Assembly: GCF_003073135.1 (NCBI RefSeq)
Contig: NZ_PGDQ01000008.1
Location: forward strand, 1-64,000
Source: Euzebya rosea
Lineage (GTDB): Bacteria; Actinomycetota; Nitriliruptoria; Euzebyales; Euzebyaceae
Reading direction: 5' to 3'
DNA: 64,000 nucleotides
The position numbers and the translations under genes were made by a program. The notes beneath the pieces are model-generated. The model was not told the DNA's origin and did not search any database. It worked only from the letters and a program-made list of their open reading frames with translations. The stretch's first letter is position 1. Each line of letters starts with the position of its first letter. Of this stretch, positions 1 to 64,000 are shown piece after piece.

Positions 1-111
1 TGCCTCCTACGCGATGCTCACCCGGGGGCTCCGCCCCCAGACCCCCGGGATCGCGCACTCGGGCCAACCCGAAAGGCGCTCCGCGCCACGGGTTGTTGCC
101 TCCTACGCGAT
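1..111. repeat. Duplicated 3' end of fbaB flanking a hairpin
   Basis: The 15-mer TGCCTCCTACGCGAT occurs at 1-15 and again at 97-111, where it carries the aldolase stop codon (103-105). The intervening 81 bp hold the GGGGG/CCCCC hairpin. Read in the sense of the gene, the order is gene end, spacer, hairpin, second copy of the gene end. The dodecin gene at 2564-2661 shows the same order. Confidence 0.6.
21..49. terminator. GC-rich hairpin beyond the fbaB stop
   Basis: CCCGGGGG at 21-28 can pair with CCCCCGGG at 42-49. Alternatively GGGGGC at 24-29 pairs with GCCCCC at 33-38. The hairpin lies about 55 bp beyond the aldolase stop and could stop its transcripts, although no T-tract follows. It sits between two copies of the aldolase 3' end (see the repeat entry). 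Confidence 0.4.
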
Positions 112-1176
112 CGTCACCTCGTCGCACAGGTACACGTCCTGGATCGCGTGCAGCAGCTCGGCACCCTCGGCCATCGGGCGCTGGAATGCCTTGCGGCCGG
201 AGATCAGGCCCATGCCACCGGCGCGCTTGTTGACCACGGCGGTCCGGACGGCCTCTGCCTTGTCGGTGGCACCGGAGGAGGCGCCGCCGGAGTTGATCAG
301 CCCGATGCGACCCGAGTAGCAGTTCAGCACCTGGTAGCGGCAGAGGTCGATCGGGTGGTCGCTGGACAGCTCGGTGTAGATCTTCTGGTCCAGCTTGCCG
401 TAGCTGGAGTCACCGCTGTTCATCGCCGAGTAGCCGCCGTTGTTCTCCGGCAGCTTCTGCTTGATGATGTCGGCCTCCAGCGTCACGCCGAGGTGGTTGG
501 CCTGGGCGGTCAGGTCCGCAGCGACGTGGTAGTCGGTCCCGCCGACCTTGAACGCCGAGTTGCGCAGGTAGCACCACAGCACGGTGAACATGCCGAGCTC
601 GTGGGCGTGGGCGAACTGCTCGGCCACCTCCACGATCTGGCGGTTGGACTCCTCGGAGCCGAAGTAGATCGTCGCGCCGATGCCGGCCGCGCCCATGTCG
701 TAGGCCTGGTCGACCGTGCCGAAGCTGATCTGGTCGAAGGTGTTCGGCGCGGTCAGCAGCTCGTTGTGGTTGACCTTGACGATGAACGGGATCCTGTGGG
801 CCCACTTGCGGCTGACCGCACCCAGGACGCCGAAGGTGGACGCGACGGCGTTGCAGCCACCCTCGACCGCTAGGCGGACGATGTTCTCGGGGTCGAAGTA
901 CGCCGGGTTGGGGGCGAACGAGGCACCCGCCGAGTGCTCGATGCCCTGATCGACGGGCAGGATCGAGACGTAGCCTGATCCGGCCAGCCGCCCGGACTGG
1001 ACCAGCCACTGCAGGTTGCCGAGCACGCGGTTGTTGCGGTCGGTGTGGGCGTAGACGCGGTCCACGATGTCACCACCCGGCAGCGTCAGCAGGTCGGAGC
1101 CAACCGTCGCCTGGTGCTCCAGGAGGGTGCTCGCGTCGTCGCCCAGCAGGCTGGTGATGTCGTCGATGGTGCTCAT
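103..1176 (-). CDS. fbaB: Class I fructose-bisphosphate aldolase (FbaB/DhnA type)
   Basis: This 357-residue enzyme should cleave fructose 1,6-bisphosphate into dihydroxyacetone phosphate and glyceraldehyde 3-phosphate through a lysine Schiff base in a cytosolic TIM barrel. Characteristic stretches are [14 protein letters not shown] (about residue 70), [26 protein letters not shown] and the C-terminal [12 protein letters not shown]. The length fits the FbaB/DhnA family (about 350). The reading frame stays open far upstream, but ATG 1176 is chosen because it starts the conserved protein and has GGAGG 12-16 nt upstream. It is divergent from the lipoprotein gene at 1321. The family assignment is firm; the direction of flux is not visible. 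Confidence 0.93.
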
Positions 1177-1320
1177 TGTCTTGGTGGACCTCCGGGGGTC
1201 TCGGCTCGTCGATCGTCGTTGATCTCGTCGGCGCCCAGCCTTGCCCACTCGGGGCCGACCTCGCCACTCGGGGCAGCCTGAGGCGGGCGCGACGGGGCGG
1301 ATCGTGCCAGAGTCGAGGCC

Positions 1321-2271
1321 ATGCAGCGACTGTCCCCACTGGTGCTCCTGGGCCTCCTCGGCCTGCTGTCGGCCTGCGGGCCCGCCGCGACCGAGTCGGC
1401 GACCGGTCCGACGGTCCCCGACCTGCTGGACGACCTGACCGAGTCGCCGGCGCCGAGCGAGGGAGACGACGCCACCGGCACGCCCTTCTCCGGTCGGGTG
1501 CACACGTTGCGGGTGGTCGGCGAACGTCCGCACGACGCCTCGGCGTTCACCCAGGGGCTGGAGTTCCACGAGGGCCGGCTGTTCGAGAGCCGCGGGTTGT
1601 ACGGGCAGTCGGCGATGACCGAGATCGACCCCTCCACCGGAGCCGTCCTCTCCTCCACCCCCTTGGGTGAGGAGGAGTTCGGCGAGGGGGCGACCGTCGT
1701 CGGGGACCGGATCGTGCAGATCACCTGGCAGAACGAGATCGCCCACGTCTACGACCGCGACACCCTCGAGCAGACCGGCACCCACACCTACGTGGGCGAG
1801 GGGTGGGGCATCTGCGACATGCCACGCGGATCGTTGTGGATGTCCAACGGCACGGCGACCCTCACCGAACGCGACCCCGACACGTTCGCCACGCTGAACG
1901 AGGTCACCGTCACCCTCGACGGGGAACCCGTGGACCGCATCAACGAGCTGGAGTGCGTGGCGGGCACCGACCTGGTGCTGGCCAACGTGTGGCAGACCAA
2001 CCGGATCCTCGTCATCGACACCACCGACGGCACCGCGGGCGAGGTCGACGCCAGCGCGATCGCGTTGCCGAACGGGCGCTGGGCGGAGGACGAGGACGGC
2101 AACGCCGACGTGCTCAACGGCATCGCCTACGACCCCACGACCGACACGTGGCTGGTCACCGGCAAGCTCTGGCCGGTGATGTACGAGGTCGAGTTCGACT
2201 GCGTCGAGGGCTGCGACGGCGAGACCGAGGACGTCGCGTTCCACCTTCCCTACTACGCCCGGCGGGACTGA
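1321..2271 (+). CDS. Glutamine cyclotransferase-like lipoprotein (Glu_cyclase_2 family)
   Basis: A 316-residue exported protein. Residues 1-19 form a lipoprotein signal ending in the lipobox LLSAC, so it should be anchored outside the membrane. The body carries glutaminyl cyclase type 2 stretches: [45 protein letters not shown] and [12 protein letters not shown]. The family is a five-bladed propeller that converts N-terminal glutamine to pyroglutamate. An Asp/Glu/Ser-rich linker of about 35 residues separates the lipobox from the propeller. It is a single gene divergent from fbaB. The fold is likely; enzymatic activity on peptides is inferred, since some bacterial members have no tested substrate. 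Confidence 0.8.
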
Positions 2272-2374
2272 CCAGCACACCTCTTCCTCGGTGCCCGCTT
2301 CGCGTCGGGCCGGTCGCGCTCGGTAGCATGCGGCCCCCGCCACCCACATCCGCGTCCCGGAACAGGAGCCTCCC

Positions 2375-2581
2375 GTGGCCGTCATCAAGACCATCGATCT
2401 CGTCGGCGTTTCGACGGAGGGCTGGCAGGACGCTGCCTCCAAGGCCCTTGACGAGGCGGCCAAGACCCTCCGCGGCATCCAGGGCTTCGACGTGCTCGAG
2501 CAGTCGGCCGTCGTCGAGGGAACCGAGATCAGCGAGTTCCACACCCACGTCCGCATCCGGTTCCGCATCGAGCGGTCCTGA
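2375..2581 (+). CDS. Dodecin
   Basis: A 68-residue protein of the dodecin family, small flavin-storing proteins that assemble into hollow dodecamers in the cytosol and bind riboflavin, FMN or FAD. Visible family features are the N-terminal [16 protein letters not shown] strand-helix turn, where the tryptophan stacks on flavin, and the C-terminal [12 protein letters not shown] strand. It starts at GTG 2375 with GGAG at 2365-2368. The last 18 nt including the stop codon are repeated at 2644-2661. No operon partner is visible; the following 327 bp are repeats. Confidence 0.9.
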
Positions 2582-2661
2582 AGACACCACTGGACCGCGA
2601 TGACCGCTCAGGGGGTCGAAGGGGGACAGCGTCCCCCTGGGCACGCATCGAGCGGTCCTGA
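2564..2661 (+). repeat. Duplicated dodecin 3' end with hairpin
   Basis: The 18-mer CGCATCGAGCGGTCCTGA ends the dodecin gene (2564-2581) and recurs at 2644-2661. Between the copies lies GGGGGTC followed by a perfect 7-bp hairpin, GGGGGAC at 2621-2627 with GTCCCCC at 2631-2637. The order matches the spacer after fbaB. The hairpin may act as the dodecin terminator. Confidence 0.65.
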
Positions 2662-2695
2662 CACGTCGGCCGGTCCGGACACGTCGGCCGGTCCG
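2660..2695. repeat. 18-bp tandem repeat, two copies
   Basis: GACACGTCGGCCGGTCCG is present twice head to tail (2660-2677 and 2678-2695), starting inside the second copy of the dodecin 3' end. It leads to within 10 bp of the 143-bp palindromic element at 2705. The element at 45082 is likewise preceded by a two-copy tandem repeat. Confidence 0.75.
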
Positions 2696-2704
2696 CACAG
2701 TGGC

Positions 2705-2847
2705 GTGTGCGATGGACGCCTCCACGGGCTGGGGAACGCACACACCCCCGCGCAACGTGTGGCATGAACGACCCCACGAGTTGGGGATCGCACACGCCGA
2801 CCGACCCCGTGTGCCATGGACGTCTCCCGGCGGCGTCGATCGCACAC
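2705..2847. repeat. 143-bp triple-palindrome element, copy 1
   Basis: Three 39-bp units (2705-2743, 2757-2795, 2809-2847) are separated by exactly 13 bp. Each unit begins with GTGTG[C/G][G/C]AT and ends with A[A/T]CGCACAC, so the ends pair. The middle carries a second short stem in the first two units (CCTCCA or CCCCA with TGGGG) and GACG/CGTC in the third. The spacers are unrelated in sequence. With its flanking repeats it fills the 327-bp gap between dodecin and the dehydratase gene; nothing in the gap looks coding, because a 52-bp period changes reading frame at each unit. Confidence 0.8.
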
Positions 2848-2908
2848 GCGTCCCGGGCCAGCCAGGGCGGGTCCCGCAGCCCGAACCGACCGAGGAGCCG
2901 ATGAACCG

Positions 2909-3892
2909 GTGACCACCGACCTGCCGACCATCGATGACGTCCGGGCAGCGGCCGAGCGGCTGGCCGGCCACGCCGTGCGGACCCCGCTGCTGGAGTCGCC
3001 CCGGCTGAACGAACGCGTCGGCGGTCGTCTGCTGGTCAAGGCCGAGTCGCTGCAGAAGGTTGCGGCGTTCAAGTTCCGCGGGGCGTTCAACCGCATCTCC
3101 CGCCTGACGGAGGAGGAGAAGCGCGCTGGCGTGCTGGCGTTCTCCTCGGGCAACCACGCGCAGGCCGTGGCCCTGGCCGCCCGCATGGCCGGCGTGACCG
3201 CCGTCATCGTCATGCCCGAGGACGCCCCGGCCATGAAGCTGACCAACACCCGCGAGTACGGAGCCGAGGTCGTCACCTACGACCGCTACACCCAGGACCG
3301 CGAGGCCGTCGGCACGGCCATCGCCGAGGAACGCGGAATGGTCGTCGTCCCGCCGTTCGACCACCCCGACATCATCGCCGGCCAGGGGACCCTCGGGCTG
3401 GAGGTCATCGAGCAGGCCGCCGAGCTCGGCGCGACCCTCGACACCTTAGTCGTGCCGATCTCCGGCGGCGGCCTGTCGGCCGGGTGCATGCTGGCGCTGG
3501 AGGCCGACTCACCCGACACCCGCCGGGTCGCGGTGGAGCCCGACGACTTCGACGACACCCGCCGGTCGATCGCGGCGGGCGAACGCCTTCGCAACGACCC
3601 CGACGCCCGCTCCATCTGCGACGCCGTGCAGACCGAGACCCCCGGCCGGCTGACCTGGCCGATCAACAGCCGGCTGCTCCACGAGGTGCTGACGGTCTCC
3701 GACGACGATGCGCTGCACGCCATGGCGACCGCGATGATCGAGCTGAAGGTCGTCGTCGAACCGGGTGCCGCGATCGCGCTTGCGGCGGTCCTGACGGGGA
3801 AGGTCCCGACCGAGGGGCGCACCACGGCGGTCGTCTGCTCCGGCGGCAACGCCGACCCAGCGATGCTGATCCGCGCCCTCGAACGCGGCTGA
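2909..3892 (+). CDS. Threonine/serine dehydratase-like PLP enzyme
   Basis: A 327-residue fold-type II PLP enzyme. The PLP lysine lies in AAFKFRGAFNR, the asparagine loop is SSGNHAQAVA, and the phosphate-binding glycine loop is PISGGGLSAG. There is no C-terminal ACT domain, so it resembles catabolic threonine dehydratase (TdcB), serine racemase or threo-3-hydroxyaspartate ammonia-lyase rather than feedback-regulated IlvA. GTG 2909 is chosen because the upstream frame runs into the palindromic repeat. GAGGAG at 2892-2897 is the likely ribosome site. A three-codon ORF (ATG 2901 to TGA 2912) overlaps the start. The exact substrate cannot be decided from sequence. Confidence 0.82.
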   Translation: MTTDLPTIDDVRAAAERLAGHAVRTPLLESPRLNERVGGRLLVKAESLQKVAAFKFRGAFNRISRLTEEEKRAGVLAFSSGNHAQAVALAARMAGVTAVIVMPEDAPAMKLTNTREYGAEVVTYDRYTQDREAVGTAIAEERGMVVVPPFDHPDIIAGQGTLGLEVIEQAAELGATLDTLVVPISGGGLSAGCMLALEADSPDTRRVAVEPDDFDDTRRSIAAGERLRNDPDARSICDAVQTETPGRLTWPINSRLLHEVLTVSDDDALHAMATAMIELKVVVEPGAAIALAAVLTGKVPTEGRTTAVVCSGGNADPAMLIRALERG

Positions 3893-3905
3893 GCCGCCCC
3901 CGTCG

Positions 3906-4253
3906 CTAGCGGCCCTTCACGAGCAGGGCAGCGACGACCAGGGTCGCGCCGGCACCCAGCGCGGGCAGGACGGGGGAGACCTCGTCCCGCGTGACCGAAA
4001 GGCCGGCGGCCGCCGCCTCGGAGGCCACGAACAGCGGCAGCGCGGCCAGCAACGCCTTCCGACCCTGCTTGGTCAGCATCATCGCGCCGTAGCTGAGGTT
4101 GCGGGCGCCGAAGGCCCGGACGATCGTCCGCATCGACGGGCTGAGGTCCTCGTCGGCCACCCCGAAGACCTTCATGGTCCTGTCGGGCGCGAGCAGCTCG
4201 CCCGCACCGAATCCGATCGCCGCGGTGGCGGCTGCAACGCTGTACTTGTTCAC
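3906..4253 (-). CDS. Small membrane protein of unknown function
   Basis: A 115-residue protein with hydrophobic segments near residues 5-22, 65-85 and 92-111. A more polar middle holds the recognisable stretch RAFGARNLSYGAMML. It resembles small DUF4267-like membrane proteins, but this is only an impression. GTG 4253 has an excellent GGAGG at 4262-4266. It is convergent with the dehydratase gene (13-bp gap) and divergent from purA. No function can be assigned. Confidence 0.6.
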   Translation of the reverse strand: MNKYSVAAATAAIGFGAGELLAPDRTMKVFGVADEDLSPSMRTIVRAFGARNLSYGAMMLTKQGRKALLAALPLFVASEAAAAGLSVTRDEVSPVLPALGAGATLVVAALLVKGR

Positions 4254-4400
4254 GGTGGTTCCTCCGACTCCAGGGAGGGCGGAGCATAGGGCACACCCCG
4301 GCCCCTCCGGCACGAGGCAAGAGGGCACCCGACCCTTTACGATCAGGCATCCTGCCGTGACATCCGCGGCCTCCCGAGCACCGGAAGCGAGCGAACCACC

Positions 4401-5678
4401 GTGCCAGCCATCGTCATCGTCGGAACCCAGTGGGGCGACGAAGGGAAGGGCAAGGCCACCGACCTGCTGGCCGACGACGTCAACTACGTCGTGCGGTACC
4501 AGGGCGGCAACAACGCCGGCCACACGATCATCGTGGGCGACACCACCCTCAAGCTGCACCTCGTCCCCAGCGGCGTGATGTACAGCCACGTCACACCCGT
4601 CATCGGCGACGGCGTCGTGGTCGACCCCGGTGTGCTGCTGGAGGAGCTCGACGGCCTGGTCGAGCAGGGCCTGGACGTCTCGCGCCTGAAGATCTCCTCC
4701 AACGCCCACCTGATCATGCCGTACCACCGCGAGCTCGACGCGGTCACCGAGCGGTACCTGGGCCGTCAGAAGCTTGGCACCACCAAGCGGGGCATCGGCC
4801 CGACGTACGCCGACAAGGCCTCGCGTGTGGGCCTGCGCGTGCAGGACCTGTACGACATGAAGATCTTCCGGCAGAAGCTGGACGTCGTGCTCAAGGAGAA
4901 GAACGCGATCCTGTCGCGGGTCTACAACCGGCTGCCGATGAAGGCCGTCGACATCGAGACCGAGTACGCGGTCTACGCCGAACGGCTCCGCCCCTACATC
5001 GCCGACACGATGATGCTGCTGCACGAGGGCCTGGAGAAGGGCGAGACGGTCCTGCTGGAGGGCGCGCAGGGCACCTTGCTGGACCTCGACCACGGCACCT
5101 ATCCGTTCGTCACCTCCTCCAACCCCGTCAGCGGCGGTGCCATGACCGGCGCGGGGCTCGGTCCCAAGCACATCGAGCGGGTCATCGGCATCACCAAGGC
5201 CTACGTGACCCGCGTCGGCGCCGGCCCGTTCCCGACCGAGCTGCACGACGACATCGGCGAGCGCATGACCGCCGTCGGTCGTGAGTTCGGCACCACGACC
5301 GGCCGTCGCCGTCGCGTCGGCTGGTTCGACGCCGTCCTGGCCCGCTACGCCGCCCGTGTCAACGGCCTCACCGAGCACTTCCTCACCAAGCTCGACGTCC
5401 TCAGCGAGTTCGACACCCTCAAGGTCTGCTCGGCCTACCGCTACCAGGACGAGGAGTTCGAGCACTTCCCGCCGCACCAGACCGCGTTCCACCACGCCGA
5501 GCCGGTCTACGAGGAGATGGAGGGCTGGCGCACCGACATCACCGAGGTGACGGAGTACGCCACGCTGCCCAAGCAGGCGCAGGCCTACGTCGAGCGGCTC
5601 GAGGAGCTCAGCGGCACGCCCATCCGATGGGTGTCGGTCGGCCCGGCCCGCCGGCAGACCCTGGAGCGGGACATCTAG
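4401..5678 (+). CDS. purA: Adenylosuccinate synthetase
   Basis: A 425-residue enzyme joining IMP and aspartate with GTP to make adenylosuccinate, the first committed step to AMP, in the cytosol. Diagnostic stretches are the N-terminal [14 protein letters not shown] loop, [49 protein letters not shown], and a C-terminal GTP-binding region ending in [12 protein letters not shown]. The length is typical. It starts at GTG 4401. An aminotransferase gene begins one base after the stop, so the two are probably co-transcribed. PurB for the next step is at 30778. Confidence 0.97.
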
Positions 5679-5679
5679 C

Positions 5680-6897
5680 GTGACCCTCTCCTCTCGTGGG
5701 AACGGGATGGTGTCGGGCGGCTTCGCCAGCTACATCGACGCCCACGTCGCCCGCAAGGACGATCCCGGCTACGTCAGCCTGGCCATCGCCGAGAACCTGC
5801 AGATGTTCGACCTGCTGGGGCCTCGGCTGGAGTCCTTCCCGCCCGTCCCTCCGCGTGTGGTCGGCTACGACGACAACGCCGGCCGGCAGGTGCTGCGCGA
5901 GGCGGTCGCGGGGCTGCTGGGCGACCGCCTGTTCGGACGGGCGATCGACCCGACCCACGTGGGAGTCCTGTCCGGGGCCAGCGCCGTGCTCGAGGCGATG
6001 GCGTTCGTGCTGGGCGACCCCGGCGACGGCGTGCTCGTGCCCACCCCGTCCTACGCCGGGTTCTGGCCGGACCTCGGGGCCCGCGCGGGCTTGGAGGTCG
6101 TGGCGGTCCCGACCACGGCCGAGGACGGGTACCGGCTGACCCCCGACATGCTGGACCGGGCCCGGACCGACGCCGGCCGGCCGACCCCGGTCCTGCTGTT
6201 GACCAACCCCGACAACCCGAGGGGGCAGGTCCGTGACGCCGACGAGGTGGAGGCGCTGGTCGCATGGGCGGAGGACCGCCGGGTGCACGTCATCGCCGAC
6301 GAGGTGTACGGGCTGACGGTGTTCGGCGAGGGGACCGACTTCCACAGCGTCGGTCGGCTCCGCCCCTCCCTCGGGGAGTACCAGCACGTGGTCTGGGCGG
6401 TCAGCAAGGACTTCGGCATGAGCGGGCTGCGCTGCGGCGTCGTCGTCACCGAGCACGAGGCGCTGCGCAACGCCATCGAGCTGCAGGGCATCTGGACGGG
6501 CGTCTCCAGCATCGCCCAGCACGCGATCGCCGCCATGCTGGCCGACGACGGCTGGGTCGACACCTACCTCGACGCCATGCGCGACCGGCTGGGGGCGCTC
6601 GCCACCACGGTCAGCCGGACCCTCGCCGACGCCGCCGTCCCCCACCTGCCCCCGACCGCAGGCTTCTTCGTGCTCTGCGACCTGCGCGGCTGGCTGGAGG
6701 CGCCCACGTTCGAGGCCGAGCACCGCCTGTGGCAGCGCGTCCTCGACGAGGCAGGTGTGAACCTGACCCCGGGGTCGGCGCTCCGTGCGCCGGAGCCGGG
6801 CCTGTTCCGGCTGTGCTACGCGGCCAACCCACCCGAGGTCGTGGTCGACGCCGTCGGCCGTGTGGCCGAGGTGCTGCGCACCGCCCGCCCCGCCTAG
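5680..6897 (+). CDS. Class I/II aminotransferase, ACC-synthase-like
   Basis: A 405-residue PLP fold-type I enzyme. Visible signatures are AIAENLQMFDLL near the N-terminus (as in the LAENQL box of ACC synthases), TNPDNPRGQV, HVIADEVYGLTVF and the PLP-lysine motif WAVSKDFGMSGLRCG. This combination resembles 1-aminocyclopropane-1-carboxylate synthase and related C-S lyases more than aspartate aminotransferase. The gene starts one base after purA; ATG 5707 is an alternative start. Its link to purine synthesis is not obvious, and the substrate is unknown. Confidence 0.8.
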   Translation: MTLSSRGNGMVSGGFASYIDAHVARKDDPGYVSLAIAENLQMFDLLGPRLESFPPVPPRVVGYDDNAGRQVLREAVAGLLGDRLFGRAIDPTHVGVLSGASAVLEAMAFVLGDPGDGVLVPTPSYAGFWPDLGARAGLEVVAVPTTAEDGYRLTPDMLDRARTDAGRPTPVLLLTNPDNPRGQVRDADEVEALVAWAEDRRVHVIADEVYGLTVFGEGTDFHSVGRLRPSLGEYQHVVWAVSKDFGMSGLRCGVVVTEHEALRNAIELQGIWTGVSSIAQHAIAAMLADDGWVDTYLDAMRDRLGALATTVSRTLADAAVPHLPPTAGFFVLCDLRGWLEAPTFEAEHRLWQRVLDEAGVNLTPGSALRAPEPGLFRLCYAANPPEVVVDAVGRVAEVLRTARPA

Positions 6898-7041
6898 CCC
6901 AGGGGCTCACCGCGGATCGCGCCCGTCGTCGCCCATGCGCGACGCAGGCCCCGATCGCGCCGACCGGGGGCGGGGGCAGCGGAACCTGTGCGACCGTGTG
7001 CCGGGTGCCGGGGGGTTGACGCCGGGGGATCCGGGAACGCA

Positions 7042-8163
7042 ATGGCCATGACGCACACCACCCTCACCCCTGATCCCGTCCTCCGACGCAGCGCCGAACG
7101 AGCGCTGGTGACCGTGACGGTGCCGGCGCCCAGCCAGTCCACCGACGCCGACGACCGGTTCGACGTCGAGCTGTCCAACACCCACCGTCGCGTGGTCGAG
7201 CTGCTCGACGACGACGGCGAGGGCACGGCCGACCGTGTGGTCCAGGCCCTCCGTGACCACGGGCACGCCGACGCCGCGACGCTCGTCGCCGTCGCAGGCC
7301 CCGATGACGTCGCCGTCTTCGCGACCGCCGAGACGCTGTCTGCCGGCGCCACCGCCGGACCGCTTCCCGCCCTGGGCGAGCTGATGGCCGCCCAGCAGAC
7401 GTGGATCCCCCATGCCCTGGTCAAGGTCGACCGGGTCGGGGCCGACGTCGAGCTGGTCACGGCCAGCCACGACGAGATCGACCTGACCGTCGACGGCGAG
7501 GACCAGCACATCACCAAGTCCAACCCCGGCGGTTGGTCCCAGCGTCGCTTCCAGCAGCGGGCCGAGGAGCAGTGGGAGGAGAACCTGCGCCTCGTCGCCG
7601 ACCGCCTGACCCAGGAGGTGCGCGACCGCCACCTCCAGCTGATCGCCCTGACCGGCGACGAGACCGCCGTGGCGCTGCTGCGTGACCTGCTGCCCGACGA
7701 CCTTCAGGACCTCGTGACCGACCTCGAGACCGGCGGGCGCGCCGAGGACGGCTCCGCCGAGCACGTGGAGGACGAGGCCGATGCGGCCGTGCGGCGTGCC
7801 GCCGCGTACCACCGTGCGTCCCGCCAGCGTGCGGTCACCGACGCCGTCGGCCGTGGCGACGGGGTCACCGGCCGCCACGACGTCCTGCGGGCGCTGTTCG
7901 AGGGACGAGTCCAGACGCTGGTCGTGCACCTGCGTGCCGCCGCGGACGCCCACGCCTACATCGGCGACGAGCCGTCGCAGATCGTCGCCGACTCCGCCCG
8001 CCTCCACGAGCTGGACCTGCCGGCCACCCGGGTGCCGCTGGCAGACGGTGCGCTGGCCGCAGCCGCCAGTACCGGCGCGGAGGTCGTCGTGGTGCAGGAC
8101 GCCCTGACCGACTACCCCGACGGGCTCGCCGCGTCCCTGCGCGGCCACGATGCCCTCGGCTGA
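7042..8163 (+). CDS. baeRF/Vms1-family release-factor-like protein
   Basis: A 373-residue acidic protein resembling actinobacterial members of the bacterial archaeo-eukaryotic release factor families (Vms1/ANKZF1-like). These are eRF1-domain homologues that can cleave peptidyl-tRNA on stalled ribosomes. The key stretch is SNPGGWSQRRFQQRAEEQW at about residues 155-173, corresponding to the GGxQ-like catalytic loop, followed by the RNase H-like middle domain and an L7Ae-like C-terminal part (TGAEVVVVQDAL). ATG 7042 is used; ATG 7048 is possible. It is monocistronic, ending at a strong terminator. Family confidence is good; a role in ribosome rescue or hibernation is inferred from relatives. Confidence 0.75.
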   Translation: MAMTHTTLTPDPVLRRSAERALVTVTVPAPSQSTDADDRFDVELSNTHRRVVELLDDDGEGTADRVVQALRDHGHADAATLVAVAGPDDVAVFATAETLSAGATAGPLPALGELMAAQQTWIPHALVKVDRVGADVELVTASHDEIDLTVDGEDQHITKSNPGGWSQRRFQQRAEEQWEENLRLVADRLTQEVRDRHLQLIALTGDETAVALLRDLLPDDLQDLVTDLETGGRAEDGSAEHVEDEADAAVRRAAAYHRASRQRAVTDAVGRGDGVTGRHDVLRALFEGRVQTLVVHLRAAADAHAYIGDEPSQIVADSARLHELDLPATRVPLADGALAAAASTGAEVVVVQDALTDYPDGLAASLRGHDALG

Positions 8164-8191
8164 GCCAGCCAGCAGGCCGCGTGACACAACG

Positions 8192-8227
8192 ACGACGGCG
8201 CGACCCTCCCCCGGGTCGCGCCGTCGT
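8192..8227. terminator. Bidirectional intrinsic terminator
   Basis: A perfect 15-bp stem, ACGACGGCGCGACCC at 8192-8206 with its complement at 8213-8227, closes a 6-base C-rich loop. It lies between the convergent baeRF gene and the sugar-binding-protein gene and probably serves both. There is no long T-tract, as is usual in GC-rich actinobacteria. Confidence 0.8.
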
Positions 8228-8268
8228 GCAGGTGGATGGCCGGCCTCGCGGCCGGCCGCGGTCGGGTC

Positions 8269-9369
8269 CTAGGACTCGAAGCCGACCGGCAGGTATTCCT
8301 CCACGTTCTCGGCGGTCACGACCGCGGAGTAGGTGATGATCTCGGCAGGGACGTCGTTCTCCGACAGCCCGTCGAGGCCCTGACCCTGCGCGATGGCGCG
8401 GGCGAGGCGCACGGCCGAGGAGGCCATGGACGGGTTGTAGAGGACGGTGGCCTGCAGCACGGACTCGCCGGACTGGATCTCGCGCATGGCGTTGGCGGAA
8501 CCGGCGCCACCGACCATGAAGAACTCGTCGCGGCCGGCCTCCTGGATGGCGGCCAGGACGCCGATGCCCTGGTCGTCGTCGTGGTTCCAGATGGCGTCGA
8601 TCTCGGGCTCGGCCTGCAGCAGGTTGGCGGTCACGGCCTGGCCGGACTCCACGGTGAACTCCGCAGCCTGACGGGCGGAGACCTCGAAGCCGAAGGTGGC
8701 CAGCGCGTCGGCGAAGCCCTGGCTGCGGTCCTGGGTGAGGGGCAGGTTGTCGATACCGGCGATCTCGGCGATGACCGGGTCGGTCACGCCCTCGTCGGTC
8801 AGGCGCTGGCCGATGTAGTTGCCGGCGCTGACGCCCATGCCGTAGTTGTCACCGGCGATGTAGGTCCGGTAGGCCTGCGGGCTGGAGAAGACGCGGTCGA
8901 GGTTGACGACCGGGATGCCGGCCTCCATGGCCTGCTGGGCGACCTGGGTCAGGGCCTGGCCCTCGAAGGGCAGGATGACCAGGGCGTCGACGCCGGAGTT
9001 GATCAGCGTCTCGACCTGGGCGATCTGCTGGTTGACGTCGTTGGTGCCCTCGGTGACCTCCAGGGTCACGTCGTCGTACTCGTCGGCCGCGGCCTGGGCG
9101 TTCTCGGTGATGGCTGCGATCCAGCCGTGGTCGGCTGCGGGGGCGGAGAAGCCGATGGTGACCGGCTCGCCGGACTCCTCGGCCGCACCGGTGGCGTCGC
9201 CCTCACCGGAGTCGGCGTCGGACGTCGCCTCGGAGGTCTCGCTGTCGCCGTCGGTGGTCTCGTCGTCGCTGGTGCCGTCGCCGGTGCAGGCGGTCAGCAG
9301 CAGCAGGACGGCGATCATCGCCGCCATCAGGCGCATCAGCCCGAAGCGGGAAGTGGTTGGCTCGGTCAT
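8269..9369 (-). CDS. Sugar ABC transporter substrate-binding lipoprotein
   Basis: A 366-residue periplasmic-binding-protein-type lipoprotein (Peripla_BP_4, RbsB-like). The signal peptide ends in the lipobox LLTAC near residue 27. An Asp/Glu/Ser/Thr-rich linker of about 40 residues follows, then the sugar-binding fold starting at VTIGFSAPAADHGW, with NDVNQQIAQVETLINSGVDALVILP and IPVVNLDRVF. It captures a sugar or polyol outside the membrane and delivers it to the permease encoded just upstream. It is the last gene of a three-gene transport operon; 164 bp separate it from the permease gene. The ligand is unknown, but nearby isomerase and oxidoreductase genes suggest a cyclitol, keto-sugar or disaccharide. 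Confidence 0.9.
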   Translation of the reverse strand: MTEPTTSRFGLMRLMAAMIAVLLLLTACTGDGTSDDETTDGDSETSEATSDADSGEGDATGAAEESGEPVTIGFSAPAADHGWIAAITENAQAAADEYDDVTLEVTEGTNDVNQQIAQVETLINSGVDALVILPFEGQALTQVAQQAMEAGIPVVNLDRVFSSPQAYRTYIAGDNYGMGVSAGNYIGQRLTDEGVTDPVIAEIAGIDNLPLTQDRSQGFADALATFGFEVSARQAAEFTVESGQAVTANLLQAEPEIDAIWNHDDDQGIGVLAAIQEAGRDEFFMVGGAGSANAMREIQSGESVLQATVLYNPSMASSAVRLARAIAQGQGLDGLSENDVPAEIITYSAVVTAENVEEYLPVGFES

Positions 9370-9533
9370 TGCTCTGGCTCCTCTGTCGTTGTGTGGCTCG
9401 TGACTGGCACGCCTGGACTGGCATGCGAGAACTGGACGGTGGACTGGCATGGGTGGACCGGCTCGGCGAATCGAGCAGGTGGGACTGGGGGACGACTGGC
9501 GGGTGCCGTCGTGGTGACGACCCCACCGACGGG

Positions 9534-10586
9534 TCAGGCGCGGTCGCGCCCGGACCGCATCTGCAGCAGAACAGCGGCCACGATGATCAGACCCTTGGCG
9601 ATGTTCTGGAGATCGGTGGAGAGGTTGTTGAGGGCGAACACGTTCTGCAGCAGCGTGAAGATGAACACGCCCAGCGCCGAACCGACGATCGTGCCCTTGC
9701 CGCCGGTCAGCAGCGTGCCGCCGATGATCACCGCGGCGATGGCGTCGAGCTCGTAGAGCTCGCCGTGGGTGCTGGACCCCGTCGTGGTGCGGGCCGCGAT
9801 CAGGATCGCGCCGATGCCGGTGCACAGGCCCGACAGGCCGTACAGCATCATCGTGTGCCGGCGGATGTTGATGCCGGCCAGGCGAGCGGCCTCCACGTTG
9901 CCACCGATGGCGAAGGTGTGGCGACCGAAGGTCGTGCGGTTCAGCAGCACCCAGCCGATGACGAAGACGATGCCGACGACCCAGACGAGGTTCGGCAGGC
10001 CCAGGAAGTCGCCCTGGCTGATCCGGGTGAAGCTCTGGACCTCGACGAGCTGCACGCGTTTGTTGGAGATGTTGGCGGCCAGGCCCCGCGCGGACACGAG
10101 CATGGCGAGCGTCGCGATGAACGACACCACGCGTCCGTAGGCGATCAGCACCCCGTTGACCAGCCCGGCGAGGGTGCCGACCAGCAGCGCCACGCCGACC
10201 ATGCCGAGGACGCCGAACTGCTGGGTGGCCCCGGTTGTCGCCCACACCGAGGCCAGCGCGACCAGCGCGCCGACCGACAGGTCGATGCCCCCGCCGATGA
10301 TGACGAAGGTCATGCCGACGGTGACGACGCCGATGACGGCGGCCTGTCGGAGGATGGTCAGCAGGTTGTCGCTGGTGAGGAAGTTCTCGGGGGCCGTGAC
10401 CGCTCCGACGAGGGCCACGAGGACGATCGCCCCGACCAGTCCGAGGTTGCCCATCCGGCCCATCGCGCCGCCCAGCCTGGCGCGGGCGCTGCCCTCGGCC
10501 TGGATCGCCTCGGCGTCGGTGACGTGTGCGGGGTCGTCGGTCAGCATCGTCGGCTCTGTTCCTGTTGTGTCGGTCGTGGTGTTCAT
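9534..10586 (-). CDS. Sugar ABC transporter permease (RbsC-like)
   Basis: A 350-residue inner-membrane permease of the branched-chain/ribose type (BPD_transp_2). About 35 polar residues precede some eight to ten hydrophobic segments. The family stretch TFVIIGGGIDLSVGALVALA and the loop GGNVEAARLAGINIRRH are clear, as is AAVIIGGTLLTGGKGTIVGS. It forms the membrane channel with the ATPase encoded by the gene it overlaps (4-bp ATGA overlap at 10583-10586). The overlap implies translational coupling. Confidence 0.93.
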   Translation of the reverse strand: MNTTTDTTGTEPTMLTDDPAHVTDAEAIQAEGSARARLGGAMGRMGNLGLVGAIVLVALVGAVTAPENFLTSDNLLTILRQAAVIGVVTVGMTFVIIGGGIDLSVGALVALASVWATTGATQQFGVLGMVGVALLVGTLAGLVNGVLIAYGRVVSFIATLAMLVSARGLAANISNKRVQLVEVQSFTRISQGDFLGLPNLVWVVGIVFVIGWVLLNRTTFGRHTFAIGGNVEAARLAGINIRRHTMMLYGLSGLCTGIGAILIAARTTTGSSTHGELYELDAIAAVIIGGTLLTGGKGTIVGSALGVFIFTLLQNVFALNNLSTDLQNIAKGLIIVAAVLLQMRSGRDRA

Positions 10587-12091
10587 GCCGCGTGGCCCTC
10601 CATGACGAGGTCCAGCACGTCGGCTTCGGTGAGGTCGGTGGCGGCGCTCTCGTGGACGATGCGGCCGTCGCGGACGACGAGCACGCGGTCGGCCAGGCCC
10701 AGCACCTCGGGCACCTCGCTGGAGACCATGACCACGGCGACACCGCTGTCGGCCAGGTCACGGACCAGCTGGTACAGCTCGCTGCGGGCGCCGACGTCGA
10801 CGCCGCGGGTGGGCTCGTCGAGCAGCAGCACCTTGCACTCGCGCAGCAGCCAGCGGGCAAGGACGGCCTTCTGCTGGTTGCCGCCGGAGAGGGTGCGGAC
10901 GGCGCGGCGTCCGTCGGCCGGGCGCACGTCGAGGTCGCGTGTCAGCTTCTCGACGTCCTCGCGTTCGGCCTCGGCGCCGATCATGCCGCCCCTGGAGTAG
11001 CGAGCGAGCGTCGCCAGCGACACGTTGCGGATCACCGTGTCACCGAGCACCAGCGCCTGGGCCTTGCGCTCCTCCGGGCACAGGCCCATGCCGGCCGCGA
11101 CCGCAGCGGTCACCGACCCGGCGCGCATGCGCGTCCCGTCGAGGGTCACGCTGCCCTCGTCGGCGGTGCGGGCCCCGTAGATGGTCTCGAGGATCTCCGA
11201 GCGGCCCGCGCCGACGAGCCCGGTCAGGCCGAGGATCTCGCCGGGGTGCACGTCGAAGGAGACGTCGGCGAACTCGCCCTTGCGGGTGAGCCCCTCGACC
11301 TGCAGGAGCGGCGCGCCCGTGTCGATGGCGTCGGTGGGACGGTCCGGGAAGACGAACTCGATGTCGCGGCCGGTCATCAGCGAGACGACCTCGCGGGTCG
11401 TGACGTCGGCCACCGGCAGGCCCTGCGCGACGGTGCGGCCGTCCTTGAGCACGGTGACCCTGTCGCCGATCTCGCGGATCTCCTCCAGGCGGTGGGAGAT
11501 GTAGACGACGGCCACGCCCTCGTTGGTGATCTCCTTGATGACGCGGAAGAGGTTGCCGACCTCGTCACCGTCGAGCACCGCCGACGGCTCGTCCATGACG
11601 ATCAGCTGGGCGTTGTAGGACAGGGCCCGCGCCATGCTGGTGATCTGCTTGCCGGCCGGGGTCAGCGACCCCAGCTCGCGACCGGGCTTGATCTCGGGGT
11701 GGCCGAGGCGGGCCAGCAGCGCGGCGGCGGCCCGGTGGGTCTCACCCCGGCTGACGAACCCGCCGCGGGCGTGTTCGTGGCCCAGGAAAATGTTGTCGGC
11801 CACCGACAGGCCGTCGACGAGGTCGAGCTCCTGGTAGATCGTGGCCAGGCCGTGGCCGAGCGCGTCGATCGGATGGGCGAAGGACACGTCCTCGCCCTGC
11901 CAGACGATCCGTCCCTCGTCGGGGGTGTGGGCACCCGCCAGGACCTTGATCAGGGTGGACTTGCCGGCGCCGTTCTGGCCCAGCAGGCAGTGGACCTCGC
12001 CCTGACGAACGTCGAGGTCGACGTTGTCGAGGGCACGGACGCCGGGGAACTCCTTGACGATGCCGTGCATCTCGAGCAGTGGTCGGCTCAC
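10583..12091 (-). CDS. Sugar ABC transporter ATPase, two-domain (RbsA-like)
   Basis: A 502-residue ATP-binding protein with two fused nucleotide-binding domains, as in RbsA, MglA and XylG. Domain 1 has Walker A GQNGAGKST (about residue 38) and a Walker B ending in LIVMDEPSAVLD; its signature is degenerate, LTPAGKQ in place of LSGGQQ. Domain 2 has the atypical P-loop GLVGAGRSE and the intact signature LSGGNQQK. It powers uptake with the permease at 9534. GTG 12091 follows an AAGGA site. It is the first gene of the transport operon, with its own promoter and palindromic operator upstream. Confidence 0.93.
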   Translation of the reverse strand: MSRPLLEMHGIVKEFPGVRALDNVDLDVRQGEVHCLLGQNGAGKSTLIKVLAGAHTPDEGRIVWQGEDVSFAHPIDALGHGLATIYQELDLVDGLSVADNIFLGHEHARGGFVSRGETHRAAAALLARLGHPEIKPGRELGSLTPAGKQITSMARALSYNAQLIVMDEPSAVLDGDEVGNLFRVIKEITNEGVAVVYISHRLEEIREIGDRVTVLKDGRTVAQGLPVADVTTREVVSLMTGRDIEFVFPDRPTDAIDTGAPLLQVEGLTRKGEFADVSFDVHPGEILGLTGLVGAGRSEILETIYGARTADEGSVTLDGTRMRAGSVTAAVAAGMGLCPEERKAQALVLGDTVIRNVSLATLARYSRGGMIGAEAEREDVEKLTRDLDVRPADGRRAVRTLSGGNQQKAVLARWLLRECKVLLLDEPTRGVDVGARSELYQLVRDLADSGVAVVMVSSEVPEVLGLADRVLVVRDGRIVHESAATDLTEADVLDLVMEGHAA

Positions 12092-12130
12092 CAGCTCGTC
12101 CTTTCTACTTCCCTAGTAGGTTGTGCAAGT

Positions 12131-12167
12131 AAACTAAATACTTTGGACTGATCGGTCAACAAAGTAT
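12131..12167 (-). promoter_or_regulatory. Promoter with palindromic operator for the sugar ABC operon
   Basis: On the minus strand, TTGACC (12159-12154) and TAGTTT (12136-12131) are 17 bp apart and form a good sigma-70 promoter 40 bp before the ATPase start. An inverted repeat, ATACTTTG at 12138-12145 and CAAAGTAT at 12160-12167, brackets the -35 box and overlaps the spacer, which suits repression. The half-site CAACAAA also occurs at the ROK and ThuA promoters (15746-15770 and 23910-23934), so the ROK protein at 14500 is the likely regulator. The AT-rich composition contrasts with the surroundings. Confidence 0.65.
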
Positions 12168-12223
12168 AGGGACTCCTCCTCGAAAGGGTGTGGGCGGTCG
12201 AGCGCCCACGACCGATGCCGAGG

Positions 12224-13435
12224 TCACCCGGGCGCAACGGACACCCAGCCGCGCTGGTCGGACGCCGCCTGGACGGCGTCGAGGACGTGCTGGACCTGCA
12301 GTCCCTCGGCGAACCCCGGTTGCGGGTCCGTGCCCTCGGCGATCGCGACCGCGAAGTCGCGGACCTCGTGGACGAAGCTGTGCTCCCAGCCGATGATGTG
12401 GCCGGGCGGCCACCATGCCGCCATGTAGGGCTGGTCGCCCTCGGTGACGAGGATGCGGCGGAAGCCTTCCGTCGCGGGGGTGCCGTCGACGGTGAAGAGC
12501 TCGAGCTCGTTCAGGCGCTCGAGGTCGAAGACGATGCTGCCCTTCGATCCGTTCAGCTCGATGCGCAGGCCGTTCTTGCGTCCCGTGGCGAACCGGCTGG
12601 CCTCGAAGGTGGCCAGCGCGCCGTCGGACATCCGGGCGATCACCAGCGCAGCGTCGTCGACCGTCACCGGCCCCATCTCCCGAGGGGGCTCCGCCGCCCC
12701 CGGACCGCCGCTGCCGGTGGCCGACAGGCCGTCGGACCCCTCCGCCAGCGGGCGTTCGGTCACGAAGGTGTGGGTGTGCCCGGTGAGCTCTGTGACCGTG
12801 GCGCCGGTCAGGTGCTGGGCCAGGTCGATGATGTGGGCACCGATGTCGCCCAGCGCACCGGAGCCCGCCAGGTCGGACTGGAGGCGCCACACGAGCGGGA
12901 ACTCGGGGTCGACGATCCAGTCCTGCAGGTACACCGCACGGATGTGGCGGATCTCGCCGATGACACCCTGCTCGATGAGCTGCTTGGCGTGGGCGAGCGC
13001 CGGGACGCGGCGGTAGTTGAAGGCCACCATCGAGCGGACGCCGTTGACCCGGGCCTTCGCCGCGGCGTCGGCCATGGCCTGCGCCTCCTCCACGGTGTTG
13101 GCCAGGGGCTTCTCGCACATGACGTGCTTGCCGGCCTCCAGCGCCGCGATGGCGATCTCGTGGTGGCTGTTCCCGGGCGTGCAGATGTCGACGATGTCGA
13201 TGTCGTCACGCGCGACGACCTCGCGCCAGTCGGTCGCGGCCTCCTCGAAGCCGAGCTTGGCGCGCGCCTCCTCGACCTTCTCCGCGGACCGGCCGACCAC
13301 GACCTTCATGTGCGGCTTGACGGGCAGGTCGAAGTGCCGACCGACCGTGCTCCAGGCCTGCGCGTGGGCGCGGCCCATGAAGCTGTAGCCGATCATCGCG
13401 ACGTTGAGTCGCCCGTCGCTGGTCACGCCCGCCAT
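12224..13435 (-). CDS. Gfo/Idh/MocA family oxidoreductase
   Basis: A 403-residue NAD(P)-dependent sugar or cyclitol dehydrogenase. The N-terminal Rossmann part opens with RLNVAMIGYSFMGRAHAQAW. The catalytic EKP motif is intact (HVMCEKPLANT), followed by the family helix around FNYRRVPALAHAKQLI and a GDIGAHIIDLAQHL histidine region. It acts with the isomerase gene, which it overlaps by one base (TGATG at 13435). ThuB and inositol dehydrogenases belong to this family. An unusual Gly/Ala/Pro-rich insert at about residues 247-260 is encoded by a GGGGGC...CCCCC palindrome (12683-12703). The substrate is not deducible. Confidence 0.88.
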   Translation of the reverse strand: MAGVTSDGRLNVAMIGYSFMGRAHAQAWSTVGRHFDLPVKPHMKVVVGRSAEKVEEARAKLGFEEAATDWREVVARDDIDIVDICTPGNSHHEIAIAALEAGKHVMCEKPLANTVEEAQAMADAAAKARVNGVRSMVAFNYRRVPALAHAKQLIEQGVIGEIRHIRAVYLQDWIVDPEFPLVWRLQSDLAGSGALGDIGAHIIDLAQHLTGATVTELTGHTHTFVTERPLAEGSDGLSATGSGGPGAAEPPREMGPVTVDDAALVIARMSDGALATFEASRFATGRKNGLRIELNGSKGSIVFDLERLNELELFTVDGTPATEGFRRILVTEGDQPYMAAWWPPGHIIGWEHSFVHEVRDFAVAIAEGTDPQPGFAEGLQVQHVLDAVQAASDQRGWVSVAPG

Positions 13436-14442
13436 CAGCTGTCGCTCCCGAACGCGTCGTCGAAGGAGCCGGTCGGCTTGTCCCAGTTGAGGGTCTTGAG
13501 CAGCTCGAGGGCCTCGGGGGCGCCCTGCAGGCGGTCCATGCCGGCGTCCTCCCACTCCACCGAGATCGGACCGTCGTAGCCGATCTCGTTGAGGGCACGG
13601 ATGCACTCCTCCCAGTTGACGTCACCACGGCCGACGGACACGAAGTCCCAGCCACGACGAAGGTCCGACCAGGGGAGGTGCGAGCCCATGCGGCCACGGC
13701 GACCATCGGGCCGGTTCACCTTCGCGTCCTTGCAGTCCACGTGGTAGATCCGGTCGGCGAAGTCGAGGATGAAGTTCGCGGGGTCGATGCCCTGCCACAC
13801 CATGTGGGACGGGTCCCAGTTCAGGCCGAACGCCTCGCGGTGGCCGATGGCCTCCAGCGTCGCCTTGGTCGTGTAGTAGTCGTAGGCGATCTCCGAGGGG
13901 TGGACCTCGTGGGCGAAGCGGACCCCGACCTCGTCGAAGACGTCGAGGATGGGGTTCCAGCGCTCGGCGAAGTCGGCGTAGCCGCGATCGATCATCTCCT
14001 GCGGGACCGGGGGGAACATGGCGACCGTGTGCCAGATGGAGGACCCGGTGAACCCGACGACCACGTCCACGCCCAGCGCGGCGGCGGCCCGGGCGGTGTC
14101 CTTCATCTCCTCTGCGGCGCGCTGGCGGACGCCCTCGGCCTCGCCGTCGCCCCAGATGCGGGCCGGGAGGATGCCCTCGTGGCGCTCGTCGATCGGGCTG
14201 TCGCAGACGGCCTGCCCGACGAGGTGGTTGGAGATCGCGAAGACCTTCAGGTCGTACTTGGCGAGCAGGTCCTTGCGACCCTGGATGTAGCCGTCGTCGG
14301 CCATCGCCTTGTCGACCTCGAAGTGATCACCCCAGCAGGCGAGCTCGAGGCCGTCGTAGCCCCACTCCGAAGCCAGCCGTGCGACTTCCTCGAGCGGCAG
14401 GTCGGCCCACTGACCGGTGAACAGCGTGAATGGTCGGCCCAT
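13435..14442 (-). CDS. Sugar phosphate isomerase/epimerase (xylose-isomerase-like TIM barrel)
   Basis: A 335-residue AP-endonuclease-2-like TIM barrel. Putative metal ligands lie in [35 protein letters not shown] and [11 protein letters not shown], in the order expected for the family. Enzymes of this type isomerise or epimerise sugars, keto-sugars or inosose, and often sit next to Gfo/Idh/MocA dehydrogenases as here. ATG 14442 follows a good AAGGAG site. It is 57 bp downstream of the ROK gene and coupled to the oxidoreductase by a one-base overlap. Family confidence is high; the reaction is unknown. Confidence 0.87.
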
Positions 14443-14499
14443 GTTGGTTGTCTCCTTGGGTGTCGGTTGTGTCGTGAAGGGGAGGGTGGGTGTCGTCGG

Positions 14500-15732
14500 T
14501 CAGGACGCCGTGGCGGCGACATCGACGTCGTCGTGCAGGGCGACCAGGGTCGGGTCGGCCAGGACCGGGGTGAGCGCCAGCTCGGCCGCACCGATCAACG
14601 AGGAGTCCTCGCCGAGCGTGGCTGGGGTGATGGCCGTGACCGCACGGGCCGGCCCGAGGGACCGGCGGTCGACCTCGATCCGGGCGGCGTCGATCAGGTA
14701 GGAGAAGGCCCGGGCGAATACCCCGCCGAGCACCACTCGCTGCGGGTTGAGGATGTTGATGAGACTGGCCAGCCCGATGCCGAGCCACGTACCCACCTGG
14801 GCGAAGGCGTCGAGCGCCCGCTGGCTGCCGGCCGCGGCTTCGCGCATGATCGCCTCGACGGCCTCGTGGTCACCACCGTCGGCCCAGCCCATGTGGCGCA
14901 GCAGCGCTCGCTGGCCGATCTCGGTCTCCCAGCATCCCAGGGAGCCGCAGTGGCAGGGCAGGCCGTCGGGGTTGACGACCATGTGTCCGATCTCGCCGGC
15001 GTAGCCGCTGCGGCCGACGAGGGGACGTCCGTCGACGACCACCCCGCCGCCGACGCCGATCTCGCCGGAGACGTAGACCATGTCGCGGGTGCCGCTGCCG
15101 GCGCCCCGGATGTGCTCGGCCAGGGCGCCCAGGTCGGCCTCGTTGCCGACGACCACGTCGAGGTCGGCCAGCCCGAGCTCCTCGGCGAGCCGGCTGGCGA
15201 GCAGGTCCCCGAGGGGCACGTCGGTCCAGCCCAGGTTCGGGGCGAGGTGGACGAACCCGTCGGCCACCCGGACGATGCCCGCCACGGAGACGCCGAGCCC
15301 GACCAGGTGCAGGTCGGGGGCGTCGGCGAGCGCGGCGCCGATGAGCTCGACGATGTGGTCGAGGGTCGCGGCGACACCGCGGCTGTCGGCGGTGAGCGGG
15401 ACCTCGACCCGGCGGTGGACGGTCCCACCGAGGCCGACCACGGCGAAGACGATCCGGGAGACCTTCACGTCCGCCGCCAGAACCACCGCCCCGTCACCGC
15501 GGGCCGCGACGACCGGGGAGGGACGCCCGGGCGAGCCGGTGACGACCGCGTCCCCCTCGACGACCAGGTGGCGCTGCTCGAGCTCGGCGACGAGGGTTCG
15601 GATCGTCGAACGGTTCAGCCCGGTCGATGTCGTCAACGCCGCGCGGGACAGCTGCCCTGCGCGGTGGACCTGTCCGAGTACCGTGCTCAGGTTCTGCTGA
15701 CGCACGGAGTCACGGTTGGTTCCGGCTCCCAA
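14500..15732 (-). CDS. ROK-family transcriptional repressor
   Basis: A roughly 410-residue regulator. The N-terminal winged helix-turn-helix (NRDSVRQQNLSTVLGQVH, LSRAALTTSTGLNRSTIRTL) is followed by a ROK sugar-kinase-like domain. Its zinc motif is PCHCGSLGCWE, preceded by GYAGEIGHMVV. Such proteins bind operators until a sugar ligand releases them. The frame is open to TTG 15765, but that codon lies within or before the predicted -10 box. TTG 15732, with AAAGGG upstream, is therefore preferred; no ATG or GTG is available before the HTH. It sits between the ThuA gene it probably controls and the isomerase gene. Confidence 0.88.
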   Translation of the reverse strand: MGAGTNRDSVRQQNLSTVLGQVHRAGQLSRAALTTSTGLNRSTIRTLVAELEQRHLVVEGDAVVTGSPGRPSPVVAARGDGAVVLAADVKVSRIVFAVVGLGGTVHRRVEVPLTADSRGVAATLDHIVELIGAALADAPDLHLVGLGVSVAGIVRVADGFVHLAPNLGWTDVPLGDLLASRLAEELGLADLDVVVGNEADLGALAEHIRGAGSGTRDMVYVSGEIGVGGGVVVDGRPLVGRSGYAGEIGHMVVNPDGLPCHCGSLGCWETEIGQRALLRHMGWADGGDHEAVEAIMREAAAGSQRALDAFAQVGTWLGIGLASLINILNPQRVVLGGVFARAFSYLIDAARIEVDRRSLGPARAVTAITPATLGEDSSLIGAAELALTPVLADPTLVALHDDVDVAATAS

Positions 15733-15745
15733 GATCTTTCGGCCC

Positions 15746-15803
15746 TTTCGTGATGCAGACAACAAAATAGGGGCGGGGGCTGACCGAAGTCAACCCCCGC
15801 CCC
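15746..15803 (-). promoter_or_regulatory. Nested thuA terminator, rok promoter and operator
   Basis: Read on the minus strand, a perfect 10-bp stem (GGGGCGGGGG with CCCCCGCCCC, 15803-15794 and 15779-15770) is followed by TATTTTGTT, an intrinsic terminator for the ThuA gene ending at 15811. The loop of this hairpin contains TTGACT (15793-15788) and the T-rich tail contains TATTTT (15769-15764). They are 18 bp apart, so the terminator doubles as the rok promoter. The adjoining 25 bp (15746-15770) match 20 of 25 positions upstream of the ThuA gene and form the candidate ROK operator. Confidence 0.7.
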
Positions 15804-15810
15804 GATCGAA

Positions 15811-18800
15811 TTACCGCAGGGCCGCGGCGAGCGCCTCCTGGAGGCCGGCGGGAAGGACGGATTCCCCGCCCAGCAGGACCAGCAGCTCGGTTCCCGACCC
15901 GTCCCCAGCGAGGAACGAGGCGGCCGGCTGACCGTCCAGCGGCTGGCCTCCGTCGACCAGCAACAACAAACGGTCGGTCCGAGCACCGTAGGCACCGGCT
16001 GCGAGTGCATCGGGGAAGTCGGCGCCGGTCGCGACCATCATCTCGGTCACGTCAGCACCGCCGTCCACCGCCCATCCGAGGATGGTCGTCGCGGTCTCGT
16101 AGCGGTTGGCACCGCCCAGTCGGGCGGTCAGCTCGATCCCGTTGGCGGCCAGCTGGTCGACGACGTCGTCACCGACGACCGCCGTGCCACCGACGATCAG
16201 GACCCGGCGGACCTGATGATCCACCATCGCCTGCAACGTCTCCGGGCTGAGCCCCTCTCCACCGGTCAGGTAGATCGGGAGCCCCTGGGCCGCGGCGATC
16301 GGGGCGATCGCCAGGGCATCGGCGAAGGAGCCACCGGAGGCCACCACGGCCAGTCCGCTGGTCGCACCGCCCATCCGAGCGGCGACGGCACGCGCCGTCT
16401 CCGTCCGGCTGGCACCGGCGAGCCTGCTGACCTGCAGGCCGGCCTCGCGGAGCGTGGCCTCCACGCCGTTGGACAGGGCCGCCTCGCCACCGAGGAGCAC
16501 GACCTGGGTGGCACCCAGGCGCTGGATCTCCTCGAGGACACGCGGGTCCAGCTCGTCGGTCCAGCTCAGCAGGAGCGGGGCGTCGAGCTGGCCGGCCAGC
16601 GGTGCGGCCGCCAGGGCGTCGGCGAAGCCACCGGCGGTGGCCAGCACGACCTGGTCTGCGCTGTCCCATCCGGACCGGGAGGCCTGGATGGCCGTGCCGA
16701 TGCGGTCGCTGTCGGTCACCCGCAGGGCTGCGGTGTCGACCCGGTAGGCCAGGACGCGACCACCGGGCTGGACCGGGATGGTCAGCTGGCGCATCGCCTC
16801 GTCCTGTGCGAAGGACGCGTCGTCGTCGGTGCAGCGCACGGTCGTGGCCGCTCCGGTCTCGTCGACGTGGACCAGGCAGATCCGGCCCGTCTCGTCGGTG
16901 GTGACGGTCAGGGTGCCGCCTGCGGTCATGTCCCAGCCGGCGATGAACTCGCCGAACCCGTAGGGGTCGTCGCCCTCGTAGTCGGAGTGGTCCACGCCAC
17001 CGGCGGTGGTCCCGCTGTTGCCGGGGTTGCCCGGGTTGCCGGGGTTACCGGGGTTACCGGGGTTGCCGCCCTGGCCGGGGGGTGTCCTCTGGACGCGGGT
17101 GAAGGTGACGCTCTGGGTCTCCTCCACGTTGCCGGCCAGGTCGATCGCACGGAACTCCACGGTGTGCTCGCCCATGCCGGGGACCACGAAGGAGTCGGTG
17201 TAAGTCGTCCACTCCCCGGAGGGATCGTCGACGCGGTACTCGATGCGGTCCACGCCCTCGCCCTCGCCGTCGTCGGCGGTCAGGGTCACCCGAACGGGGG
17301 TGGTCACCTCACCGTTCTCGTCGGGCTGGGGGTTCAGGGACGCGGTGGTGGTCGGGGCGTCGGTGTCCGGGAGGACCACGGTGAACGCGAAGGTCGCGAC
17401 GTCGCTGGTGTTCCCGGCGGTGTCGGTGGCCCGGTACTCCACGGTGTGGTCGCCGGCGGCGTCCACCGCGAAGGGTGCGGAGTAGGTGGTCCAGTCACCG
17501 CCGTCGAGGCGGTACTCGATGGAGTCGACGTCGGACAGGTCGTCCTCGGCGTCCAGCACCACGGTCTGCGGCCCGAACTGGTCGAGGGTGACGCAGGCGA
17601 TCGGCAGGCCGGGCGCCTCGGCGTCGTGGATCATGATCGACAGGTCCACCGCACGGGCGATCCAGTCGGCGGAACCGGTGCCGGTGACCGTGCCGTCCGG
17701 GCCGACCGTCAGGCCCGCGGTGGGGTCGGCGGTCGAGGACAGCCACAGCTCGTTGGGCGGGGTGCCCGGGCCGCTGGGGTCATCGGCGTAGTGCCCTGCC
17801 GGATCGGCGCAGGTGCCGAAGTGCAGGTGGGAGGGGTGGGTGGTGCCCGGCGTCAAACCAGCGGCGGTCAGCGTCACGTCGGTGCCGCTGTCGCTGCGGG
17901 TCAGGGTTGCCGTGCCGGTGATGTCCAGCGTGGTCCGCCCCTCGATGGAGCTGATGTCCCCGCTGGCGTCACCGCGCAGGCCCAGGGTGGCCGTCGGCGG
18001 CGTCGTGTCCTCGATGACCTCCTCCACGATGGTGAAGGTCCGCGTCACCACGTCGGAGACGTTGCCGGCGCTGTCGGTCGCCCGCGCCTCGACGGTGTGC
18101 TCCCCGAGGCCAGCGACCTCGAAGGTGTCGGTGTAGGTGACCCAGTCACCGGACGGGTCGTCCACCCGGTACTCGATGGTCAGCTCGCCAGCGGGTCCAG
18201 CGGCCGGTTCCACGACGACGGTGCCGTTCTGGGCGCTGCCGCTCGCGGTGGAGTGGATGCCGCAGAAGTACTCGTAGGTACCCGGCGTGTCGAAGGCGTG
18301 GGCGAAGGTGCCAGCCGTCTGGGTCGGCGACGCGAAGCTGCCGTCGTCGGCCTGGACGTTGTGCTCCTGGTTGCCGGTCCAGGTCCACAGGACGGACTCG
18401 CCAGCGCTGATGGTCGTGGTCCGTGGGTCGAAGTCGTTGTCGATGACGTCGACCGTGGCGGTCGGGTCGGTGGCGGAGAGGGTCACGTCGACGGGACCGT
18501 CGATGACCTCGCCGTTCTCGTCGGGCTCGGGGTCGAGCTCGATCGATGCCACGGGGGCGGTCTCGTCGGGCTCCGGGATGGTGAACTCGAAGGTCCCTTC
18601 CTCGGAGGTGTTGCCCGCCAGGTCGGTGGCGCGGAACGCCACGGTGTGGGTGCCGGGGGCGTCCACGGTCAGCGGAGTGTCGTAGGCGGTCCAGTCGCCA
18701 CCGTCGAGCTGGTACTCGATGGTGTCCACGCCCGAGCCGTCGCCGTCGTCAGCGGACAGGATCAGGGTCTGGGGACCGTAGGCGTCGAAGCTGGCACAGG

Positions 18801-21800
18801 CCACTGGCAGCCCGGGGGACTGGTCCTCGTGGATCATCACCGACAGGGGTTCGCTGCGTGCGATCCATGCAGCGCTGCCCTGACCGGAGATGGCCCCGGA
18901 GGCGTTGGACTGCAGGCCCGCCATCGGGTCCTGGGTCGAGGAGAGGTGCAGCTCGTTGGGCGGGGTCTCCGCACCACCGGGCACGTCCTGGTAGTGGCCA
19001 CCGCCGTCACCGCAGTACCCCTCGTGGAGGTGTGCGCGGTAGGTGGTGTTCGCGGCGAAGCCCTGTACGTCGACGGTGACGGTCGTGCCGTTGTCGTCGC
19101 GGGTCAGCGTCGCGGTCCCGCTGACGTCGGGCAGGGTGTTGCCGGCCGGACCCATCTCACCGGTGATCTCGCCACGGAGGGAGAGGTCGACGGTGGGCGC
19201 GGTCTCGTCGGCGTTCTCACCGAGGAGGCGGAAGTACTCGAAGTCCACGTCCACCGGGTCGATGGGGGTGTCGTTCGCTTGGTTGACGCCCAGGGTGTAG
19301 ATGCCGAAGGACGCTTCCTCCTCTGCCAGAGCCGTGTTGGTCACGGCCTCCGCCATGTCGGTCCAGGTCGCTCCCTCATCGAATGAGTAGGACCCGATGA
19401 AGGAGTCCCCGTCCTTGGTCAGGCGCAGCGTGACCGCGGTCGCGGTCGTGTTGACCTGCGGCTGCGGGTTCTGGATCGCGCCGCCGAGCTCGCTGCGGAG
19501 CTCCAGCCGCTCGACGCCCTGTTCCTGGCCGCCGGCGACCAGGTCGAACTTCACGTAGTGGTCGTCGTCGACGTAGGCAAGCAGGCCGGCTTGCTGGTAG
19601 CGGCCGAGCAGCTCGGCGCTGGAGATGTGGGTCTCGATGGTCCAGTCCTCCTCCGGCATGGGCTGGAGGATGAAGTTCGGCGGGTTGCCGCTGCCCCCGG
19701 TGTAGATGTCACCGGGCTGGGTGGTGAGGGTCAGGGCGCCATCGGCGACCGACCAGTGCTCGGGCTCGGGCCGCACGATCTCGCTCCAGCGACAGCGGTC
19801 CAGGTCATCACCCTCGAACTCGTCGGACACGCTGATCGGTCCGTCGCTGGGAGAGGTGACGTGGAAGAAGTCGAAGGTCGCGTCGATGTTGGCGGCGGTG
19901 TTGTTGCCCGTCAGGGCGAGGATGCCCATCCGGGGGTTGGCCGGGAGGGCTGCAGGACGACCCACGTCGGTCCAGTTGGCACCGCCATCGGCCGAGTACG
20001 CGGCCGTCAGCTGTGCGCCATCGGAGGTGATGCGCAGCTGGAAGGTCGAGGGGAAGTCCCCGGGCAGGGCTCCGGTGTTGTCCTGGCCGGCGTTGCGCGC
20101 CGACGCGGCGACCTCGTTGATGAACTCGATGGCGCGGTTGCCGTTGTAGACGAGGTCGAGCTTGGTGTAGTTGTCGTCGTCGCCGTAGACGATGAGGCCT
20201 GCCTGCTGGTAGGTCTCGGTCGGGTTGACCGTCACCTGTGTGGTGATGGTGAACGGGCCGGACGGGGCGGGTTGCAGCAGGACGTTGCCGGCGGTGTTGG
20301 TGCCCTGGTACAGGTCGCCGTCGCTCAGGGTGAGGACCAGCTGACCGTCAACCACGCTGTACTGGGTGTCGTCGTGGCGGACGATCTCGCTCCACCGCGT
20401 CAGGTCCAGGGACGTGCCGTCGAAGTCGTCGGAGGCGTCCGTCAGGCAGGCCGGCGGCTCGGGTGTCGGGGCCACCGTGATGGTGACGTCGGTGAAGCCC
20501 GTCGCCCCACGCTCGTCGGTGACCGACAGCCTGGCCACGTACTCGCCCGGCTCGGTGTAGGTGTGGGTTGCGTCCTCGGTGTCGGCAGTGGCGCCGTCAC
20601 CGAAGCTCCAGGCGTACCCGGTCAGGGCATCGTCGTCGGGGTCGCTGGCCGTTCCGTCGAAGGCAACGGTCAGCGGCGCGTTGCCAGACGTCACGTCGGC
20701 AGTCGCGGTCACCACCGGGGCGGCGTTGTCGGCCACACCCTGTCCATCGAAGAACAGCTCGTCGATCGCGACGTTGGCGCCGGTGGCCACCAGGTAGTAG
20801 GTGTCGGTGCCTCCGGGGTCGGTCACGGCCACGCCGTCGGTGAGCTGGTAACTGGTGAGGGCGCCGGTGGCGGGGAGCGGCACGGTGGCAGCGACGGGGC
20901 CGTCGACCGCACCCTTGCGGAGCTCGAGGGTGGCGCCGTCCGCGGTGCCGCTGTAGCGGACGCGAAGGCTGTCGATGCCGGTCAGGTTCACGGGATCGAA
21001 CGAGAACCAGGCGCCGGGGACCATCTCGACCCGGTTGCCGCCCTGCGCGCCTTCGAGGTCGCGCACGGTGGAGGTGCCGGAGGAGTCGTCGAAGTGCTCC
21101 GCCTGACGGCGCTTGGGCTGGAGGACGACGACGTCGTTGTCGCTCAGCGACGGGACACCGTCCCCACCAGCGTCGATGTAGGAGGCCTCGAGGACGTAGA
21201 AGAGGTTCTCGCTGGCACCGTGACCCGAGTCACGCGTGGTGTTGAAGATCCCCTCGCACCCGGTGGTGTTCTCAAGGGCGTGGGCGTGTTCGTCGTGGCC
21301 CAGCAGCAGCCGGACATCGACATCGGCACAGTCGATCTCCGTGCCCGACGTGCCGTCCTCGAAGTCTGTGACGGTGGCGGACCACGCTACGGAGTCACCG
21401 AAGTCCACGAACCCACCCTCGACGGGGGTGTCCATGACGACCTCCGGGCGCGTGTTTCCTGCGGTCACCGTGACGGCGGTCACGCCGACCGCGCCCTGGT
21501 CGTCGGTGACGGTCAGGCTGGCCGTGTAGCTACCGGCCTCGGTGTAGGTCGTCGTGGGGTTCGGGTCGGTCGAGTCGGTGGTGCCGTCGCCGTCGAAGTC
21601 CCAGGCATACCCGACGAGGGTGGCCCCAGCGGCAACCGCCCTGGATCCCTCGCTGGAGAAGCTGACCTGCAGCGGGAGCGGGCCGTTGTCCGGCGTGGCC
21701 GTTGCCACGGCGACGGGGCGGAACGAACCGCCCGTGTAGCCGATCCGGGAGATCCGGCTGTCGGCGTTGTTGCCGCCGAAGCCCGAGCCCCACTCGATCA

Positions 21801-23841
21801 GGTAGACCGCGCCGTCGGGGCCGACCTTCATGTGGTGAGGGCGGAGGAAGGTCTCGTCGTCGAGCCAGGGCGCGACCTCGGTGATGGCACCGGCGTCATC
21901 GGAGTGGACCTCGTAGATGTCACCGGTGTTCCACTCCATGAGCAGCGCGACACCGTCGTAGTAGGGCGGCAGGCCGTCTGGTGCGCTGGTGGCCGGGTCG
22001 TACTCGAGGATCCCGCCTGCGCCGGGGGCACCACCGGTGCCTATGACCGGGACGCCCGTCGTGCTCTTTCCCCACCACAGCGTGGCTGGCTGTGCCGGCG
22101 GGAGGTTGGTCAGGCCAGTGTTGTTCGGCGAGTCGTTGACCGGCGCATCACAGTCGAAGGCCGGACCGGAGGTACCCGTCGCGAAGTCGTAGTCCCGGTA
22201 GGCGGAGTTCGGCCCATGGCAGTAGGGCCAGCCCTGGTTGCTGGCCTGGTCGATGGCGAGCCACTCCACGCGTCCGTCCGGACCACGGTTGGCGTTGGCG
22301 TTGCCGGCATCCGGGCCGTAGTCACCGACGGTCAGCCGGTCGTGGACGGGGTCCCAGTTGATGGTGAAGGGGTTGCGGAAGCCCATCGCCCAGATCTCGG
22401 GACGGGTCCGGTCATCGGTGTCGGCGGCCTCGTCGAACAGGTTGCCCGCAGGGATGCTGTAGGTGCCGTTGTCCTCGGGGTGGATCCGCAGGACCTTGCC
22501 GCGCAGGTCGTTGGTGTTGCCCGAGGTGCGCTGCGCATCCCACGTGGAGCGGCCGTCCCGCTCGTCGTGGGGGGAGTAGCCGTCGGAGTTGAACGGGTTC
22601 GTGTCGTCGCCGGTGGACAGGTAGAGGTTTCCGGACTCGTCGAAGTCGAGGTCGCCCGAGGCGTGGCAGCACTCGTCACGCTGGACCACCACCTCCAGCA
22701 GCTTCGCCTCGGACGCCACGTCGAGCTGGCCGTCGACGAAGGTGAACCGGGACAGCTGCCCGGCGCCGCAGACGTTGGCGTCGGGGTCGGCATCGGTGCA
22801 GGGCACGTTGCCGGGGGCGGAGTAGTAGAGGTAGATCCAACCGTTGGTGTCGAAGTCGGGGTCCAGCGCGATGCCGAGCAGCCCGTCCTCCTGCCCCTGG
22901 TAGACGTCCAGCGTGCCGACGGTCGTGGGGATCTCGGTCTCGGGATCCCACATGCGCAGGCGGCCATCGCGCTCGAGGTAGAACACGCGCCCGTCGTTGG
23001 CGACGTCGACCTTCATCGGGTTCTGGGTGCCGTCGTCGAGCACGACACGCTCGAACTGGTCCTTAACGGTCGCACCACAGTCGGCGGGGACGACCCCGGC
23101 GGCGGTCCGGATGCCCTGCTCGATGTGGGTGACGAAGTCGGGCTCGCTGAAGCTGGCGTCGGTGTGGCCACCGCCGGTGTACCAGGAGCGACCCCCGTCG
23201 TAGTCCTGGCACCACGCGATCGGGTGGTCGGCGCCCATGCCCCCGCCGCTGTAGGTCTCCTCGTCCAGCGTCATGAGGACATGCACGTCACCGCGCGGGT
23301 TGGATTGGTAGTTGTACCACTCGTCGGTCCGCACCCATTCGGCGTCGAGGTGGGCCGTCGACGGGTGCACCGCGTCGGCAACCTCGACCTCGGCGGTCGG
23401 TGTCCCCGGCGGGTGCCCCTCGAAGTAGGCGCCCACGAGGTCGCCGTACCACGCCCAGTCGTACTCGGTGTCGGACGCCGCATGGATGCCGGCGTAGCCG
23501 CCGCCTCCCTGGATGTAACGCTCGAACGCGGCCTGCTGGCTGTCGTCCAGCACGTCACCGGTGGTGCTCAGCCACACCACGACGTCGTAGTTGGCGAGGT
23601 TGGCGTCGGTGAAGTCAGCCCCGTCCTCGGTCGTGTCGACGGTCCAACCGTTGTCGACGCCCATCTGCTCGATCGCCGCGATGCCGGCGGGTATCGACCC
23701 ATGGCGGAATCCAGCGGTCTTGCTGAAGACCAGGACGTCGATGCCGTCGTCCTGGGCCAGCGCGGGTTGGGGCGCTGCCCCGATCCACACGGCGGACAGG
23801 ACGGCGACCAGCAGGCTTCCAAGCAGCAGCAATCGACTCAT
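15811..23841 (-). CDS. Giant multidomain surface protein: ThuA, sugar dehydrogenase, PKD, CBM, cupredoxin and CWB2 repeats
   Basis: A 2676-residue secreted protein. A signal peptide ends at ALA (residue 29). Approximate order: ThuA-like domain (33-250; LVFSKTAGFRHGSIPAG); glucose/sorbosone dehydrogenase-type propeller (262-700); PKD (708-798); CBM6-like (913-1033); PKD (1043-1130); two concanavalin-like DUF1349-type domains (1134-1331, 1338-1545); two CHRD/SOD-like modules with HLHEGYC and HLHFGTC (from 1578 and 1971); Ig-like repeats; a cupredoxin with H...CGIH copper ligands (1801-1883); a (GNP)n linker (2255-2278) encoded by 9-bp DNA repeats; and three CWB2 repeats (2381-2676) for wall attachment. 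It likely oxidises or processes sugars at the cell surface. Its promoter shares the ROK operator. The substrate is unknown. Confidence 0.85.
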   Translation of the reverse strand: MSRLLLLGSLLVAVLSAVWIGAAPQPALAQDDGIDVLVFSKTAGFRHGSIPAGIAAIEQMGVDNGWTVDTTEDGADFTDANLANYDVVVWLSTTGDVLDDSQQAAFERYIQGGGGYAGIHAASDTEYDWAWYGDLVGAYFEGHPPGTPTAEVEVADAVHPSTAHLDAEWVRTDEWYNYQSNPRGDVHVLMTLDEETYSGGGMGADHPIAWCQDYDGGRSWYTGGGHTDASFSEPDFVTHIEQGIRTAAGVVPADCGATVKDQFERVVLDDGTQNPMKVDVANDGRVFYLERDGRLRMWDPETEIPTTVGTLDVYQGQEDGLLGIALDPDFDTNGWIYLYYSAPGNVPCTDADPDANVCGAGQLSRFTFVDGQLDVASEAKLLEVVVQRDECCHASGDLDFDESGNLYLSTGDDTNPFNSDGYSPHDERDGRSTWDAQRTSGNTNDLRGKVLRIHPEDNGTYSIPAGNLFDEAADTDDRTRPEIWAMGFRNPFTINWDPVHDRLTVGDYGPDAGNANANRGPDGRVEWLAIDQASNQGWPYCHGPNSAYRDYDFATGTSGPAFDCDAPVNDSPNNTGLTNLPPAQPATLWWGKSTTGVPVIGTGGAPGAGGILEYDPATSAPDGLPPYYDGVALLMEWNTGDIYEVHSDDAGAITEVAPWLDDETFLRPHHMKVGPDGAVYLIEWGSGFGGNNADSRISRIGYTGGSFRPVAVATATPDNGPLPLQVSFSSEGSRAVAAGATLVGYAWDFDGDGTTDSTDPNPTTTYTEAGSYTASLTVTDDQGAVGVTAVTVTAGNTRPEVVMDTPVEGGFVDFGDSVAWSATVTDFEDGTSGTEIDCADVDVRLLLGHDEHAHALENTTGCEGIFNTTRDSGHGASENLFYVLEASYIDAGGDGVPSLSDNDVVVLQPKRRQAEHFDDSSGTSTVRDLEGAQGGNRVEMVPGAWFSFDPVNLTGIDSLRVRYSGTADGATLELRKGAVDGPVAATVPLPATGALTSYQLTDGVAVTDPGGTDTYYLVATGANVAIDELFFDGQGVADNAAPVVTATADVTSGNAPLTVAFDGTASDPDDDALTGYAWSFGDGATADTEDATHTYTEPGEYVARLSVTDERGATGFTDVTITVAPTPEPPACLTDASDDFDGTSLDLTRWSEIVRHDDTQYSVVDGQLVLTLSDGDLYQGTNTAGNVLLQPAPSGPFTITTQVTVNPTETYQQAGLIVYGDDDNYTKLDLVYNGNRAIEFINEVAASARNAGQDNTGALPGDFPSTFQLRITSDGAQLTAAYSADGGANWTDVGRPAALPANPRMGILALTGNNTAANIDATFDFFHVTSPSDGPISVSDEFEGDDLDRCRWSEIVRPEPEHWSVADGALTLTTQPGDIYTGGSGNPPNFILQPMPEEDWTIETHISSAELLGRYQQAGLLAYVDDDHYVKFDLVAGGQEQGVERLELRSELGGAIQNPQPQVNTTATAVTLRLTKDGDSFIGSYSFDEGATWTDMAEAVTNTALAEEEASFGIYTLGVNQANDTPIDPVDVDFEYFRLLGENADETAPTVDLSLRGEITGEMGPAGNTLPDVSGTATLTRDDNGTTVTVDVQGFAANTTYRAHLHEGYCGDGGGHYQDVPGGAETPPNELHLSSTQDPMAGLQSNASGAISGQGSAAWIARSEPLSVMIHEDQSPGLPVACASFDAYGPQTLILSADDGDGSGVDTIEYQLDGGDWTAYDTPLTVDAPGTHTVAFRATDLAGNTSEEGTFEFTIPEPDETAPVASIELDPEPDENGEVIDGPVDVTLSATDPTATVDVIDNDFDPRTTTISAGESVLWTWTGNQEHNVQADDGSFASPTQTAGTFAHAFDTPGTYEYFCGIHSTASGSAQNGTVVVEPAAGPAGELTIEYRVDDPSGDWVTYTDTFEVAGLGEHTVEARATDSAGNVSDVVTRTFTIVEEVIEDTTPPTATLGLRGDASGDISSIEGRTTLDITGTATLTRSDSGTDVTLTAAGLTPGTTHPSHLHFGTCADPAGHYADDPSGPGTPPNELWLSSTADPTAGLTVGPDGTVTGTGSADWIARAVDLSIMIHDAEAPGLPIACVTLDQFGPQTVVLDAEDDLSDVDSIEYRLDGGDWTTYSAPFAVDAAGDHTVEYRATDTAGNTSDVATFAFTVVLPDTDAPTTTASLNPQPDENGEVTTPVRVTLTADDGEGEGVDRIEYRVDDPSGEWTTYTDSFVVPGMGEHTVEFRAIDLAGNVEETQSVTFTRVQRTPPGQGGNPGNPGNPGNPGNPGNSGTTAGGVDHSDYEGDDPYGFGEFIAGWDMTAGGTLTVTTDETGRICLVHVDETGAATTVRCTDDDASFAQDEAMRQLTIPVQPGGRVLAYRVDTAALRVTDSDRIGTAIQASRSGWDSADQVVLATAGGFADALAAAPLAGQLDAPLLLSWTDELDPRVLEEIQRLGATQVVLLGGEAALSNGVEATLREAGLQVSRLAGASRTETARAVAARMGGATSGLAVVASGGSFADALAIAPIAAAQGLPIYLTGGEGLSPETLQAMVDHQVRRVLIVGGTAVVGDDVVDQLAANGIELTARLGGANRYETATTILGWAVDGGADVTEMMVATGADFPDALAAGAYGARTDRLLLLVDGGQPLDGQPAASFLAGDGSGTELLVLLGGESVLPAGLQEALAAALR

Positions 23842-23909
23842 GACGGGCGTACCTCTCGTGTCGGCTCTCACGACGGCGACTTGTCCGACCTGGCGGCGGT
23901 CGGGCCTTG

Positions 23910-23957
23910 TTTCGTGATTAACACGACAAACTAGGGCCGCCCTGTTGCCATAGTCAA
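23910..23957 (-). promoter_or_regulatory. Promoter and ROK-type operator of the ThuA surface-protein gene
   Basis: On the minus strand TTGACT (23957-23952) and TAGTTT (23933-23928) are 18 bp apart. The palindromic TCGTGTTAATCACGA overlaps and follows the -10 box, within 23910-23934. This 25-bp block matches 20 of 25 positions at the rok promoter and has the same position relative to its -10 element, indicating one repressor for both. Confidence 0.68.
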
Positions 23958-23973
23958 GACATTTGTTCACGAG

Positions 23974-24010
23974 AAGTTGAATCCCATGTGTGAATGAACA
24001 ACTTTCATTC
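23974..24010. promoter_or_regulatory. Alternative inverted repeats upstream of purD
   Basis: GAATGAA at 23992-23998 pairs with TTCATTC at 24004-24010. AAGTTG at 23974-23979 can instead pair with CAACTT at 23999-24004, so the two stems exclude each other. The stretch is AT-rich for this genome and 106 bp before the purD start. It could be an operator or an attenuator-like leader; nothing proves either. Confidence 0.35.
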
Positions 24011-24115
24011 CCGGTGGCCGCACACACGTGGTTCGGCACCCACCCGCCGTCGCCCCCGACTCCCACCCGCCGAGCAGGCGGTCCACTGCGCCACGGCATG
24101 CCATCATCGGCGGCC

Positions 24116-25387
24116 ATGCGCGTACTCGTGATCGGCGGCGGTGGCCGCGAACATGCCCTTTCCTGGGCGCTGGCCCGGTCGGCCTCGGTCGACCACGTCG
24201 TCTGCGCTCCCGGCAACGTCGGGGTCGACGGCGTTGCCGAGCGGCGTCCGGTCGATGCCGAGGACCCCGTCGCTGTCGTGGACCTGGCCCGCGAGGTCGA
24301 GGCGGACCTCGTGGTCGTCGGCCCCGAGGCGCCGCTGGTCGCCGGCGTCGTCGACGCGCTGACCGAGGCGGGCATCACCGCGTTCGGTCCCACGGCCGCT
24401 GCGGCACGACTCGAGGGATCCAAGACCTTCGCCAAGGAGGTCATGCAGGCCGCGGGGGTGCCGACCGCCGGGTACTGGAGCGGCACCGACCCCACCGAGG
24501 CCAAGCGGGCCCTGGACGCCTACGCCCCGCCCTACGTGATCAAGGCCGACGGCCTCGCCGCGGGCAAGGGTGTGCGGATCTGCGCCGACCGCGCCGAGGC
24601 CGAGCAGGCCATCGACGACGCCCTTGTCGACCGGGTCTTCGGCGACGCCGGCGCGGCGCTAGTGATCGAGGAGTTCCTCGACGGCCCCGAGTGCTCGCTG
24701 TTCGGGTTGTCCGACGGCACGCGCGTGGTCCCGCTGGAGCCGGCGCAGGACTTCAAGCGTGCGCTGGACGGCGACGAAGGCCTGAACACCGGCGGCATGG
24801 GCGCCTACTCGCCGGTCCCCGCCGTCGGCCCGGACATGGTCGCCGACATCCACGCCCGGGCGCTGCAGCCCGTCATCGACGAGATGGCCCGGCGGGGCAC
24901 CCCGTTCGTCGGCGTGCTGTACGCGGGGCTTGCCCTCACCAGCAACGGGCCGAAGATCATCGAGTACAACGCACGGTTCGGTGACCCCGAGACGCAGGTC
25001 GTGCTGCCCCGCCTGACCAGCGACCTCGGCCTGCTGCTCCTGGCCTGCGCGAGGGGTGACCTGACCGCGGCCGAGCCAGTCACGTTCGGCGACGACGCCT
25101 GCGTGACGGTGGTGATGGCCAGCGAGGGCTACCCCGCGAGCTACCCGAAGGGCCTGCCGATCACCGGGCTCGATGCCGCCGACGAGCTCGACGGCGTCAC
25201 GGTCTTCCACGCCGGCACGGCCGAGCGGGACGACGAGGTCGTCACCGCCGGTGGCCGTGTGCTGGCCGTCAGCGCGACGGGCAGCTCGATCCCCCTGGCC
25301 CGTGCTCGGGCCTACATGGGCGTCGGCACGATCGACTTCCAGGGCGCCCACCACCGCACCGACATCGCCGCGTCCCCCACCACCTGA
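24116..25387 (+). CDS. purD: Phosphoribosylamine-glycine ligase (GARS)
   Basis: A 423-residue ATP-grasp enzyme joining phosphoribosylamine and glycine in purine synthesis. Typical stretches are the N-terminal MRVLVIGGGGREHALSWAL, VVVGPEAPLVAGVVD, PYVIKADGLAAGKGV, FLDGPECSLFGLSDG, GLNTGGMGAYSP and the metal-binding IIEYNARFGDPETQ. The length matches the family. The frame is open upstream to 23990, but ATG 24116 is where the conserved protein starts. Other purine genes in the window (purA, purB) are not adjacent, so this is not a purine operon. Confidence 0.96.
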   Translation: MRVLVIGGGGREHALSWALARSASVDHVVCAPGNVGVDGVAERRPVDAEDPVAVVDLAREVEADLVVVGPEAPLVAGVVDALTEAGITAFGPTAAAARLEGSKTFAKEVMQAAGVPTAGYWSGTDPTEAKRALDAYAPPYVIKADGLAAGKGVRICADRAEAEQAIDDALVDRVFGDAGAALVIEEFLDGPECSLFGLSDGTRVVPLEPAQDFKRALDGDEGLNTGGMGAYSPVPAVGPDMVADIHARALQPVIDEMARRGTPFVGVLYAGLALTSNGPKIIEYNARFGDPETQVVLPRLTSDLGLLLLACARGDLTAAEPVTFGDDACVTVVMASEGYPASYPKGLPITGLDAADELDGVTVFHAGTAERDDEVVTAGGRVLAVSATGSSIPLARARAYMGVGTIDFQGAHHRTDIAASPTT

Positions 25388-25448
25388 CCCGGGTCCCGGC
25401 CGGCCACCGCTGCCACCCTCGGGCCGCTCGGTCGGCCCGACCGGGGGT

Positions 25449-25591
25449 GTGTGCGTTCCCCCTCCCCCGTGGGCGTCCATCCCTCACACCTCAAGCCACC
25501 GTGCGGCATCACCACCTCGCCCGGGCGGGCAACGCACACCGCACCCGATAGCGGGTGACTTGCCCAGCCACAGGAGGAGGGAATGCCACAC
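25449..25591. repeat. 143-bp triple-palindrome element, copy 2
   Basis: The units are 25449-25487, 25501-25539 and 25553-25591, with 13-bp spacers. The first unit is more diverged (GTGTGCGTT, ending ATCCCTCAC). The second begins GTGCGGCAT and ends AACGCACAC; the third begins GGGTGACTT and ends ATGCCACAC. Unit and spacer lengths are identical to the copy at 2705. Confidence 0.75.
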
Positions 25592-25700
25592 GAGGCCGTG
25601 GCGGGCCGGCCCCCCACGGGCCGATCACCCGGGGGCGGGGCCGTCCGTCCACCGACGGGGCCGACCACCCTCGGGCCGCTGGTCCGTCCCAACCGGGGGC

Positions 25701-25843
25701 GTGTGCGATCCCCCTCCCCTGTGGGCGCCCATCCCTCACACCCCAAGCCACCGTGCGGCATCACCACCTCGCCCGGGCGGGCAACGCACACCGCACCCGA
25801 TAGCGGGTGACTTGCCCAGCCACAGGAGGAGGGGATGCCACAC
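25701..25843. repeat. 143-bp triple-palindrome element, copy 3
   Basis: The units are 25701-25739, 25753-25791 and 25805-25843. This copy differs from copy 2 by only a few bases and lies exactly 252 bp downstream, so the two arose by a local duplication. The first unit starts GTGTGCGAT, closer to the consensus than its partner. Confidence 0.75.
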
Positions 25844-25887
25844 GACCTCTTGGTCGGCCGCCCGGACGGAGGCCGGCGGGGCCGGTT

Positions 25888-25931
25888 GGGCACGCTGCCC
25901 CTCAGGGACGGGCACGCTGCCCCTCAGGGAC
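25888..25931. repeat. 22-bp tandem repeat over the araC stop codon
   Basis: A 22-mer beginning GGGCACGCTGCCCC is repeated head to tail at 25888-25909 and 25910-25931. The second copy contains the stop codon of the AraC-type gene (25924-25926), so the end of the gene has been copied into the spacer. Confidence 0.8.
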
Positions 25932-26889
25932 GGTCGCGCTGCCAGGCAGTGGGGGTCCGCCCGGTCCACCGGCGGAAGGCGGCGATGAAGCTGGAGGCTT
26001 CGGCGTACCCCAGCCGCAGCGCCACGTCCTCCACCGCCAGCCGACCGGTGGCCAACATCTCCGTGGCCAGGGACTCGCGGACCTCCTCCAGCAGCAGCCG
26101 GTAGCTGGTCCCCTCCACCCCGAGGCGGCGACGCAGCGTCCGCTCGGTCATGCCCAGGTCTGCGGCCACCGCCGCCATCGGCGCCCCCTCGGCCAGTCGC
26201 TGGGTGACCAGCACCCGAACCTGCTGGGCGACGCCGGACCGGGCCCGCCGGGACGCCACGAGCTCCTCGCACATTCCCTCGTACATCGCCCGGGTGCGCG
26301 CGTCCCCCTGGGGGAGGGGGTTTGCCAGGTAGTCCGGCCCCACCTCCAGCGTGCCGCCGACGAACCGCGGGGCCGGCCGACCGGGCAGGAGCTCACCGAG
26401 CACCGTCTCGATCGCCGCGGTGTCGCGGCCGTGCACGAAGGCCACCACGTCGTCGGGGATCCCCTCGGTCGACAGCCGGATCAGCAGGCGGCCCTCCTCC
26501 GCCTCGACGACCGGCAGGGCGAAGGCGAAGGAGAGGTCCCAGAACCGCAGCGCGACGTCGACCGCGTCCAGCACGGTGACGCTCGACAGCAGGGCGAAGC
26601 CGAAGATGCCGAACGTGCTGACGTGGTATCGCCGGCCCACCGCTCGACCCTCCGCGGCGTACTCGCCTCGGGCGACGTCGCGCAGCAGGTTGCGCACGAC
26701 CCGCAGCTCCTGACCCGCCGTGACCTGTCGATGTGTGTCGACCAGGTCGGTCGAGGACAGCCCCGACCCGGCCAGTACCTGCTCGACCGGGACCCCCCGG
26801 TCGGCGGCGTGGGCGACGAGCAGCACCGTCGACCCGACCCCGCGGGGGAAGTCGGGAGCGCGGGCAGCCGGTCGTTGGAGTGGCAGCAC
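25924..26889 (-). CDS. AraC-family transcriptional regulator
   Basis: A 321-residue regulator with an N-terminal arabinose-binding-like domain (PF12625 type; residues about 20-200, e.g. VSTFGIFGFALLSS). The C-terminal AraC helix-turn-helix pair includes AAVAADLGMTERTLRRRLG and VEDVALRLGYAEASSFIAAFRRWTGRTP. It starts at GTG 26889 and is divergent, across 93 bp, from the monooxygenase/decarboxylase-like pair, which it probably controls in response to a ketone or fatty-acid-like ligand. Its last bases are duplicated in the spacer. Confidence 0.9.
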   Translation of the reverse strand: MLPLQRPAARAPDFPRGVGSTVLLVAHAADRGVPVEQVLAGSGLSSTDLVDTHRQVTAGQELRVVRNLLRDVARGEYAAEGRAVGRRYHVSTFGIFGFALLSSVTVLDAVDVALRFWDLSFAFALPVVEAEEGRLLIRLSTEGIPDDVVAFVHGRDTAAIETVLGELLPGRPAPRFVGGTLEVGPDYLANPLPQGDARTRAMYEGMCEELVASRRARSGVAQQVRVLVTQRLAEGAPMAAVAADLGMTERTLRRRLGVEGTSYRLLLEEVRESLATEMLATGRLAVEDVALRLGYAEASSFIAAFRRWTGRTPTAWQRDRP

Positions 26890-26982
26890 TCAAGCCATCC
26901 TGCCCGAAGGTTGTCCGGAATCCTCGATCAGCTGTCCGCTCTTCACTTCGTCGGCGCCACCTCGCCCCCGTACCGTCCTCCC

Positions 26983-28491
26983 ATGGCAGAGCCGACCACA
27001 CCACGCAGCCGCGCCCGCACGTCCCCGAGGGTCCTCGTCATCGGCGCCGGGTTCGGGGGCCTCGGCCTCGCGATGGCGCTCCACCGGGCCGGGCACCACG
27101 ACGTCACCATCCTCGAGCGGGCCGACGACGTGGGCGGGGTCTGGCGTGACAACACCTACCCGCAGGCAGCCTGTGACGTGCCGTCCTCGTTGTACTCGTG
27201 GTCCTTCGCCCCCCAGCCGACCTGGTCACGCCGCTACAGCCAGCAGCCCGACATCCTGGACTACATCCGCCGCACCGCGGAGGAGGAGGGGGTGCTGGCC
27301 GACGTGCGGACCGGCATGGAGGTGACGGCCGCGACCTTCGACGAATCCACCCGCGTGTGGCATGTCGACACCGCGTCCGGCGAGCGGTTCGAGGCCGACG
27401 TCCTGGTCCCCGCCGTCGGCCAGCTGTCCCAGCCGTCGATCCCCGCCATCCCCGGGGCCGAGACGTTCGCCGGGACGGCCTTCCACTCCGCCCGGTGGCG
27501 GCACGACGTCGACCTGACCGGCACGCGCGTCGCCGTGGTCGGCACCGGCGCCAGCGCCATCCAGTTCGTGCCCGGCATCGTCGACGACGTGGGCGCGATG
27601 ACGGTGTTCCAGCGATCCGCCCCCTACGTCGTCCCCAAGCCCGACCGTGCCTACACCGGGCTGCACCACCGGGCGTTCGAGCGGTGGCCGGCCACCCAGC
27701 AGGTTGGGAGACGGCTGACCCGCAGCCTCTCGGAGTGGTTCAACCGCTCCTTCGAGCAGGGCGGTGTGTTGCAGCCCCTCCTGCGGGCCACCTGGCAGGC
27801 GACGTTGTGGGCGCAGGTTCGCGACCCCGACCTGCGCGAACGCCTGGTGCCGGACTATCCGCTCGGCTGCAAGCGCGTGCTGTTCTCCAACGACTGGTAT
27901 CCGGCGCTGGACCGCGATCACGTCGACGTGGTCACCCACGACATCGTCGAGACCCGTCCCGAGGGGCTGCGCACCGCCGATGGCCGGATCCACGAGGTCG
28001 ACGTGATCATCTGGGGCACTGGCTTCGCCGCCACCCGCTTCCTGGACGGCATCGATGTCACCGGCCGGGACGGGCTGGACCTGCACGACGTGTGGGCCGA
28101 CGGTGCCCGGGCGCACCTGGGCCTGGCCGTGCCGGGGTTCCCCCAGCTCTTCGTGATGTACGGCCCCAACACCAACCTGGGCGGCTCCTCGATCATCCAG
28201 ATGCTGGAGGCACAGGCGGGCTGGATCGTCCAGGTCGTGGACGCGATCGCCGCTGGCCGGGTCGGATGCGTCGACGTCCGTGCCGACGTCGCACGTGCCT
28301 ACGACGCGGAGATGCAGGAACGGCTGGGCGAGAGCATCTGGAGCGCCTGCACGAGCTGGTACACCGACGGCGGCCGCATCACGACCAACTGGCCCGGCCT
28401 GGTCGCGGAGTACGAACGCCGCCTTGCCGAGGTCGACTTCGACGAGCTGGTGGAGGTCGGCGTGCCGGCCGCCGCCGGAGGTGTCGCATGA
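26983..28491 (+). CDS. Flavin-containing (Baeyer-Villiger type) monooxygenase
   Basis: A 502-residue FAD- and NADPH-dependent monooxygenase. The FAD Rossmann motif is VLVIGAGFGGLGLAMAL (about residues 17-33). The Baeyer-Villiger fingerprint FxGxxxHxxxW is exact in FAGTAFHSARW, and the NADPH Rossmann motif is VAVVGTGASAIQF. Such enzymes insert oxygen next to a ketone to give an ester or lactone. It starts at ATG 26983, is divergent from the AraC gene, and overlaps the next gene by ATGA. The substrate is not predictable; cyclic ketones, steroids and aryl ketones are all possible. Confidence 0.9.
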   Translation: MAEPTTPRSRARTSPRVLVIGAGFGGLGLAMALHRAGHHDVTILERADDVGGVWRDNTYPQAACDVPSSLYSWSFAPQPTWSRRYSQQPDILDYIRRTAEEEGVLADVRTGMEVTAATFDESTRVWHVDTASGERFEADVLVPAVGQLSQPSIPAIPGAETFAGTAFHSARWRHDVDLTGTRVAVVGTGASAIQFVPGIVDDVGAMTVFQRSAPYVVPKPDRAYTGLHHRAFERWPATQQVGRRLTRSLSEWFNRSFEQGGVLQPLLRATWQATLWAQVRDPDLRERLVPDYPLGCKRVLFSNDWYPALDRDHVDVVTHDIVETRPEGLRTADGRIHEVDVIIWGTGFAATRFLDGIDVTGRDGLDLHDVWADGARAHLGLAVPGFPQLFVMYGPNTNLGGSSIIQMLEAQAGWIVQVVDAIAAGRVGCVDVRADVARAYDAEMQERLGESIWSACTSWYTDGGRITTNWPGLVAEYERRLAEVDFDELVEVGVPAAAGGVA

Positions 28492-29108
28492 CCGGCTACC
28501 CCGCCGAACCGTGGGACCTGCGTGGCACCGGCGCCATCACGATGTGGCACGTCGACCACGACCGGCTGCCGGTCCTGCCCAAGGGGACGCGCCCCCTCAC
28601 CGTCGCGGGGCGCGCGGTCGTGGCCACGGCGTTCGTGCGCTACGACGAACGCGGACTAATGGGCTATCACGAGCTGCTGGCGGCGGTCGTCGTTCGCCAC
28701 GGGCTGCGTCCGGCGCTGTCGATCACCGACATCTGGGTGGACAGCGAGGTGTCCATGGCCGGTGGACGTGGCCTGTGGGGCATCCCCAAGCAGATGGCCA
28801 CCTTCGACATCGGGTACCGGTCCTGGTCGGCGAGCACCGCTGACGGGCTGGCCGCCGCTGCCGCCGTCGAACCCGCCGGCGGCCCGGACGTGCGCCTGCC
28901 GTTCCCGCTGCCGGGGCGGGTCGTGCAGACCCTCGACGGGCGGACGGTCGCCTCCCGCATCCGCGCCGGAGGACGTGTTCGCCGGACACGGTCGACCTGG
29001 GAGGTCCCCCCTGCCGGCCCCCTCGGGTGGCTGTCCGGCGCCTCCCCCGTGGTGCACATCGGCGCTCCTGACTTCGCCATGACCTTCGGCTCCGCACCAC
29101 GACGCTGA
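28488..29108 (+). CDS. Acetoacetate-decarboxylase-like protein
   Basis: A 206-residue protein whose core (YHELLAAVVVRHGLRPALSI, DIWVDSEVSMAGGRGLWGIPKQMATFDI) resembles the acetoacetate decarboxylase superfamily. The catalytic Schiff-base lysine may be in IPKQM. The gene overlaps the monooxygenase by 4 bp (ATGA), so the two are translated together and probably act on the same ketone-derived compound. Members outside classical Adc catalyse varied lyase or aldolase reactions, so the reaction stays open. Confidence 0.7.
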   Translation: MTGYPAEPWDLRGTGAITMWHVDHDRLPVLPKGTRPLTVAGRAVVATAFVRYDERGLMGYHELLAAVVVRHGLRPALSITDIWVDSEVSMAGGRGLWGIPKQMATFDIGYRSWSASTADGLAAAAAVEPAGGPDVRLPFPLPGRVVQTLDGRTVASRIRAGGRVRRTRSTWEVPPAGPLGWLSGASPVVHIGAPDFAMTFGSAPRR

Positions 29109-29163
29109 CCGCGGTGCGACGGCGGTCCGTCCCCGACGGCGGACCGCTGTAGCCTCGGCCCGG

Positions 29164-30711
29164 ATGACGGGACGGACAGGGAGGGCCGGTGATCGGGCGA
29201 CGTCGTCGCCCGCACGCCTCCGAGCGCTGGTTCCCCTCGTCGTGCTGGTCGTGATGGTGCTGCTGGCGGCCTGCACGGGCGACCCCGACCCGGCGCCGTC
29301 GGCCTCCGACGACACCGCGCTGTCGGGGCCCGGCGCGCCCGAGGTCCCCGTCGCGACCGAACCCGGCCCGCAGGGGCTGCCCACACCGGAGAACCCCGAT
29401 CCGGTCGACATGGCCGACGAGATGGCCCCGCCGGCGCCGGGCGACACGGTCCTGGTCCACCTCGAGGGACCGCTCGGCAACCGCGAGGCCACCGACGTGG
29501 TCGTCCGCACCGAGGACGGTGAGGAGGTCGAGCGCTTCCGTCTGCCGGGGGCCGTCGGCATGTGGGCGGCGCCCGGCGCCTCGCACGCCCTCATCCGGAC
29601 CCTGCCGGACGGGTTCGCGCGCTACGACGCCGTCAGCGGCCAGCTGTCCCTGATCAGCTTCGGGATGGACGATCCGCCGTCGCCCTCGGTGGCACCCGGC
29701 GACGGCATCCACGGGCCGACCGTGCTGTGGGAGCCCGACGACCTGACCACCATGCTGCGCCTCGACTCCGGGACCGTGACCCCCATGGAGGACCTCGTCG
29801 CACCGGGGTCCTCGGTGGTGGCGTCGTCCCGCAGCGGATCGGTGGTCCTGCTCGACGTGCCGAACGGTTTCGCGGTGCTCCAGACCCGGACCGCCGAGGT
29901 CCGACCGCTCGACGCCGTCGCGGTGGCCCTGTCGGAGTCGGGCCTGACGGTGGCGAGCGTGGGCCCACCGCCGGACCGCCAGGTCGTCGTCGAGGCCGTC
30001 GACGGCAGCACCCGACGTGTCGTCGGCACGCTCGAGCAGCCGGCCCTGCCCCACCCGCTGGAGGACGGTCGGGTCCTGCTGCTGGGCCAGGCACCAGGGG
30101 TCATGGGGGTCGACGGCACGGTCACTCCGCTGGAGCCGTCGGTGCCGTTGACGACGCCGATCCGGTCCTCGGCCGATGCCAGCACCGCCATCGCCGTGTC
30201 CGGTGACGCGCTGGCCGTCGTCGACCTGATCGCGGGAACGGCCACCGTCATCCCGGACTCGACCGGCTACGAGCCCCTGCTGCTGGGGCCGGCCAGCGTG
30301 CTGTGGGCCACCGGTGTCGACGGGACGGTCACCGGCGGCCTGGTCGTCGACCCCGCAACACGCGGCGTCACCCGCGTGCTGGACGACCTCGCGGTGCAGG
30401 GCGTCGACTCGTCATCCGCCGACGGTCGTGCGATCACGGTGTCCGTCACGACCGACAACGGGACCACCTCGAGGCTGGTTCTGGCCGACGGCACGTCGAT
30501 GCCGCTGCTCGACGGCGCCGACCGGGCCGCCGGCGTGGTGCACCCCTCCGGTCGGGAGGTTGCGGTGGCCGTGCTGACCGGCGACGACCGCCGCCTGGTC
30601 ATCGGACTGGTCGACGACGGCGCGATGTCGCCGATCGCGGAGGTCCCCACCGGCCGCAACCCCGTCTGGCTGTCGACGGTCGGCCCCGACGCGGTCGCCG
30701 TCCGCCAGTGA
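29164..30711 (+). CDS. Lipoprotein of unknown function, probably beta-propeller
   Basis: A 515-residue exported protein. A basic N-terminus is followed by a hydrophobic stretch ending in the lipobox LLAAC (about residue 37) and a Pro/Asp/Glu-rich linker. The remainder is a series of beta-strand-like repeats rich in TVTP, GTVT and RVVGTLEQ turns, compatible with a WD40/PQQ-like propeller, but no specific motif is recognised. It stands alone 55 bp after the decarboxylase-like gene and converges on purB. The region around its stop codon is repeated downstream. No function is claimed. Confidence 0.65.
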   Translation: MTGRTGRAGDRATSSPARLRALVPLVVLVVMVLLAACTGDPDPAPSASDDTALSGPGAPEVPVATEPGPQGLPTPENPDPVDMADEMAPPAPGDTVLVHLEGPLGNREATDVVVRTEDGEEVERFRLPGAVGMWAAPGASHALIRTLPDGFARYDAVSGQLSLISFGMDDPPSPSVAPGDGIHGPTVLWEPDDLTTMLRLDSGTVTPMEDLVAPGSSVVASSRSGSVVLLDVPNGFAVLQTRTAEVRPLDAVAVALSESGLTVASVGPPPDRQVVVEAVDGSTRRVVGTLEQPALPHPLEDGRVLLLGQAPGVMGVDGTVTPLEPSVPLTTPIRSSADASTAIAVSGDALAVVDLIAGTATVIPDSTGYEPLLLGPASVLWATGVDGTVTGGLVVDPATRGVTRVLDDLAVQGVDSSSADGRAITVSVTTDNGTTSRLVLADGTSMPLLDGADRAAGVVHPSGREVAVAVLTGDDRRLVIGLVDDGAMSPIAEVPTGRNPVWLSTVGPDAVAVRQ

Positions 30712-30765
30712 ACCGTCGACCCCGAACCGGTCAGCAGCGAACCGGTCAGCAGTGAACCGGTCGGG
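30706..30765. repeat. 15-bp repeats after the lipoprotein stop codon
   Basis: CGAACCGGTCAGCAG occurs at 30723-30737 and 30738-30752, followed by TGAACCGGTC. The gene's own end (CAGTGAACCG at 30706-30715) is a related copy containing the TGA stop. The array fills the 66-bp convergent spacer before purB. Confidence 0.7.
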
Positions 30766-30777
30766 CTGGGCCGGTCG

Positions 30778-32205
30778 TCACAGGATGTCGCCGGGGGTGT
30801 AGCCGGCGGCCTCGGGGAACCGCGCCGTCCACTCCGCCACGGTGCTGGCGAACGCCGCCACCTGCCGGGGGGCGGCGCCGACGAAGGCCGCGGGGTCGGC
30901 GAGCAGGTCGTCGAGGGCGGCACGGTCCAGGGGCAGGCGGTCGTCGGCGGCGAGCCGGTCGAGCAGGTCGTTGTCGACCCGTCCCTCCTCCCGCATGCCC
31001 AGCGCCACCGCCACGGCGTGCTCCTTGATGACCTCGTGCACGACCTCGCGGCCCACTCCACGCTGGACCGCGGCGACCAGGATGCGCGTGGTCCCCAGGA
31101 ACGGCAGGTACCGGTCGAGCTCGCGCTGGATCACCGCCGGGTAGACGCCGAGCTCGTCGAGCACGGTCAGGAACGTCTCGAACAACCCGTCGACCGCCAT
31201 GAAGGCGTCCGGCAGCATGACCCGGCGGACGACGGAGCAGGACACGTCACCCTCGTTCCACTGGTCACCGACCAGCCCCGTGGCCATGGTCAGGTGCCCG
31301 GAGAGGATCACGGCGAACCCGTTGACCCGCTCGCAGGAGCGGCTGTTCATCTTGTGGGGCATCGCCGAGCTGCCGACCTGGCCGGGCTTGAAGCCCTCCG
31401 TGGCCAGCTCCTGGCCGGCCATCAGCCGGAGGGTGCGAGCCAGGTTGGCCGGCCCGGATGCGACCTGGACCAGCGCCGAGACGACGTCGAGGTCCAGCGA
31501 CCGGGGATAGACCTGGCCGACGTTGTCGAGGGTCCGGGCGAACCCGAGGTGCTCGGCCACGCGCTGCTCGAGCTGGTCCACGGCGTCGGCGCCGCCGAGC
31601 AGGTCCAGCTGGTCCAGCTGGGTGCCGACGGGGCCCTTGATCCCGCGGAGGGGGTACCGCGCGATCAGCTCGTCGAGGCGGACGGTGGCCTGCAGCAGCT
31701 CCTCACCGAAGTTGGCCAGGCGCTTGCCCAGCGTGATCGCCTGGGCCGGGACGTTGTGGGTCCGACCAGCCATGACGAGCTCGGCGTGTTCGGTCGCCAG
31801 CCGCTGGATGCGTGCGAGCGCGGCGACCGAGCGGTCGCGGACGAGCTCGAGTCCGCGGAGGACCTGCAGCTGCTCGACGTTCTCGGTGAGGTCGCGGGAG
31901 GTCATGCCCTTGTGGACGTGCTCGTGGCCGGCGAGCGCCGAGAACTCCTCGATGCGGGCCTTGACGTCGTGACGCGTCACCCGTTCGCGAGCGGCGATGG
32001 AGTCGAGGTCGACGGTGTCCACCACGGCGTCGTAGGCCGCGATGGCGTCCTCGGGCACGTCCACGCCGAGGTCGCGCTGGGCGCGCAGGACGGCGAGCCA
32101 CAGCTGTCGTTCGAGGACCACCTTGCCCTCGGGCGACCAGATGTCGGTCATCGCGGGGGAGGCGTAGCGGGCGGCCAGGACGTTGGGGACGGTGGAGGAG
32201 GTCAC
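30778..32205 (-). CDS. purB: Adenylosuccinate lyase
   Basis: A 475-residue member of the fumarase/aspartase superfamily. It releases fumarate from SAICAR and from adenylosuccinate in purine synthesis. Key stretches are VHKGMTSRDLTEN, the histidine loop AGRTHNVPAQAITLGKR, and the signature loop GSSAMPHKMNSRSCE near residue 280. It starts at GTG 32205. The tetramer's active site is built from three subunits. Upstream lies a 6C-RNA-like gene on the other strand. Confidence 0.96.
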   Translation of the reverse strand: MTSSTVPNVLAARYASPAMTDIWSPEGKVVLERQLWLAVLRAQRDLGVDVPEDAIAAYDAVVDTVDLDSIAARERVTRHDVKARIEEFSALAGHEHVHKGMTSRDLTENVEQLQVLRGLELVRDRSVAALARIQRLATEHAELVMAGRTHNVPAQAITLGKRLANFGEELLQATVRLDELIARYPLRGIKGPVGTQLDQLDLLGGADAVDQLEQRVAEHLGFARTLDNVGQVYPRSLDLDVVSALVQVASGPANLARTLRLMAGQELATEGFKPGQVGSSAMPHKMNSRSCERVNGFAVILSGHLTMATGLVGDQWNEGDVSCSVVRRVMLPDAFMAVDGLFETFLTVLDELGVYPAVIQRELDRYLPFLGTTRILVAAVQRGVGREVVHEVIKEHAVAVALGMREEGRVDNDLLDRLAADDRLPLDRAALDDLLADPAAFVGAAPRQVAAFASTVAEWTARFPEAAGYTPGDIL

Positions 32206-32332
32206 GGGGTGAGGATGGCACAGCCGCCGCCCGTCACGGACCGTCCGCCGGACCGATCCCGAAGATGACTCCGGTCACCCGGCGCAGCCCCAAGCTGCAC
32301 TCCCTGTGTCGTTGGTTTTCGTCGTACAGTTG

Positions 32333-32412
32333 AGCCAGAGGTGGCCAGCCGTCCCCACGGCGCGGCCGCCTGACGCCCCCGGTCCCACCCCCCGGGGGCG
32401 TCACTCTTTCCC
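32333..32412 (+). ncRNA. Candidate 6C small RNA
   Basis: Two consecutive hairpins with C-rich loops fit the actinobacterial 6C RNA plan. The first is GCCGT-CCCC-ACGGC (32348-32361) inside a GGCC/GGCC clamp. The second is TGACGCCCCCGG with CCGGGGGCGTCA (32371-32382 and 32392-32403), loop TCCCACCCC, followed by CTCTTTC, a terminator-like tail. TACAGT at 32325-32330 is a plausible -10 box. The first loop has four rather than six Cs. The RNA lies between the divergent 5' end of purB and the 3' end of the precorrin-2 dehydrogenase gene. The boundaries are estimated. Confidence 0.55.
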
Positions 32413-32427
32413 GACCCGGTCGACGCG

Positions 32428-33066
32428 TCAGGAGCCGCGGAGGACGTCCGCGGGGGAGGGTGTGTCGGAGGAGGGTGTGTGGGGGAAGGGGGGCTCGGGC
32501 GTGGTGGCGAGGGCGGCGTCGACGGCGCGGCGCCACCGGTCACGGCGTTCGGCGGGGGAGACCTCGGCGAGCGCGGCGCGGACCTCGGGGTCGCGGCGCA
32601 GCGCGGCGAGGGTGCGGGCGGCGTCGGCCCAGCGACCCCCCAGCGTCGCCTCGAGGTGCTGGCGCAACCGCTTGGTGAGGGCGGGCGCGCCGGTCGACAC
32701 CGCGACCACCAGGTCCTCGTCCCGGATCACCGACGGCACGGCCACCGGGCCACGACCGTCGATGCGCAGGCACCAGGTCCCGGCGTGCTCGGCCTCGGCG
32801 TGGACGGCGTCGTCGACCTCGCGGACCCCCGTTGCGGCCACGACCAGCCAGGTGGGTGGGGTGGTGTGCAGGTCACCGGGTTGCCACTCGCGGGCGTGGT
32901 GGGTGGCGACGGCCGCCAGGTCCGGGTGACAGGTCGGGCTGATGACGTGCACCTCGGCCCCCGCCGCGGCCAGCGGGACGACCTTGGCGGCCGCGACCGG
33001 CCCACCACCGACGCAGGTGACCCGCCGACCGGCGAGGTCCAGCAGCAGCGGGGTGCGGCCGGCCAC
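32428..33066 (-). CDS. Precorrin-2 dehydrogenase / siroheme synthase N-terminal domain protein
   Basis: A 212-residue protein with the NAD-binding start of CysG/Met8 (VTCVGGGPVAAAKVVPLAAAGAEVHVISP). A dimerisation helix region with STGAPALTKRLRQHLEA follows. It should oxidise precorrin-2 to sirohydrochlorin and may chelate iron, giving siroheme. The uroporphyrinogen methyltransferase half of CysG is absent. It starts at GTG 33066, 2 bp after the rex stop codon, so it is in a rex operon; in other actinobacteria rex is next to haem genes. The C-terminal 30 residues are Pro/Ser-rich and unconserved. Confidence 0.85.
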   Translation of the reverse strand: MAGRTPLLLDLAGRRVTCVGGGPVAAAKVVPLAAAGAEVHVISPTCHPDLAAVATHHAREWQPGDLHTTPPTWLVVAATGVREVDDAVHAEAEHAGTWCLRIDGRGPVAVPSVIRDEDLVVAVSTGAPALTKRLRQHLEATLGGRWADAARTLAALRRDPEVRAALAEVSPAERRDRWRRAVDAALATTPEPPFPHTPSSDTPSPADVLRGS

Positions 33067-33068
33067 GG

Positions 33069-33755
33069 TCAGTCCGGCAGCCCGTCGAGGTGTCGCCGAA
33101 CGGCTCCGTTGGCGAGGTCGTCGCTGACCAGCCGACGCTGCTCGTAGTAGGCCAAAATCTGCAGCTCGATCGACAGGTCGACCTTGCGGAGGCTGACCCC
33201 CTCGGGGACCTGGATGACCGCCGGCGCGAAGTTGAGGATGGAGGTGACGCCGGCCTCGACCAGCCGGTCGGCAACCTCCTGCGCCGCGTCGCCGGGAACC
33301 GCCAGGATGGCGATGGCGACGTCCTCCTCCTTGATGATCCGCTCGGCCTCGTCCTGGTGAAGCACCTCGACGCCCGCCACGGTCATGCCGACCTTCGCCG
33401 GGTCGGCGTCGAGGATCGCCGCGATGCGGAACCCGCGGTCGGCGAAGCCGCCGTAGTTGGCCAGCGCCTGCCCCAGGTTCCCGGCCCCGACCAGCACGGT
33501 CGACCAGTCCTGGGTCAACCCGAGCTCACGGCTGATCTGTGCGATCAGGTACTCCACGTCGTAGCCGACGCCCCGAGTGCCGTAGGACCCGAGGTAGGAC
33601 AGGTCCTTGCGGATCTTGGCGGAGTTGACGCCTGCGGCCGCGGCGAGCTCGCCCGAGGACATGCTCTCGACCCCCGCTTCGGCCCGGTCGATCAGGGCGC
33701 GGAGGTACAGCGGGAGGCGCGCCACCGAGGCCTCGGGAATCTGCCGTTGACTCAC
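33069..33755 (-). CDS. rex: Redox-sensing transcriptional repressor Rex
   Basis: A 228-residue repressor that senses the NADH/NAD+ ratio and controls respiratory genes. The N-terminal winged helix contains VNSAKIRKDLSYLGSYGTRGVGYDV. The Rossmann domain starts at STVLVGAGNLGQALANYGGF, and the domain-swapped C-terminal helix contains ILAYYEQRR. It starts at GTG 33755. It is followed directly by the siroheme gene and preceded by a glutaredoxin-like gene, the usual actinobacterial neighbourhood. No clear Rex palindrome is seen in the 67 bp upstream. Confidence 0.95.
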   Translation of the reverse strand: MSQRQIPEASVARLPLYLRALIDRAEAGVESMSSGELAAAAGVNSAKIRKDLSYLGSYGTRGVGYDVEYLIAQISRELGLTQDWSTVLVGAGNLGQALANYGGFADRGFRIAAILDADPAKVGMTVAGVEVLHQDEAERIIKEEDVAIAILAVPGDAAQEVADRLVEAGVTSILNFAPAVIQVPEGVSLRKVDLSIELQILAYYEQRRLVSDDLANGAVRRHLDGLPD

Positions 33756-33822
33756 ATGGGTGACTGTATCGTCATCGCTCCGAGCCCCCGAATCGTGCGC
33801 CCGCCGGCCGCTCCCCGACAGG

Positions 33823-34056
33823 TCAGGCGCCGAGCGCTCCAGCGAGGACGGCCTCGTTCACCTGGTACTGGGCGACTTCCTCGCCGTCGACCTCCACGAC
33901 CGGCACGCGGATCGTGTACTCGTCGGTGATGGTGGGGTCGGCGTCGATGTCGACCAGCTCGACGGTGTGCGGGGGCCCGGCCAGACGACCGACGATGGCG
34001 ATCGCGTCCTCGCAGAGGTGGCAGCCCGAACGTGTGTAGACGCGGACGTGGCTCAC
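33823..34056 (-). CDS. Glutaredoxin-like protein
   Basis: A 77-residue thioredoxin-fold protein with active site SGCHLCEDA (CxxC at about residues 12-15) and a cis-proline region IRVPVVEVDGEE. It probably handles thiol-disulfide exchange, perhaps with mycothiol, since mshA is also present. GTG 34056 overlaps the upstream membrane-protein gene by 4 bp (GTGA), indicating coupling. A homologue sits next to rex/hemA in other actinobacteria. Confidence 0.85.
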   Translation of the reverse strand: MSHVRVYTRSGCHLCEDAIAIVGRLAGPPHTVELVDIDADPTITDEYTIRVPVVEVDGEEVAQYQVNEAVLAGALGA

Positions 34057-34727
34057 GCGGTGGCCGTGGCGGGTTCGCTGGTCCGCGCGGGCGCCGACAC
34101 GGTCCGGAAGCCCGTGTACATCAGCAGCACCCCGACGGCGGACAGCACCGGGAACAGGTAGTCCACCGACGAGCCGATCACGCTGGACCCGGCCGCGGCG
34201 ACGGTCGTCCCGACCGCGATCAGCAGGAGCGCCCACTTCTTCATCTTCACGGCGCTGTACACCGAGCCGATGACCACGATCGCGAAGGTGTAGGTCATGG
34301 GGCGCAGCAACGCGTAGGCGGTCGTGCCGGCCAGGACCTCGCTGCCAGCCGGGATGCCGCCCGTCGCCGCCTCCAGCACCGCCGTGTCGTAGGTCGCCGT
34401 GATGGTGAACACGACGTTCCACAGGACCGCCAGGCCGGCGAGGGTCCACCAGATGACCGACCGCTTTCGGTCCAGCAGGTGCAGCTGGCCGATCGCCAGC
34501 AGCGGCACGTTGAGCAGGGCACCGGACAGCCAGTAGATGCCGAAGGTGGGCGCGGACCAGCCGGCGGTCAGGCCGATCAGCACGGCGACGTGACCGAGGC
34601 CGAACAGGAACAGCGAGAACGCCCATGCCAACGCGTGGGCACGGCGACGGTCCCACCACTGCCGGCCCAGCTGGCCTGCGAACGTCCACGCCACGGCGAT
34701 GGCGATGAGGGGGAAGACGGGGTTCAT
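34053..34727 (-). CDS. Polytopic membrane protein of unknown function
   Basis: A 224-residue protein with about seven hydrophobic segments (for example residues 5-18, 32-53, 62-80, 90-110, 140-158, 164-182 and 190-206). A short polar tail carries SAPARTSEPATATA. There are no recognisable catalytic residues. The gene is translationally coupled to the glutaredoxin gene downstream and lies 51 bp after the acyl-CoA ligase gene. The family is not recognised. Confidence 0.65.
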   Translation of the reverse strand: MNPVFPLIAIAVAWTFAGQLGRQWWDRRRAHALAWAFSLFLFGLGHVAVLIGLTAGWSAPTFGIYWLSGALLNVPLLAIGQLHLLDRKRSVIWWTLAGLAVLWNVVFTITATYDTAVLEAATGGIPAGSEVLAGTTAYALLRPMTYTFAIVVIGSVYSAVKMKKWALLLIAVGTTVAAAGSSVIGSSVDYLFPVLSAVGVLLMYTGFRTVSAPARTSEPATATA

Positions 34728-34778
34728 GGCACTCGCGAGGGTACCCGGCGACCCCCCGTCGACGCGATCCCGGGTCGG

Positions 34779-36323
34779 CTACAGGTCGCGGAGCAGCCGA
34801 CGGCGGATCTTGCCGGTCGGCAGGGTCGGCAGGTCGGCGACGAACTCGATCGTCTTCGGCTGCTTGAACCGGGCGACCCGCCGGGCGACGTGGCCCAGCA
34901 GCTCGTCGCCGGTGACCTCGGTGCCCTCGCGACGGACGACGAAGGCCTTGACGGCCTCACCCGTGTAGGGGTGGGGCACGCCGACGACGGCGGCCCGGTC
35001 CACGTCGGGGTGGGACGCGAGCGCTTGCTCGACCTCGACGGGGTAGACGTTGAAGCCGCTGACGATGATGACGTCCTTGGCCCGGTCGACGAGGTACAGC
35101 AGCCCGCCGTCGGTGTAGCCGATGTCCCCGGTGTGCAGCCAGCCGTCGGCGTCCAGCACCTGGGCGGTGGCCTCCGGCGCGTCCCAGTAGCCGCTGAACA
35201 CGTTGTCCCCGCGCACCGCGATCAGCCCCGGGTCACCGGGTGCGGCCTCGTGGTCGTCGTCGAGGATCCGCACCTCGACGCCCTCCAGCGGACGGCCCAC
35301 GCTGCCGGGGACCGCCTCGGGCAGTGCCGCAGAGGAGGCGACGACCGGGGACGCCTCGGCCAGCCCGTACCCCTCGCGGATGTCCAGCGACAGCTCCTCG
35401 GCGCACCTGGCCAGCACCTTCGGGTGCAGCGGTGCGGCACCGGACGTCGCCAGCCTGACCGAGGACAGGTCGACCTCGTCGGCCCCGGGGGTGTTCAGCC
35501 ACGCGACGTACATGGGCGGTGCGCCCACGATGACGGTCACGCCGGTGCGGCTGACCAACGACAGCGCCGAGGACGGCTCGAAGCGCTCCACCAGCTCCAG
35601 CGTGGCGCCGGCCTGGACCGCCATCCCCATGGCCACGTTCAGGGCGTAGCTGTGGAACAGCGGCAACGCGGTGAACACCACGTCGTCGGCGGTCAGGCCC
35701 ATGTTGCTCGCGGTCAGCTGGCGCTGGTTGGCCAGCAGCTGGCCGTGGGTCAGCATCGCCGCCTTCGGCGAGCCGGTCGTCCCGCTGGTGTAGGCCAGCA
35801 ACGCAAGGTCGTCCGGGCCGACCTCGACCCCGCTGGGAGCGTCCTGGGCGTGGCCGGCGCGGGTCTGGCGCCACGACCGCATGCCGCTGTCGACGGGGAC
35901 CGGTTGTGTGGAGTCGGCGACGAAGACGTGCTCGAGCTCCGGCAGGGTGCCGCGGAGCTCGGCGACGGTGTCGGTCCAGGCGCGGCCGACGACGAGCACG
36001 GCGGCCCGGCAGTCGCTCAGCTCGTGGGCGATCTCGGGTGCGGTCAGGCCGGTGTTGATGGGCACGACCGCTGCCCCCGCGCGCCACGCGCCGTAGCAGG
36101 TCACGACGAAGGACACGCGGTTGCCCAGCATCAGCGCCACACGGTCGCCACGCCCGACCCCGTTGGCCGCCAGCGCCGCGGCGGCCTGGTCGACCAGCGC
36201 GTCGAGCTCGCCGTAGGTCACCTCGTCCTCGCCGGAGCGCAGGGCCAGGTTGTCGCCGTGGCGGTCGGCGACGGCGCGCAGCCCGTCGTGGAGGGTGGGG
36301 GGAGTCGGTGTCGTGTGCTGCAT
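34779..36323 (-). CDS. AMP-forming acyl-CoA ligase
   Basis: A 514-residue adenylate-forming enzyme that activates a carboxylic acid with ATP and joins it to CoA. The P-loop motif A3 is YTSGTTGSPKAAML, the A5 motif is EGYGLAEASP, the hinge region holds YLVDRAKDVIIVSGFNVYP, and the catalytic lysine is in LPTGKIRRRLL at the C-terminus. It fits the long/medium-chain fatty acid ligase group. ATG 36323 is divergent from the isomerase gene at 36441. The chain-length preference is unknown. Confidence 0.92.
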   Translation of the reverse strand: MQHTTPTPPTLHDGLRAVADRHGDNLALRSGEDEVTYGELDALVDQAAAALAANGVGRGDRVALMLGNRVSFVVTCYGAWRAGAAVVPINTGLTAPEIAHELSDCRAAVLVVGRAWTDTVAELRGTLPELEHVFVADSTQPVPVDSGMRSWRQTRAGHAQDAPSGVEVGPDDLALLAYTSGTTGSPKAAMLTHGQLLANQRQLTASNMGLTADDVVFTALPLFHSYALNVAMGMAVQAGATLELVERFEPSSALSLVSRTGVTVIVGAPPMYVAWLNTPGADEVDLSSVRLATSGAAPLHPKVLARCAEELSLDIREGYGLAEASPVVASSAALPEAVPGSVGRPLEGVEVRILDDDHEAAPGDPGLIAVRGDNVFSGYWDAPEATAQVLDADGWLHTGDIGYTDGGLLYLVDRAKDVIIVSGFNVYPVEVEQALASHPDVDRAAVVGVPHPYTGEAVKAFVVRREGTEVTGDELLGHVARRVARFKQPKTIEFVADLPTLPTGKIRRRLLRDL

Positions 36324-36440
36324 GGTGCCTCGTGATCACGCGGAGAAGGAGATCGACGTCATCGAGCCTTCACCAACGGTCAACGTCTGCGTGACCTGAC
36401 CGGGTCGGATCGTGCCACGACGCCGATATCCTTGCCGACG

Positions 36441-37250
36441 ATGGCTTCCGCCTCGCCCACGTCCCGTCCCAGGATCCTTGCCGCCACGGGTCCGCTGTTC
36501 ATGACGCCGCTCGACTACGTCATGGACGCCATCGCCGACGCCGGGTACGGGGCGGTCGAGGTGATGGTCGGACAGAACGCCGACACCCAGGACCCCGAAC
36601 GCATCGTGGCGTGCGCCGAGCAGGCCGGCCTGTCGGTCCCGGCGATCCACGGCCCCTTCCTGCTGCTGCTGCGCAACGTGCTGGGCACCGCCTACGCCGG
36701 GAAGGCGGCGATGTCGATGGAGATCGCCGCCGCCGTCGGGGCCGAGGTCATGGTCGCCCACGCCCCGTTCCGCTGGGAGCGCCGGTCCCGCCGGTTCCTG
36801 GAGGAGGAGATCCTCCCGATGGAGGAGGCGTCGGGCGTGACCTTCGGCATGGAGAACCTGTTCCCGGTCGCCGGCCGGTCCTTCTCCAGCGTGATCACGA
36901 CCGAGGACATGGACGCGTTCGACCACGTCGTGATGGACACCAGCCACTGTGCGGTCGCCGGCATCGACATCTTCGAGATGTGGCGGGCCCTCAGGCACAA
37001 GATCGTCCACCTGCACGTGGCCGACAACTTCGGCAACGGCAAGGACTCCCACGCCCCCATCGGCGCCGGCATCCTGCCCCTGGAGGCGTTCCTCGCCGAG
37101 GTCGGCGCGTCCGGCTGGAACGGCACGATCACCCTCGAGCTGGACTGCCGTTCCTACCTGGACACGCGGGACTCCCTCGTGCAGTTCCTGGCTCGTGAGC
37201 GCGTCAAGTGCGAGCAGGCGCTGGCCGGAGACCTCGTCGGCGCCGGCTGA
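36441..37250 (+). CDS. Sugar phosphate isomerase/epimerase-type TIM barrel protein
   Basis: A 269-residue AP-endonuclease-2-like barrel. Candidate metal-binding stretches are VPAIHGPFLLLL, VAHAPFRWE, FGMENLFPV, VMDTSHCAVAG, HLHVADNF and ITLELDC, in the family order. It differs from the barrel enzyme at 13435. ATG 36441 is preferred to TTG 36432. It is a single gene divergent from the acyl-CoA ligase. The role, sugar isomerase or phosphodiesterase-like, is undetermined. Confidence 0.78.
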   Translation: MASASPTSRPRILAATGPLFMTPLDYVMDAIADAGYGAVEVMVGQNADTQDPERIVACAEQAGLSVPAIHGPFLLLLRNVLGTAYAGKAAMSMEIAAAVGAEVMVAHAPFRWERRSRRFLEEEILPMEEASGVTFGMENLFPVAGRSFSSVITTEDMDAFDHVVMDTSHCAVAGIDIFEMWRALRHKIVHLHVADNFGNGKDSHAPIGAGILPLEAFLAEVGASGWNGTITLELDCRSYLDTRDSLVQFLARERVKCEQALAGDLVGAG

Positions 37251-37272
37251 CCGGGGCCGCCCGACCCGCACC

Positions 37273-37308
37273 CGTCACCCGACCAGCACGCCGTCACCCG
37301 ACCAGCAC
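37273..37308. repeat. 17-bp repeat over the FAD-oxidase stop codon
   Basis: CGTCACCCGACCAGCAC occurs at 37273-37289 and 37292-37308. The second copy includes the stop codon of the minus-strand FAD-linked oxidase gene (37294-37296). This is another spacer containing a copied gene end. Confidence 0.8.
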
Positions 37309-38898
37309 CCCGGGGTTCATGATGCCCGTGGGGTCGGTGACGGCCTTGACGGCACCGAGGGCGGTGGCGAACAGCTCGGGACGCTGGCGGTCGTACCACG
37401 GGCGGTGGTCACGGCCGACGGCGTGGTGGTGAGTGATCGTGCCACCCTCGGCGAGGAGGACCTCCGAGGCGGCCTGCTTGACCTCGGCCCACTGCGCGGC
37501 CCGGGCGCCGCGACGGCCGGGGGCGATGACGGTGAAGTAGGGGGCGGCGCCGTCGGGGTAGGCGTGGGTGATCCGGCAGGTCACGATGCCCTGTCCGCAG
37601 ACCTCCTCCACCGCTGCGGTGGTCGCGGCCCGCACCCGCTCGACGAGGTCGCCGAGGCGGTCCCAGGTCGCGGCCGACTCGAACGTCTCGATGACCATGC
37701 CGTGGTCGACGAGGGCGTCCCGCAGGTACGGGGCCCGCAGGAACGACTGCTTCCACGCATCCGACGCGTCGCCGCCGTCTGCTGACAGCTGGCGACCACG
37801 GATGCGGACCGTGCCGACCTCTCCGCCGTGGTCGGCCAGCAGCTCGGCCATCGCGGCCAGGTCGGCGTCGACGGGGACCGTCGGGGACTCCGCCCCGACG
37901 ACCATGACGGCCCGCGAGCCGTCGCCGGCACCGCTCAGGTAGGCCTCCCCCGGGTCGAGCACCCGGCAGTTGGCCGGGTCGAGGCCGGACTGGACGAGGG
38001 ATCGCAGGGCGCCGAGCGCCTCGCCGAAGCCGTCGAAGGTGACCGACATCCCGCCGCGGTGCACCGGCTGGTCCTGCACCCTGACCCACGCCGACGTGAT
38101 CACGCCGAGCGCGCCCTCCGACCCGAGCAGCACACGGTCGGGGCTGGGGCCCGCGCCGGACCCCGGCAGCCGACGGGAGGACCAACGACCGCTGGGGGTG
38201 ACCGCGTCGACGGACTCCACGAGGTCGTCGATGTGGGTCAGCCGGGTGGCGTAGTGCCCACCGGCCCGCGTCGCGACCCAGCCCCCGAGCGTCGACATCT
38301 CGAAGGACTGCGGGAAGAACCGCATGGTCAGGTCGTGCGGCCGCAGCTGGGACTCGAGGCCGGGGCCGGTTGCGCCGGCCTGGACGAGGGCGGCACGGCT
38401 GGCGGTGTCGACCTCCAGCACCCGGTCCATCGTCCGGGTCTGCAGGGCCACGACCGGACCGTCGACCCCGCCGGCCGTCACCCCGCCGACGACGGACGTG
38501 CCACCACCGAAGGGGATGCACGCGATCCCGGCGTCAGCACACCAGCCGAGCACCGCCTCGACCTCGTCGGGGGTGCGGGGCCTCGCCACGACGTCGGGGC
38601 CGTGCCGGACACCCGTCTCGCGAAGGGCGACCATGTCGGTGAAGGAACGGCCGACGGCGTGGAGCAGCCGGTCCTCGGCGCCGCTGCTGACCAGGTGGGC
38701 CAGCGCGTCGGGAGGCCCGACCCGCGGGTCCTGCAGCTCGTGGCGTGCGCCCGGGGTCTGCCAGATCGCCTCCTCACCGAACCGCTGGGCCAGCATCAGC
38801 CCCACGGCGCTGCGCTCCGGATCGGCCAGGGCGTCCCCGACCGTGCCCCATGCCGTTGGGTCCCGGGGCGAGGGAGTTGGCAAGGACTCGTCGGTCAC
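37294..38898 (-). CDS. FAD-linked oxidase, alkyl-DHAP-synthase-like
   Basis: A 534-residue enzyme with a PCMH-type FAD-binding domain: ARPRTPDEVEAVLGWC, FGGGTSVVGGVTAGG, and FFPQSFEMSTLGGWVATRAGGHYATR. The C-terminal cap carries TITHHHAVGRDHRPW, as in alkyldihydroxyacetonephosphate synthase (AGPS), where the HHH region contacts the substrate. It could make an ether-lipid precursor or act as a D-2-hydroxyacid dehydrogenase. GTG 38898 follows a good GGAG site; the upstream open frame lacks family similarity. An acyl-CoA ligase lies nearby but is separated by an isomerase gene on the other strand. Confidence 0.83.
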   Translation of the reverse strand: MTDESLPTPSPRDPTAWGTVGDALADPERSAVGLMLAQRFGEEAIWQTPGARHELQDPRVGPPDALAHLVSSGAEDRLLHAVGRSFTDMVALRETGVRHGPDVVARPRTPDEVEAVLGWCADAGIACIPFGGGTSVVGGVTAGGVDGPVVALQTRTMDRVLEVDTASRAALVQAGATGPGLESQLRPHDLTMRFFPQSFEMSTLGGWVATRAGGHYATRLTHIDDLVESVDAVTPSGRWSSRRLPGSGAGPSPDRVLLGSEGALGVITSAWVRVQDQPVHRGGMSVTFDGFGEALGALRSLVQSGLDPANCRVLDPGEAYLSGAGDGSRAVMVVGAESPTVPVDADLAAMAELLADHGGEVGTVRIRGRQLSADGGDASDAWKQSFLRAPYLRDALVDHGMVIETFESAATWDRLGDLVERVRAATTAAVEEVCGQGIVTCRITHAYPDGAAPYFTVIAPGRRGARAAQWAEVKQAASEVLLAEGGTITHHHAVGRDHRPWYDRQRPELFATALGAVKAVTDPTGIMNPGVLVG

Positions 38899-38955
38899 GG
38901 CAGGCTCCTGTGCAGGATTCGGTTGGGTCGACGGCGAACTGAAAGGGCACAACGC

Positions 38956-39045
38956 ATGCGTCCCGGGACCATGATCACCATCGCGATCCTCTTGATCACG
39001 ATCATCGCAGCCCTCGTCGTCCAGCTCTCGATGGCCCAGGTGTAG
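38956..39045 (+). CDS. 29-residue single-pass membrane peptide
   Basis: ATG 38956 follows AAAGGG with an 8-base gap. The peptide is one hydrophobic helix (ITIAILLITIIAALVVQL) with a short basic N-terminus (MRPGTM). It ends 31 bp before the ECF sigma factor gene and is probably on the same transcript. Between them CCCGC (39054-39058) and GCGGG (39065-39069) form a small stem around the weak sigma ribosome site. It may be a genuine small protein or a leader that controls sigma translation. The start context and composition are the only evidence. Confidence 0.5.
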   Translation: MRPGTMITIAILLITIIAALVVQLSMAQV

Positions 39046-39076
39046 GTGAGGAACCCGCGCTCGTGCGGGAACGTCC

Positions 39077-39697
39077 ATGCTCAGCGCCTCCGCCTTCCAC
39101 ACCGTCGCCACGTCCGTGGCGCAGCCCGGCCTGCGCCCGGTCGACCCGGAGGTCGTCCGGCTGGTCGAGGAGGCCCAGGGTGGGTCGTCGGCGGCCTTCG
39201 CCGCGCTCTACGACCGCTACGTCGACCGGGTGTACGCCTTCGTGTATCGCCGGGTCGGTGACCGCCATCTCGCCGAGGACCTGACCGGCGACGTCTTCAC
39301 CCGAGCCCTGCGCCGGATAGACACCTACCGGTATACCGGTGCGGATCCGATCGCCTGGTTGCTGACGATCGCCCGCAACCGAGTCCACGACCACTACAAG
39401 AGCGCCAGGTTCCGCCTGGAGCAGGCCCAGCCCGACGCCGGGGTCACCGAGATCGACCTGTCGTCGGCCCCCGAGCGCGACGCCGAGCGGGCAGCGGTTG
39501 TGGCCGAGGTCCAGGCGGCCCTGACGAAGCTCAAGCCCGACCACGCCGAGGTGCTGCACCTGCGGTTCGTCGAGGACCTGTCGGTCGCGGAGGCCGCGGA
39601 GATCCTGGGGCGCCGGGTCGGGGCCGTCCGTGCGCTGCAGCACCGGGCGCTCAAGGCGCTCGCAACGCTCGTCGACGTCGAGGCGGTGGCCGGATGA
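39077..39697 (+). CDS. ECF sigma factor, BldN type
   Basis: A 206-residue sigma factor with region 2 (FAALYDRYVDRVYAFVYRRV, AEDLTGDVFTRAL, AWLLTIARNRVHDHYKS) and region 4 (LKPDHAEVLHLRFVEDLSVAEAAEILG). The ARFRLE stretch after region 2 is typical of BldN, the Streptomyces developmental sigma factor. A 25-residue N-terminal extension precedes region 2, much shorter than the BldN pro-sequence. The partner gene downstream encodes a DUF5667 membrane protein, the expected anti-sigma arrangement. A BldN-like promoter precedes that gene. Confidence 0.88.
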   Translation: MLSASAFHTVATSVAQPGLRPVDPEVVRLVEEAQGGSSAAFAALYDRYVDRVYAFVYRRVGDRHLAEDLTGDVFTRALRRIDTYRYTGADPIAWLLTIARNRVHDHYKSARFRLEQAQPDAGVTEIDLSSAPERDAERAAVVAEVQAALTKLKPDHAEVLHLRFVEDLSVAEAAEILGRRVGAVRALQHRALKALATLVDVEAVAG

Positions 39698-39738
39698 CCG
39701 GCGGGCGCGGCGCGTCTGACACGGCCGTCAACTTTTTC

Positions 39739-39766
39739 CGTCACGCCGACGGGCACCGGTCGTTGA
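39739..39766 (+). promoter_or_regulatory. Possible BldN-type ECF promoter
   Basis: CGTCAC (39739-39744), 16 bp, then CGTTGA (39761-39766) matches the Streptomyces BldN consensus as I recall it (CGTAAC, 16 bp, CGTTGA) with one mismatch. It lies just before the DUF5667 gene. The start site would fall about 10 bp before ATG 39783, leaving an almost leaderless transcript. The site would let the sigma factor drive its own regulator. Confidence 0.45.
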
Positions 39767-39782
39767 AGAGGGTGGTGACGAC

Positions 39783-41027
39783 ATGAGACATGCGGATCTG
39801 CTGGAGCGACTGCTGGAGGGCGATGCCCTCCCGCAGGGCTCGCGCGTCGGCGACGACGTCCCGGCGGAGCTCGATCGGCTGGCCATGCTGGCCGACCTCG
39901 TGAGCCACACCGCCGAACCCGAACCCGTGGCGATGCGACCCGAGGCGCGGGCGGACCTGCGGACCACGCTGATCCGCGAGGCGAACCTCCGAGCGGCCGC
40001 ACCGCCGCCGTTGTTGACCCGCATCCGCGAGACCGTGACCGCGACGACCGAACGCTGGGCGTACTCCTCCAGGGCCGCCGTGGCCGGTGGGACCGCCGCG
40101 ATGGTCCTCTCCACTGGAGGCGTTGCCGCCGCCACCAGCGGGTCCCTCCCCGGGGACCTCTTCTACGACCTGAAGCTGGCCGCCGAGGACGTGGCCCTGT
40201 CCTTCGCCGACGCCGGGGTGTCCAGGGGCGAGGGGCTGCTCGGACAGGCCACGACCCGCGTGGAGGAGGCCCACACCGCCGCGGAACGCCAGCAGACGGT
40301 CGCCGCAGCCGCCGGGCTGCGCCTGGCCGACGACCACACGCGCGACGGGGCCCAGGAGTACCTGGCGACCTACCTCGACACGGGCGACACCGAGGTGCTG
40401 CAGGCCCTCGGTGACTGGGTCGTGACGACCAACCGCCAGCTGGACCTGCTGCCACCGGTCCAGGGCGACGCCGCGGCGGCGCTGGAGGACCTGCGCACGT
40501 CGCTGAACCGCATCGGCCAGCGCATCGAGGTCCTGGTGACGGGGGCCTGCACCTCATGCGCCCTCGGGGTGCACGACAACCCTGCTGCCGACCCGTCGAT
40601 CTCGCGCGGGACCCAGGCCGACGGCACCCCGCCGACGCCACCCAGCCAGTCGCCCCTCGACCTGACGTTCATCCCCCCGGCGGACCAGCCCTTCCAGGCG
40701 TGTCCCTGCGTGCCGGCCGCCCCTCCGGGTGCTGCGACACCGCCACCGGCCGCGCCGGCGCCGACCGGGTCCACTCCTCCCGACGAACGCGATCCCGTCC
40801 CGGGTGACGGCGGCACGCCGCCGTCGCGCGATCCGTCCCCGGGTGGACCGCCCGAGCCGGAGCCGGAACCGGCCCCGTTCCCGCTGCCCGACACCGGTCC
40901 CGTCGAGGAGCAGGTCCCGGACCCGGTGCGGGAGGCGATCGAGGAGCTCATCGACGGCTTGCCCGACGATCCGGGGAGCGCCCCGTCGTCGGCGCCGATG
41001 GACGTCGACGAGCTGCCCGGGTCCTGA
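39783..41027 (+). CDS. DUF5667 membrane protein, likely anti-sigma partner (RsbN-like)
   Basis: A 414-residue protein. The acidic, helical N-terminal 75 residues are probably cytoplasmic. One transmembrane segment lies at about 102-120 (AAVAGGTAAMVLSTGGVAAA), followed by the DUF5667 hallmark SLPGDLFYDLKLAAEDV. A long extracytoplasmic part has coiled helices, CTSCALG and ACPCVP cysteine pairs, and a Pro/Glu/Asp-rich C-terminal third. Position after the BldN-type sigma and the topology suggest it holds the sigma factor at the membrane, as RsbN does for BldN. Direct binding is inferred. Confidence 0.75.
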   Translation: MRHADLLERLLEGDALPQGSRVGDDVPAELDRLAMLADLVSHTAEPEPVAMRPEARADLRTTLIREANLRAAAPPPLLTRIRETVTATTERWAYSSRAAVAGGTAAMVLSTGGVAAATSGSLPGDLFYDLKLAAEDVALSFADAGVSRGEGLLGQATTRVEEAHTAAERQQTVAAAAGLRLADDHTRDGAQEYLATYLDTGDTEVLQALGDWVVTTNRQLDLLPPVQGDAAAALEDLRTSLNRIGQRIEVLVTGACTSCALGVHDNPAADPSISRGTQADGTPPTPPSQSPLDLTFIPPADQPFQACPCVPAAPPGAATPPPAAPAPTGSTPPDERDPVPGDGGTPPSRDPSPGGPPEPEPEPAPFPLPDTGPVEEQVPDPVREAIEELIDGLPDDPGSAPSSAPMDVDELPGS

Positions 41028-41039
41028 CCGCGTCGACGT

Positions 41040-41084
41040 CGTCAGTCGTGAGTCGTCAGTCGTGAGTCCCCAGTCGTCAGTCGT
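41040..41084. repeat. AGTCGT-rich repeats over the xseB stop codon
   Basis: CGTCAGTCGTGAGT occurs twice head to tail, followed by related AGTCGTC units that run into the stop codon of xseB (41077-41079) and its final codons. The array fills the spacer between the convergent DUF5667 and xseB genes. Confidence 0.7.
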
Positions 41085-41319
41085 CGGGGTCGGCCAGCAG
41101 CTCGGTGATGGTGACCTCGGCGCTGCGCAGCCGACCGCGACACCAGGTGATCAGCTCGCGGGCGCGAGCGACGCGGGAGGACAGCTCGTCGACGTCGACG
41201 TCGTCGGCCTCCAGCGCCTCGAGGATCGTCTCGAGCTCCTGCTCGGCGTCGGCGTAGCTGTCGGGTTCGGGCCCCTCCAGCGCTGACGCGGTCGGCTCGG
41301 TGGTCGGTTCAGCGGTCAT
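41077..41319 (-). CDS. xseB: Exodeoxyribonuclease VII small subunit
   Basis: An 80-residue protein whose central helices (YADAEQELETILEALEADDVDVDELSS, then RARELITWCRGRL) match the Exo VII small subunit. It assembles several copies on each XseA to make the single-strand-specific exonuclease of mismatch and damage repair. It starts at ATG 41319 and overlaps the end of xseA by 11 bp, the usual operon order. An acidic N-terminal extension of about 20 residues is extra. Its last codons are repeated beyond the stop. Confidence 0.9.
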   Translation of the reverse strand: MTAEPTTEPTASALEGPEPDSYADAEQELETILEALEADDVDVDELSSRVARARELITWCRGRLRSAEVTITELLADPDD

Positions 41320-42604
41320 CGGTGTGGATCACCTCCGAGGTGATGGTGCCCCCGCGGGTGCGGGTGCGCAGGACGGTGCCGGCGGGAACGGGCCCGGTGA
41401 CCAGGCCCCCGTCGTCGGCCCGCGTGGTGACGGTCCAGCCCCGTTCGATGAGGCGGTCGGGGTCGGCCAGGGTGACCAGGCGTTCGGCCCGGTCGAGCCG
41501 GTCGGCGCGGTGAGCCAGCGCCCTGGGTGCGTCGCGCTGCAGCCGGTCGGCGCGGTCCTGCAGGGCACCCAGCCGTTGGTTGGTGACCCGGGTGGCCGCC
41601 TGCTGCAGCCGTCGCTGGTGGGCGTCCACGCGGCCATGGGCACCCCGCAGCGCGGTCCGTGCCGCAGCGGTTCGGCGGGCGGCCGTCGACAGCGCACGGT
41701 CGGCGCGGTCCAGGCGGCGACGGGCCCGGTCGCGGACGTCGGTCCAGACCTGCTCGGTGTCGTCGGCCGCCGCTCGCACGGTGGCGACCACCCCCTGGGC
41801 CAGGGCCGTGGGGGTCTTGTGCGCGCGGGCGGCCACCAGCTCGGCGACGGGTTGGTCCAGGTGGTGGCCGATACCGGTCCAGACGGGAGTGGGGCACTCG
41901 GCGATGCCACGTGCGACGTCGGCGTGGTCGAAGGTCATCAGGTCGACCTCCGCGCCGCCCCCGCGGGTCAGCAGGACCAGGTCGATGTCGGACCGGGCGG
42001 ACAGGGTGCGGAGCGCCCCGACGATCTGCGGCGGGGCGTCGGGCCCCTGCACGCGGGTGGAGACCAGGTGCAGCCGGAAGGGCAGGCCGCTGGCCCGCAG
42101 CTCCTCCACCAGGTCGTGGAAGGCCTGGGACCCGCCGCTTGTGATCAGCCCGAGCGACAGCGGCACCCGGGGCGTGGGCAGCCGGCCGTTGCGGTCGAAG
42201 GACCCGTCGGCCTGCATGGCGGCCAGCAGGTCACGACGGGCGAGCGCCAGCGCCCCGGCGGTGTGGGAGGGGTCGATGTCGGCCAGGGACAACGACAGCC
42301 GGCCACCCCTCACCCAGAACTGCAGGTTGGCCTTGATGCGGATCTCCAGGCCGTCCTCCAGGGGCTGGCCGACCGCGGCGAGACGCCGGTCGACCAGGCG
42401 TCCCTTGGAGGCGGGCATGGAGACGTTGAGCTGCGCCACGACCTGCCCGTCCTCGGTGGTGTGCACGAGGTCGAACCACACGCCCTTGCCCTGCCGCTTC
42501 AGGCCCGAGACCTCGCCACGGACCCAGAACTGCCGGTCCCAGACATCGGTGACCTGCCGCTCGATGTGCTCGGCGACCTGCAGGACCGTGAACGTCGTGA
42601 CCAT
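41309..42604 (-). CDS. xseA: Exodeoxyribonuclease VII large subunit
   Basis: A 431-residue catalytic subunit. The N-terminal OB domain holds FWVRGEVSGLKRQGKGVWFDLV, and the catalytic region has GLITSGGSQAFHDLVEEL, DLVLLTRGGGAEVDL and PVWTGIGHHLDQPVAELVAA. A long Arg/Ala-rich coiled coil (about 270-370) carries the small subunits, followed by a C-terminal strand domain. ATG 42604 is used; a TTG nine bases upstream is also possible. The enzyme degrades single-stranded DNA from both ends in the cytosol. Confidence 0.95.
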   Translation of the reverse strand: MVTTFTVLQVAEHIERQVTDVWDRQFWVRGEVSGLKRQGKGVWFDLVHTTEDGQVVAQLNVSMPASKGRLVDRRLAAVGQPLEDGLEIRIKANLQFWVRGGRLSLSLADIDPSHTAGALALARRDLLAAMQADGSFDRNGRLPTPRVPLSLGLITSGGSQAFHDLVEELRASGLPFRLHLVSTRVQGPDAPPQIVGALRTLSARSDIDLVLLTRGGGAEVDLMTFDHADVARGIAECPTPVWTGIGHHLDQPVAELVAARAHKTPTALAQGVVATVRAAADDTEQVWTDVRDRARRRLDRADRALSTAARRTAAARTALRGAHGRVDAHQRRLQQAATRVTNQRLGALQDRADRLQRDAPRALAHRADRLDRAERLVTLADPDRLIERGWTVTTRADDGGLVTGPVPAGTVLRTRTRGGTITSEVIHTDDR

Positions 42605-42674
42605 GGGGGTCAACAGTGTGCCCGCCGGGTGCGACGCTGCCGGACGCGACGGCCGACGGGCACCAGCCGGTCGA

Positions 42675-43769
42675 TCAGAAGAAGACCGAACGCCGTCCCA
42701 TGAGGTTGCGGTAGATCATCTGCTGGATGGTGTCGCGGACCCGGTCGGTCATCTCGAAGACCAGCATCGGGTCGTCGGCGGCGTCGGGGCCGAGATGGGC
42801 GGTCGGGATGGGCTCGCCGAACTCGATGACCCACTTGGACGGCAGCGGCACGAGGCCCAGCGGTCCGAGCAGCGGGAACTGCCAGGTGATCGGGAAGTAC
42901 GGCAGGCCGAGGATGCGGGCGAGCGGCTTGAGGTTGGCGACGATCGGGAAGATCTCCTCCGACCCGATCGTGGCGACCGGGACGATCGGCACGCCGGTGC
43001 GGATGGCGACCTCGACGAAGCCCCCACGTCCGAACCGCTGCAGCTTGTAGCGGTCCCGGTAGGCCTTGCCGATGCCCTTGAACCCCTCGGGCCAGACGCC
43101 CACCAGCTCGCCGGAGCCGAGCAGGCGCACGGCGTCCTCGCCGTTGGCCAGGGTGTTGCCGGACTTGCGGGCCATCGGCCCCAGCAACGGCACCTTCATG
43201 ACGAGGTCGGCGGCCAGCTCGCGAACGTGCCGGTGGGCCGGATGTTCGTCGAAGACCGCGAGCTTGGTCATGATCGCGTCGTACGGAACGGTGCCGGCAT
43301 GGTTGGCCACCAGCAGCGCCCCGCCCGAGTCGGGGATGTTGTGGATGCCGTCGGTGCGGATCCGCCACCACCGCTGGTACAGCGGGCGGGCCAGCGGCAT
43401 CACGACCTGCTCGGTGAAGTCGCGGTCGAACCCGTAGTCGTCGACGTCGTAGTCCCCGGTCAAGCGTCGGCGGGTGAAGGCGAGCACCCCGCGGACGGCC
43501 TGCTCGAGGTCGGCGAGGTCCCGGTCGGAGAGGGTTGGCAGGTCGGGGCCGAGGCGTGCCCCGCGTCCCCGTTCCTCGCCCGAGGACGGGTGTGCTGCTC
43601 GGCCGGTGGGTTCGCAGACCCGGCAGCGGCCCTCCTCGTCGAGGTACAGACGGCAGGGGGATCCGTCGGCCCGCAGCTTCTGGCAGCGCTGTCGCCCCGA
43701 GTCGACGGGGCCCAGCGGGCGGCGGCGTTCGTCCAGGCTGATGACCTCGGCTCCACGGTGATCGGTCAC
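42675..43769 (-). CDS. Lysophospholipid acyltransferase-family protein with N-terminal Cys motif
   Basis: A 364-residue protein. Residues about 155-340 form a glycerophospholipid-type acyltransferase domain: LLVANHAGTVPYDAIM with the catalytic His and Asp, NGEDAVRLL, LVGVWPEGFKGIGK and VPIVPVATIGSEEIFP. It resembles the actinobacterial group that includes Rv0502. The first 55 residues are unusual: Cys at about 29, 39, 49 and 52 (C-x9-C-x9-C-x2-C), probably a small zinc site. GTG 43769 overlaps the epimerase stop codon by 4 bp, so the two are coupled. The acyl donor and acceptor are unknown. Confidence 0.82.
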   Translation of the reverse strand: MTDHRGAEVISLDERRRPLGPVDSGRQRCQKLRADGSPCRLYLDEEGRCRVCEPTGRAAHPSSGEERGRGARLGPDLPTLSDRDLADLEQAVRGVLAFTRRRLTGDYDVDDYGFDRDFTEQVVMPLARPLYQRWWRIRTDGIHNIPDSGGALLVANHAGTVPYDAIMTKLAVFDEHPAHRHVRELAADLVMKVPLLGPMARKSGNTLANGEDAVRLLGSGELVGVWPEGFKGIGKAYRDRYKLQRFGRGGFVEVAIRTGVPIVPVATIGSEEIFPIVANLKPLARILGLPYFPITWQFPLLGPLGLVPLPSKWVIEFGEPIPTAHLGPDAADDPMLVFEMTDRVRDTIQQMIYRNLMGRRSVFF

Positions 43770-44830
43770 GAGACCCTCCTCAGCACGCTCGACACGACGT
43801 TGCCGAGCATGGTCTCTGCCCGCTCGATGGCCTCGTGGGAGACCAGCGGCTCGACCCTGCCGGCGGCGATGAAGTCCGCGAGCGCCTCCTTGGTGGTGAA
43901 GGCCGGGGTGTACCCGAACTCCGCGATCATGCGGCTCGTGTCGGCAGCCCGACCGAACTGCAGCAGCGGGAGCTGTTCGCCGGTGAAGTCGATGCCGCTG
44001 GCGGGCTTGAGGACCGACGTGACCGTGCCGGCGAGTCCGGCCGGGATCGGCACCGTCGGACGCCCCAGCATCCGAGCGGCCTGCGACAGGTAGATCACGC
44101 CGGGGGCGGCGACGTTGAAGATGCCGGGGTGGCTGTCCATCGTCGCGCGGTAGAGGATCTCCACGGCGTCGTCGGTGTGGCACAGCTGCAGCCGCGGGTC
44201 GTAGCCGAGGACGGTCGGCACGACCGGCAGGGACAGGTACCGGGTCATCGGGGTCTCGATGTCGGGCCCGATGAAGTTGGCGAACCGCAGGACGGTCAGG
44301 TCCACGTCGGGCCGTCGCCGACCGAACCCGCGGGCGTAGCCCTCGACCTCGATCACGTCGGCGGTGTAGCCGTAACGGGGCACCTGTCGCGGCTGGTGGT
44401 CCTCGCGGAACAGCGCGGGGTCGCGGTAGTGGGAGCCGTAGACCGCGGTGGTGGAGCGCATCACGACCCGGCGCACCCTGCTGGCCTTCTGCGCCGCCCC
44501 CATGAGCTGCATCGTGCCGATGACGTTGAGCTCCTTCATGCGGGAGCGGCCGCCGGCGGAGCCCGGCTCGGCGATCAGCGACATGTGCACGATCGTGTCC
44601 ACGCGGGTGGAGTCGATGACCTTGGCCACCAGCGGGTTGCGCAGGTCCGCGCGCACGAACTCGGTCCGGCGGAGGTCCATGGACGGCTGCGCCAGGTCGA
44701 CGCCGCCGACGTAGTCCACGCGGTCGTCGGCCTCCAGCATCAGGGCAAGCCGACCAGCGAGGGTGCCAGCGATCCCGGTGATCAGGATCCGACGGCCCCC
44801 TCGGCCTTCCGGTCGGTCGATGCCAGCCAC
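43766..44830 (-). CDS. NAD-dependent epimerase/dehydratase (SDR)
   Basis: A 354-residue extended short-chain dehydrogenase. The NAD motif is ILITGIAGTLAGRLA. The later region VMRSTTAVYGSH holds a serine/threonine, but the usual YxxxK appears as YGYTADVIE, where the lysine is replaced, so catalysis may be altered. It resembles the GalE2-like proteins paired with an acyltransferase in mycobacteria (Rv0501 and Rv0502). GTG 44830 follows an AAGGAGG site with an 8-base gap. It is the first gene of a two-gene operon after a 587-bp non-coding stretch. A role in surface glycolipid synthesis is possible. Confidence 0.78.
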   Translation of the reverse strand: MAGIDRPEGRGGRRILITGIAGTLAGRLALMLEADDRVDYVGGVDLAQPSMDLRRTEFVRADLRNPLVAKVIDSTRVDTIVHMSLIAEPGSAGGRSRMKELNVIGTMQLMGAAQKASRVRRVVMRSTTAVYGSHYRDPALFREDHQPRQVPRYGYTADVIEVEGYARGFGRRRPDVDLTVLRFANFIGPDIETPMTRYLSLPVVPTVLGYDPRLQLCHTDDAVEILYRATMDSHPGIFNVAAPGVIYLSQAARMLGRPTVPIPAGLAGTVTSVLKPASGIDFTGEQLPLLQFGRAADTSRMIAEFGYTPAFTTKEALADFIAAGRVEPLVSHEAIERAETMLGNVVSSVLRRVS

Positions 44831-45036
44831 CCGGTCGCCCTCCTTGGTGTCGCCCTGCAACGCGGGAGATGTCGAGCGTATCGGGTCGGAGGTTGCGGGG
44901 ACATTTCGGCCTGCCCCGCGGGCCACGGTCCGAACGGTCAGCTGTCCGGACACTGGCCGGTACGGCCCATGCGTGTCGGATATCGGGCCGCCCGTCGTGA
45001 TCGCCCGACACCACCCTGCTCCCTCGCGCAAGTCGG

Positions 45037-45086
45037 TCCTCCGGCCTGGCGGACGCGTGTGTCCTCCGGCCTGGCGGACGCGTGTG
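45037..45086. repeat. 25-bp tandem repeat, two copies
   Basis: A 25-mer starting TCCTCCGGCCTGGCGG and ending CGCGTGTG occurs at 45037-45061 and 45062-45086. Its second copy runs into the first palindrome of the element at 45082. The rest of 44831-45036 shows no gene or clear signal apart from the presumed epimerase promoter. Confidence 0.8.
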
Positions 45087-45224
45087 CGATGCACGTCCTC
45101 AGGCGCTCGGAATCGCACACGCCCATCCGCGTCGTGTGGCATGCCCACCTCCCTGGGCGGGCCATCGCACACGCGGCCCGAGGGTGGGTGCGATCGGCCG
45201 CCCCACGGGAGGGGGAACGCACAC
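45082..45224. repeat. 143-bp triple-palindrome element, copy 4
   Basis: The units are 45082-45120 (perfect ends GTGTGCGAT and ATCGCACAC), 45134-45172 (GTGTGGCAT and ATCGCACAC) and 45186-45224 (GGGTGCGAT and AACGCACAC), with 13-bp spacers. The inner stems TCC/GGA, CCC/GGG and CCCC/GGGG sit in similar positions. It lies upstream of the epimerase gene within a 587-bp gap. Confidence 0.82.
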
Positions 45225-45246
45225 GAGGAGCGCTGCGGCCGGTGCG

Positions 45247-45320
45247 ACGCCGGCCGGGGAGACGCCGGCCGGGGAAACGCCGGCCGGGGAAACGGCGGCC
45301 GGGGAAACGGCGCGGCCGGG
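45247..45320. repeat. 15-bp tandem repeats
   Basis: Four to five head-to-tail copies of ACGCCGGCCGGGGAA-like units with period 15 follow the palindromic element. The last copies carry one- and two-base changes. No coding frame of interest crosses them. They may have arisen by slippage. Confidence 0.75.
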
Positions 45321-45417
45321 GATGCGGCGCCGAAGATGTCCGGGCACGGCAGAACCCCGGCACCGCGGGGGTTGCCGGGGTCGTGAAACGGGGTCGGAGC
45401 CGGGGCCCCGAAACCGC

Positions 45418-45615
45418 CTAGGCCTTGTCACCCTCGGCGGTGGCGGAGGCGGCGGTGCCCTCGGTGTTGTACTTGTCCAGGCCCAGCCGCTCCTCGTGGG
45501 TGGCGGTGGAGCCGTTGACGAGCCAACGGGCCTGCGCGGCGTCCTGCACGTGGCGCTCGCGGGTGTTGTCGCGGTTCTTGGGCCGCTTGCGGTTCTGGAC
45601 TCGGGTGATCGGCAT
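45418..45615 (-). CDS. Small basic-to-acidic protein of unknown function
   Basis: A 65-residue protein. The N-terminal 30 residues are strongly basic (VQNRKRPKNRDNTRERH) and the remainder is polar and acidic, ending EGDKA. ATG 45615 has an AAGGAA-type ribosome site about 7 bases upstream. The position, near the epimerase and acyltransferase genes, is where other actinobacteria carry tiny basic ribosome-associated proteins, but the sequence does not match the one I know (AURKAIP1/COX24). Function unknown; coding status is supported by composition and start site only. Confidence 0.55.
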   Translation of the reverse strand: MPITRVQNRKRPKNRDNTRERHVQDAAQARWLVNGSTATHEERLGLDKYNTEGTAASATAEGDKA

Positions 45616-45698
45616 GGTCGTTCCTTCAGGGGAGAATCAGCGACCGTCCATCGTTCCCGTTCTCGGCCCTCACCGCAACCCGACGGTCGGCCACGGCC

Positions 45699-46859
45699 TC
45701 ACGTCAGCCGCTCGAGGTGGCCGAACGCGGCCCGTTTGAGGGCCTCGACGGCCTCCTCGGCGCCGGCACGGACCAGCTTCTCCCGCTCCGCGCTGATGCG
45801 GGCTGCCCCCTCCAGGAACGTGGTGGGCGTGTCCTGTCCCGTCCGGTCGTGGGCCCTGCGGACGTAGTCCAGCGGCAGCTCGAACGGCACCTCCTGCCCC
45901 GTCAGCTCGGCGAAGTAGATGGTCCAGGCTCGTGGGACGACCGACACGATCTGGTAGCCGCCGCCACCCATCGCCACCCACTTGCCGCCCGCGTGCTCGT
46001 GAGCCAGTCCGTGCAGCTTGCGGGCCAGCACCTCGTAGTCGCTGGTGGTCAAGGCCAGGTGGGCCAGCGGGTCGGTCATGTGGGTGTCACAGCCCAGCTG
46101 GGTGACCAGCACGTCCGGCGCGAACGCGTCGAGCGCCGGCGGCACGACCGCGTCGAAGGCGTCCAGGTAGATCGACCCCGTCGTCGCGATGGGCAGCGCG
46201 ACGTTGAGGGACGTCCCCAGGGCGTCGCCCACGCCGATCTCGTCGGCGAAGCCGGTGCCCGGGAAGAGCGTCCGGCCCGACTCGTGCAACGAGATCGTCA
46301 GGACCCGCGGGTCGTCGTAGAAGAAGGCCTGCACGCCGTCGCCGTGGTGGGTGTCGACGTCGATGTAGGCCACTCGCTGGGCGCCGTGGTCCAGCAACCA
46401 GCGGATCGCCGCGGCCGGGTCGTCGTAGACGCAGAACCCGGCGGCCCGGTCGGGCATGGCGTGGTGCAGCCCCCCTGCCGGGTTGAAGGCGTGCTCGACG
46501 CGGCCCTCCCACACCGCGCGTGCGGCGGCGACCGAGGCGCCGCACACGTCCATCGACGCCTCGTGCATCCCCTTGAAGACCGGGGTGTCGCCGGGGCCGA
46601 GTCCCCAGCGCATGTCGCCGGCCAGGTCGGCGCTCGCGGACAGCCGCTGGACCACGTCGACGTACTCGGGGGAGTGCAGCGCCAGCACGTCGTCGGTGAC
46701 GAAGGGGTCACCCGGAAGCGTCAGGACGTCCTCGTGGTCGGTCAGCCCGCAGGCGCGGATCAGGTCGACGGTCAGCTCCACCCGGATGGGCTTGAGGGGG
46801 TGGTGCGGCCCGAAGTCGTACTGGATGGCCTCGTCGTTCCAGATCAGCGCGGTCGGCAT
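45699..46859 (-). CDS. acuC: Acetoin utilization-type histone deacetylase-family protein
   Basis: A 386-residue class I histone-deacetylase-like Zn hydrolase. Catalytic stretches are GGLHHAMPDRAAGFCVYDD (tandem His), YIDVDTHHGDGVQAFF (Asp/His zinc ligands), ISLHESGRTLFPGTG and LVTQLGCDTHMTDPLAH, all intact. AcuC deacetylates acetyl-CoA synthetase in other bacteria. ATG 46859 begins 12 bp after the stop of the surface-protein gene, so they may be co-transcribed. The acuC-proC region is conserved across actinobacteria. Confidence 0.93.
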   Translation of the reverse strand: MPTALIWNDEAIQYDFGPHHPLKPIRVELTVDLIRACGLTDHEDVLTLPGDPFVTDDVLALHSPEYVDVVQRLSASADLAGDMRWGLGPGDTPVFKGMHEASMDVCGASVAAARAVWEGRVEHAFNPAGGLHHAMPDRAAGFCVYDDPAAAIRWLLDHGAQRVAYIDVDTHHGDGVQAFFYDDPRVLTISLHESGRTLFPGTGFADEIGVGDALGTSLNVALPIATTGSIYLDAFDAVVPPALDAFAPDVLVTQLGCDTHMTDPLAHLALTTSDYEVLARKLHGLAHEHAGGKWVAMGGGGYQIVSVVPRAWTIYFAELTGQEVPFELPLDYVRRAHDRTGQDTPTTFLEGAARISAEREKLVRAGAEEAVEALKRAAFGHLERLT

Positions 46860-46870
46860 GGCCGTGCAAC

Positions 46871-49800
46871 CTACCCCGCGCCGTGCAGGACGGCGGACTC
46901 CACGGCATCACCGACGACGGCGGTGCCGCCGGCCAACCGCACGTCGACGGGCCCGAGCGTGGCCAGCACGTCGGCGGTGACGCCGGGCACGCCGTCGCTG
47001 CCCACGAGCAGGACCGGGTCGCCGGAGGCCGCGGCGGCGAGGGCGTCCACCCAGGCCGTCCCCGAGGCCAGCCACACCGCATCGGCGCCGTCCGGCGCCG
47101 ACGCAGGGGCCACGACGCCCGCGGTGGCGAATCGATCGGGACCCGCCAGGCGCTCACCGGTCGCACCCCCCGCGGCAGCCGTGGCCCCTCCCAGCACCTC
47201 GTCGCTGACGACCGCGCTGCCGCCGATCGCGGTCACCCGCTCGGGGGCCAGCGTCGCCAGCGCGTCGGCCGTGACCGCCGGCAGGGCGTCGGGGTCGGTC
47301 AGCAGGACGACGGCATCACGCTGGACCGCGAGCGCGGCGGCGGCCAGCGCGTCGAACGGACCGTCGGCGGTGGCCAGCAGCACCTCCTGCACGTCGCGGT
47401 GGGCCATGGCGACGTGCACGGCGGTGGCGTAGCGGCTGTCCCCGGCCAGGCGCAGCACCGTGCCGCTGTCGACCAGCGACGACACCTCGTCGAGCACGCG
47501 GTCGGCCACGGCTGCCGGGCCGCCGACCACGATCACGGTGGCGGGGGCCAGGTCGGTCAGCGCCTCCGCCGTGGCCTCCGGCAGGGTGTCCCGGGCAGTC
47601 AGCAGCAGCCGCCAGCCCTCGGCGCGTGCCACGAGCGCCGCAGCGGTCAGGGCGTCGGGGAAGTCCTCGCCCGACGCGAGCACCACGGTGTCCACCGGGT
47701 CGGCGACCGCGCCGGCCCGACCGACCTCCACCGCCGTGGCGTAGCGCCCCTCGCCGGCCCAACGGGAGATCCGTGGCAACCGGGTCTGCCAGACCCCTCG
47801 ACCGAACGTGGCGACGGTCAGCAGGCCCGTGTCGTCCCGGTGGTCGAGGTCCAGGGCCGGAGCCTGAGGCAGGTCCGCGCCGACCCGGTACCACCGCACC
47901 GGGTGGCCGGTGGGTCCGTCCGGGCCCAGCAGGTCCCACGTGACGTGCATACCGACGTCGGTGGCCACGACGACCGCGTCACCGGCCACCACGACATCGT
48001 TCACGGGAGCGTCGGGCAGCCCGGCGGCCACGTCGACCCACGTGTCCCCGCCGTCGGTCGAGGCCCGCACGTGCGGGCTGTCCTCGCCGTCGAAGTAGCC
48101 GGACGTGCCGACCAGCAGGACTCGTCCGCCGGCGGCCAGGCTGGTCACCCAGCGGTCTCCGTCCAGCAGGGTCCGCCACGTCGCACCCCCGTCGTCGGTG
48201 CGCTGCACGAGCCCGTCGTCGGTGCCGACCACGATGCCCGTCCCGTCGCCGTCCAGCGGCAGGATCTCCGTGATGGTCCCGTAGGGATAGTCGATGTCGG
48301 GTGAGGAGCCTCGGGTCAGGTCGGGTGACACGGTCGTCCAGGTCCCTCCGCCGTCCTCGGAGCGGTGGAGGGTGTTGCCGCCGAAGAGCAGGTGCTCGGG
48401 GTCGGCGGCCAGTCGAACCAGCGGCGCGCTCCACGCGGCCCGGTCCACCGGCGGTGTGGGCAGGTTGGCGGCGCCTCCCCCGAACGTCGTCGTCCGCCGG
48501 CATCGCCCGTACTGTCCGCAGACGATGACGTCGTCGGCGTCGGTCGGGTGGGGCGACACGGTCACCCCGTCACCGCAGCCACCCACCGACGTCCACGGTT
48601 CGTCTCCGTCGGCGAGCATGCAGCCGATGTCCTGGAACCCGGCGGCGACCCGGGTCTGGTCGGTCGGCGGGACGGCCACGGTGTAGGGCTGTGTGAACGG
48701 TTGCTGCTCGGCGAGCGTCCAGGTGAAGACGCGCCCCCCGTCGGTCGAGCGGTACAGCCCGCCGTCGCTGCCGAGCCACGCGCGGGACGGGTCCTCGGGG
48801 TCCCACAGCAGCGCGTGGTGGTCGGCGTGCACCCTGCCGTCGGCGGCGAACGTTGCACCACCGTCGGTGGACTCCAGCAGGGTCAGCCCGGGCACGAGGA
48901 CACGGTCGGGGTCCTCCGGGGCAGGGAAGACCTTGGAGAACCACCAACCGAAGATGAACTGGCTGCCGGCGTAGCGGGGGCCGTTGGTGACCATCGTCCA
49001 CGTCGACCCGCCGTCCTCGGACCGGTGAAATCCTGCCGAGCGGCCGTCGCCGCGGGTCACGACGGCGTACGCCACGCGGGGATCGGCGGGTGAGAAGGCC
49101 ACGGCGATCCGACCGGCGTCGTCGGTGAAGCCGGGGATGCCGTCGCTGATGGGTGCCCACGACCGCCCGCCGTCGGTTGACTCGTACAGGCCGGATCCCG
49201 ACCCGCCGTACCGCCGGAGGTCGGGCATGCGATGCCGGTCCCACATGCTGGCCAGCAGGTGGTCGGGGTCCGCCGGGTCGATCGCGAGGTCCGCGCCGCC
49301 GGCCGTCGGGGTTGCCCCCTCCAGCACGCGGGTCCAGCTCACGCCTGCGTCCTCCGAGGCGTAGATGCCCCGCTCGCCCCCGGGCCCGAACAGGTCCCCT
49401 CCCGCGGCCGCCCAGACGACATCGGGATCGGTCGGGTGGGCCACCAGCCGGGCCACCGTCGCGGAGTCCGGCAGCCCGGAAGGAGCCCAGGTCAGGCCAC
49501 CGTCGGTCGACCGGTACAGGCCGGTGCCCGGGAAGGTCGTGGAACCGCCACCGGCGTTCGCCTCGCCCGTGCCGGCCAGCAGCACCCCTCCGGCGGTGAC
49601 GGTCACGGCGCCGATGGGCTGGGGGAGGTCACGCGGCCAGGCCGGCTGCAGGGTCCGCCCGTCGTCGTCGGACCGCCAGAGGCCACCGGACGCCGTCGCG
49701 ACGTAGAGGACGTCGTCGTGCAGGGCGAGGTCGGTGATGCGCCCGCCCGTCGCGAACGGTCCCCGTTCGACCCAGTCGTGCGGCCGGGTGAGTGGAGCCA

Positions 49801-50050
49801 CGGGGACGTCGGCTGCCTCCCGCAGCGCTGCGGCGTAGCCGCCGGCCACGAGGCCGGACCGCACGACGGGTTCGTCGGCGTCGCCACCCGGCTCGGGCAC
49901 CCCATCCAGGGCGGTGCCGTGGCGCCGGGGTCCGTCGTGCACCGCCACGTCGACGTCAGTGCCGGGGCCGGCCCCCGGGCTGGTGCCGACCAGCGTCCCG
50001 AGCAGGAGCAGGACGAGGAGGGTCGGGAGGACGGCGCGACGGATCAGCAC
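46871..50050 (-). CDS. Surface beta-propeller protein with Asp-box (BNR) repeats and CWB2 domains
   Basis: A 1059-residue exported protein. A signal peptide (RRAVLPTLLVLLLLGTLVG) is followed by a large sialidase/VPS10-like propeller with at least nine Asp-boxes of the SxDGGxTW type (STDGGLTW, SEDAGVSW, STDGGRSW, SEDGGSTW, SEDGGGTW, TDDGGATW and others). Three CWB2 cell-wall-binding repeats fill the last 290 residues. GTG 50050 is chosen because the longer frame runs through the terminator at 50091-50113. There is no sialidase active-site RIP motif, so it is probably a binding or structural protein. It shares CWB2 anchoring with the ThuA protein. Confidence 0.8.
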   Translation of the reverse strand: MLIRRAVLPTLLVLLLLGTLVGTSPGAGPGTDVDVAVHDGPRRHGTALDGVPEPGGDADEPVVRSGLVAGGYAAALREAADVPVAPLTRPHDWVERGPFATGGRITDLALHDDVLYVATASGGLWRSDDDGRTLQPAWPRDLPQPIGAVTVTAGGVLLAGTGEANAGGGSTTFPGTGLYRSTDGGLTWAPSGLPDSATVARLVAHPTDPDVVWAAAGGDLFGPGGERGIYASEDAGVSWTRVLEGATPTAGGADLAIDPADPDHLLASMWDRHRMPDLRRYGGSGSGLYESTDGGRSWAPISDGIPGFTDDAGRIAVAFSPADPRVAYAVVTRGDGRSAGFHRSEDGGSTWTMVTNGPRYAGSQFIFGWWFSKVFPAPEDPDRVLVPGLTLLESTDGGATFAADGRVHADHHALLWDPEDPSRAWLGSDGGLYRSTDGGRVFTWTLAEQQPFTQPYTVAVPPTDQTRVAAGFQDIGCMLADGDEPWTSVGGCGDGVTVSPHPTDADDVIVCGQYGRCRRTTTFGGGAANLPTPPVDRAAWSAPLVRLAADPEHLLFGGNTLHRSEDGGGTWTTVSPDLTRGSSPDIDYPYGTITEILPLDGDGTGIVVGTDDGLVQRTDDGGATWRTLLDGDRWVTSLAAGGRVLLVGTSGYFDGEDSPHVRASTDGGDTWVDVAAGLPDAPVNDVVVAGDAVVVATDVGMHVTWDLLGPDGPTGHPVRWYRVGADLPQAPALDLDHRDDTGLLTVATFGRGVWQTRLPRISRWAGEGRYATAVEVGRAGAVADPVDTVVLASGEDFPDALTAAALVARAEGWRLLLTARDTLPEATAEALTDLAPATVIVVGGPAAVADRVLDEVSSLVDSGTVLRLAGDSRYATAVHVAMAHRDVQEVLLATADGPFDALAAAALAVQRDAVVLLTDPDALPAVTADALATLAPERVTAIGGSAVVSDEVLGGATAAAGGATGERLAGPDRFATAGVVAPASAPDGADAVWLASGTAWVDALAAAASGDPVLLVGSDGVPGVTADVLATLGPVDVRLAGGTAVVGDAVESAVLHGAG

Positions 50051-50090
50051 TGGACCCGACAGCCTACGGACGTCGGCGCCGGAACGACGA

Positions 50091-50113
50091 ACGGCGCCCC
50101 GTCGGGGCGCCGT
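50091..50113. terminator. Hairpin terminator
   Basis: A perfect 10-bp stem, ACGGCGCCCC at 50091-50100 and GGGGCGCCGT at 50104-50113, closes a 3-base loop. It lies 20 bp after the stop of the small Cys-containing gene and before the surface-protein gene, so it probably ends the former. Confidence 0.7.
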
Positions 50114-50133
50114 GGTCATTCGGTGTGGTCGGA

Positions 50134-50418
50134 TCAGGCCGTGGCCGCCACCGTGTCGGGGAGGTCGAACGCGATGTCGGCAAGGTGTCCGACGCAGCAG
50201 CGGTGGGCGTCGAGGTGGCCGGGGAGCTCCATCTCGACCCCGTCCCGCAGGGCGTTGACACGGGTCGTGACGTCCTCGCTGCCGAGCGCAGCGATGTCGA
50301 CCGCGTCGAGCGCCACGCCGACGGAACGTCGGCAGCAGGCGAAGACGGGGGATCCGCCGCGCCACGGCTGCTCGAACTCGGCGAGCAGCTCATCGTGGCT
50401 CAAGGTGTCTGTTGTCAT
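50134..50418 (-). CDS. 94-residue protein with paired cysteines, unknown function
   Basis: ATG 50418 has a strong GGGAGG ribosome site. The protein is acidic, with two Cys/His clusters: FACCRRS near residue 31 and LDAHRCCVGHLAD near residue 77, which could bind a metal or form disulfides. It has no signal peptide or membrane segment. It is a single gene ending at a hairpin. The 138 bp upstream contain GTGATAAC and GTAACAC in an AT-richer patch that may hold an operator. No family is recognised. Confidence 0.6.
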   Translation of the reverse strand: MTTDTLSHDELLAEFEQPWRGGSPVFACCRRSVGVALDAVDIAALGSEDVTTRVNALRDGVEMELPGHLDAHRCCVGHLADIAFDLPDTVAATA

Positions 50419-50556
50419 CTGGCCTCCCTCGATCGGGTGGTACATCTGGAGACGAAGGTACCCCCATCCGCCACAGCCGCACCGAGTGATAACGCGAACA
50501 ATCGGGTAACACGGTCGTTCGTGATGCAGTTGACTTGACTGGTCACAACGGCGTGG

Positions 50557-51369
50557 TCAGTCGCTGCCGAGCTCCACGGCACGGTCGCGGGCCGCTTCGA
50601 TGGCGTTGAGGAAGGCCGCGCGGACCCGCTGTTCCTCCAGCACGCGAACCGCTGCGATGGTCGTCCCGCCGGGTGAGGTGACGGACTCCCGCAGCTCGAC
50701 GGGATGGCGCCCGGTGTCCCGCAGCATGAGCGCGCTGCCGACCATGGTCTGCACGATGAGCTCCGTGGAGACGTCGCGCGAGAGGCCCAGCAGCAGCCCG
50801 GCGTCGATCATCGCCTCGGCCAGGAGGAAGAAGTACGCGGGGCCGGATCCGGCAAGGGCGGTGACCGCGTCCATGTGCTGCTCGCCGAGGCGGACGACAC
50901 GACCGACGTTGGTCAGCAGCTTCTCCGCCGTGACGAGATCCGCCTCGGTCGCGAACGCGCCGGGCGAGATCGCGCTCATCGCCTCGTCCACGAGCACCGG
51001 CACGTTGGACATCACCCGGACGACGGGGATGTCGCCCAGCACCTTCTCGAACCGGGCGCACGTGATGCCGGCGACGACGGAGATGACGGGTTCGCCCGGG
51101 CGGATGTGGCCGACGATCTGGTCGAGCAGCTGTCCGAGCGTCTGGGGCTTCACGGCGATGACGACCTGGTCGGCCCACTCGGCCACCGCGGCGGAGTCGG
51201 TGGACACCTCGACCCCGTACCGCGCGGACAGCTCCGCTGCGCGTTCCGGCCGACGCACCGTCGCACGGATCCGGTCGGGCCCTGCGGCACCGCTTCGCAG
51301 CAGTCCCGAGAGCAGCGCCTCGCCCATGCGGCCGGCGCCGAGGATGCCGATGTTGCCGTTCACGTCCAC
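50557..51369 (-). CDS. proC: Pyrroline-5-carboxylate reductase
   Basis: A 270-residue enzyme that reduces pyrroline-5-carboxylate to proline with NAD(P)H. The Rossmann start is GNIGILGAGRMGEALLSGLL. Conserved parts are VVIAVKPQTL, VVRVMSNVPVLVDEAMSAI, and the active-site stretch ALAGSGPAYFFLLAEAMIDAG, with VTSPGGTTIAAV near the end. GTG 51369 is used; GTG 51363 is also possible. It follows the mshA and YbjN genes in the same orientation, as in mycobacteria. Confidence 0.95.
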   Translation of the reverse strand: MDVNGNIGILGAGRMGEALLSGLLRSGAAGPDRIRATVRRPERAAELSARYGVEVSTDSAAVAEWADQVVIAVKPQTLGQLLDQIVGHIRPGEPVISVVAGITCARFEKVLGDIPVVRVMSNVPVLVDEAMSAISPGAFATEADLVTAEKLLTNVGRVVRLGEQHMDAVTALAGSGPAYFFLLAEAMIDAGLLLGLSRDVSTELIVQTMVGSALMLRDTGRHPVELRESVTSPGGTTIAAVRVLEEQRVRAAFLNAIEAARDRAVELGSD

Positions 51370-51428
51370 TGGTCCCTTCGACTGGCGCGGCTGGTCCGTG
51401 CCCGCAGCACACCAGCCTACGGCTCGGC

Positions 51429-51914
51429 TCAGGAGATGGGGTTGCGACCCTGCCCGGTGTGCTCGCGCCAGCGCTGTTCCCGTTCGATGTAGCCCTCGAA
51501 GCCCAGCCGGAGGGCCGCGTTGAAGGTCTCGTCGGCCACGGTCAGGACCGCCCCGGCGAGCGTGTCGATCTCCTCTGCCGTCACGGCGAGCAGGGGCACG
51601 ACACCGACCAGCAGGATGTCGCCCGTGTCCTCCACGGAGAACCGCAGGGTGTAGCTGCGCTGGTGCCGCTTCAGGAGCAGCTCGTACAGGGCCGCGACGT
51701 TCTCGTCCGGCGCCCGCATGAAGTGGGCCTGGGCGACCAGCGTGCGGTCACCGACGCTCAGGAACAGCCCGATGGTCCGCTTCTTCTCCCCGGCGAGCGC
51801 GACGACCCAGCTGTGGTCGTCGAGCCGCTCGACCTCGAGGTCCTCCTGGGCAGCCACCCACGTCTCGATCGCCTCGACCGCCCGACCTCGCAGGGACTCC
51901 TCTCCCCGACCCAT
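51429..51914 (-). CDS. YbjN-domain protein
   Basis: A 161-residue protein of the YbjN/type III chaperone-like fold, widespread next to mshA in actinobacteria. The N-terminal helix (AVEAIETWVAAQEDL) leads to strands around SWVVALAGEKKRTIGLFL, then HFMRAPDENVAALYELLLKRH and a C-terminal helix with LGFEGYIERE. The start ATG 51914 overlaps the mshA stop codon by one base (TGATG). It probably assists another protein; the partner is not known. Confidence 0.85.
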   Translation of the reverse strand: MGRGEESLRGRAVEAIETWVAAQEDLEVERLDDHSWVVALAGEKKRTIGLFLSVGDRTLVAQAHFMRAPDENVAALYELLLKRHQRSYTLRFSVEDTGDILLVGVVPLLAVTAEEIDTLAGAVLTVADETFNAALRLGFEGYIEREQRWREHTGQGRNPIS

Positions 51915-53194
51915 CAGGCGCCTCGTTGCACGGCGGTGTCGCGGAACCCGAGCGCCTGCTCGTAGACCGCAAGGGTCCGTTCGACGGTGGCGTCCCAGGA
52001 GAACCGGTCCGCGCGCCGGACGGCGTGGTCGGCGGCGTCGGCACGGACGGCCGGGTCAAGCAGGTAGGGCATCAGCGCCTTGGCGAAGGCGTTGGGGTCG
52101 TGCTCGGCCACCAGCGTGCCGCCGCCGGGTTCCCCGTCGAGGGGGCCGAGGACGTGGCGCAGGCCACCGACGTCGGTGGCCACGACCGGGGTGCCGCATG
52201 CCTGCGCCTCGAGGGCCACGAGCCCGAAGCTCTCGGAGTGGCTGGGCATCAGCACCACGTCGGCGGCGCGGTACAGCGCGGCGAGCTGCTCGTGGCTGCG
52301 GGGAGACAGGAACGCCACGCGGTCAGCGACGCCCAGCTGCTCGGCGAGTGCCTGCAGGGCCGGCGGGTCGACGACCCCGGCCCCGTTGCCGCTGGGGCCA
52401 CCCACGACGACCAGCCGCACCGGAGGGGCGTCCGCGGGCATGGTTGCCGCCAGCGCCGCGATGGTCCGCACTGCGGTGTCGGGTCCCTTCAGCGGCTGCA
52501 GGCGGCCGACGAAGAGCACGATCCGGGCGTCACGACCACCACCGAGCAGGTCGGCGGTCCACGAGCGGCCCGCGGCGGTGTTGAAGGTCGTCAGGTCGAC
52601 GCCGGGCTCGACGACGTGCACCCGCGACGCGCCCATCTCCCGGCGCAGGAACGCCGACTCGTCGGGAGTCGGCGCCACGATGGCGTCGGCGTGCACGGCG
52701 ATACGCTGCTCGGCGGCCAGCCGCAGCGCCGGTTCGGGGTTGTCGCCGGGCGCCAGCGTGGCGTTCTTCTGCCTGGCGAGCGTGTGGAAGGTCTGGACCA
52801 GCGGGATGCCGAGGCGGCTCTGTGCGCGGAGCCCGACCCAGCCGCTCATCCAGTAGTGGGCGTGGAGGATCTGGGAGGCCCGGGCGGCCGGGTGGTCGGC
52901 AAGGCCCAGGTAGAACGCGCACAGGTGGGAAGCGAGCTCGGACTTGTCGGCCTCGGGTGGCCCGGCCTCGATGTGGTGAACGCGAAGCCGGGGTTCGACC
53001 TCGACCGTGGAGGGGACGTCACCTGCAGGGCGGCGGGTGAAGACGTCGACCTCGACCCCGCGACGGGCCAGTCCGTGCGCGACGTTGTCCACGTACACGT
53101 TCAGGCCCCCGGCGTCGCCGGTTCCCGCCTGCGCCAGCGGAGAGGTGTGGACGGCCACGAGGCCAACCCGACGAAGCGCCTGGTCGTCAGTCAT
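51914..53194 (-). CDS. mshA: D-inositol-3-phosphate glycosyltransferase (mycothiol synthesis)
   Basis: A 426-residue GT-B glycosyltransferase that transfers GlcNAc to inositol-3-phosphate in mycothiol synthesis. The N-terminal region has HTSPLAQAGTGDAGGLNVYV, and the acceptor region HAHYWMSGWVGL and QTFHTLARQKNATLA, closely typical of MshA. The donor site holds FVGRLQPLKGPDTAVR and SHSESFGLVALEAQACGTPVVA. ATG 53194 is used; GTG 53209 is possible. It heads the mshA-ybjN pair. Mycothiol production implies the other msh genes lie elsewhere. Confidence 0.9.
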   Translation of the reverse strand: MTDDQALRRVGLVAVHTSPLAQAGTGDAGGLNVYVDNVAHGLARRGVEVDVFTRRPAGDVPSTVEVEPRLRVHHIEAGPPEADKSELASHLCAFYLGLADHPAARASQILHAHYWMSGWVGLRAQSRLGIPLVQTFHTLARQKNATLAPGDNPEPALRLAAEQRIAVHADAIVAPTPDESAFLRREMGASRVHVVEPGVDLTTFNTAAGRSWTADLLGGGRDARIVLFVGRLQPLKGPDTAVRTIAALAATMPADAPPVRLVVVGGPSGNGAGVVDPPALQALAEQLGVADRVAFLSPRSHEQLAALYRAADVVLMPSHSESFGLVALEAQACGTPVVATDVGGLRHVLGPLDGEPGGGTLVAEHDPNAFAKALMPYLLDPAVRADAADHAVRRADRFSWDATVERTLAVYEQALGFRDTAVQRGA

Positions 53195-53342
53195 GGGTTC
53201 CCGAGTCACTCTCCGTGTCGTCCGTACCTCGAGCCGCGACACCGCGGCCGCGGCAAAGGATAAACGTCACAGGACGGCAAGCATCTTCCCATCGCGGGCA
53301 GCCTGCCCCGGTGGGCACGGCACGAACCCGACCCGGACAGGG

Positions 53343-53377
53343 CACGACCCCCGCACCGGACGGATGCGGGGGTCGTG
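53343..53377. terminator. Intrinsic terminator after the HbhA-like gene
   Basis: A perfect 13-bp stem, CACGACCCCCGCA at 53343-53355 and TGCGGGGGTCGTG at 53365-53377, has a 9-base loop. It is about 100 bp downstream of the HbhA-like stop codon and upstream of the mshA promoter region. No T-tract is present. Confidence 0.75.
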
Positions 53378-53474
53378 GTGTGGCGGGAGCGAGGCGGCGG
53401 GTGCTCCACGCCGCGGCGGGATGTGCACGGGGACGGTCGAGGCGGTGCAGGCCCGACCGTCCGGTGCGACGGGG

Positions 53475-54137
53475 TTACTCGGCGGTGCGACGCAGGCCGA
53501 CGCGCTCGGCAGCCTGCTCGACGCGGTCCTGGCCCTGCTCGACGACCTTGCGGAGGCTGGTCACGGCCTGGGCGACCTGGGTGCGGGCCGTCTCGGTGCG
53601 GTCCAGCGCCTTCTTGGCGGTCTCGTTCCTGGACAGGGTGTCGACGACCTTGCGGCCACGGGTGGCGTAGGTCCCGAACTCCTTGCGCGCGGTCTCGACG
53701 CCGTCGTTCAGCTCGGCCTGCAGCTTGGCGGGGGCCTCCTTGACGAAGGTCTCGACCTTGCCGCGGGTCTCGGCGACGAAGGACTCGGCCTGCTCGGTGC
53801 GGGCCTTGCCCAGCTTCTCGAGGCGCTCGGGCAGCTCACGGGCGACCTCGACGACACGGTCGCTGGCGCCGACGGTGGCGTAGGCGTAGTCGGTGACGAA
53901 GCCCTTGACGTCCTCCGCAGCCAGGTCGACACCGGCGAGGGACAGGCGGAAGCCGTCCTGCGCCCTGGTCGTGGTGGCGGTCCCGGTGGCGGCGGTCTTG
54001 GTGGTCGCGGCCTTCTTGACCGGGGCCTTCTTGGTGGTGCTGGCCTTGGCGGTGCTGGCCTTGGCAGTGGTGGCCTTGGCGGTCGTCTTCTTGGCGGGGG
54101 CCTTCTTGGCGGTGGTCTTCTTGGCGGTGGTGGCCAT
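53475..54137 (-). CDS. HbhA-like protein with N-terminal Lys/Ala repeats
   Basis: A 220-residue protein. The first 60 residues are histone-H1-like Lys/Ala/Thr repeats (TAKKTTAKKAPAKK and similar). The remaining 160 form a long amphipathic coiled coil (RVVEVARELPERLEKLGKAR, KVETFVKEAPAKLQAELND), like the apolipoprotein-type core of mycobacterial heparin-binding hemagglutinin. In HbhA the Lys-rich repeats are at the C-terminus, so the order is reversed here. ATG 54137 follows an AAGGA site. The XRE regulator upstream matches the Rv0474-hbhA arrangement. It may bind nucleic acid, lipid surfaces or sulfated glycans. Confidence 0.72.
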   Translation of the reverse strand: MATTAKKTTAKKAPAKKTTAKATTAKASTAKASTTKKAPVKKAATTKTAATGTATTTRAQDGFRLSLAGVDLAAEDVKGFVTDYAYATVGASDRVVEVARELPERLEKLGKARTEQAESFVAETRGKVETFVKEAPAKLQAELNDGVETARKEFGTYATRGRKVVDTLSRNETAKKALDRTETARTQVAQAVTSLRKVVEQGQDRVEQAAERVGLRRTAE

Positions 54138-54304
54138 GGTGGTGTGTCCTTCTCGGGAAGTGCCCGTCATCGGGCAGGTGTGTGCATGGGTGGGAAGGGT
54201 CAGGGGGGCCAGCGGACCGCTGGAGGGCGGAGCACGGTTCGACGCCGGCCGCCCCTGACCACACTTGCTGGGCACCTCATCGGCGCCCGGTCGTCATCGA
54301 CGAC

Positions 54305-54772
54305 CTACGAGGCGTGCTCCTCGGCCTCGCCAGGTGCGTCGTCGTCGGCCTGGCGAGTCGTGTCGACCTCGTCGTGGCCGGCCGTGAACGACCTGTAGAT
54401 CTCCAGCAGCGCCCGGCGCTGCTTCTCGGTCAGCGTCTGGTCGCTGAGGATGGCGCTGGCCAGGTCCGTCTGCCGTTCCTCGAGGATCCCGGCCTTGACG
54501 TAGAGCGTCTCGGCGCTGATGCGCAGGGCGGACGCGATGGACTGGAGGATCTCCGCGGACGGCTTGCGCAGGCCGCGTTCGATCTGGGAGAGGTAGGGGT
54601 TGCTGACCCCGGCGCGCTTGGCGAGGTGGCGAACCGACAGCTGCGCGGCCTCGCGCTGCTCCCGGATGAAGCCGCCGAGGTCGCGGACGCGACGGTCGGC
54701 CGCATCGGCGACGTCCCTCACGGTGTCACCCGCGGCGTCGATGGCGTCCTTCGGATCCTTCACGGCACTCAC
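54305..54772 (-). CDS. XRE-family transcriptional regulator (Rv0474-like)
   Basis: A 155-residue regulator. A helical N-terminus precedes a lambda-repressor-type HTH (LGGFIREQREAAQLSVRHLA, KRAGVSNPYLSQIERGLRKP, SAEILQSIASALRI). A C-terminal region with LTEKQRRALLEIYRSF and an acidic tail follows. GTG 54772, with a GAGGGTGAG site, is chosen. It lies directly upstream of the HbhA-like gene, as in mycobacteria. TTGCA repeats overlap its own promoter, suggesting autoregulation. Confidence 0.87.
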   Translation of the reverse strand: MSAVKDPKDAIDAAGDTVRDVADAADRRVRDLGGFIREQREAAQLSVRHLAKRAGVSNPYLSQIERGLRKPSAEILQSIASALRISAETLYVKAGILEERQTDLASAILSDQTLTEKQRRALLEIYRSFTAGHDEVDTTRQADDDAPGEAEEHAS

Positions 54773-54830
54773 CTCACCCTCGGCTCTTGATGGTCTGGAG
54801 TCTCGGAGGGCACTGCTTGCCCCCGTTGTC

Positions 54831-54866
54831 TGCAACGTTAACAGTTGCAAGCACTGCGTGCAAGAG
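54831..54866 (-). promoter_or_regulatory. Promoter and TTGCA-repeat operator of the XRE gene
   Basis: On the minus strand TTGCAC (54863-54858) and TAACGT (54840-54835) are 17 bp apart. TGCAAC (54831-54836) and GTTGCA (54844-54849) form an inverted repeat over the -10 box, and TTGCA/TGCAA (54845-54849, 54859-54863) another over the spacer. Three TTGCA half-sites in one promoter fit binding of the XRE protein itself. The position is about 65 bp before the chosen start. Confidence 0.6.
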
Positions 54867-54928
54867 TTAGCACCAACTATTTTCGTGCGATTCCGCGGGG
54901 TCGACCGGCGGACGGTCGCCGGGTCGTG

Positions 54929-55918
54929 TCAGGAGAGGCCGAAGGCTTCGGTGGCCCGGGTCGACAGCTCCGGGACCGCGCTGATCCAGCCGTGTGGAAC
55001 GCCGCCCCCGAGCACCGGAACCCGACGCACGTCCGGGGCCGGAACCCCGCCCAGCGCCTCGATGACGGCGGCGGTGGCCGGGCCGGCCGCACGGTCCGCC
55101 CCGTCCTGGATCTTGACGGCGATCCCGACCGGACCGAGCCGCTCGTGGACGAAGCCGCAGCCCATGACACCCTCGGCCCCTCGCTTGGCGACGACGCGGG
55201 CGTCCGCCAGCATGAGCTTGGTGTCGGGCAGGGACGGACCCCCGACCAGCTCGGGGTGGACGACCATCGAATCGCGAACTGCAGCAAGCGCCGGTGTCGT
55301 GCCTGCCGCGAGGCGAGCGAAGCCGGTGGCCAGACTGCCCGGGGTGGTCAGCCATGCCGGCGCGCCGCACCCGTCGATGCCCGGTCCCTGCGGCTGCCCG
55401 TCGAGGATCTCGGCCAGGGCCCGTGCGATCCGCTGCTGCAGGACGGTGTCGGTGTCGAGGTAGCTGGCCGGGTCGTGCCCCGCGGCGACGTGAGCCCACA
55501 ACATCCCGGAGTGCTTGCCGGAGCAGTTGTGCGACAGCGTGGTGGGTGCGTCGAGCTCGACCCGTACCGCCTCGTTGATCGGCCAGTCCGGGGGACACCG
55601 CAGCGCCGACTCGTCCAGGCCCGCCTCGGCCAGCACCGATGCGGCCGCGACCTGCTGGTCGTCTCCGCCGTCGTGGCTGGCGCTGATGATCGCCAGGTGC
55701 TCCTCGTCCGGCTGCAGGCCCAGGTCCTGCAGCGTGGCCAGCACGGCGGTGGTCTGGAACGGCTTGAGCGCCGACCGCGGGTAGACGGGCCGCGTCGCGT
55801 CGCCCGCCAGCGTCGTCACGGTGCCGTCGGGTGTTGCCACGACGACGTCGCCGACGTGGCCGGACTCGATGACACCGTCACGGGTGACGGTGACCAGCAG
55901 GGAGGTGGAGGAGGGCAT
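54929..55918 (-). CDS. Asparaginase II-family protein
   Basis: A 329-residue protein of the PF06089 asparaginase family. Characteristic stretches are VYPRSALKPFQTTAVL, ISASHDGGDDQQV, PTTLSHNCSGKHSGMLWAH and GPGIDGCGAPAWLTTPGSLA. It is distinct from classical L-asparaginase I and probably hydrolyses asparagine or a related amide in the cytosol. ATG 55918 has a GAGGAG-type site. It lies 72 bp after the RsiG-like gene, possibly on one transcript. Confidence 0.85.
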   Translation of the reverse strand: MPSSTSLLVTVTRDGVIESGHVGDVVVATPDGTVTTLAGDATRPVYPRSALKPFQTTAVLATLQDLGLQPDEEHLAIISASHDGGDDQQVAAASVLAEAGLDESALRCPPDWPINEAVRVELDAPTTLSHNCSGKHSGMLWAHVAAGHDPASYLDTDTVLQQRIARALAEILDGQPQGPGIDGCGAPAWLTTPGSLATGFARLAAGTTPALAAVRDSMVVHPELVGGPSLPDTKLMLADARVVAKRGAEGVMGCGFVHERLGPVGIAVKIQDGADRAAGPATAAVIEALGGVPAPDVRRVPVLGGGVPHGWISAVPELSTRATEAFGLS

Positions 55919-55990
55919 GACGGCCGGCAGCCTATGCGCTGGTGGCGGCACGGCACGGCCCGTGGACCGGCCGGTGGGCCGATCAGCCGG

Positions 55991-56539
55991 TCAACCTTCG
56001 ACGGTCCTGACGACGTCGTTGATGGAGGCGGCTCCGTCGCGGTAGCGCGCGATGAGCTCCTGCTGCAGCCGGTCGAGGTTGTCCATGACCTTGCGGCGCA
56101 GGGCGGAGATGGCCTGCTCCTCCTCCGTCAAGCGCTGCACGGCGGCGACCAGCTCCGGATCGGACAGGTCCGGCAGCCGTCCCAGCGGCATCTCCTCCAG
56201 CACCCGGTCACCGCGGCGACGACCCTGCGGGCCACTCGGCACGTAGACCTCGCTGTTGCTGACCGACCGTGCCCCGCCGGCGACCTCGTCGGTCAGGATC
56301 GTCGTCAGCGTGGAGACGAGCGAGTCGGTGTCGGACCCCTCACGACGCTGGAGCTCTGCCCGGGCGATGTCGAGCTGGCCGTGCAGCAGGCGGCGGGCGT
56401 AGGACAGCCGCGCCTCCTCCTCGCGACAGTCGTCGCGCATCGTGCGGATGTCCGCGGGCGTCAGGTCGGCGAGGCCGTCGAGGAAGTCCTCGTCGGTGAT
56501 CCGGTCGATGCGCCGGCGGTACGGGGCAGGGTCAGTCAT
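55991..56539 (-). CDS. RsiG-like c-di-GMP-binding anti-sigma protein
   Basis: A 182-residue, helix-rich protein. Two helices carry the spaced residues described for the Streptomyces anti-WhiG factor RsiG, E(x3)S(x2)R(x3)Q(x3)D. Helix A has E42, S46, R49, H53, D57; helix B has E141, S145, R148, M152, D156. Four of five positions match in each; Q is replaced by H or M. The N-terminal LADLTPADIRTMRDDCREEE and the SNSEVYVPSGPQGRR linker also fit. RsiG holds the flagellar-type sigma WhiG inactive when bound to c-di-GMP. Cyclase and phosphodiesterase genes at 59360-61752 support this role. Confidence 0.75.
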   Translation of the reverse strand: MTDPAPYRRRIDRITDEDFLDGLADLTPADIRTMRDDCREEEARLSYARRLLHGQLDIARAELQRREGSDTDSLVSTLTTILTDEVAGGARSVSNSEVYVPSGPQGRRRGDRVLEEMPLGRLPDLSDPELVAAVQRLTEEEQAISALRRKVMDNLDRLQQELIARYRDGAASINDVVRTVEG

Positions 56540-56612
56540 CGTGTGTTCCGGAGTGTAGACCGATGCGATGCACCGACGGGCTGGCCGTGCACGGACGCGA
56601 CCGACGACGTGG

Positions 56613-57701
56613 TCATCGGCAGAGCGCCGCAGCCAGGGGGAAGGGGTTGATCGGTCCGCCGTCGCCGGGGTGGAACTGCCAGTGGAGGTGCGGGGGCGTG
56701 CCGGCCGCGTTGCCGCTCTGTCCCGTGGCGCCGATCAGCTGGCCGACGGTGACCGTCTGGTAGTCCGTCACGTAGGCCGCCGACAGGTGGGCGTAGTAGT
56801 AGCGGTTGCCGAGGTTGTCGATCAGGTCGATGGACAGGCCGCCGAGGGTGTTGTGGAAGACCCGGCGGATGTAGCCGTCGGCGACGGCGAACTGCGGCAT
56901 GCCGTAGGCCGCGAACATGTCGGCCCCCTGGTGCCGACGACCGCCCGATCGCGGGAACCCCCACGAGTCGATGAAGCCGTTGGGCTGGCCCAGCGGGCAC
57001 GTCATGACCTGGGTGCCGCCGGGCAGGGTGACCTCGCGCAGGATGCCGGGAGGCACGTAGCCGAAGGACGCCTGATAGCCCGTGGAGACGAGCTGCTGCC
57101 GCTCGGCGTCCTCCTCCGCCTCGGCGAGGGCTTCCTCGGCCGCCGACACGGCCGCGGCCGCCTCCTCCAGGGCGTCGTCGAACACGACGGTCAGGTTGCG
57201 CAGGTCCTGCATCGCCGACGCGGTCCCGGCCTGGATCCCCTGCTGGTTGGCGACGTTGTCGACCACCCGCTCCGCGGCGGCGTGCAGGCTGACCGCCTGC
57301 GCGGCGGTCTCCGTCGCAACGGTGGTCATCACCGCCGAGGCGTGGAGGGCAGAGCCGACGTCGGGGGCCAGCAGGAACGCCCCGGAGGTGCGCAGCAGGT
57401 CGACCCCCGGCTGCTTGTAGGCCTGCCGGATCTGCTCGGCACGTCGTGCCTGCGCATCCCTGACGGCGGCCTCGGCCTCCTCGACCTGGGTCTCGGCACC
57501 CGACAGCTCGCCCTCGAGTCGCTCGGCATGGGCCAGCGCCTGCTCGTACCCCGAGGCGAGGTCGTCGAGGCGGTCGAGGGTGTCGTCGTAGGTGCGCTGG
57601 GCGTCCTCGAGGTCCCGGGTCGCCTCGATGACGTCGGCGTCCTCCGACACCGACGAGCTCCCCGTCCCCTGGACTGCCGCGGCCGGGATCGCGAGCAGCA
57701 C
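56613..57701 (-). CDS. Exported LytM/M23 peptidase-domain protein with coiled coil
   Basis: At least 362 residues. A coiled coil at about 25-215 (DLEDAQRTYDDTLDRLDDLA, AEEALAEAEEDAERQQLV) precedes a C-terminal M23 domain with the zinc motifs HQGADMFAAYGMP and HLHWQFHPGDGG. It is related to EnvC/NlpD-like cell-wall hydrolases or their activators. GTG 57701 is the first usual start codon, but it would cut off most of a signal peptide. The frame continues upstream (AWPAAVVAAGLVV) to a CTG at 57761 immediately after a stop codon, so a CTG start is likely. It is divergent from the DUF4388 gene. Confidence 0.82.
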   Translation of the reverse strand: MLLAIPAAAVQGTGSSSVSEDADVIEATRDLEDAQRTYDDTLDRLDDLASGYEQALAHAERLEGELSGAETQVEEAEAAVRDAQARRAEQIRQAYKQPGVDLLRTSGAFLLAPDVGSALHASAVMTTVATETAAQAVSLHAAAERVVDNVANQQGIQAGTASAMQDLRNLTVVFDDALEEAAAAVSAAEEALAEAEEDAERQQLVSTGYQASFGYVPPGILREVTLPGGTQVMTCPLGQPNGFIDSWGFPRSGGRRHQGADMFAAYGMPQFAVADGYIRRVFHNTLGGLSIDLIDNLGNRYYYAHLSAAYVTDYQTVTVGQLIGATGQSGNAAGTPPHLHWQFHPGDGGPINPFPLAAALCR

Positions 57702-57777
57702 GACGAGGCCGGCGGCGACGACCGCGGCCGGCCAGGCATGTCGCTGGAGGAACTGGGCCAGTTGCTACGCTCCCGTC

Positions 57778-58764
57778 GTGGAGTCCGGTCGACTGCAGAA
57801 CGAACCGACATCGGTAGTGTGCCGGCGTCTGGCCGCCGAGTCACGGACCGGCTGTCTCCACCTGCTGCCCGACGAGGCATCCGGCGAGCCCGAGGTGCGG
57901 ATCTGGTTCCGTGAGGGGCGGATCCACACCGCGGTCGCCACCGAGGGTCGTCGCCGGCTCGGAGAGATCCTCGTGGCCGAGGCCGGGTTGCCGCAGGGCA
58001 GCCTGGACCGTGCGCTGGACCACCAGCGTCGCGAGCCGGGCGACGTCAGGATCGGGGACGTCCTCGTGGACATGGGGCTGGTCGACCGCGAGACCCTGCG
58101 TGACGCCGTGCGGGACCAGATCCTCGAGACGCTGGCGCTGGCCATCGGACGCCGTCGTGGTGCATGGCGGTTCGTCCCGGACGCGGCGGTGAAGTGGGAC
58201 GTGCCGCTGGGCTCGGGCATGCAGGATGCGCTGATGGAGGCGTCGAGGCGGCTCGACGCCCCCGACGTGATCGCCTGGCGGTTGGGCGGCATGGACGCCG
58301 TGGTCGACTTCGGCTCCGACGATGCCGACGTGCGGATGTCGTTGCGAGCGCGCGAGTGGGCCCTGCTGACCCACATCGACGGACGCAACTCCATCGCCGA
58401 GATCGCCCGGCGAGCGGGGGAGGACCCGGACACCACGGCTCGCGTCGTGCACGGCCTGCACGCCGCTGGGGTGGTGCACGTGCTGCGTCCACCCGCCCCG
58501 TCCTTCGACGACCTCCGGGCCGACCTCGTCGGGGTCAGCGATCGGCCTGCCCCTCCCGCGGGCACGGACCCCGGCCACGGGGCACCGGCCGCCGAGGGGC
58601 CGGACGACCAGGCGCGACGTGCCACGCCGGTCGCGGTCGTGCCGGTGCCGCCGCCACCACCCATCCCTCCGCCGCCGCGCCCACCGCCGGACCCCGAGCG
58701 CCCGTCGCCGGTGGCGTCCTCGGCTGCCCTGTTCGCGGATCTGGCCGACGATCCCGCAGACTGA
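57778..58764 (+). CDS. DUF4388 (PATAN-like) domain protein
   Basis: A 328-residue cytoplasmic protein. The N-terminal 110 residues match the DUF4388 layout: SRTGCLHLLPDE, EVRIWFREGRIHTAVATEG, RLGEILVAEAGL, then RIGDVLVDMGLVDRETL. A helical middle follows, with a winged-helix-like stretch (HIDGRNSIAEIARRAGE, VVHGLHAAGVVHVL). The tail is about 90 residues of Pro-rich disordered sequence. DUF4388 proteins are usually parts of signalling systems in motile or polar bacteria. The c-di-GMP genes two positions downstream are compatible with that. GTG 57778 is chosen. Confidence 0.72.
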   Translation: MESGRLQNEPTSVVCRRLAAESRTGCLHLLPDEASGEPEVRIWFREGRIHTAVATEGRRRLGEILVAEAGLPQGSLDRALDHQRREPGDVRIGDVLVDMGLVDRETLRDAVRDQILETLALAIGRRRGAWRFVPDAAVKWDVPLGSGMQDALMEASRRLDAPDVIAWRLGGMDAVVDFGSDDADVRMSLRAREWALLTHIDGRNSIAEIARRAGEDPDTTARVVHGLHAAGVVHVLRPPAPSFDDLRADLVGVSDRPAPPAGTDPGHGAPAAEGPDDQARRATPVAVVPVPPPPPIPPPPRPPPDPERPSPVASSAALFADLADDPAD

Positions 58765-58803
58765 CCACCCGAGCACCCTCGACCAGATCAAGGACGTGAC
58801 GAC

Positions 58804-59271
58804 GTGAACGTCGCCGCAGGCGATACCGCACCCGACTTCGAGCTCCCCGACCAGGACGGCAACACCGTCTCCCTGTCCGGACTGCGAGGTCAGCCGGTGC
58901 TGCTGTACTTCTACCCCCGGGACGAGACACCCGGCTGCACCATCCAGGCGCAGCACATCCGCGACAGCTGGGCGGACTTCACCGAGGCCGGCGTGGCGGT
59001 CCTCGGCGTGTCGCCGGACACCGTCGACAGCCACCGGTCCTTCTGCGACAACCACGACCTGCCGCACACGCTGCTGGCCGACCCGGACCACGAGGTCATG
59101 GAGGCCTACGGGGCGTGGGGCGAGAAGACCCTCTACGGCAGGACCTCCATCGGACCGATCCGGTCCTCCGTGCTGATCGACGCCGAGGGCACCGTCGTGA
59201 AGGTGTGGAAGCGGGCCCAGGCCAAGGCCCACGCCGAGCGCGCGCTGAAGGCGATCCAGCAGCTACTGTGA
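58804..59271 (+). CDS. bcp: Peroxiredoxin, BCP/PrxQ type
   Basis: A 155-residue thiol peroxidase. The peroxidatic cysteine is in YFYPRDETPGCTIQA (about residue 45). There is no second cysteine five residues later, and another Cys occurs in RSFCDNHD at about residue 80. It detoxifies hydrogen and organic peroxides in the cytosol using thioredoxin-type reductants. GTG 58804 follows AAGGACG. It lies 39 bp after the DUF4388 gene. Confidence 0.94.
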   Translation: MNVAAGDTAPDFELPDQDGNTVSLSGLRGQPVLLYFYPRDETPGCTIQAQHIRDSWADFTEAGVAVLGVSPDTVDSHRSFCDNHDLPHTLLADPDHEVMEAYGAWGEKTLYGRTSIGPIRSSVLIDAEGTVVKVWKRAQAKAHAERALKAIQQLL

Positions 59272-59359
59272 CCACCGTCGGGGTGCCGTCCCTCGCACCG
59301 TCGGGCGGTTCACCGAACCTGCCTGCCGCGAGACCGCCCGCTGGCATACGGTATGGCCC

Positions 59360-60862
59360 GTGATGGTGCACTCCGTGGTGGGCGCGGACGATCCCGAGGG
59401 GGAGCGTGCGTCCGACGGTGCTGCCCGTGCACGCCTCGTGGCAACCGGTGTGGTCGTGGCCTGTCTGGTGGTCCTCGGTGTCGTCGTTGCCGGACAGGCC
59501 CCCGCCGCCCTCGTCCCCGTCGTGGTCGGCCTGCTCGCCGCCGGCGTGCTCGGTCGCCCCGTCGCGACACCGGTCCCGACCGGCGAGGAGGCGGTCCCGG
59601 TCCCAGAGGAGCTGCCCGGTCGACCCGAGTTCGTCGCCGCCGCCCAGACCCTGCTCAGCGAGGGCGAAGGCAACCCCGCGGTCCTGGTCATCGTCATCGA
59701 CGGATTCCGAGACGTGCAGACGGTGCTCGGCGACACCCCCGCCGAGGAGGTGCTCGCGGCCGTCGGCCAGCGCATCGCCGAGGTGGCCCAGGACTGGCCC
59801 GCGGGGTCGTTGGGCGGCGAACGCTTCGCGGTGGCGATGCGTGCCCGTCCGTTCCTGCCTGCCCACCACCTCGCCCGACGGATCCGCGAGCGCATCGCCG
59901 AGCCGATGGTGATCGGCGGGGTGTCGTTGCGGCTGCGCGCCTTCGTCGGGATCGCCCAGGGAGAGGGTGGGGCTGAGGTCCTGACCACACGGGCGACCAT
60001 CGCTGCGGCCACGGCCCACGACACCAACGAGGGCCTCGTCGTGCACCAGCGCGAGGACCCCGCGGTCGTCCGCCGTCGGCTGGACATCGTGAGCAGCCTC
60101 TCCGATGCCCTCGAGCAGCCCGACGAGCGCGGGTTCAGGCCGCTGTTCCAGCCGATCGTGGACGGCGACGGCGTGCTGATCTCCGCGGAGGCCCTGGCTC
60201 GCTGGGACGACCCCACGCTGGGGGCGATCACCCCCGACACCTTCATCCCGCTGGCCGAACGCACCGGTCTCGTGGCGCCCCTCTTCACCGTGATGCTCGC
60301 CCAGTCGCTGCTGGACTGCCGGCGCTGGCGGGACGGGGGTGTGCAGGCCGGCCTGTCCATCAACGTGTCACCGGTCAACCTGCGCGACCCGCTGCTGACC
60401 TCCGAGCTGACCGCCCGCCTGGAGGACGTCGGCCTCAGCCCCTCCGACGTGACCCTGGAGATCACCGAGTCGGCGGTCATCGACGACTACTCGTGGGCGC
60501 TCGTGACCCTCCGGGAGCTGCGCAAGCTCGGCTTCGGCGTGGCCCTGGACGACTTCGGGATGGGGTACTCCTCCCTCGGACGGCTCCACGACCTCCCCGT
60601 CTCGGTGGTCAAGCTGGACCGTTCCTTCGTGTCGGGCCTGCCCGGAGACGAACGGTCCGTGGGCATCGTCAGGGCGACCGTCGACGTGTGTCGCCTGCTC
60701 GGCCTCGTGGTCGTCGCCGAGGGCGTGGAAACCGACCAGCAGGCCGACATGATCCTGGAGATGGGCGTGGACCGAATGCAGGGGTTCCTGTTCTCCCCGG
60801 CGATCAGCGTCGACGAGATCATCGCCGGTCCGGTGGTCGCGGGATGGGAGGCAGGCCGATGA
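59360..60862 (+). CDS. c-di-GMP phosphodiesterase with degenerate GGDEF (GGDEF-EAL)
   Basis: A 500-residue membrane protein. Two transmembrane segments lie at about 28-65. A GGDEF-like domain follows in which the motif reads GGERF and cyclase activity is probably lost. The EAL domain (about 245-490) looks active: SAEALARW, SINVSPVNL, LEITESAVI, VALDDFGMGYSSL, VKLDRSFV and VAEGVET are all intact. It should hydrolyse c-di-GMP. GTG 59360 or ATG 59363 is the start. It overlaps the cyclase gene by 4 bp (ATGA), so production and removal of the messenger are co-expressed. Confidence 0.9.
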   Translation: MMVHSVVGADDPEGERASDGAARARLVATGVVVACLVVLGVVVAGQAPAALVPVVVGLLAAGVLGRPVATPVPTGEEAVPVPEELPGRPEFVAAAQTLLSEGEGNPAVLVIVIDGFRDVQTVLGDTPAEEVLAAVGQRIAEVAQDWPAGSLGGERFAVAMRARPFLPAHHLARRIRERIAEPMVIGGVSLRLRAFVGIAQGEGGAEVLTTRATIAAATAHDTNEGLVVHQREDPAVVRRRLDIVSSLSDALEQPDERGFRPLFQPIVDGDGVLISAEALARWDDPTLGAITPDTFIPLAERTGLVAPLFTVMLAQSLLDCRRWRDGGVQAGLSINVSPVNLRDPLLTSELTARLEDVGLSPSDVTLEITESAVIDDYSWALVTLRELRKLGFGVALDDFGMGYSSLGRLHDLPVSVVKLDRSFVSGLPGDERSVGIVRATVDVCRLLGLVVVAEGVETDQQADMILEMGVDRMQGFLFSPAISVDEIIAGPVVAGWEAGR

Positions 60863-61752
60863 CCCCCAGCAGCGACCTGCCCCCGTGGTTGATCAGCGGT
60901 GTCGCCGACATCGTGCTGACCAGCTCGCCCACGCCGACCGGGGTGCTGAACCTGGAGCTGCGCCACGTCATGGTCAACCAGGCGCTCGGCAAGCTCTACG
61001 GCGTCGACCCGCGGACCGCCACCGGATCCACGCCCGTGCAGCTGCTGGGTCACCTCGGTGGGCAGATCGAGCAACGCTGTCGGGCCGTCGTCGGCACGGG
61101 ACGGGCCGAGCTCGGCCACGTCGTGACCGGCGTGCCCTCGACCTCACCCGAGGGCGAGGTGCACTGGCAGGTCGACTGCCTGCCGATCAGCCACGAGAAC
61201 GGACCGCCGGGTGCCCTGCTGCTGGTCGTCACCGACATCACCGCGCGGACCCGGGCGATGCGCAGCCTCAACGAGCAGCGCCGGTCCCTGGCCTACCAGG
61301 CCAGCCACGACCCGGTGACCGGACTGGCCAACCGGTTCCAGCTGCTGGAGGTGCTGCAGTACCACCTGTCCGGGCAGAGCTTCCCCAACGTGCTGATGGT
61401 CGACCTCGACGGCTTCAAGGAGGTCAACGACGTCCACGGCCACGCCGCCGGCGACCAGGTGCTGGCGACCATCGCCGACCGCCTGCGCAGCAGCGTGCGA
61501 ACCGAGGACCTCGTCGCGCGCTACGGCGGTGACGAGTTCGTGCTGGTCATCCGGCCCAACGTCGACGCCCAGGCCTTCGCCGAGCGCCTCGTGGACCTCA
61601 TCGCCGACCCCATCCCGTGGGCCGGCAAGCAGCTGTCGGTCGGCGCATCGATCGGCGTGGCCGAGGCCGGCCCGGGCGACTCGGTGTCCGGCCTGCTGCA
61701 TCGCGCCGACGAGGCGATGTACGAGGTGAAGGCGGACCGCAAGGGCGCCTGA
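60859..61752 (+). CDS. Diguanylate cyclase (PAS-like sensor plus GGDEF)
   Basis: A 297-residue soluble protein. A PAS-like N-terminal domain (about 10-130; HVMVNQALGKLYGV, GALLLVVTDITAR) is joined by a short helix to a GGDEF domain (about 145-297). The active-site RYGGDEFVLVI is intact, and RTED four residues before RYGGDEF is a candidate inhibitory I-site. It should make c-di-GMP in response to an unknown cytosolic signal. It is coupled to the EAL gene by an ATGA overlap. RsiG at 55991 is a plausible receptor. Confidence 0.9.
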   Translation: MTPSSDLPPWLISGVADIVLTSSPTPTGVLNLELRHVMVNQALGKLYGVDPRTATGSTPVQLLGHLGGQIEQRCRAVVGTGRAELGHVVTGVPSTSPEGEVHWQVDCLPISHENGPPGALLLVVTDITARTRAMRSLNEQRRSLAYQASHDPVTGLANRFQLLEVLQYHLSGQSFPNVLMVDLDGFKEVNDVHGHAAGDQVLATIADRLRSSVRTEDLVARYGGDEFVLVIRPNVDAQAFAERLVDLIADPIPWAGKQLSVGASIGVAEAGPGDSVSGLLHRADEAMYEVKADRKGA

Positions 61753-61753
61753 G

Positions 61754-61925
61754 CCGGGCAGCAGCCGACCGAGGACCCCCCGGAGCTCGTGAGGAGGCCC
61801 GCAGGGAGGCGACTCGGCTGCCCGGCAAGTGAGGACAGCCCGGGCAGCAGCCGACCGAGGACCCCCCGGAGCTCGTGAGGAGGCCCGCAGGGAGGCGACT
61901 CGGCTGCCCGGCAAGTGAGGACAGC
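61754..61925. repeat. 86-bp direct tandem duplication with hairpins
   Basis: 61754-61839 is repeated essentially exactly at 61840-61925. Each copy folds back on itself (CCGGGCAGCAGCCGA with TCGGCTGCCCGG), giving a long GC-rich stem. The pair lies between the convergent cyclase and ygfZ genes and probably acts as a doubled terminator. Confidence 0.8.
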
Positions 61926-61935
61926 CCGGCAGGGT

Positions 61936-62868
61936 TCAGGCGCCGCGGAGGGGGAGGCCGGCGCCGACGCGCGCACGGACGCGCACGACCCCGCCGGGGG
62001 TCTCGACGGTCTCGGGCAGCTCGCCGTCGACCAGCGGCAGCAGCGCCATCGCGACGGTCCGTCCGTCACCCGTCGCGGCGGCGCTCGTCACCTCACCCGG
62101 ACGGCGTCCCTCGCCGAGGGAGTCACCGGCGGCCAGGGCCTGGTCGGTCTCGACGACGGCCAGGGCCCGGCGTGGACGGCCGAGGTTGAAGATCTTGGCG
62201 ATCGACTCCTGACCCGGGTAGCAGCCCTTGCGCAGGTGCACGTGGGTCGGCAGCAGCCCCAGCTCCTGGGTCCGGCGGCCGGCGGTGATCTCGCTGCCCC
62301 AGCCGGGACGACCCGTGGCGATGCGGTGACGCTCCCAGTCCTCGGCGGACGCCAGCGGCAGGCCGCGGTCCTCCACGAGCTCCTCGACGCGGTCGTCGAC
62401 CCAGGACGTCGGTCCCAGCAGGTCGACCCCGCCGTCGCGGTCACGGATGACCAGCCCCTCGCCGTGCGGGGCTGCGGTGCCCGGCTGGCTGCGTGCCCCG
62501 GGCGCGTCGACCTCGCCCGGACCGCGGAGGCTCGCCAGCGACCACTCGCCCGTCATGTCGGTGACCTCGACCTGCATCATGAACCGGAAGCGGTCCAGCC
62601 GGTCGGCGATCTCGGCGACGATGTCGGAAGGGACCAGCAGCAGGACGTGCTCGGCGTGCACGACGAGCGTGCCCGCCGCGAGGTGCTCGCCCTTGGCGTC
62701 GAGGTACAGGAACTCCGCGACGTCGCCGGGTCTGGTGCCCTCCACATCCTGGCTCAGCAAGGAGTGCAGGTAGCCGATGCGGTCGGGACCGCCGACGCGG
62801 ATCACACCGTCGGGCCTGCGGTGGATGGCCGGGATGTCGGTCAGCAGGTCGGTGGGGGGCTGGGTCAT
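61936..62868 (-). CDS. ygfZ: Folate-binding Fe-S cluster repair protein YgfZ
   Basis: A 310-residue GcvT-like protein. The family signature KGCYPGQESIAK is intact (about residue 220). Earlier are VIRVGGPDRIGYLHSLLSQDV and the folate-fold stretch FRFMMQVEVTDMTGEW. It is thought to use folate to help maintain certain iron-sulfur enzymes. ATG 62868 is used. It faces the cyclase gene across the duplicated hairpins and diverges from the RNA gene at 62957. Confidence 0.92.
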   Translation of the reverse strand: MTQPPTDLLTDIPAIHRRPDGVIRVGGPDRIGYLHSLLSQDVEGTRPGDVAEFLYLDAKGEHLAAGTLVVHAEHVLLLVPSDIVAEIADRLDRFRFMMQVEVTDMTGEWSLASLRGPGEVDAPGARSQPGTAAPHGEGLVIRDRDGGVDLLGPTSWVDDRVEELVEDRGLPLASAEDWERHRIATGRPGWGSEITAGRRTQELGLLPTHVHLRKGCYPGQESIAKIFNLGRPRRALAVVETDQALAAGDSLGEGRRPGEVTSAAATGDGRTVAMALLPLVDGELPETVETPGGVVRVRARVGAGLPLRGA

Positions 62869-62985
62869 GGCTCCACGGTAGCCACGGTCGCGCAGGTGGC
62901 CGGGTCCGTTCCGAGTTGTCCCTTCCCCCGCGTGCGCACGGAGCTAGACTCACCGGCACGACTGAAAGGAGGTGGTCCAACCACA

Positions 62986-63030
62986 ATGACCAGTGATCAT
63001 TGCGTGACCGTCGAGGTGATGCGCCGCTAG
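62986..63030 (+). CDS. 14-residue leader-type peptide
   Basis: ATG 62986 to TAG 63030 encodes MTSDHCVTVEVMRR. It follows an exceptionally strong Shine-Dalgarno sequence, although the gap of about 12 bases is long. A stable hairpin begins at the stop codon, as in attenuator or sensor leaders, yet no gene follows before the terminator. It may be a translated part of a regulatory RNA. It is not known whether the peptide or only its translation matters. Confidence 0.45.
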   Translation: MTSDHCVTVEVMRR

Positions 63031-63193
63031 GCGTCCTCGGTTCTTCTTGCATCCGGAACCGATCACACGGACGCCGATGCGAATCCACGCTCATCACCCG
63101 CTACGTGGTTTGCGGGACGTGGTCACACCCGCCGAGGCGCACTGCGGTGCACCGGCAGAGACCGCTGAGTGTTGGATGCACAAGTGAAAACTG

Positions 63194-63223
63194 GCACCGC
63201 CCGGGAGTGATCCCGGGCGGTGC
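63194..63223. terminator. Strong intrinsic terminator
   Basis: GCACCGCCCGGGA at 63194-63206 and TCCCGGGCGGTGC at 63211-63223 form a perfect 13-bp stem with a GTGA tetraloop. TGCTGTTC follows on the plus strand. It lies between the short plus-strand RNA and the convergent membrane-protein gene and probably stops both. Confidence 0.85.
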
Positions 63224-63242
63224 TGCTGTTCGGGGAGGGTCG

Positions 63243-63956
63243 TCAGCGGGTGACGAGCTCTCGTTCGGGGATCGTCAGGCCAGGGGTGGCCTCGACGACG
63301 GCCTGCTCCGGGGTGCGTCCACCGGCCGCCCAGGCCAGGCCCAGGCCGGCGACCAGCAGGGTCAGGCCGATGCCGGCGACGAGGGCGGCCACGCCGGCCC
63401 CCAGCTGCAGGGTGGAGGCGGTGACGGTACCGACACCGAGCTCACCGAACAGGCCGTGCACGGTGCCGGACCATGCCATCTCGCGTGCAGGCCCCTCGAT
63501 GGGGTGCATGCGGTCGAAGCCGGTCCAGTAGCGACCGTCGACCTCGAAGTCGTAGGTGCCGGCGTCGAAGGTCTCGCCGTTGTACTCCACGGCCTCGTCC
63601 AGGACGACCGTCTGCGTGCCGTGCAGGACGTGGTAGCCGACCGTCGCCATCTGGAACATGTACTCGCTGGCGGTGTTGACCAGCGGGTCGGCCGGGTCGA
63701 AGTCGGCCTCCACGACCGGGTAACCCCAGTCCTCGGTCAGGAGGGTCATGATCGCCTCGGCGCCTGCGGTCTCGCCGCGGTCGATCAGCTGACCGTCCTC
63801 GTTGTAGGACAGCGTGACGTTCTGCGCTTCGCTGAACGCCTCCAGGCTGTCGTAGCCGGCGGACACCTGGGTCCAGGCGTAGCCGCCGCCGATCAGGAAC
63901 GCCATGCCGAACGCGGCAAGGACGAACCCAAGGGTGCGGAATCGTGTGGTGAGCAT
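63243..63956 (-). CDS. Two-segment membrane protein of unknown function
   Basis: A 237-residue protein. One transmembrane segment lies at about 9-30 (FRTLGFVLAAFGMAFLIGGG), a 130-residue extracytoplasmic domain follows (EAFSEAQNVTLSYNEDGQLI; FDAGTYDFEVDGRYWTGF), and a second transmembrane segment is at about 183-210. It resembles unassigned actinobacterial membrane proteins with a conserved NEDGQL segment. ATG 63956 has a clear GGAGG site; the frame also opens at 63968. No neighbour suggests a role. It is the last gene in the window. Confidence 0.7.
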   Translation of the reverse strand: MLTTRFRTLGFVLAAFGMAFLIGGGYAWTQVSAGYDSLEAFSEAQNVTLSYNEDGQLIDRGETAGAEAIMTLLTEDWGYPVVEADFDPADPLVNTASEYMFQMATVGYHVLHGTQTVVLDEAVEYNGETFDAGTYDFEVDGRYWTGFDRMHPIEGPAREMAWSGTVHGLFGELGVGTVTASTLQLGAGVAALVAGIGLTLLVAGLGLAWAAGGRTPEQAVVEATPGLTIPERELVTR

Positions 63957-64000
63957 GATGACCTCCAAGTCATCGATCTTTCGGGGGTGGCTGATGTCAC

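Follow-up and report, generated by a model that had tools for sequence, protein, structure and literature searches.

Repeats found between genes are usually attributed to the debris of transposons or to hairpins in RNA. The element at 45082–45224 of the window, the whole 64-kb stretch of DNA analyzed here, consists of three palindromic units of 39 bp held at a fixed distance within 143 bp, and raises the question of whether either explanation accounts for it. Three interpretations had been offered in the initial annotation, namely a REP/BIME-like element moved in trans, an array for a DNA-organising protein and a three-hairpin RNA, and taken together these were partly supported. The protein-array reading fits best, in view of the symmetric invariant positions, a rigid spacing close to a whole number of helical turns and the lack of covariation. 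The best reading is of a putative nucleoprotein element with three sites, specific to this lineage and located at the 3' ends of genes; it is BIME-like in its placement and lacks the defining features of a REP.

Anatomy of the arrays

All four copies of the window lay exactly at the coordinates reported in the initial annotation, with its 39-bp units and 13-bp spacers also exact, and all four were intergenic, as it had claimed. The copies at 25449 and 25701 depart in several places from the GTGTG and CACAC ends that it described. The four copies are all present, although these same two represent one 252-bp tandem duplication. The features are as follows.

2705–2847, + strand: array 1; units 2705–2743, 2757–2795 and 2809–2847, 13-bp spacers 2744–2756 and 2796–2808; ortholog in Euzebya pacifica at L074:9927-10069
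25449–25591, + strand: array 2a; units 25449–25487, 25501–25539 and 25553–25591, with degenerate ends; ortholog in E. pacifica at C1:5418975-5419116
25701–25843, + strand: array 2b; tandem duplicate of array 2a, period 252 bp, 97% identity over 143 bp
45082–45224, − strand (the better fit to the consensus, the element being near dyad-symmetric overall): array 3; units 45082–45120, 45134–45172 and 45186–45224
45121–45133, no strand: 13-bp spacer of array 3 between the first and second units in + strand order
45173–45185, no strand: 13-bp spacer of array 3, GCGGCCCGAGGGT, of the reverse-complement type of the spacer-1 consensus ACCCTCGGCCGNC

The start of the array at 45082 is entered by a 25-bp direct repeat (45036–45085), and a GC-rich tandem repeat of about 16 bp lies 3' of it (45246–45322); both fall within a stretch that is absent from E. 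pacifica. Tandem duplication of whole arrays was frequent, with periods of 216–317 bp and copies 62–98% identical, and was seen at window positions 25413–25863 and in L037, L039, L041, L046, L047, L051, L052, L054 and L066. One array subfamily, found in both species, has arms of GGTCCTCGCTTCGCTCG-type modules, which reach about 180 bp on the upstream side and as far as 300 bp on the downstream side and are inverted across the array where both arms are present (L039, L042, L047, L051, L061, L064, L066, L069, L072 and L075). A terminal inverted repeat test found inverted arms in this subfamily only.

To define the unit, about 40 loci were taken from both species, a half-site matrix was trained and a gap-free alignment of 50 strict triplets was made. 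The resulting consensus (50 triplets, 150 units) was GnGyGnnWTnnnCnnC-n7-GnnGnnnAWnnCrCnC. Positions 1, 3, 5, 9, 13 and 16 and their mirror images were near-invariant, giving 12 dyad-symmetric positions per unit, while the others, including the 7 bp that separate C16 from G24 at the center, varied freely. The spacers had a weak consensus (ACCCTCGGCCGNC and GNNGCCCNACCCC). Unit 1 resembled the reverse complement of unit 3, and the 143 bp were roughly palindromic about the middle unit. Twelve dyad-symmetric base identities are what a site on double-stranded DNA would be expected to show.

Copy number and spacing in the genome

A scan of all 5.5 Mb of the genome for the unit pattern, allowing at most 2 mismatches, gave 131 matches, compared to 1 for the reversed pattern, and the two-unit 52-bp pattern gave 76 forward and 79 reverse matches, compared to 0 for its control. 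These counts exclude chance. A sequence-only model found 28 loci with about 31 arrays in E. pacifica; in this genome, after its hits were merged, it found about 54 arrays, spread over about 38 loci.

Three units were present in 61 of 82 runs, two units in 3 and four units in 1, with 17 single units, some of which were degenerate or located at contig ends. Neighboring units no more than 130 bp apart were separated by 52 bp in 120 of 139 cases and by 51 or 53 bp in none, with a few steps of 54, 55, 64 and 73–76 bp; both the run and the distance counts include one E. pacifica stretch twice. The statement that each element has exactly three units was therefore nearly right, although runs of two, four and single units exist, and the statement that spacer length never differs holds apart from the rare steps such as those of 54 and 55 bp. 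In these counts, neither the numbers nor the spacings of the units were random.

Gene context

Genes were called by codon usage, and 286 gaps of at least 100 bp served as background. The arrays lie downstream of genes, with 22 of 42 in convergent gaps, 20 in tandem gaps and none in divergent gaps, compared to 40 convergent, 160 tandem and 86 divergent (30%) gaps in the background. The orthologous loci among the 42 are not independent of one another; for the window's own genome alone, the divergent count was 0 of 22. The neighbors within the window were ordinary genes (ten genes scanned). Array 1 is flanked by genes for a dodecin and a PLP-dependent enzyme, array 2a lies between the convergent purD and AraC-family regulator genes, and array 3 is flanked by an epimerase-family gene and by an unassigned 65-aa ORF followed by a histone-deacetylase-family gene.

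Distribution and conservation

The arrays are carried by two sister species of the marine genus Euzebya, the window's own and E. pacifica. They were absent from two other Euzebya species according to the sequence-only model, hence their function is dispensable outside the carrier pair, and from 57 further relatives. Among about 85,000 species genomes, a set that leaves out records very close to the window's genome, the exact two-unit pattern had one isolated match in Bifidobacterium and no other; this pattern recovers 32 of 50 known arrays, so that an array-rich genome would have been seen. The two-unit pattern had 0 matches in viral contigs, and BLAST against phages and plasmids gave no match. 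The 572-kb plasmid of E. pacifica had 0 arrays, where about 3 loci would be expected at chromosomal density, a difference that was not significant. Literature searches found nothing on repeats in Euzebya or Nitriliruptor. The view that no described family has such a layout thus holds across the Rfam, genome, phage and plasmid collections and the literature searches.

About two dozen E. pacifica array loci were tested, and in every case the orthologous site in the window's genome also holds an array, one of these calls (L067) resting on a single flank. Conversely, for six arrays of the window's genome, including that at 45082, the corresponding site in E. pacifica carries none. Most copies are evidently inherited at fixed loci, and not freshly moved. 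Between the two species, ten shared loci showed 4.7% divergence at the invariant array positions, 41.7% at the variable positions and 30.0% in the spacers, compared to 28.9% at fourfold-degenerate codon sites. The variable positions therefore drift at or above the silent rate, whereas the predicted contact positions are kept, which places the latter under strong purifying selection and leaves the remainder in near-neutral drift. As the compared triplets were picked for exact 52/52 spacing, their lack of indels is partly selected and not independent, and the argument from spacing is carried by the unselected distance counts (120/139).

Three of the ten orthologous pairs had 56–59% divergence at the variable positions. 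In the comparison of L041:9600-10400 with L071:9800-10400, about 200 bp beside the array were almost identical, while the array itself was 59% different at these positions. Such pairs suggest replacement or conversion between array copies.

Evaluation of alternative explanations

A structured RNA or tandem-hairpin terminator, with three hairpins per transcript, would suit the location of the arrays at gene 3' ends and the inverted repeats of their units, and some single copies do fold somewhat better than shuffles. However, Watson–Crick pairing at the variable mirrored positions of the 150 units was no higher than random expectation. In the 42-row alignment, mirrored columns paired in 65.3% of cells compared to 67.1% after shuffling, none of the 500 shuffles falling below the observed value, and RNAalifold returned no consensus structure (energy 0 kcal/mol). 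The element had no match in Rfam, single-copy folds had no common three-hairpin form, and no U-tract or intrinsic terminator was found at the two window loci examined. The paired changes of the inner stems noted in the initial annotation are explained by too few examples in GC-rich sequence. On the pairing counts, shuffles, RNAalifold and single folds, the three-hairpin RNA was rejected, and we regard an RNA or terminator function at these gene ends as very improbable. Variable partners that do not covary point to the symmetry of a protein dimer, not that of a folded strand. REP and BIME units are short, dyad-symmetric and intergenic, lie in tandem or convergent gaps and rarely in divergent ones, form small clusters and are sometimes duplicated in tandem (PMC3733652, from which the membership criteria were taken). 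The units of the arrays are likewise dyad-symmetric and extragenic, located in tandem or convergent gaps, clustered and sometimes tandemly duplicated. The arrays differ, however, in having no GTAG/CGTC or unpaired tag, the unit consensus being symmetric, in showing no compensatory stem changes, and in possessing a fixed number of three units, a fixed 52-bp pitch and 12 spaced invariant positions in place of a conserved stem-loop. The RAYT-type transposase suggested for a search was not found, as the Y1_Tnp profile (PF01797) had 0 matches in the window's own and three other Euzebya genomes, compared to matches in 5 of 14 control genomes. REP/BIME membership was rejected on the tag, the stem compensation and RAYT, and what stands of a REP/BIME moved in trans is the BIME-like placement; most copies occupy fixed inherited loci.

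The same absence of a Y1/RAYT transposase from the four Euzebya genomes bears on a non-autonomous mobile element of a MITE or BIME-like kind, in which the three-unit block would be copied by a transposase in trans, the three units and the 52-bp pitch being a transposition substrate and not a host function. Like MITEs, the arrays are dispersed, and one subfamily has common inverted arms and related copies at different loci in each genome; whole-array tandem duplication is common, and the six arrays without a counterpart in E. pacifica would be expected of such an element. However, no clean target-site duplication was seen when filled sites were set against their empty counterparts in E. pacifica, the boundaries being blurred by GC-rich sequence, and most loci are common to species that are 29% apart at silent sites. 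The binding-site-like constraint, moreover, persists in old copies, which is not expected of idle transposon relics. A MITE origin is possible for the dispersal of the arrays, but we consider it rather unlikely that mobility accounts for the element as a whole. Marks for chromosome segregation or nucleoid occlusion would share with the arrays the presence of dozens of dyad DNA motif copies per chromosome, as for parS, Noc, SlmA and matS sites, and the arrays occur at about 30–40 loci per chromosome. In E. pacifica, where dnaA is at position 394, the 2.4 Mb between 1.04 and 3.42 Mb hold only 3 of 28 loci. This gap was picked post hoc (binomial 5e-4), and distance from the origin was not significant (KS p = 0.30; Rayleigh about 0.06), so that no origin or terminus bias is established. 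Known sites of the parS, Noc and SlmA type are short single palindromes, whereas the arrays are three-site, 143 bp long and placed at gene 3' ends, and a role of this kind appears improbable. The res sites of Tn3/gamma-delta have three dyad subsites with a pitch near 52–53 bp, the first two lying about 5 helical turns apart, and unequal units. A resolvase site of this type for site-specific recombination would share the three dimer subsites and the helical phasing, and the free central 7 bp and the frequent tandem duplications would also suit it. We give it hardly any credence, as the arrays occupy dozens of fixed loci per chromosome with equal units and spacing, and a scan of ten genes close to the window copies revealed no recombinase, serine recombinases included.

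A putative protein–DNA platform

We consider it fairly probable that a putative sequence-specific DNA-binding protein lands on the 143-bp element, whose dispersed copies would serve as its sites on double-stranded DNA. Each 39-bp unit would be a dyad of 16-bp half-sites with two contact patches, GnGyG and CnnC, and a W-T step between them. The centers of these patches are about 11.5 bp, or about one helical turn, apart, so that a single protomer probably contacts two major grooves in succession, and two protomers would occupy one 39-bp dyad. Three units at a 52-bp pitch of about 5 turns would then line up three dimers, possibly ones whose protomers are two-headed, along the same face of the helix. 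The two-groove protomer and the one-face dimers are thus probable on the spacing and established DNA geometry, and it is from the sequence that we infer protein binding and its stoichiometry.

Located at gene 3' ends, such a complex could act as a boundary for transcription or supercoiling or as a nucleoid-organising point. Such a role is suggested by the placement, in analogy with the one proposed for BIMEs, which in enterobacteria act with gyrase and IHF. Comparing the two species sets the alternatives apart, as the putative contacts and the pitch are kept, the rest drifts at about the silent rate and no pairing is kept. The arrays thus offer a clean case, open to experimental test, in which a dispersed repeat would be kept as a protein–DNA platform, and possibly a new chromosome-organising or 3'-boundary system in Nitriliruptoria, a little-studied actinobacterial class. 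More tentatively, they may represent a novel class of three-dimer platforms with a 5-turn pitch at gene 3' ends, confined to two sister species and accompanied by a differently spelled family with a 7-turn (72–73 bp) pitch, the platforms being served by a putative lineage-specific DNA-organising protein system.

Second repeat family and DnaA-profile hits

The second family has 39-bp units of the form GTGTCGG-N6-GGCCGCCCGTCG-N6-CCCGACAC, one of which is located at 44973–45011 of the window. Its units occur as pairs or triples at 72–73 bp, about 7 helical turns, with 35 units in the window's own genome, 69 in E. pacifica and 0 in the two other Euzebya species. In the pieces of E. pacifica that were read, many copies were a few bases from stop codons.

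The DnaA ATPase profile had six hits of the same score and length (403-aa frames) in E. pacifica, at C1 positions 285225, 473659, 2205378, 2672866, 3371559 and 3762133. Our guess is that these are copies of the helper gene of one insertion sequence.
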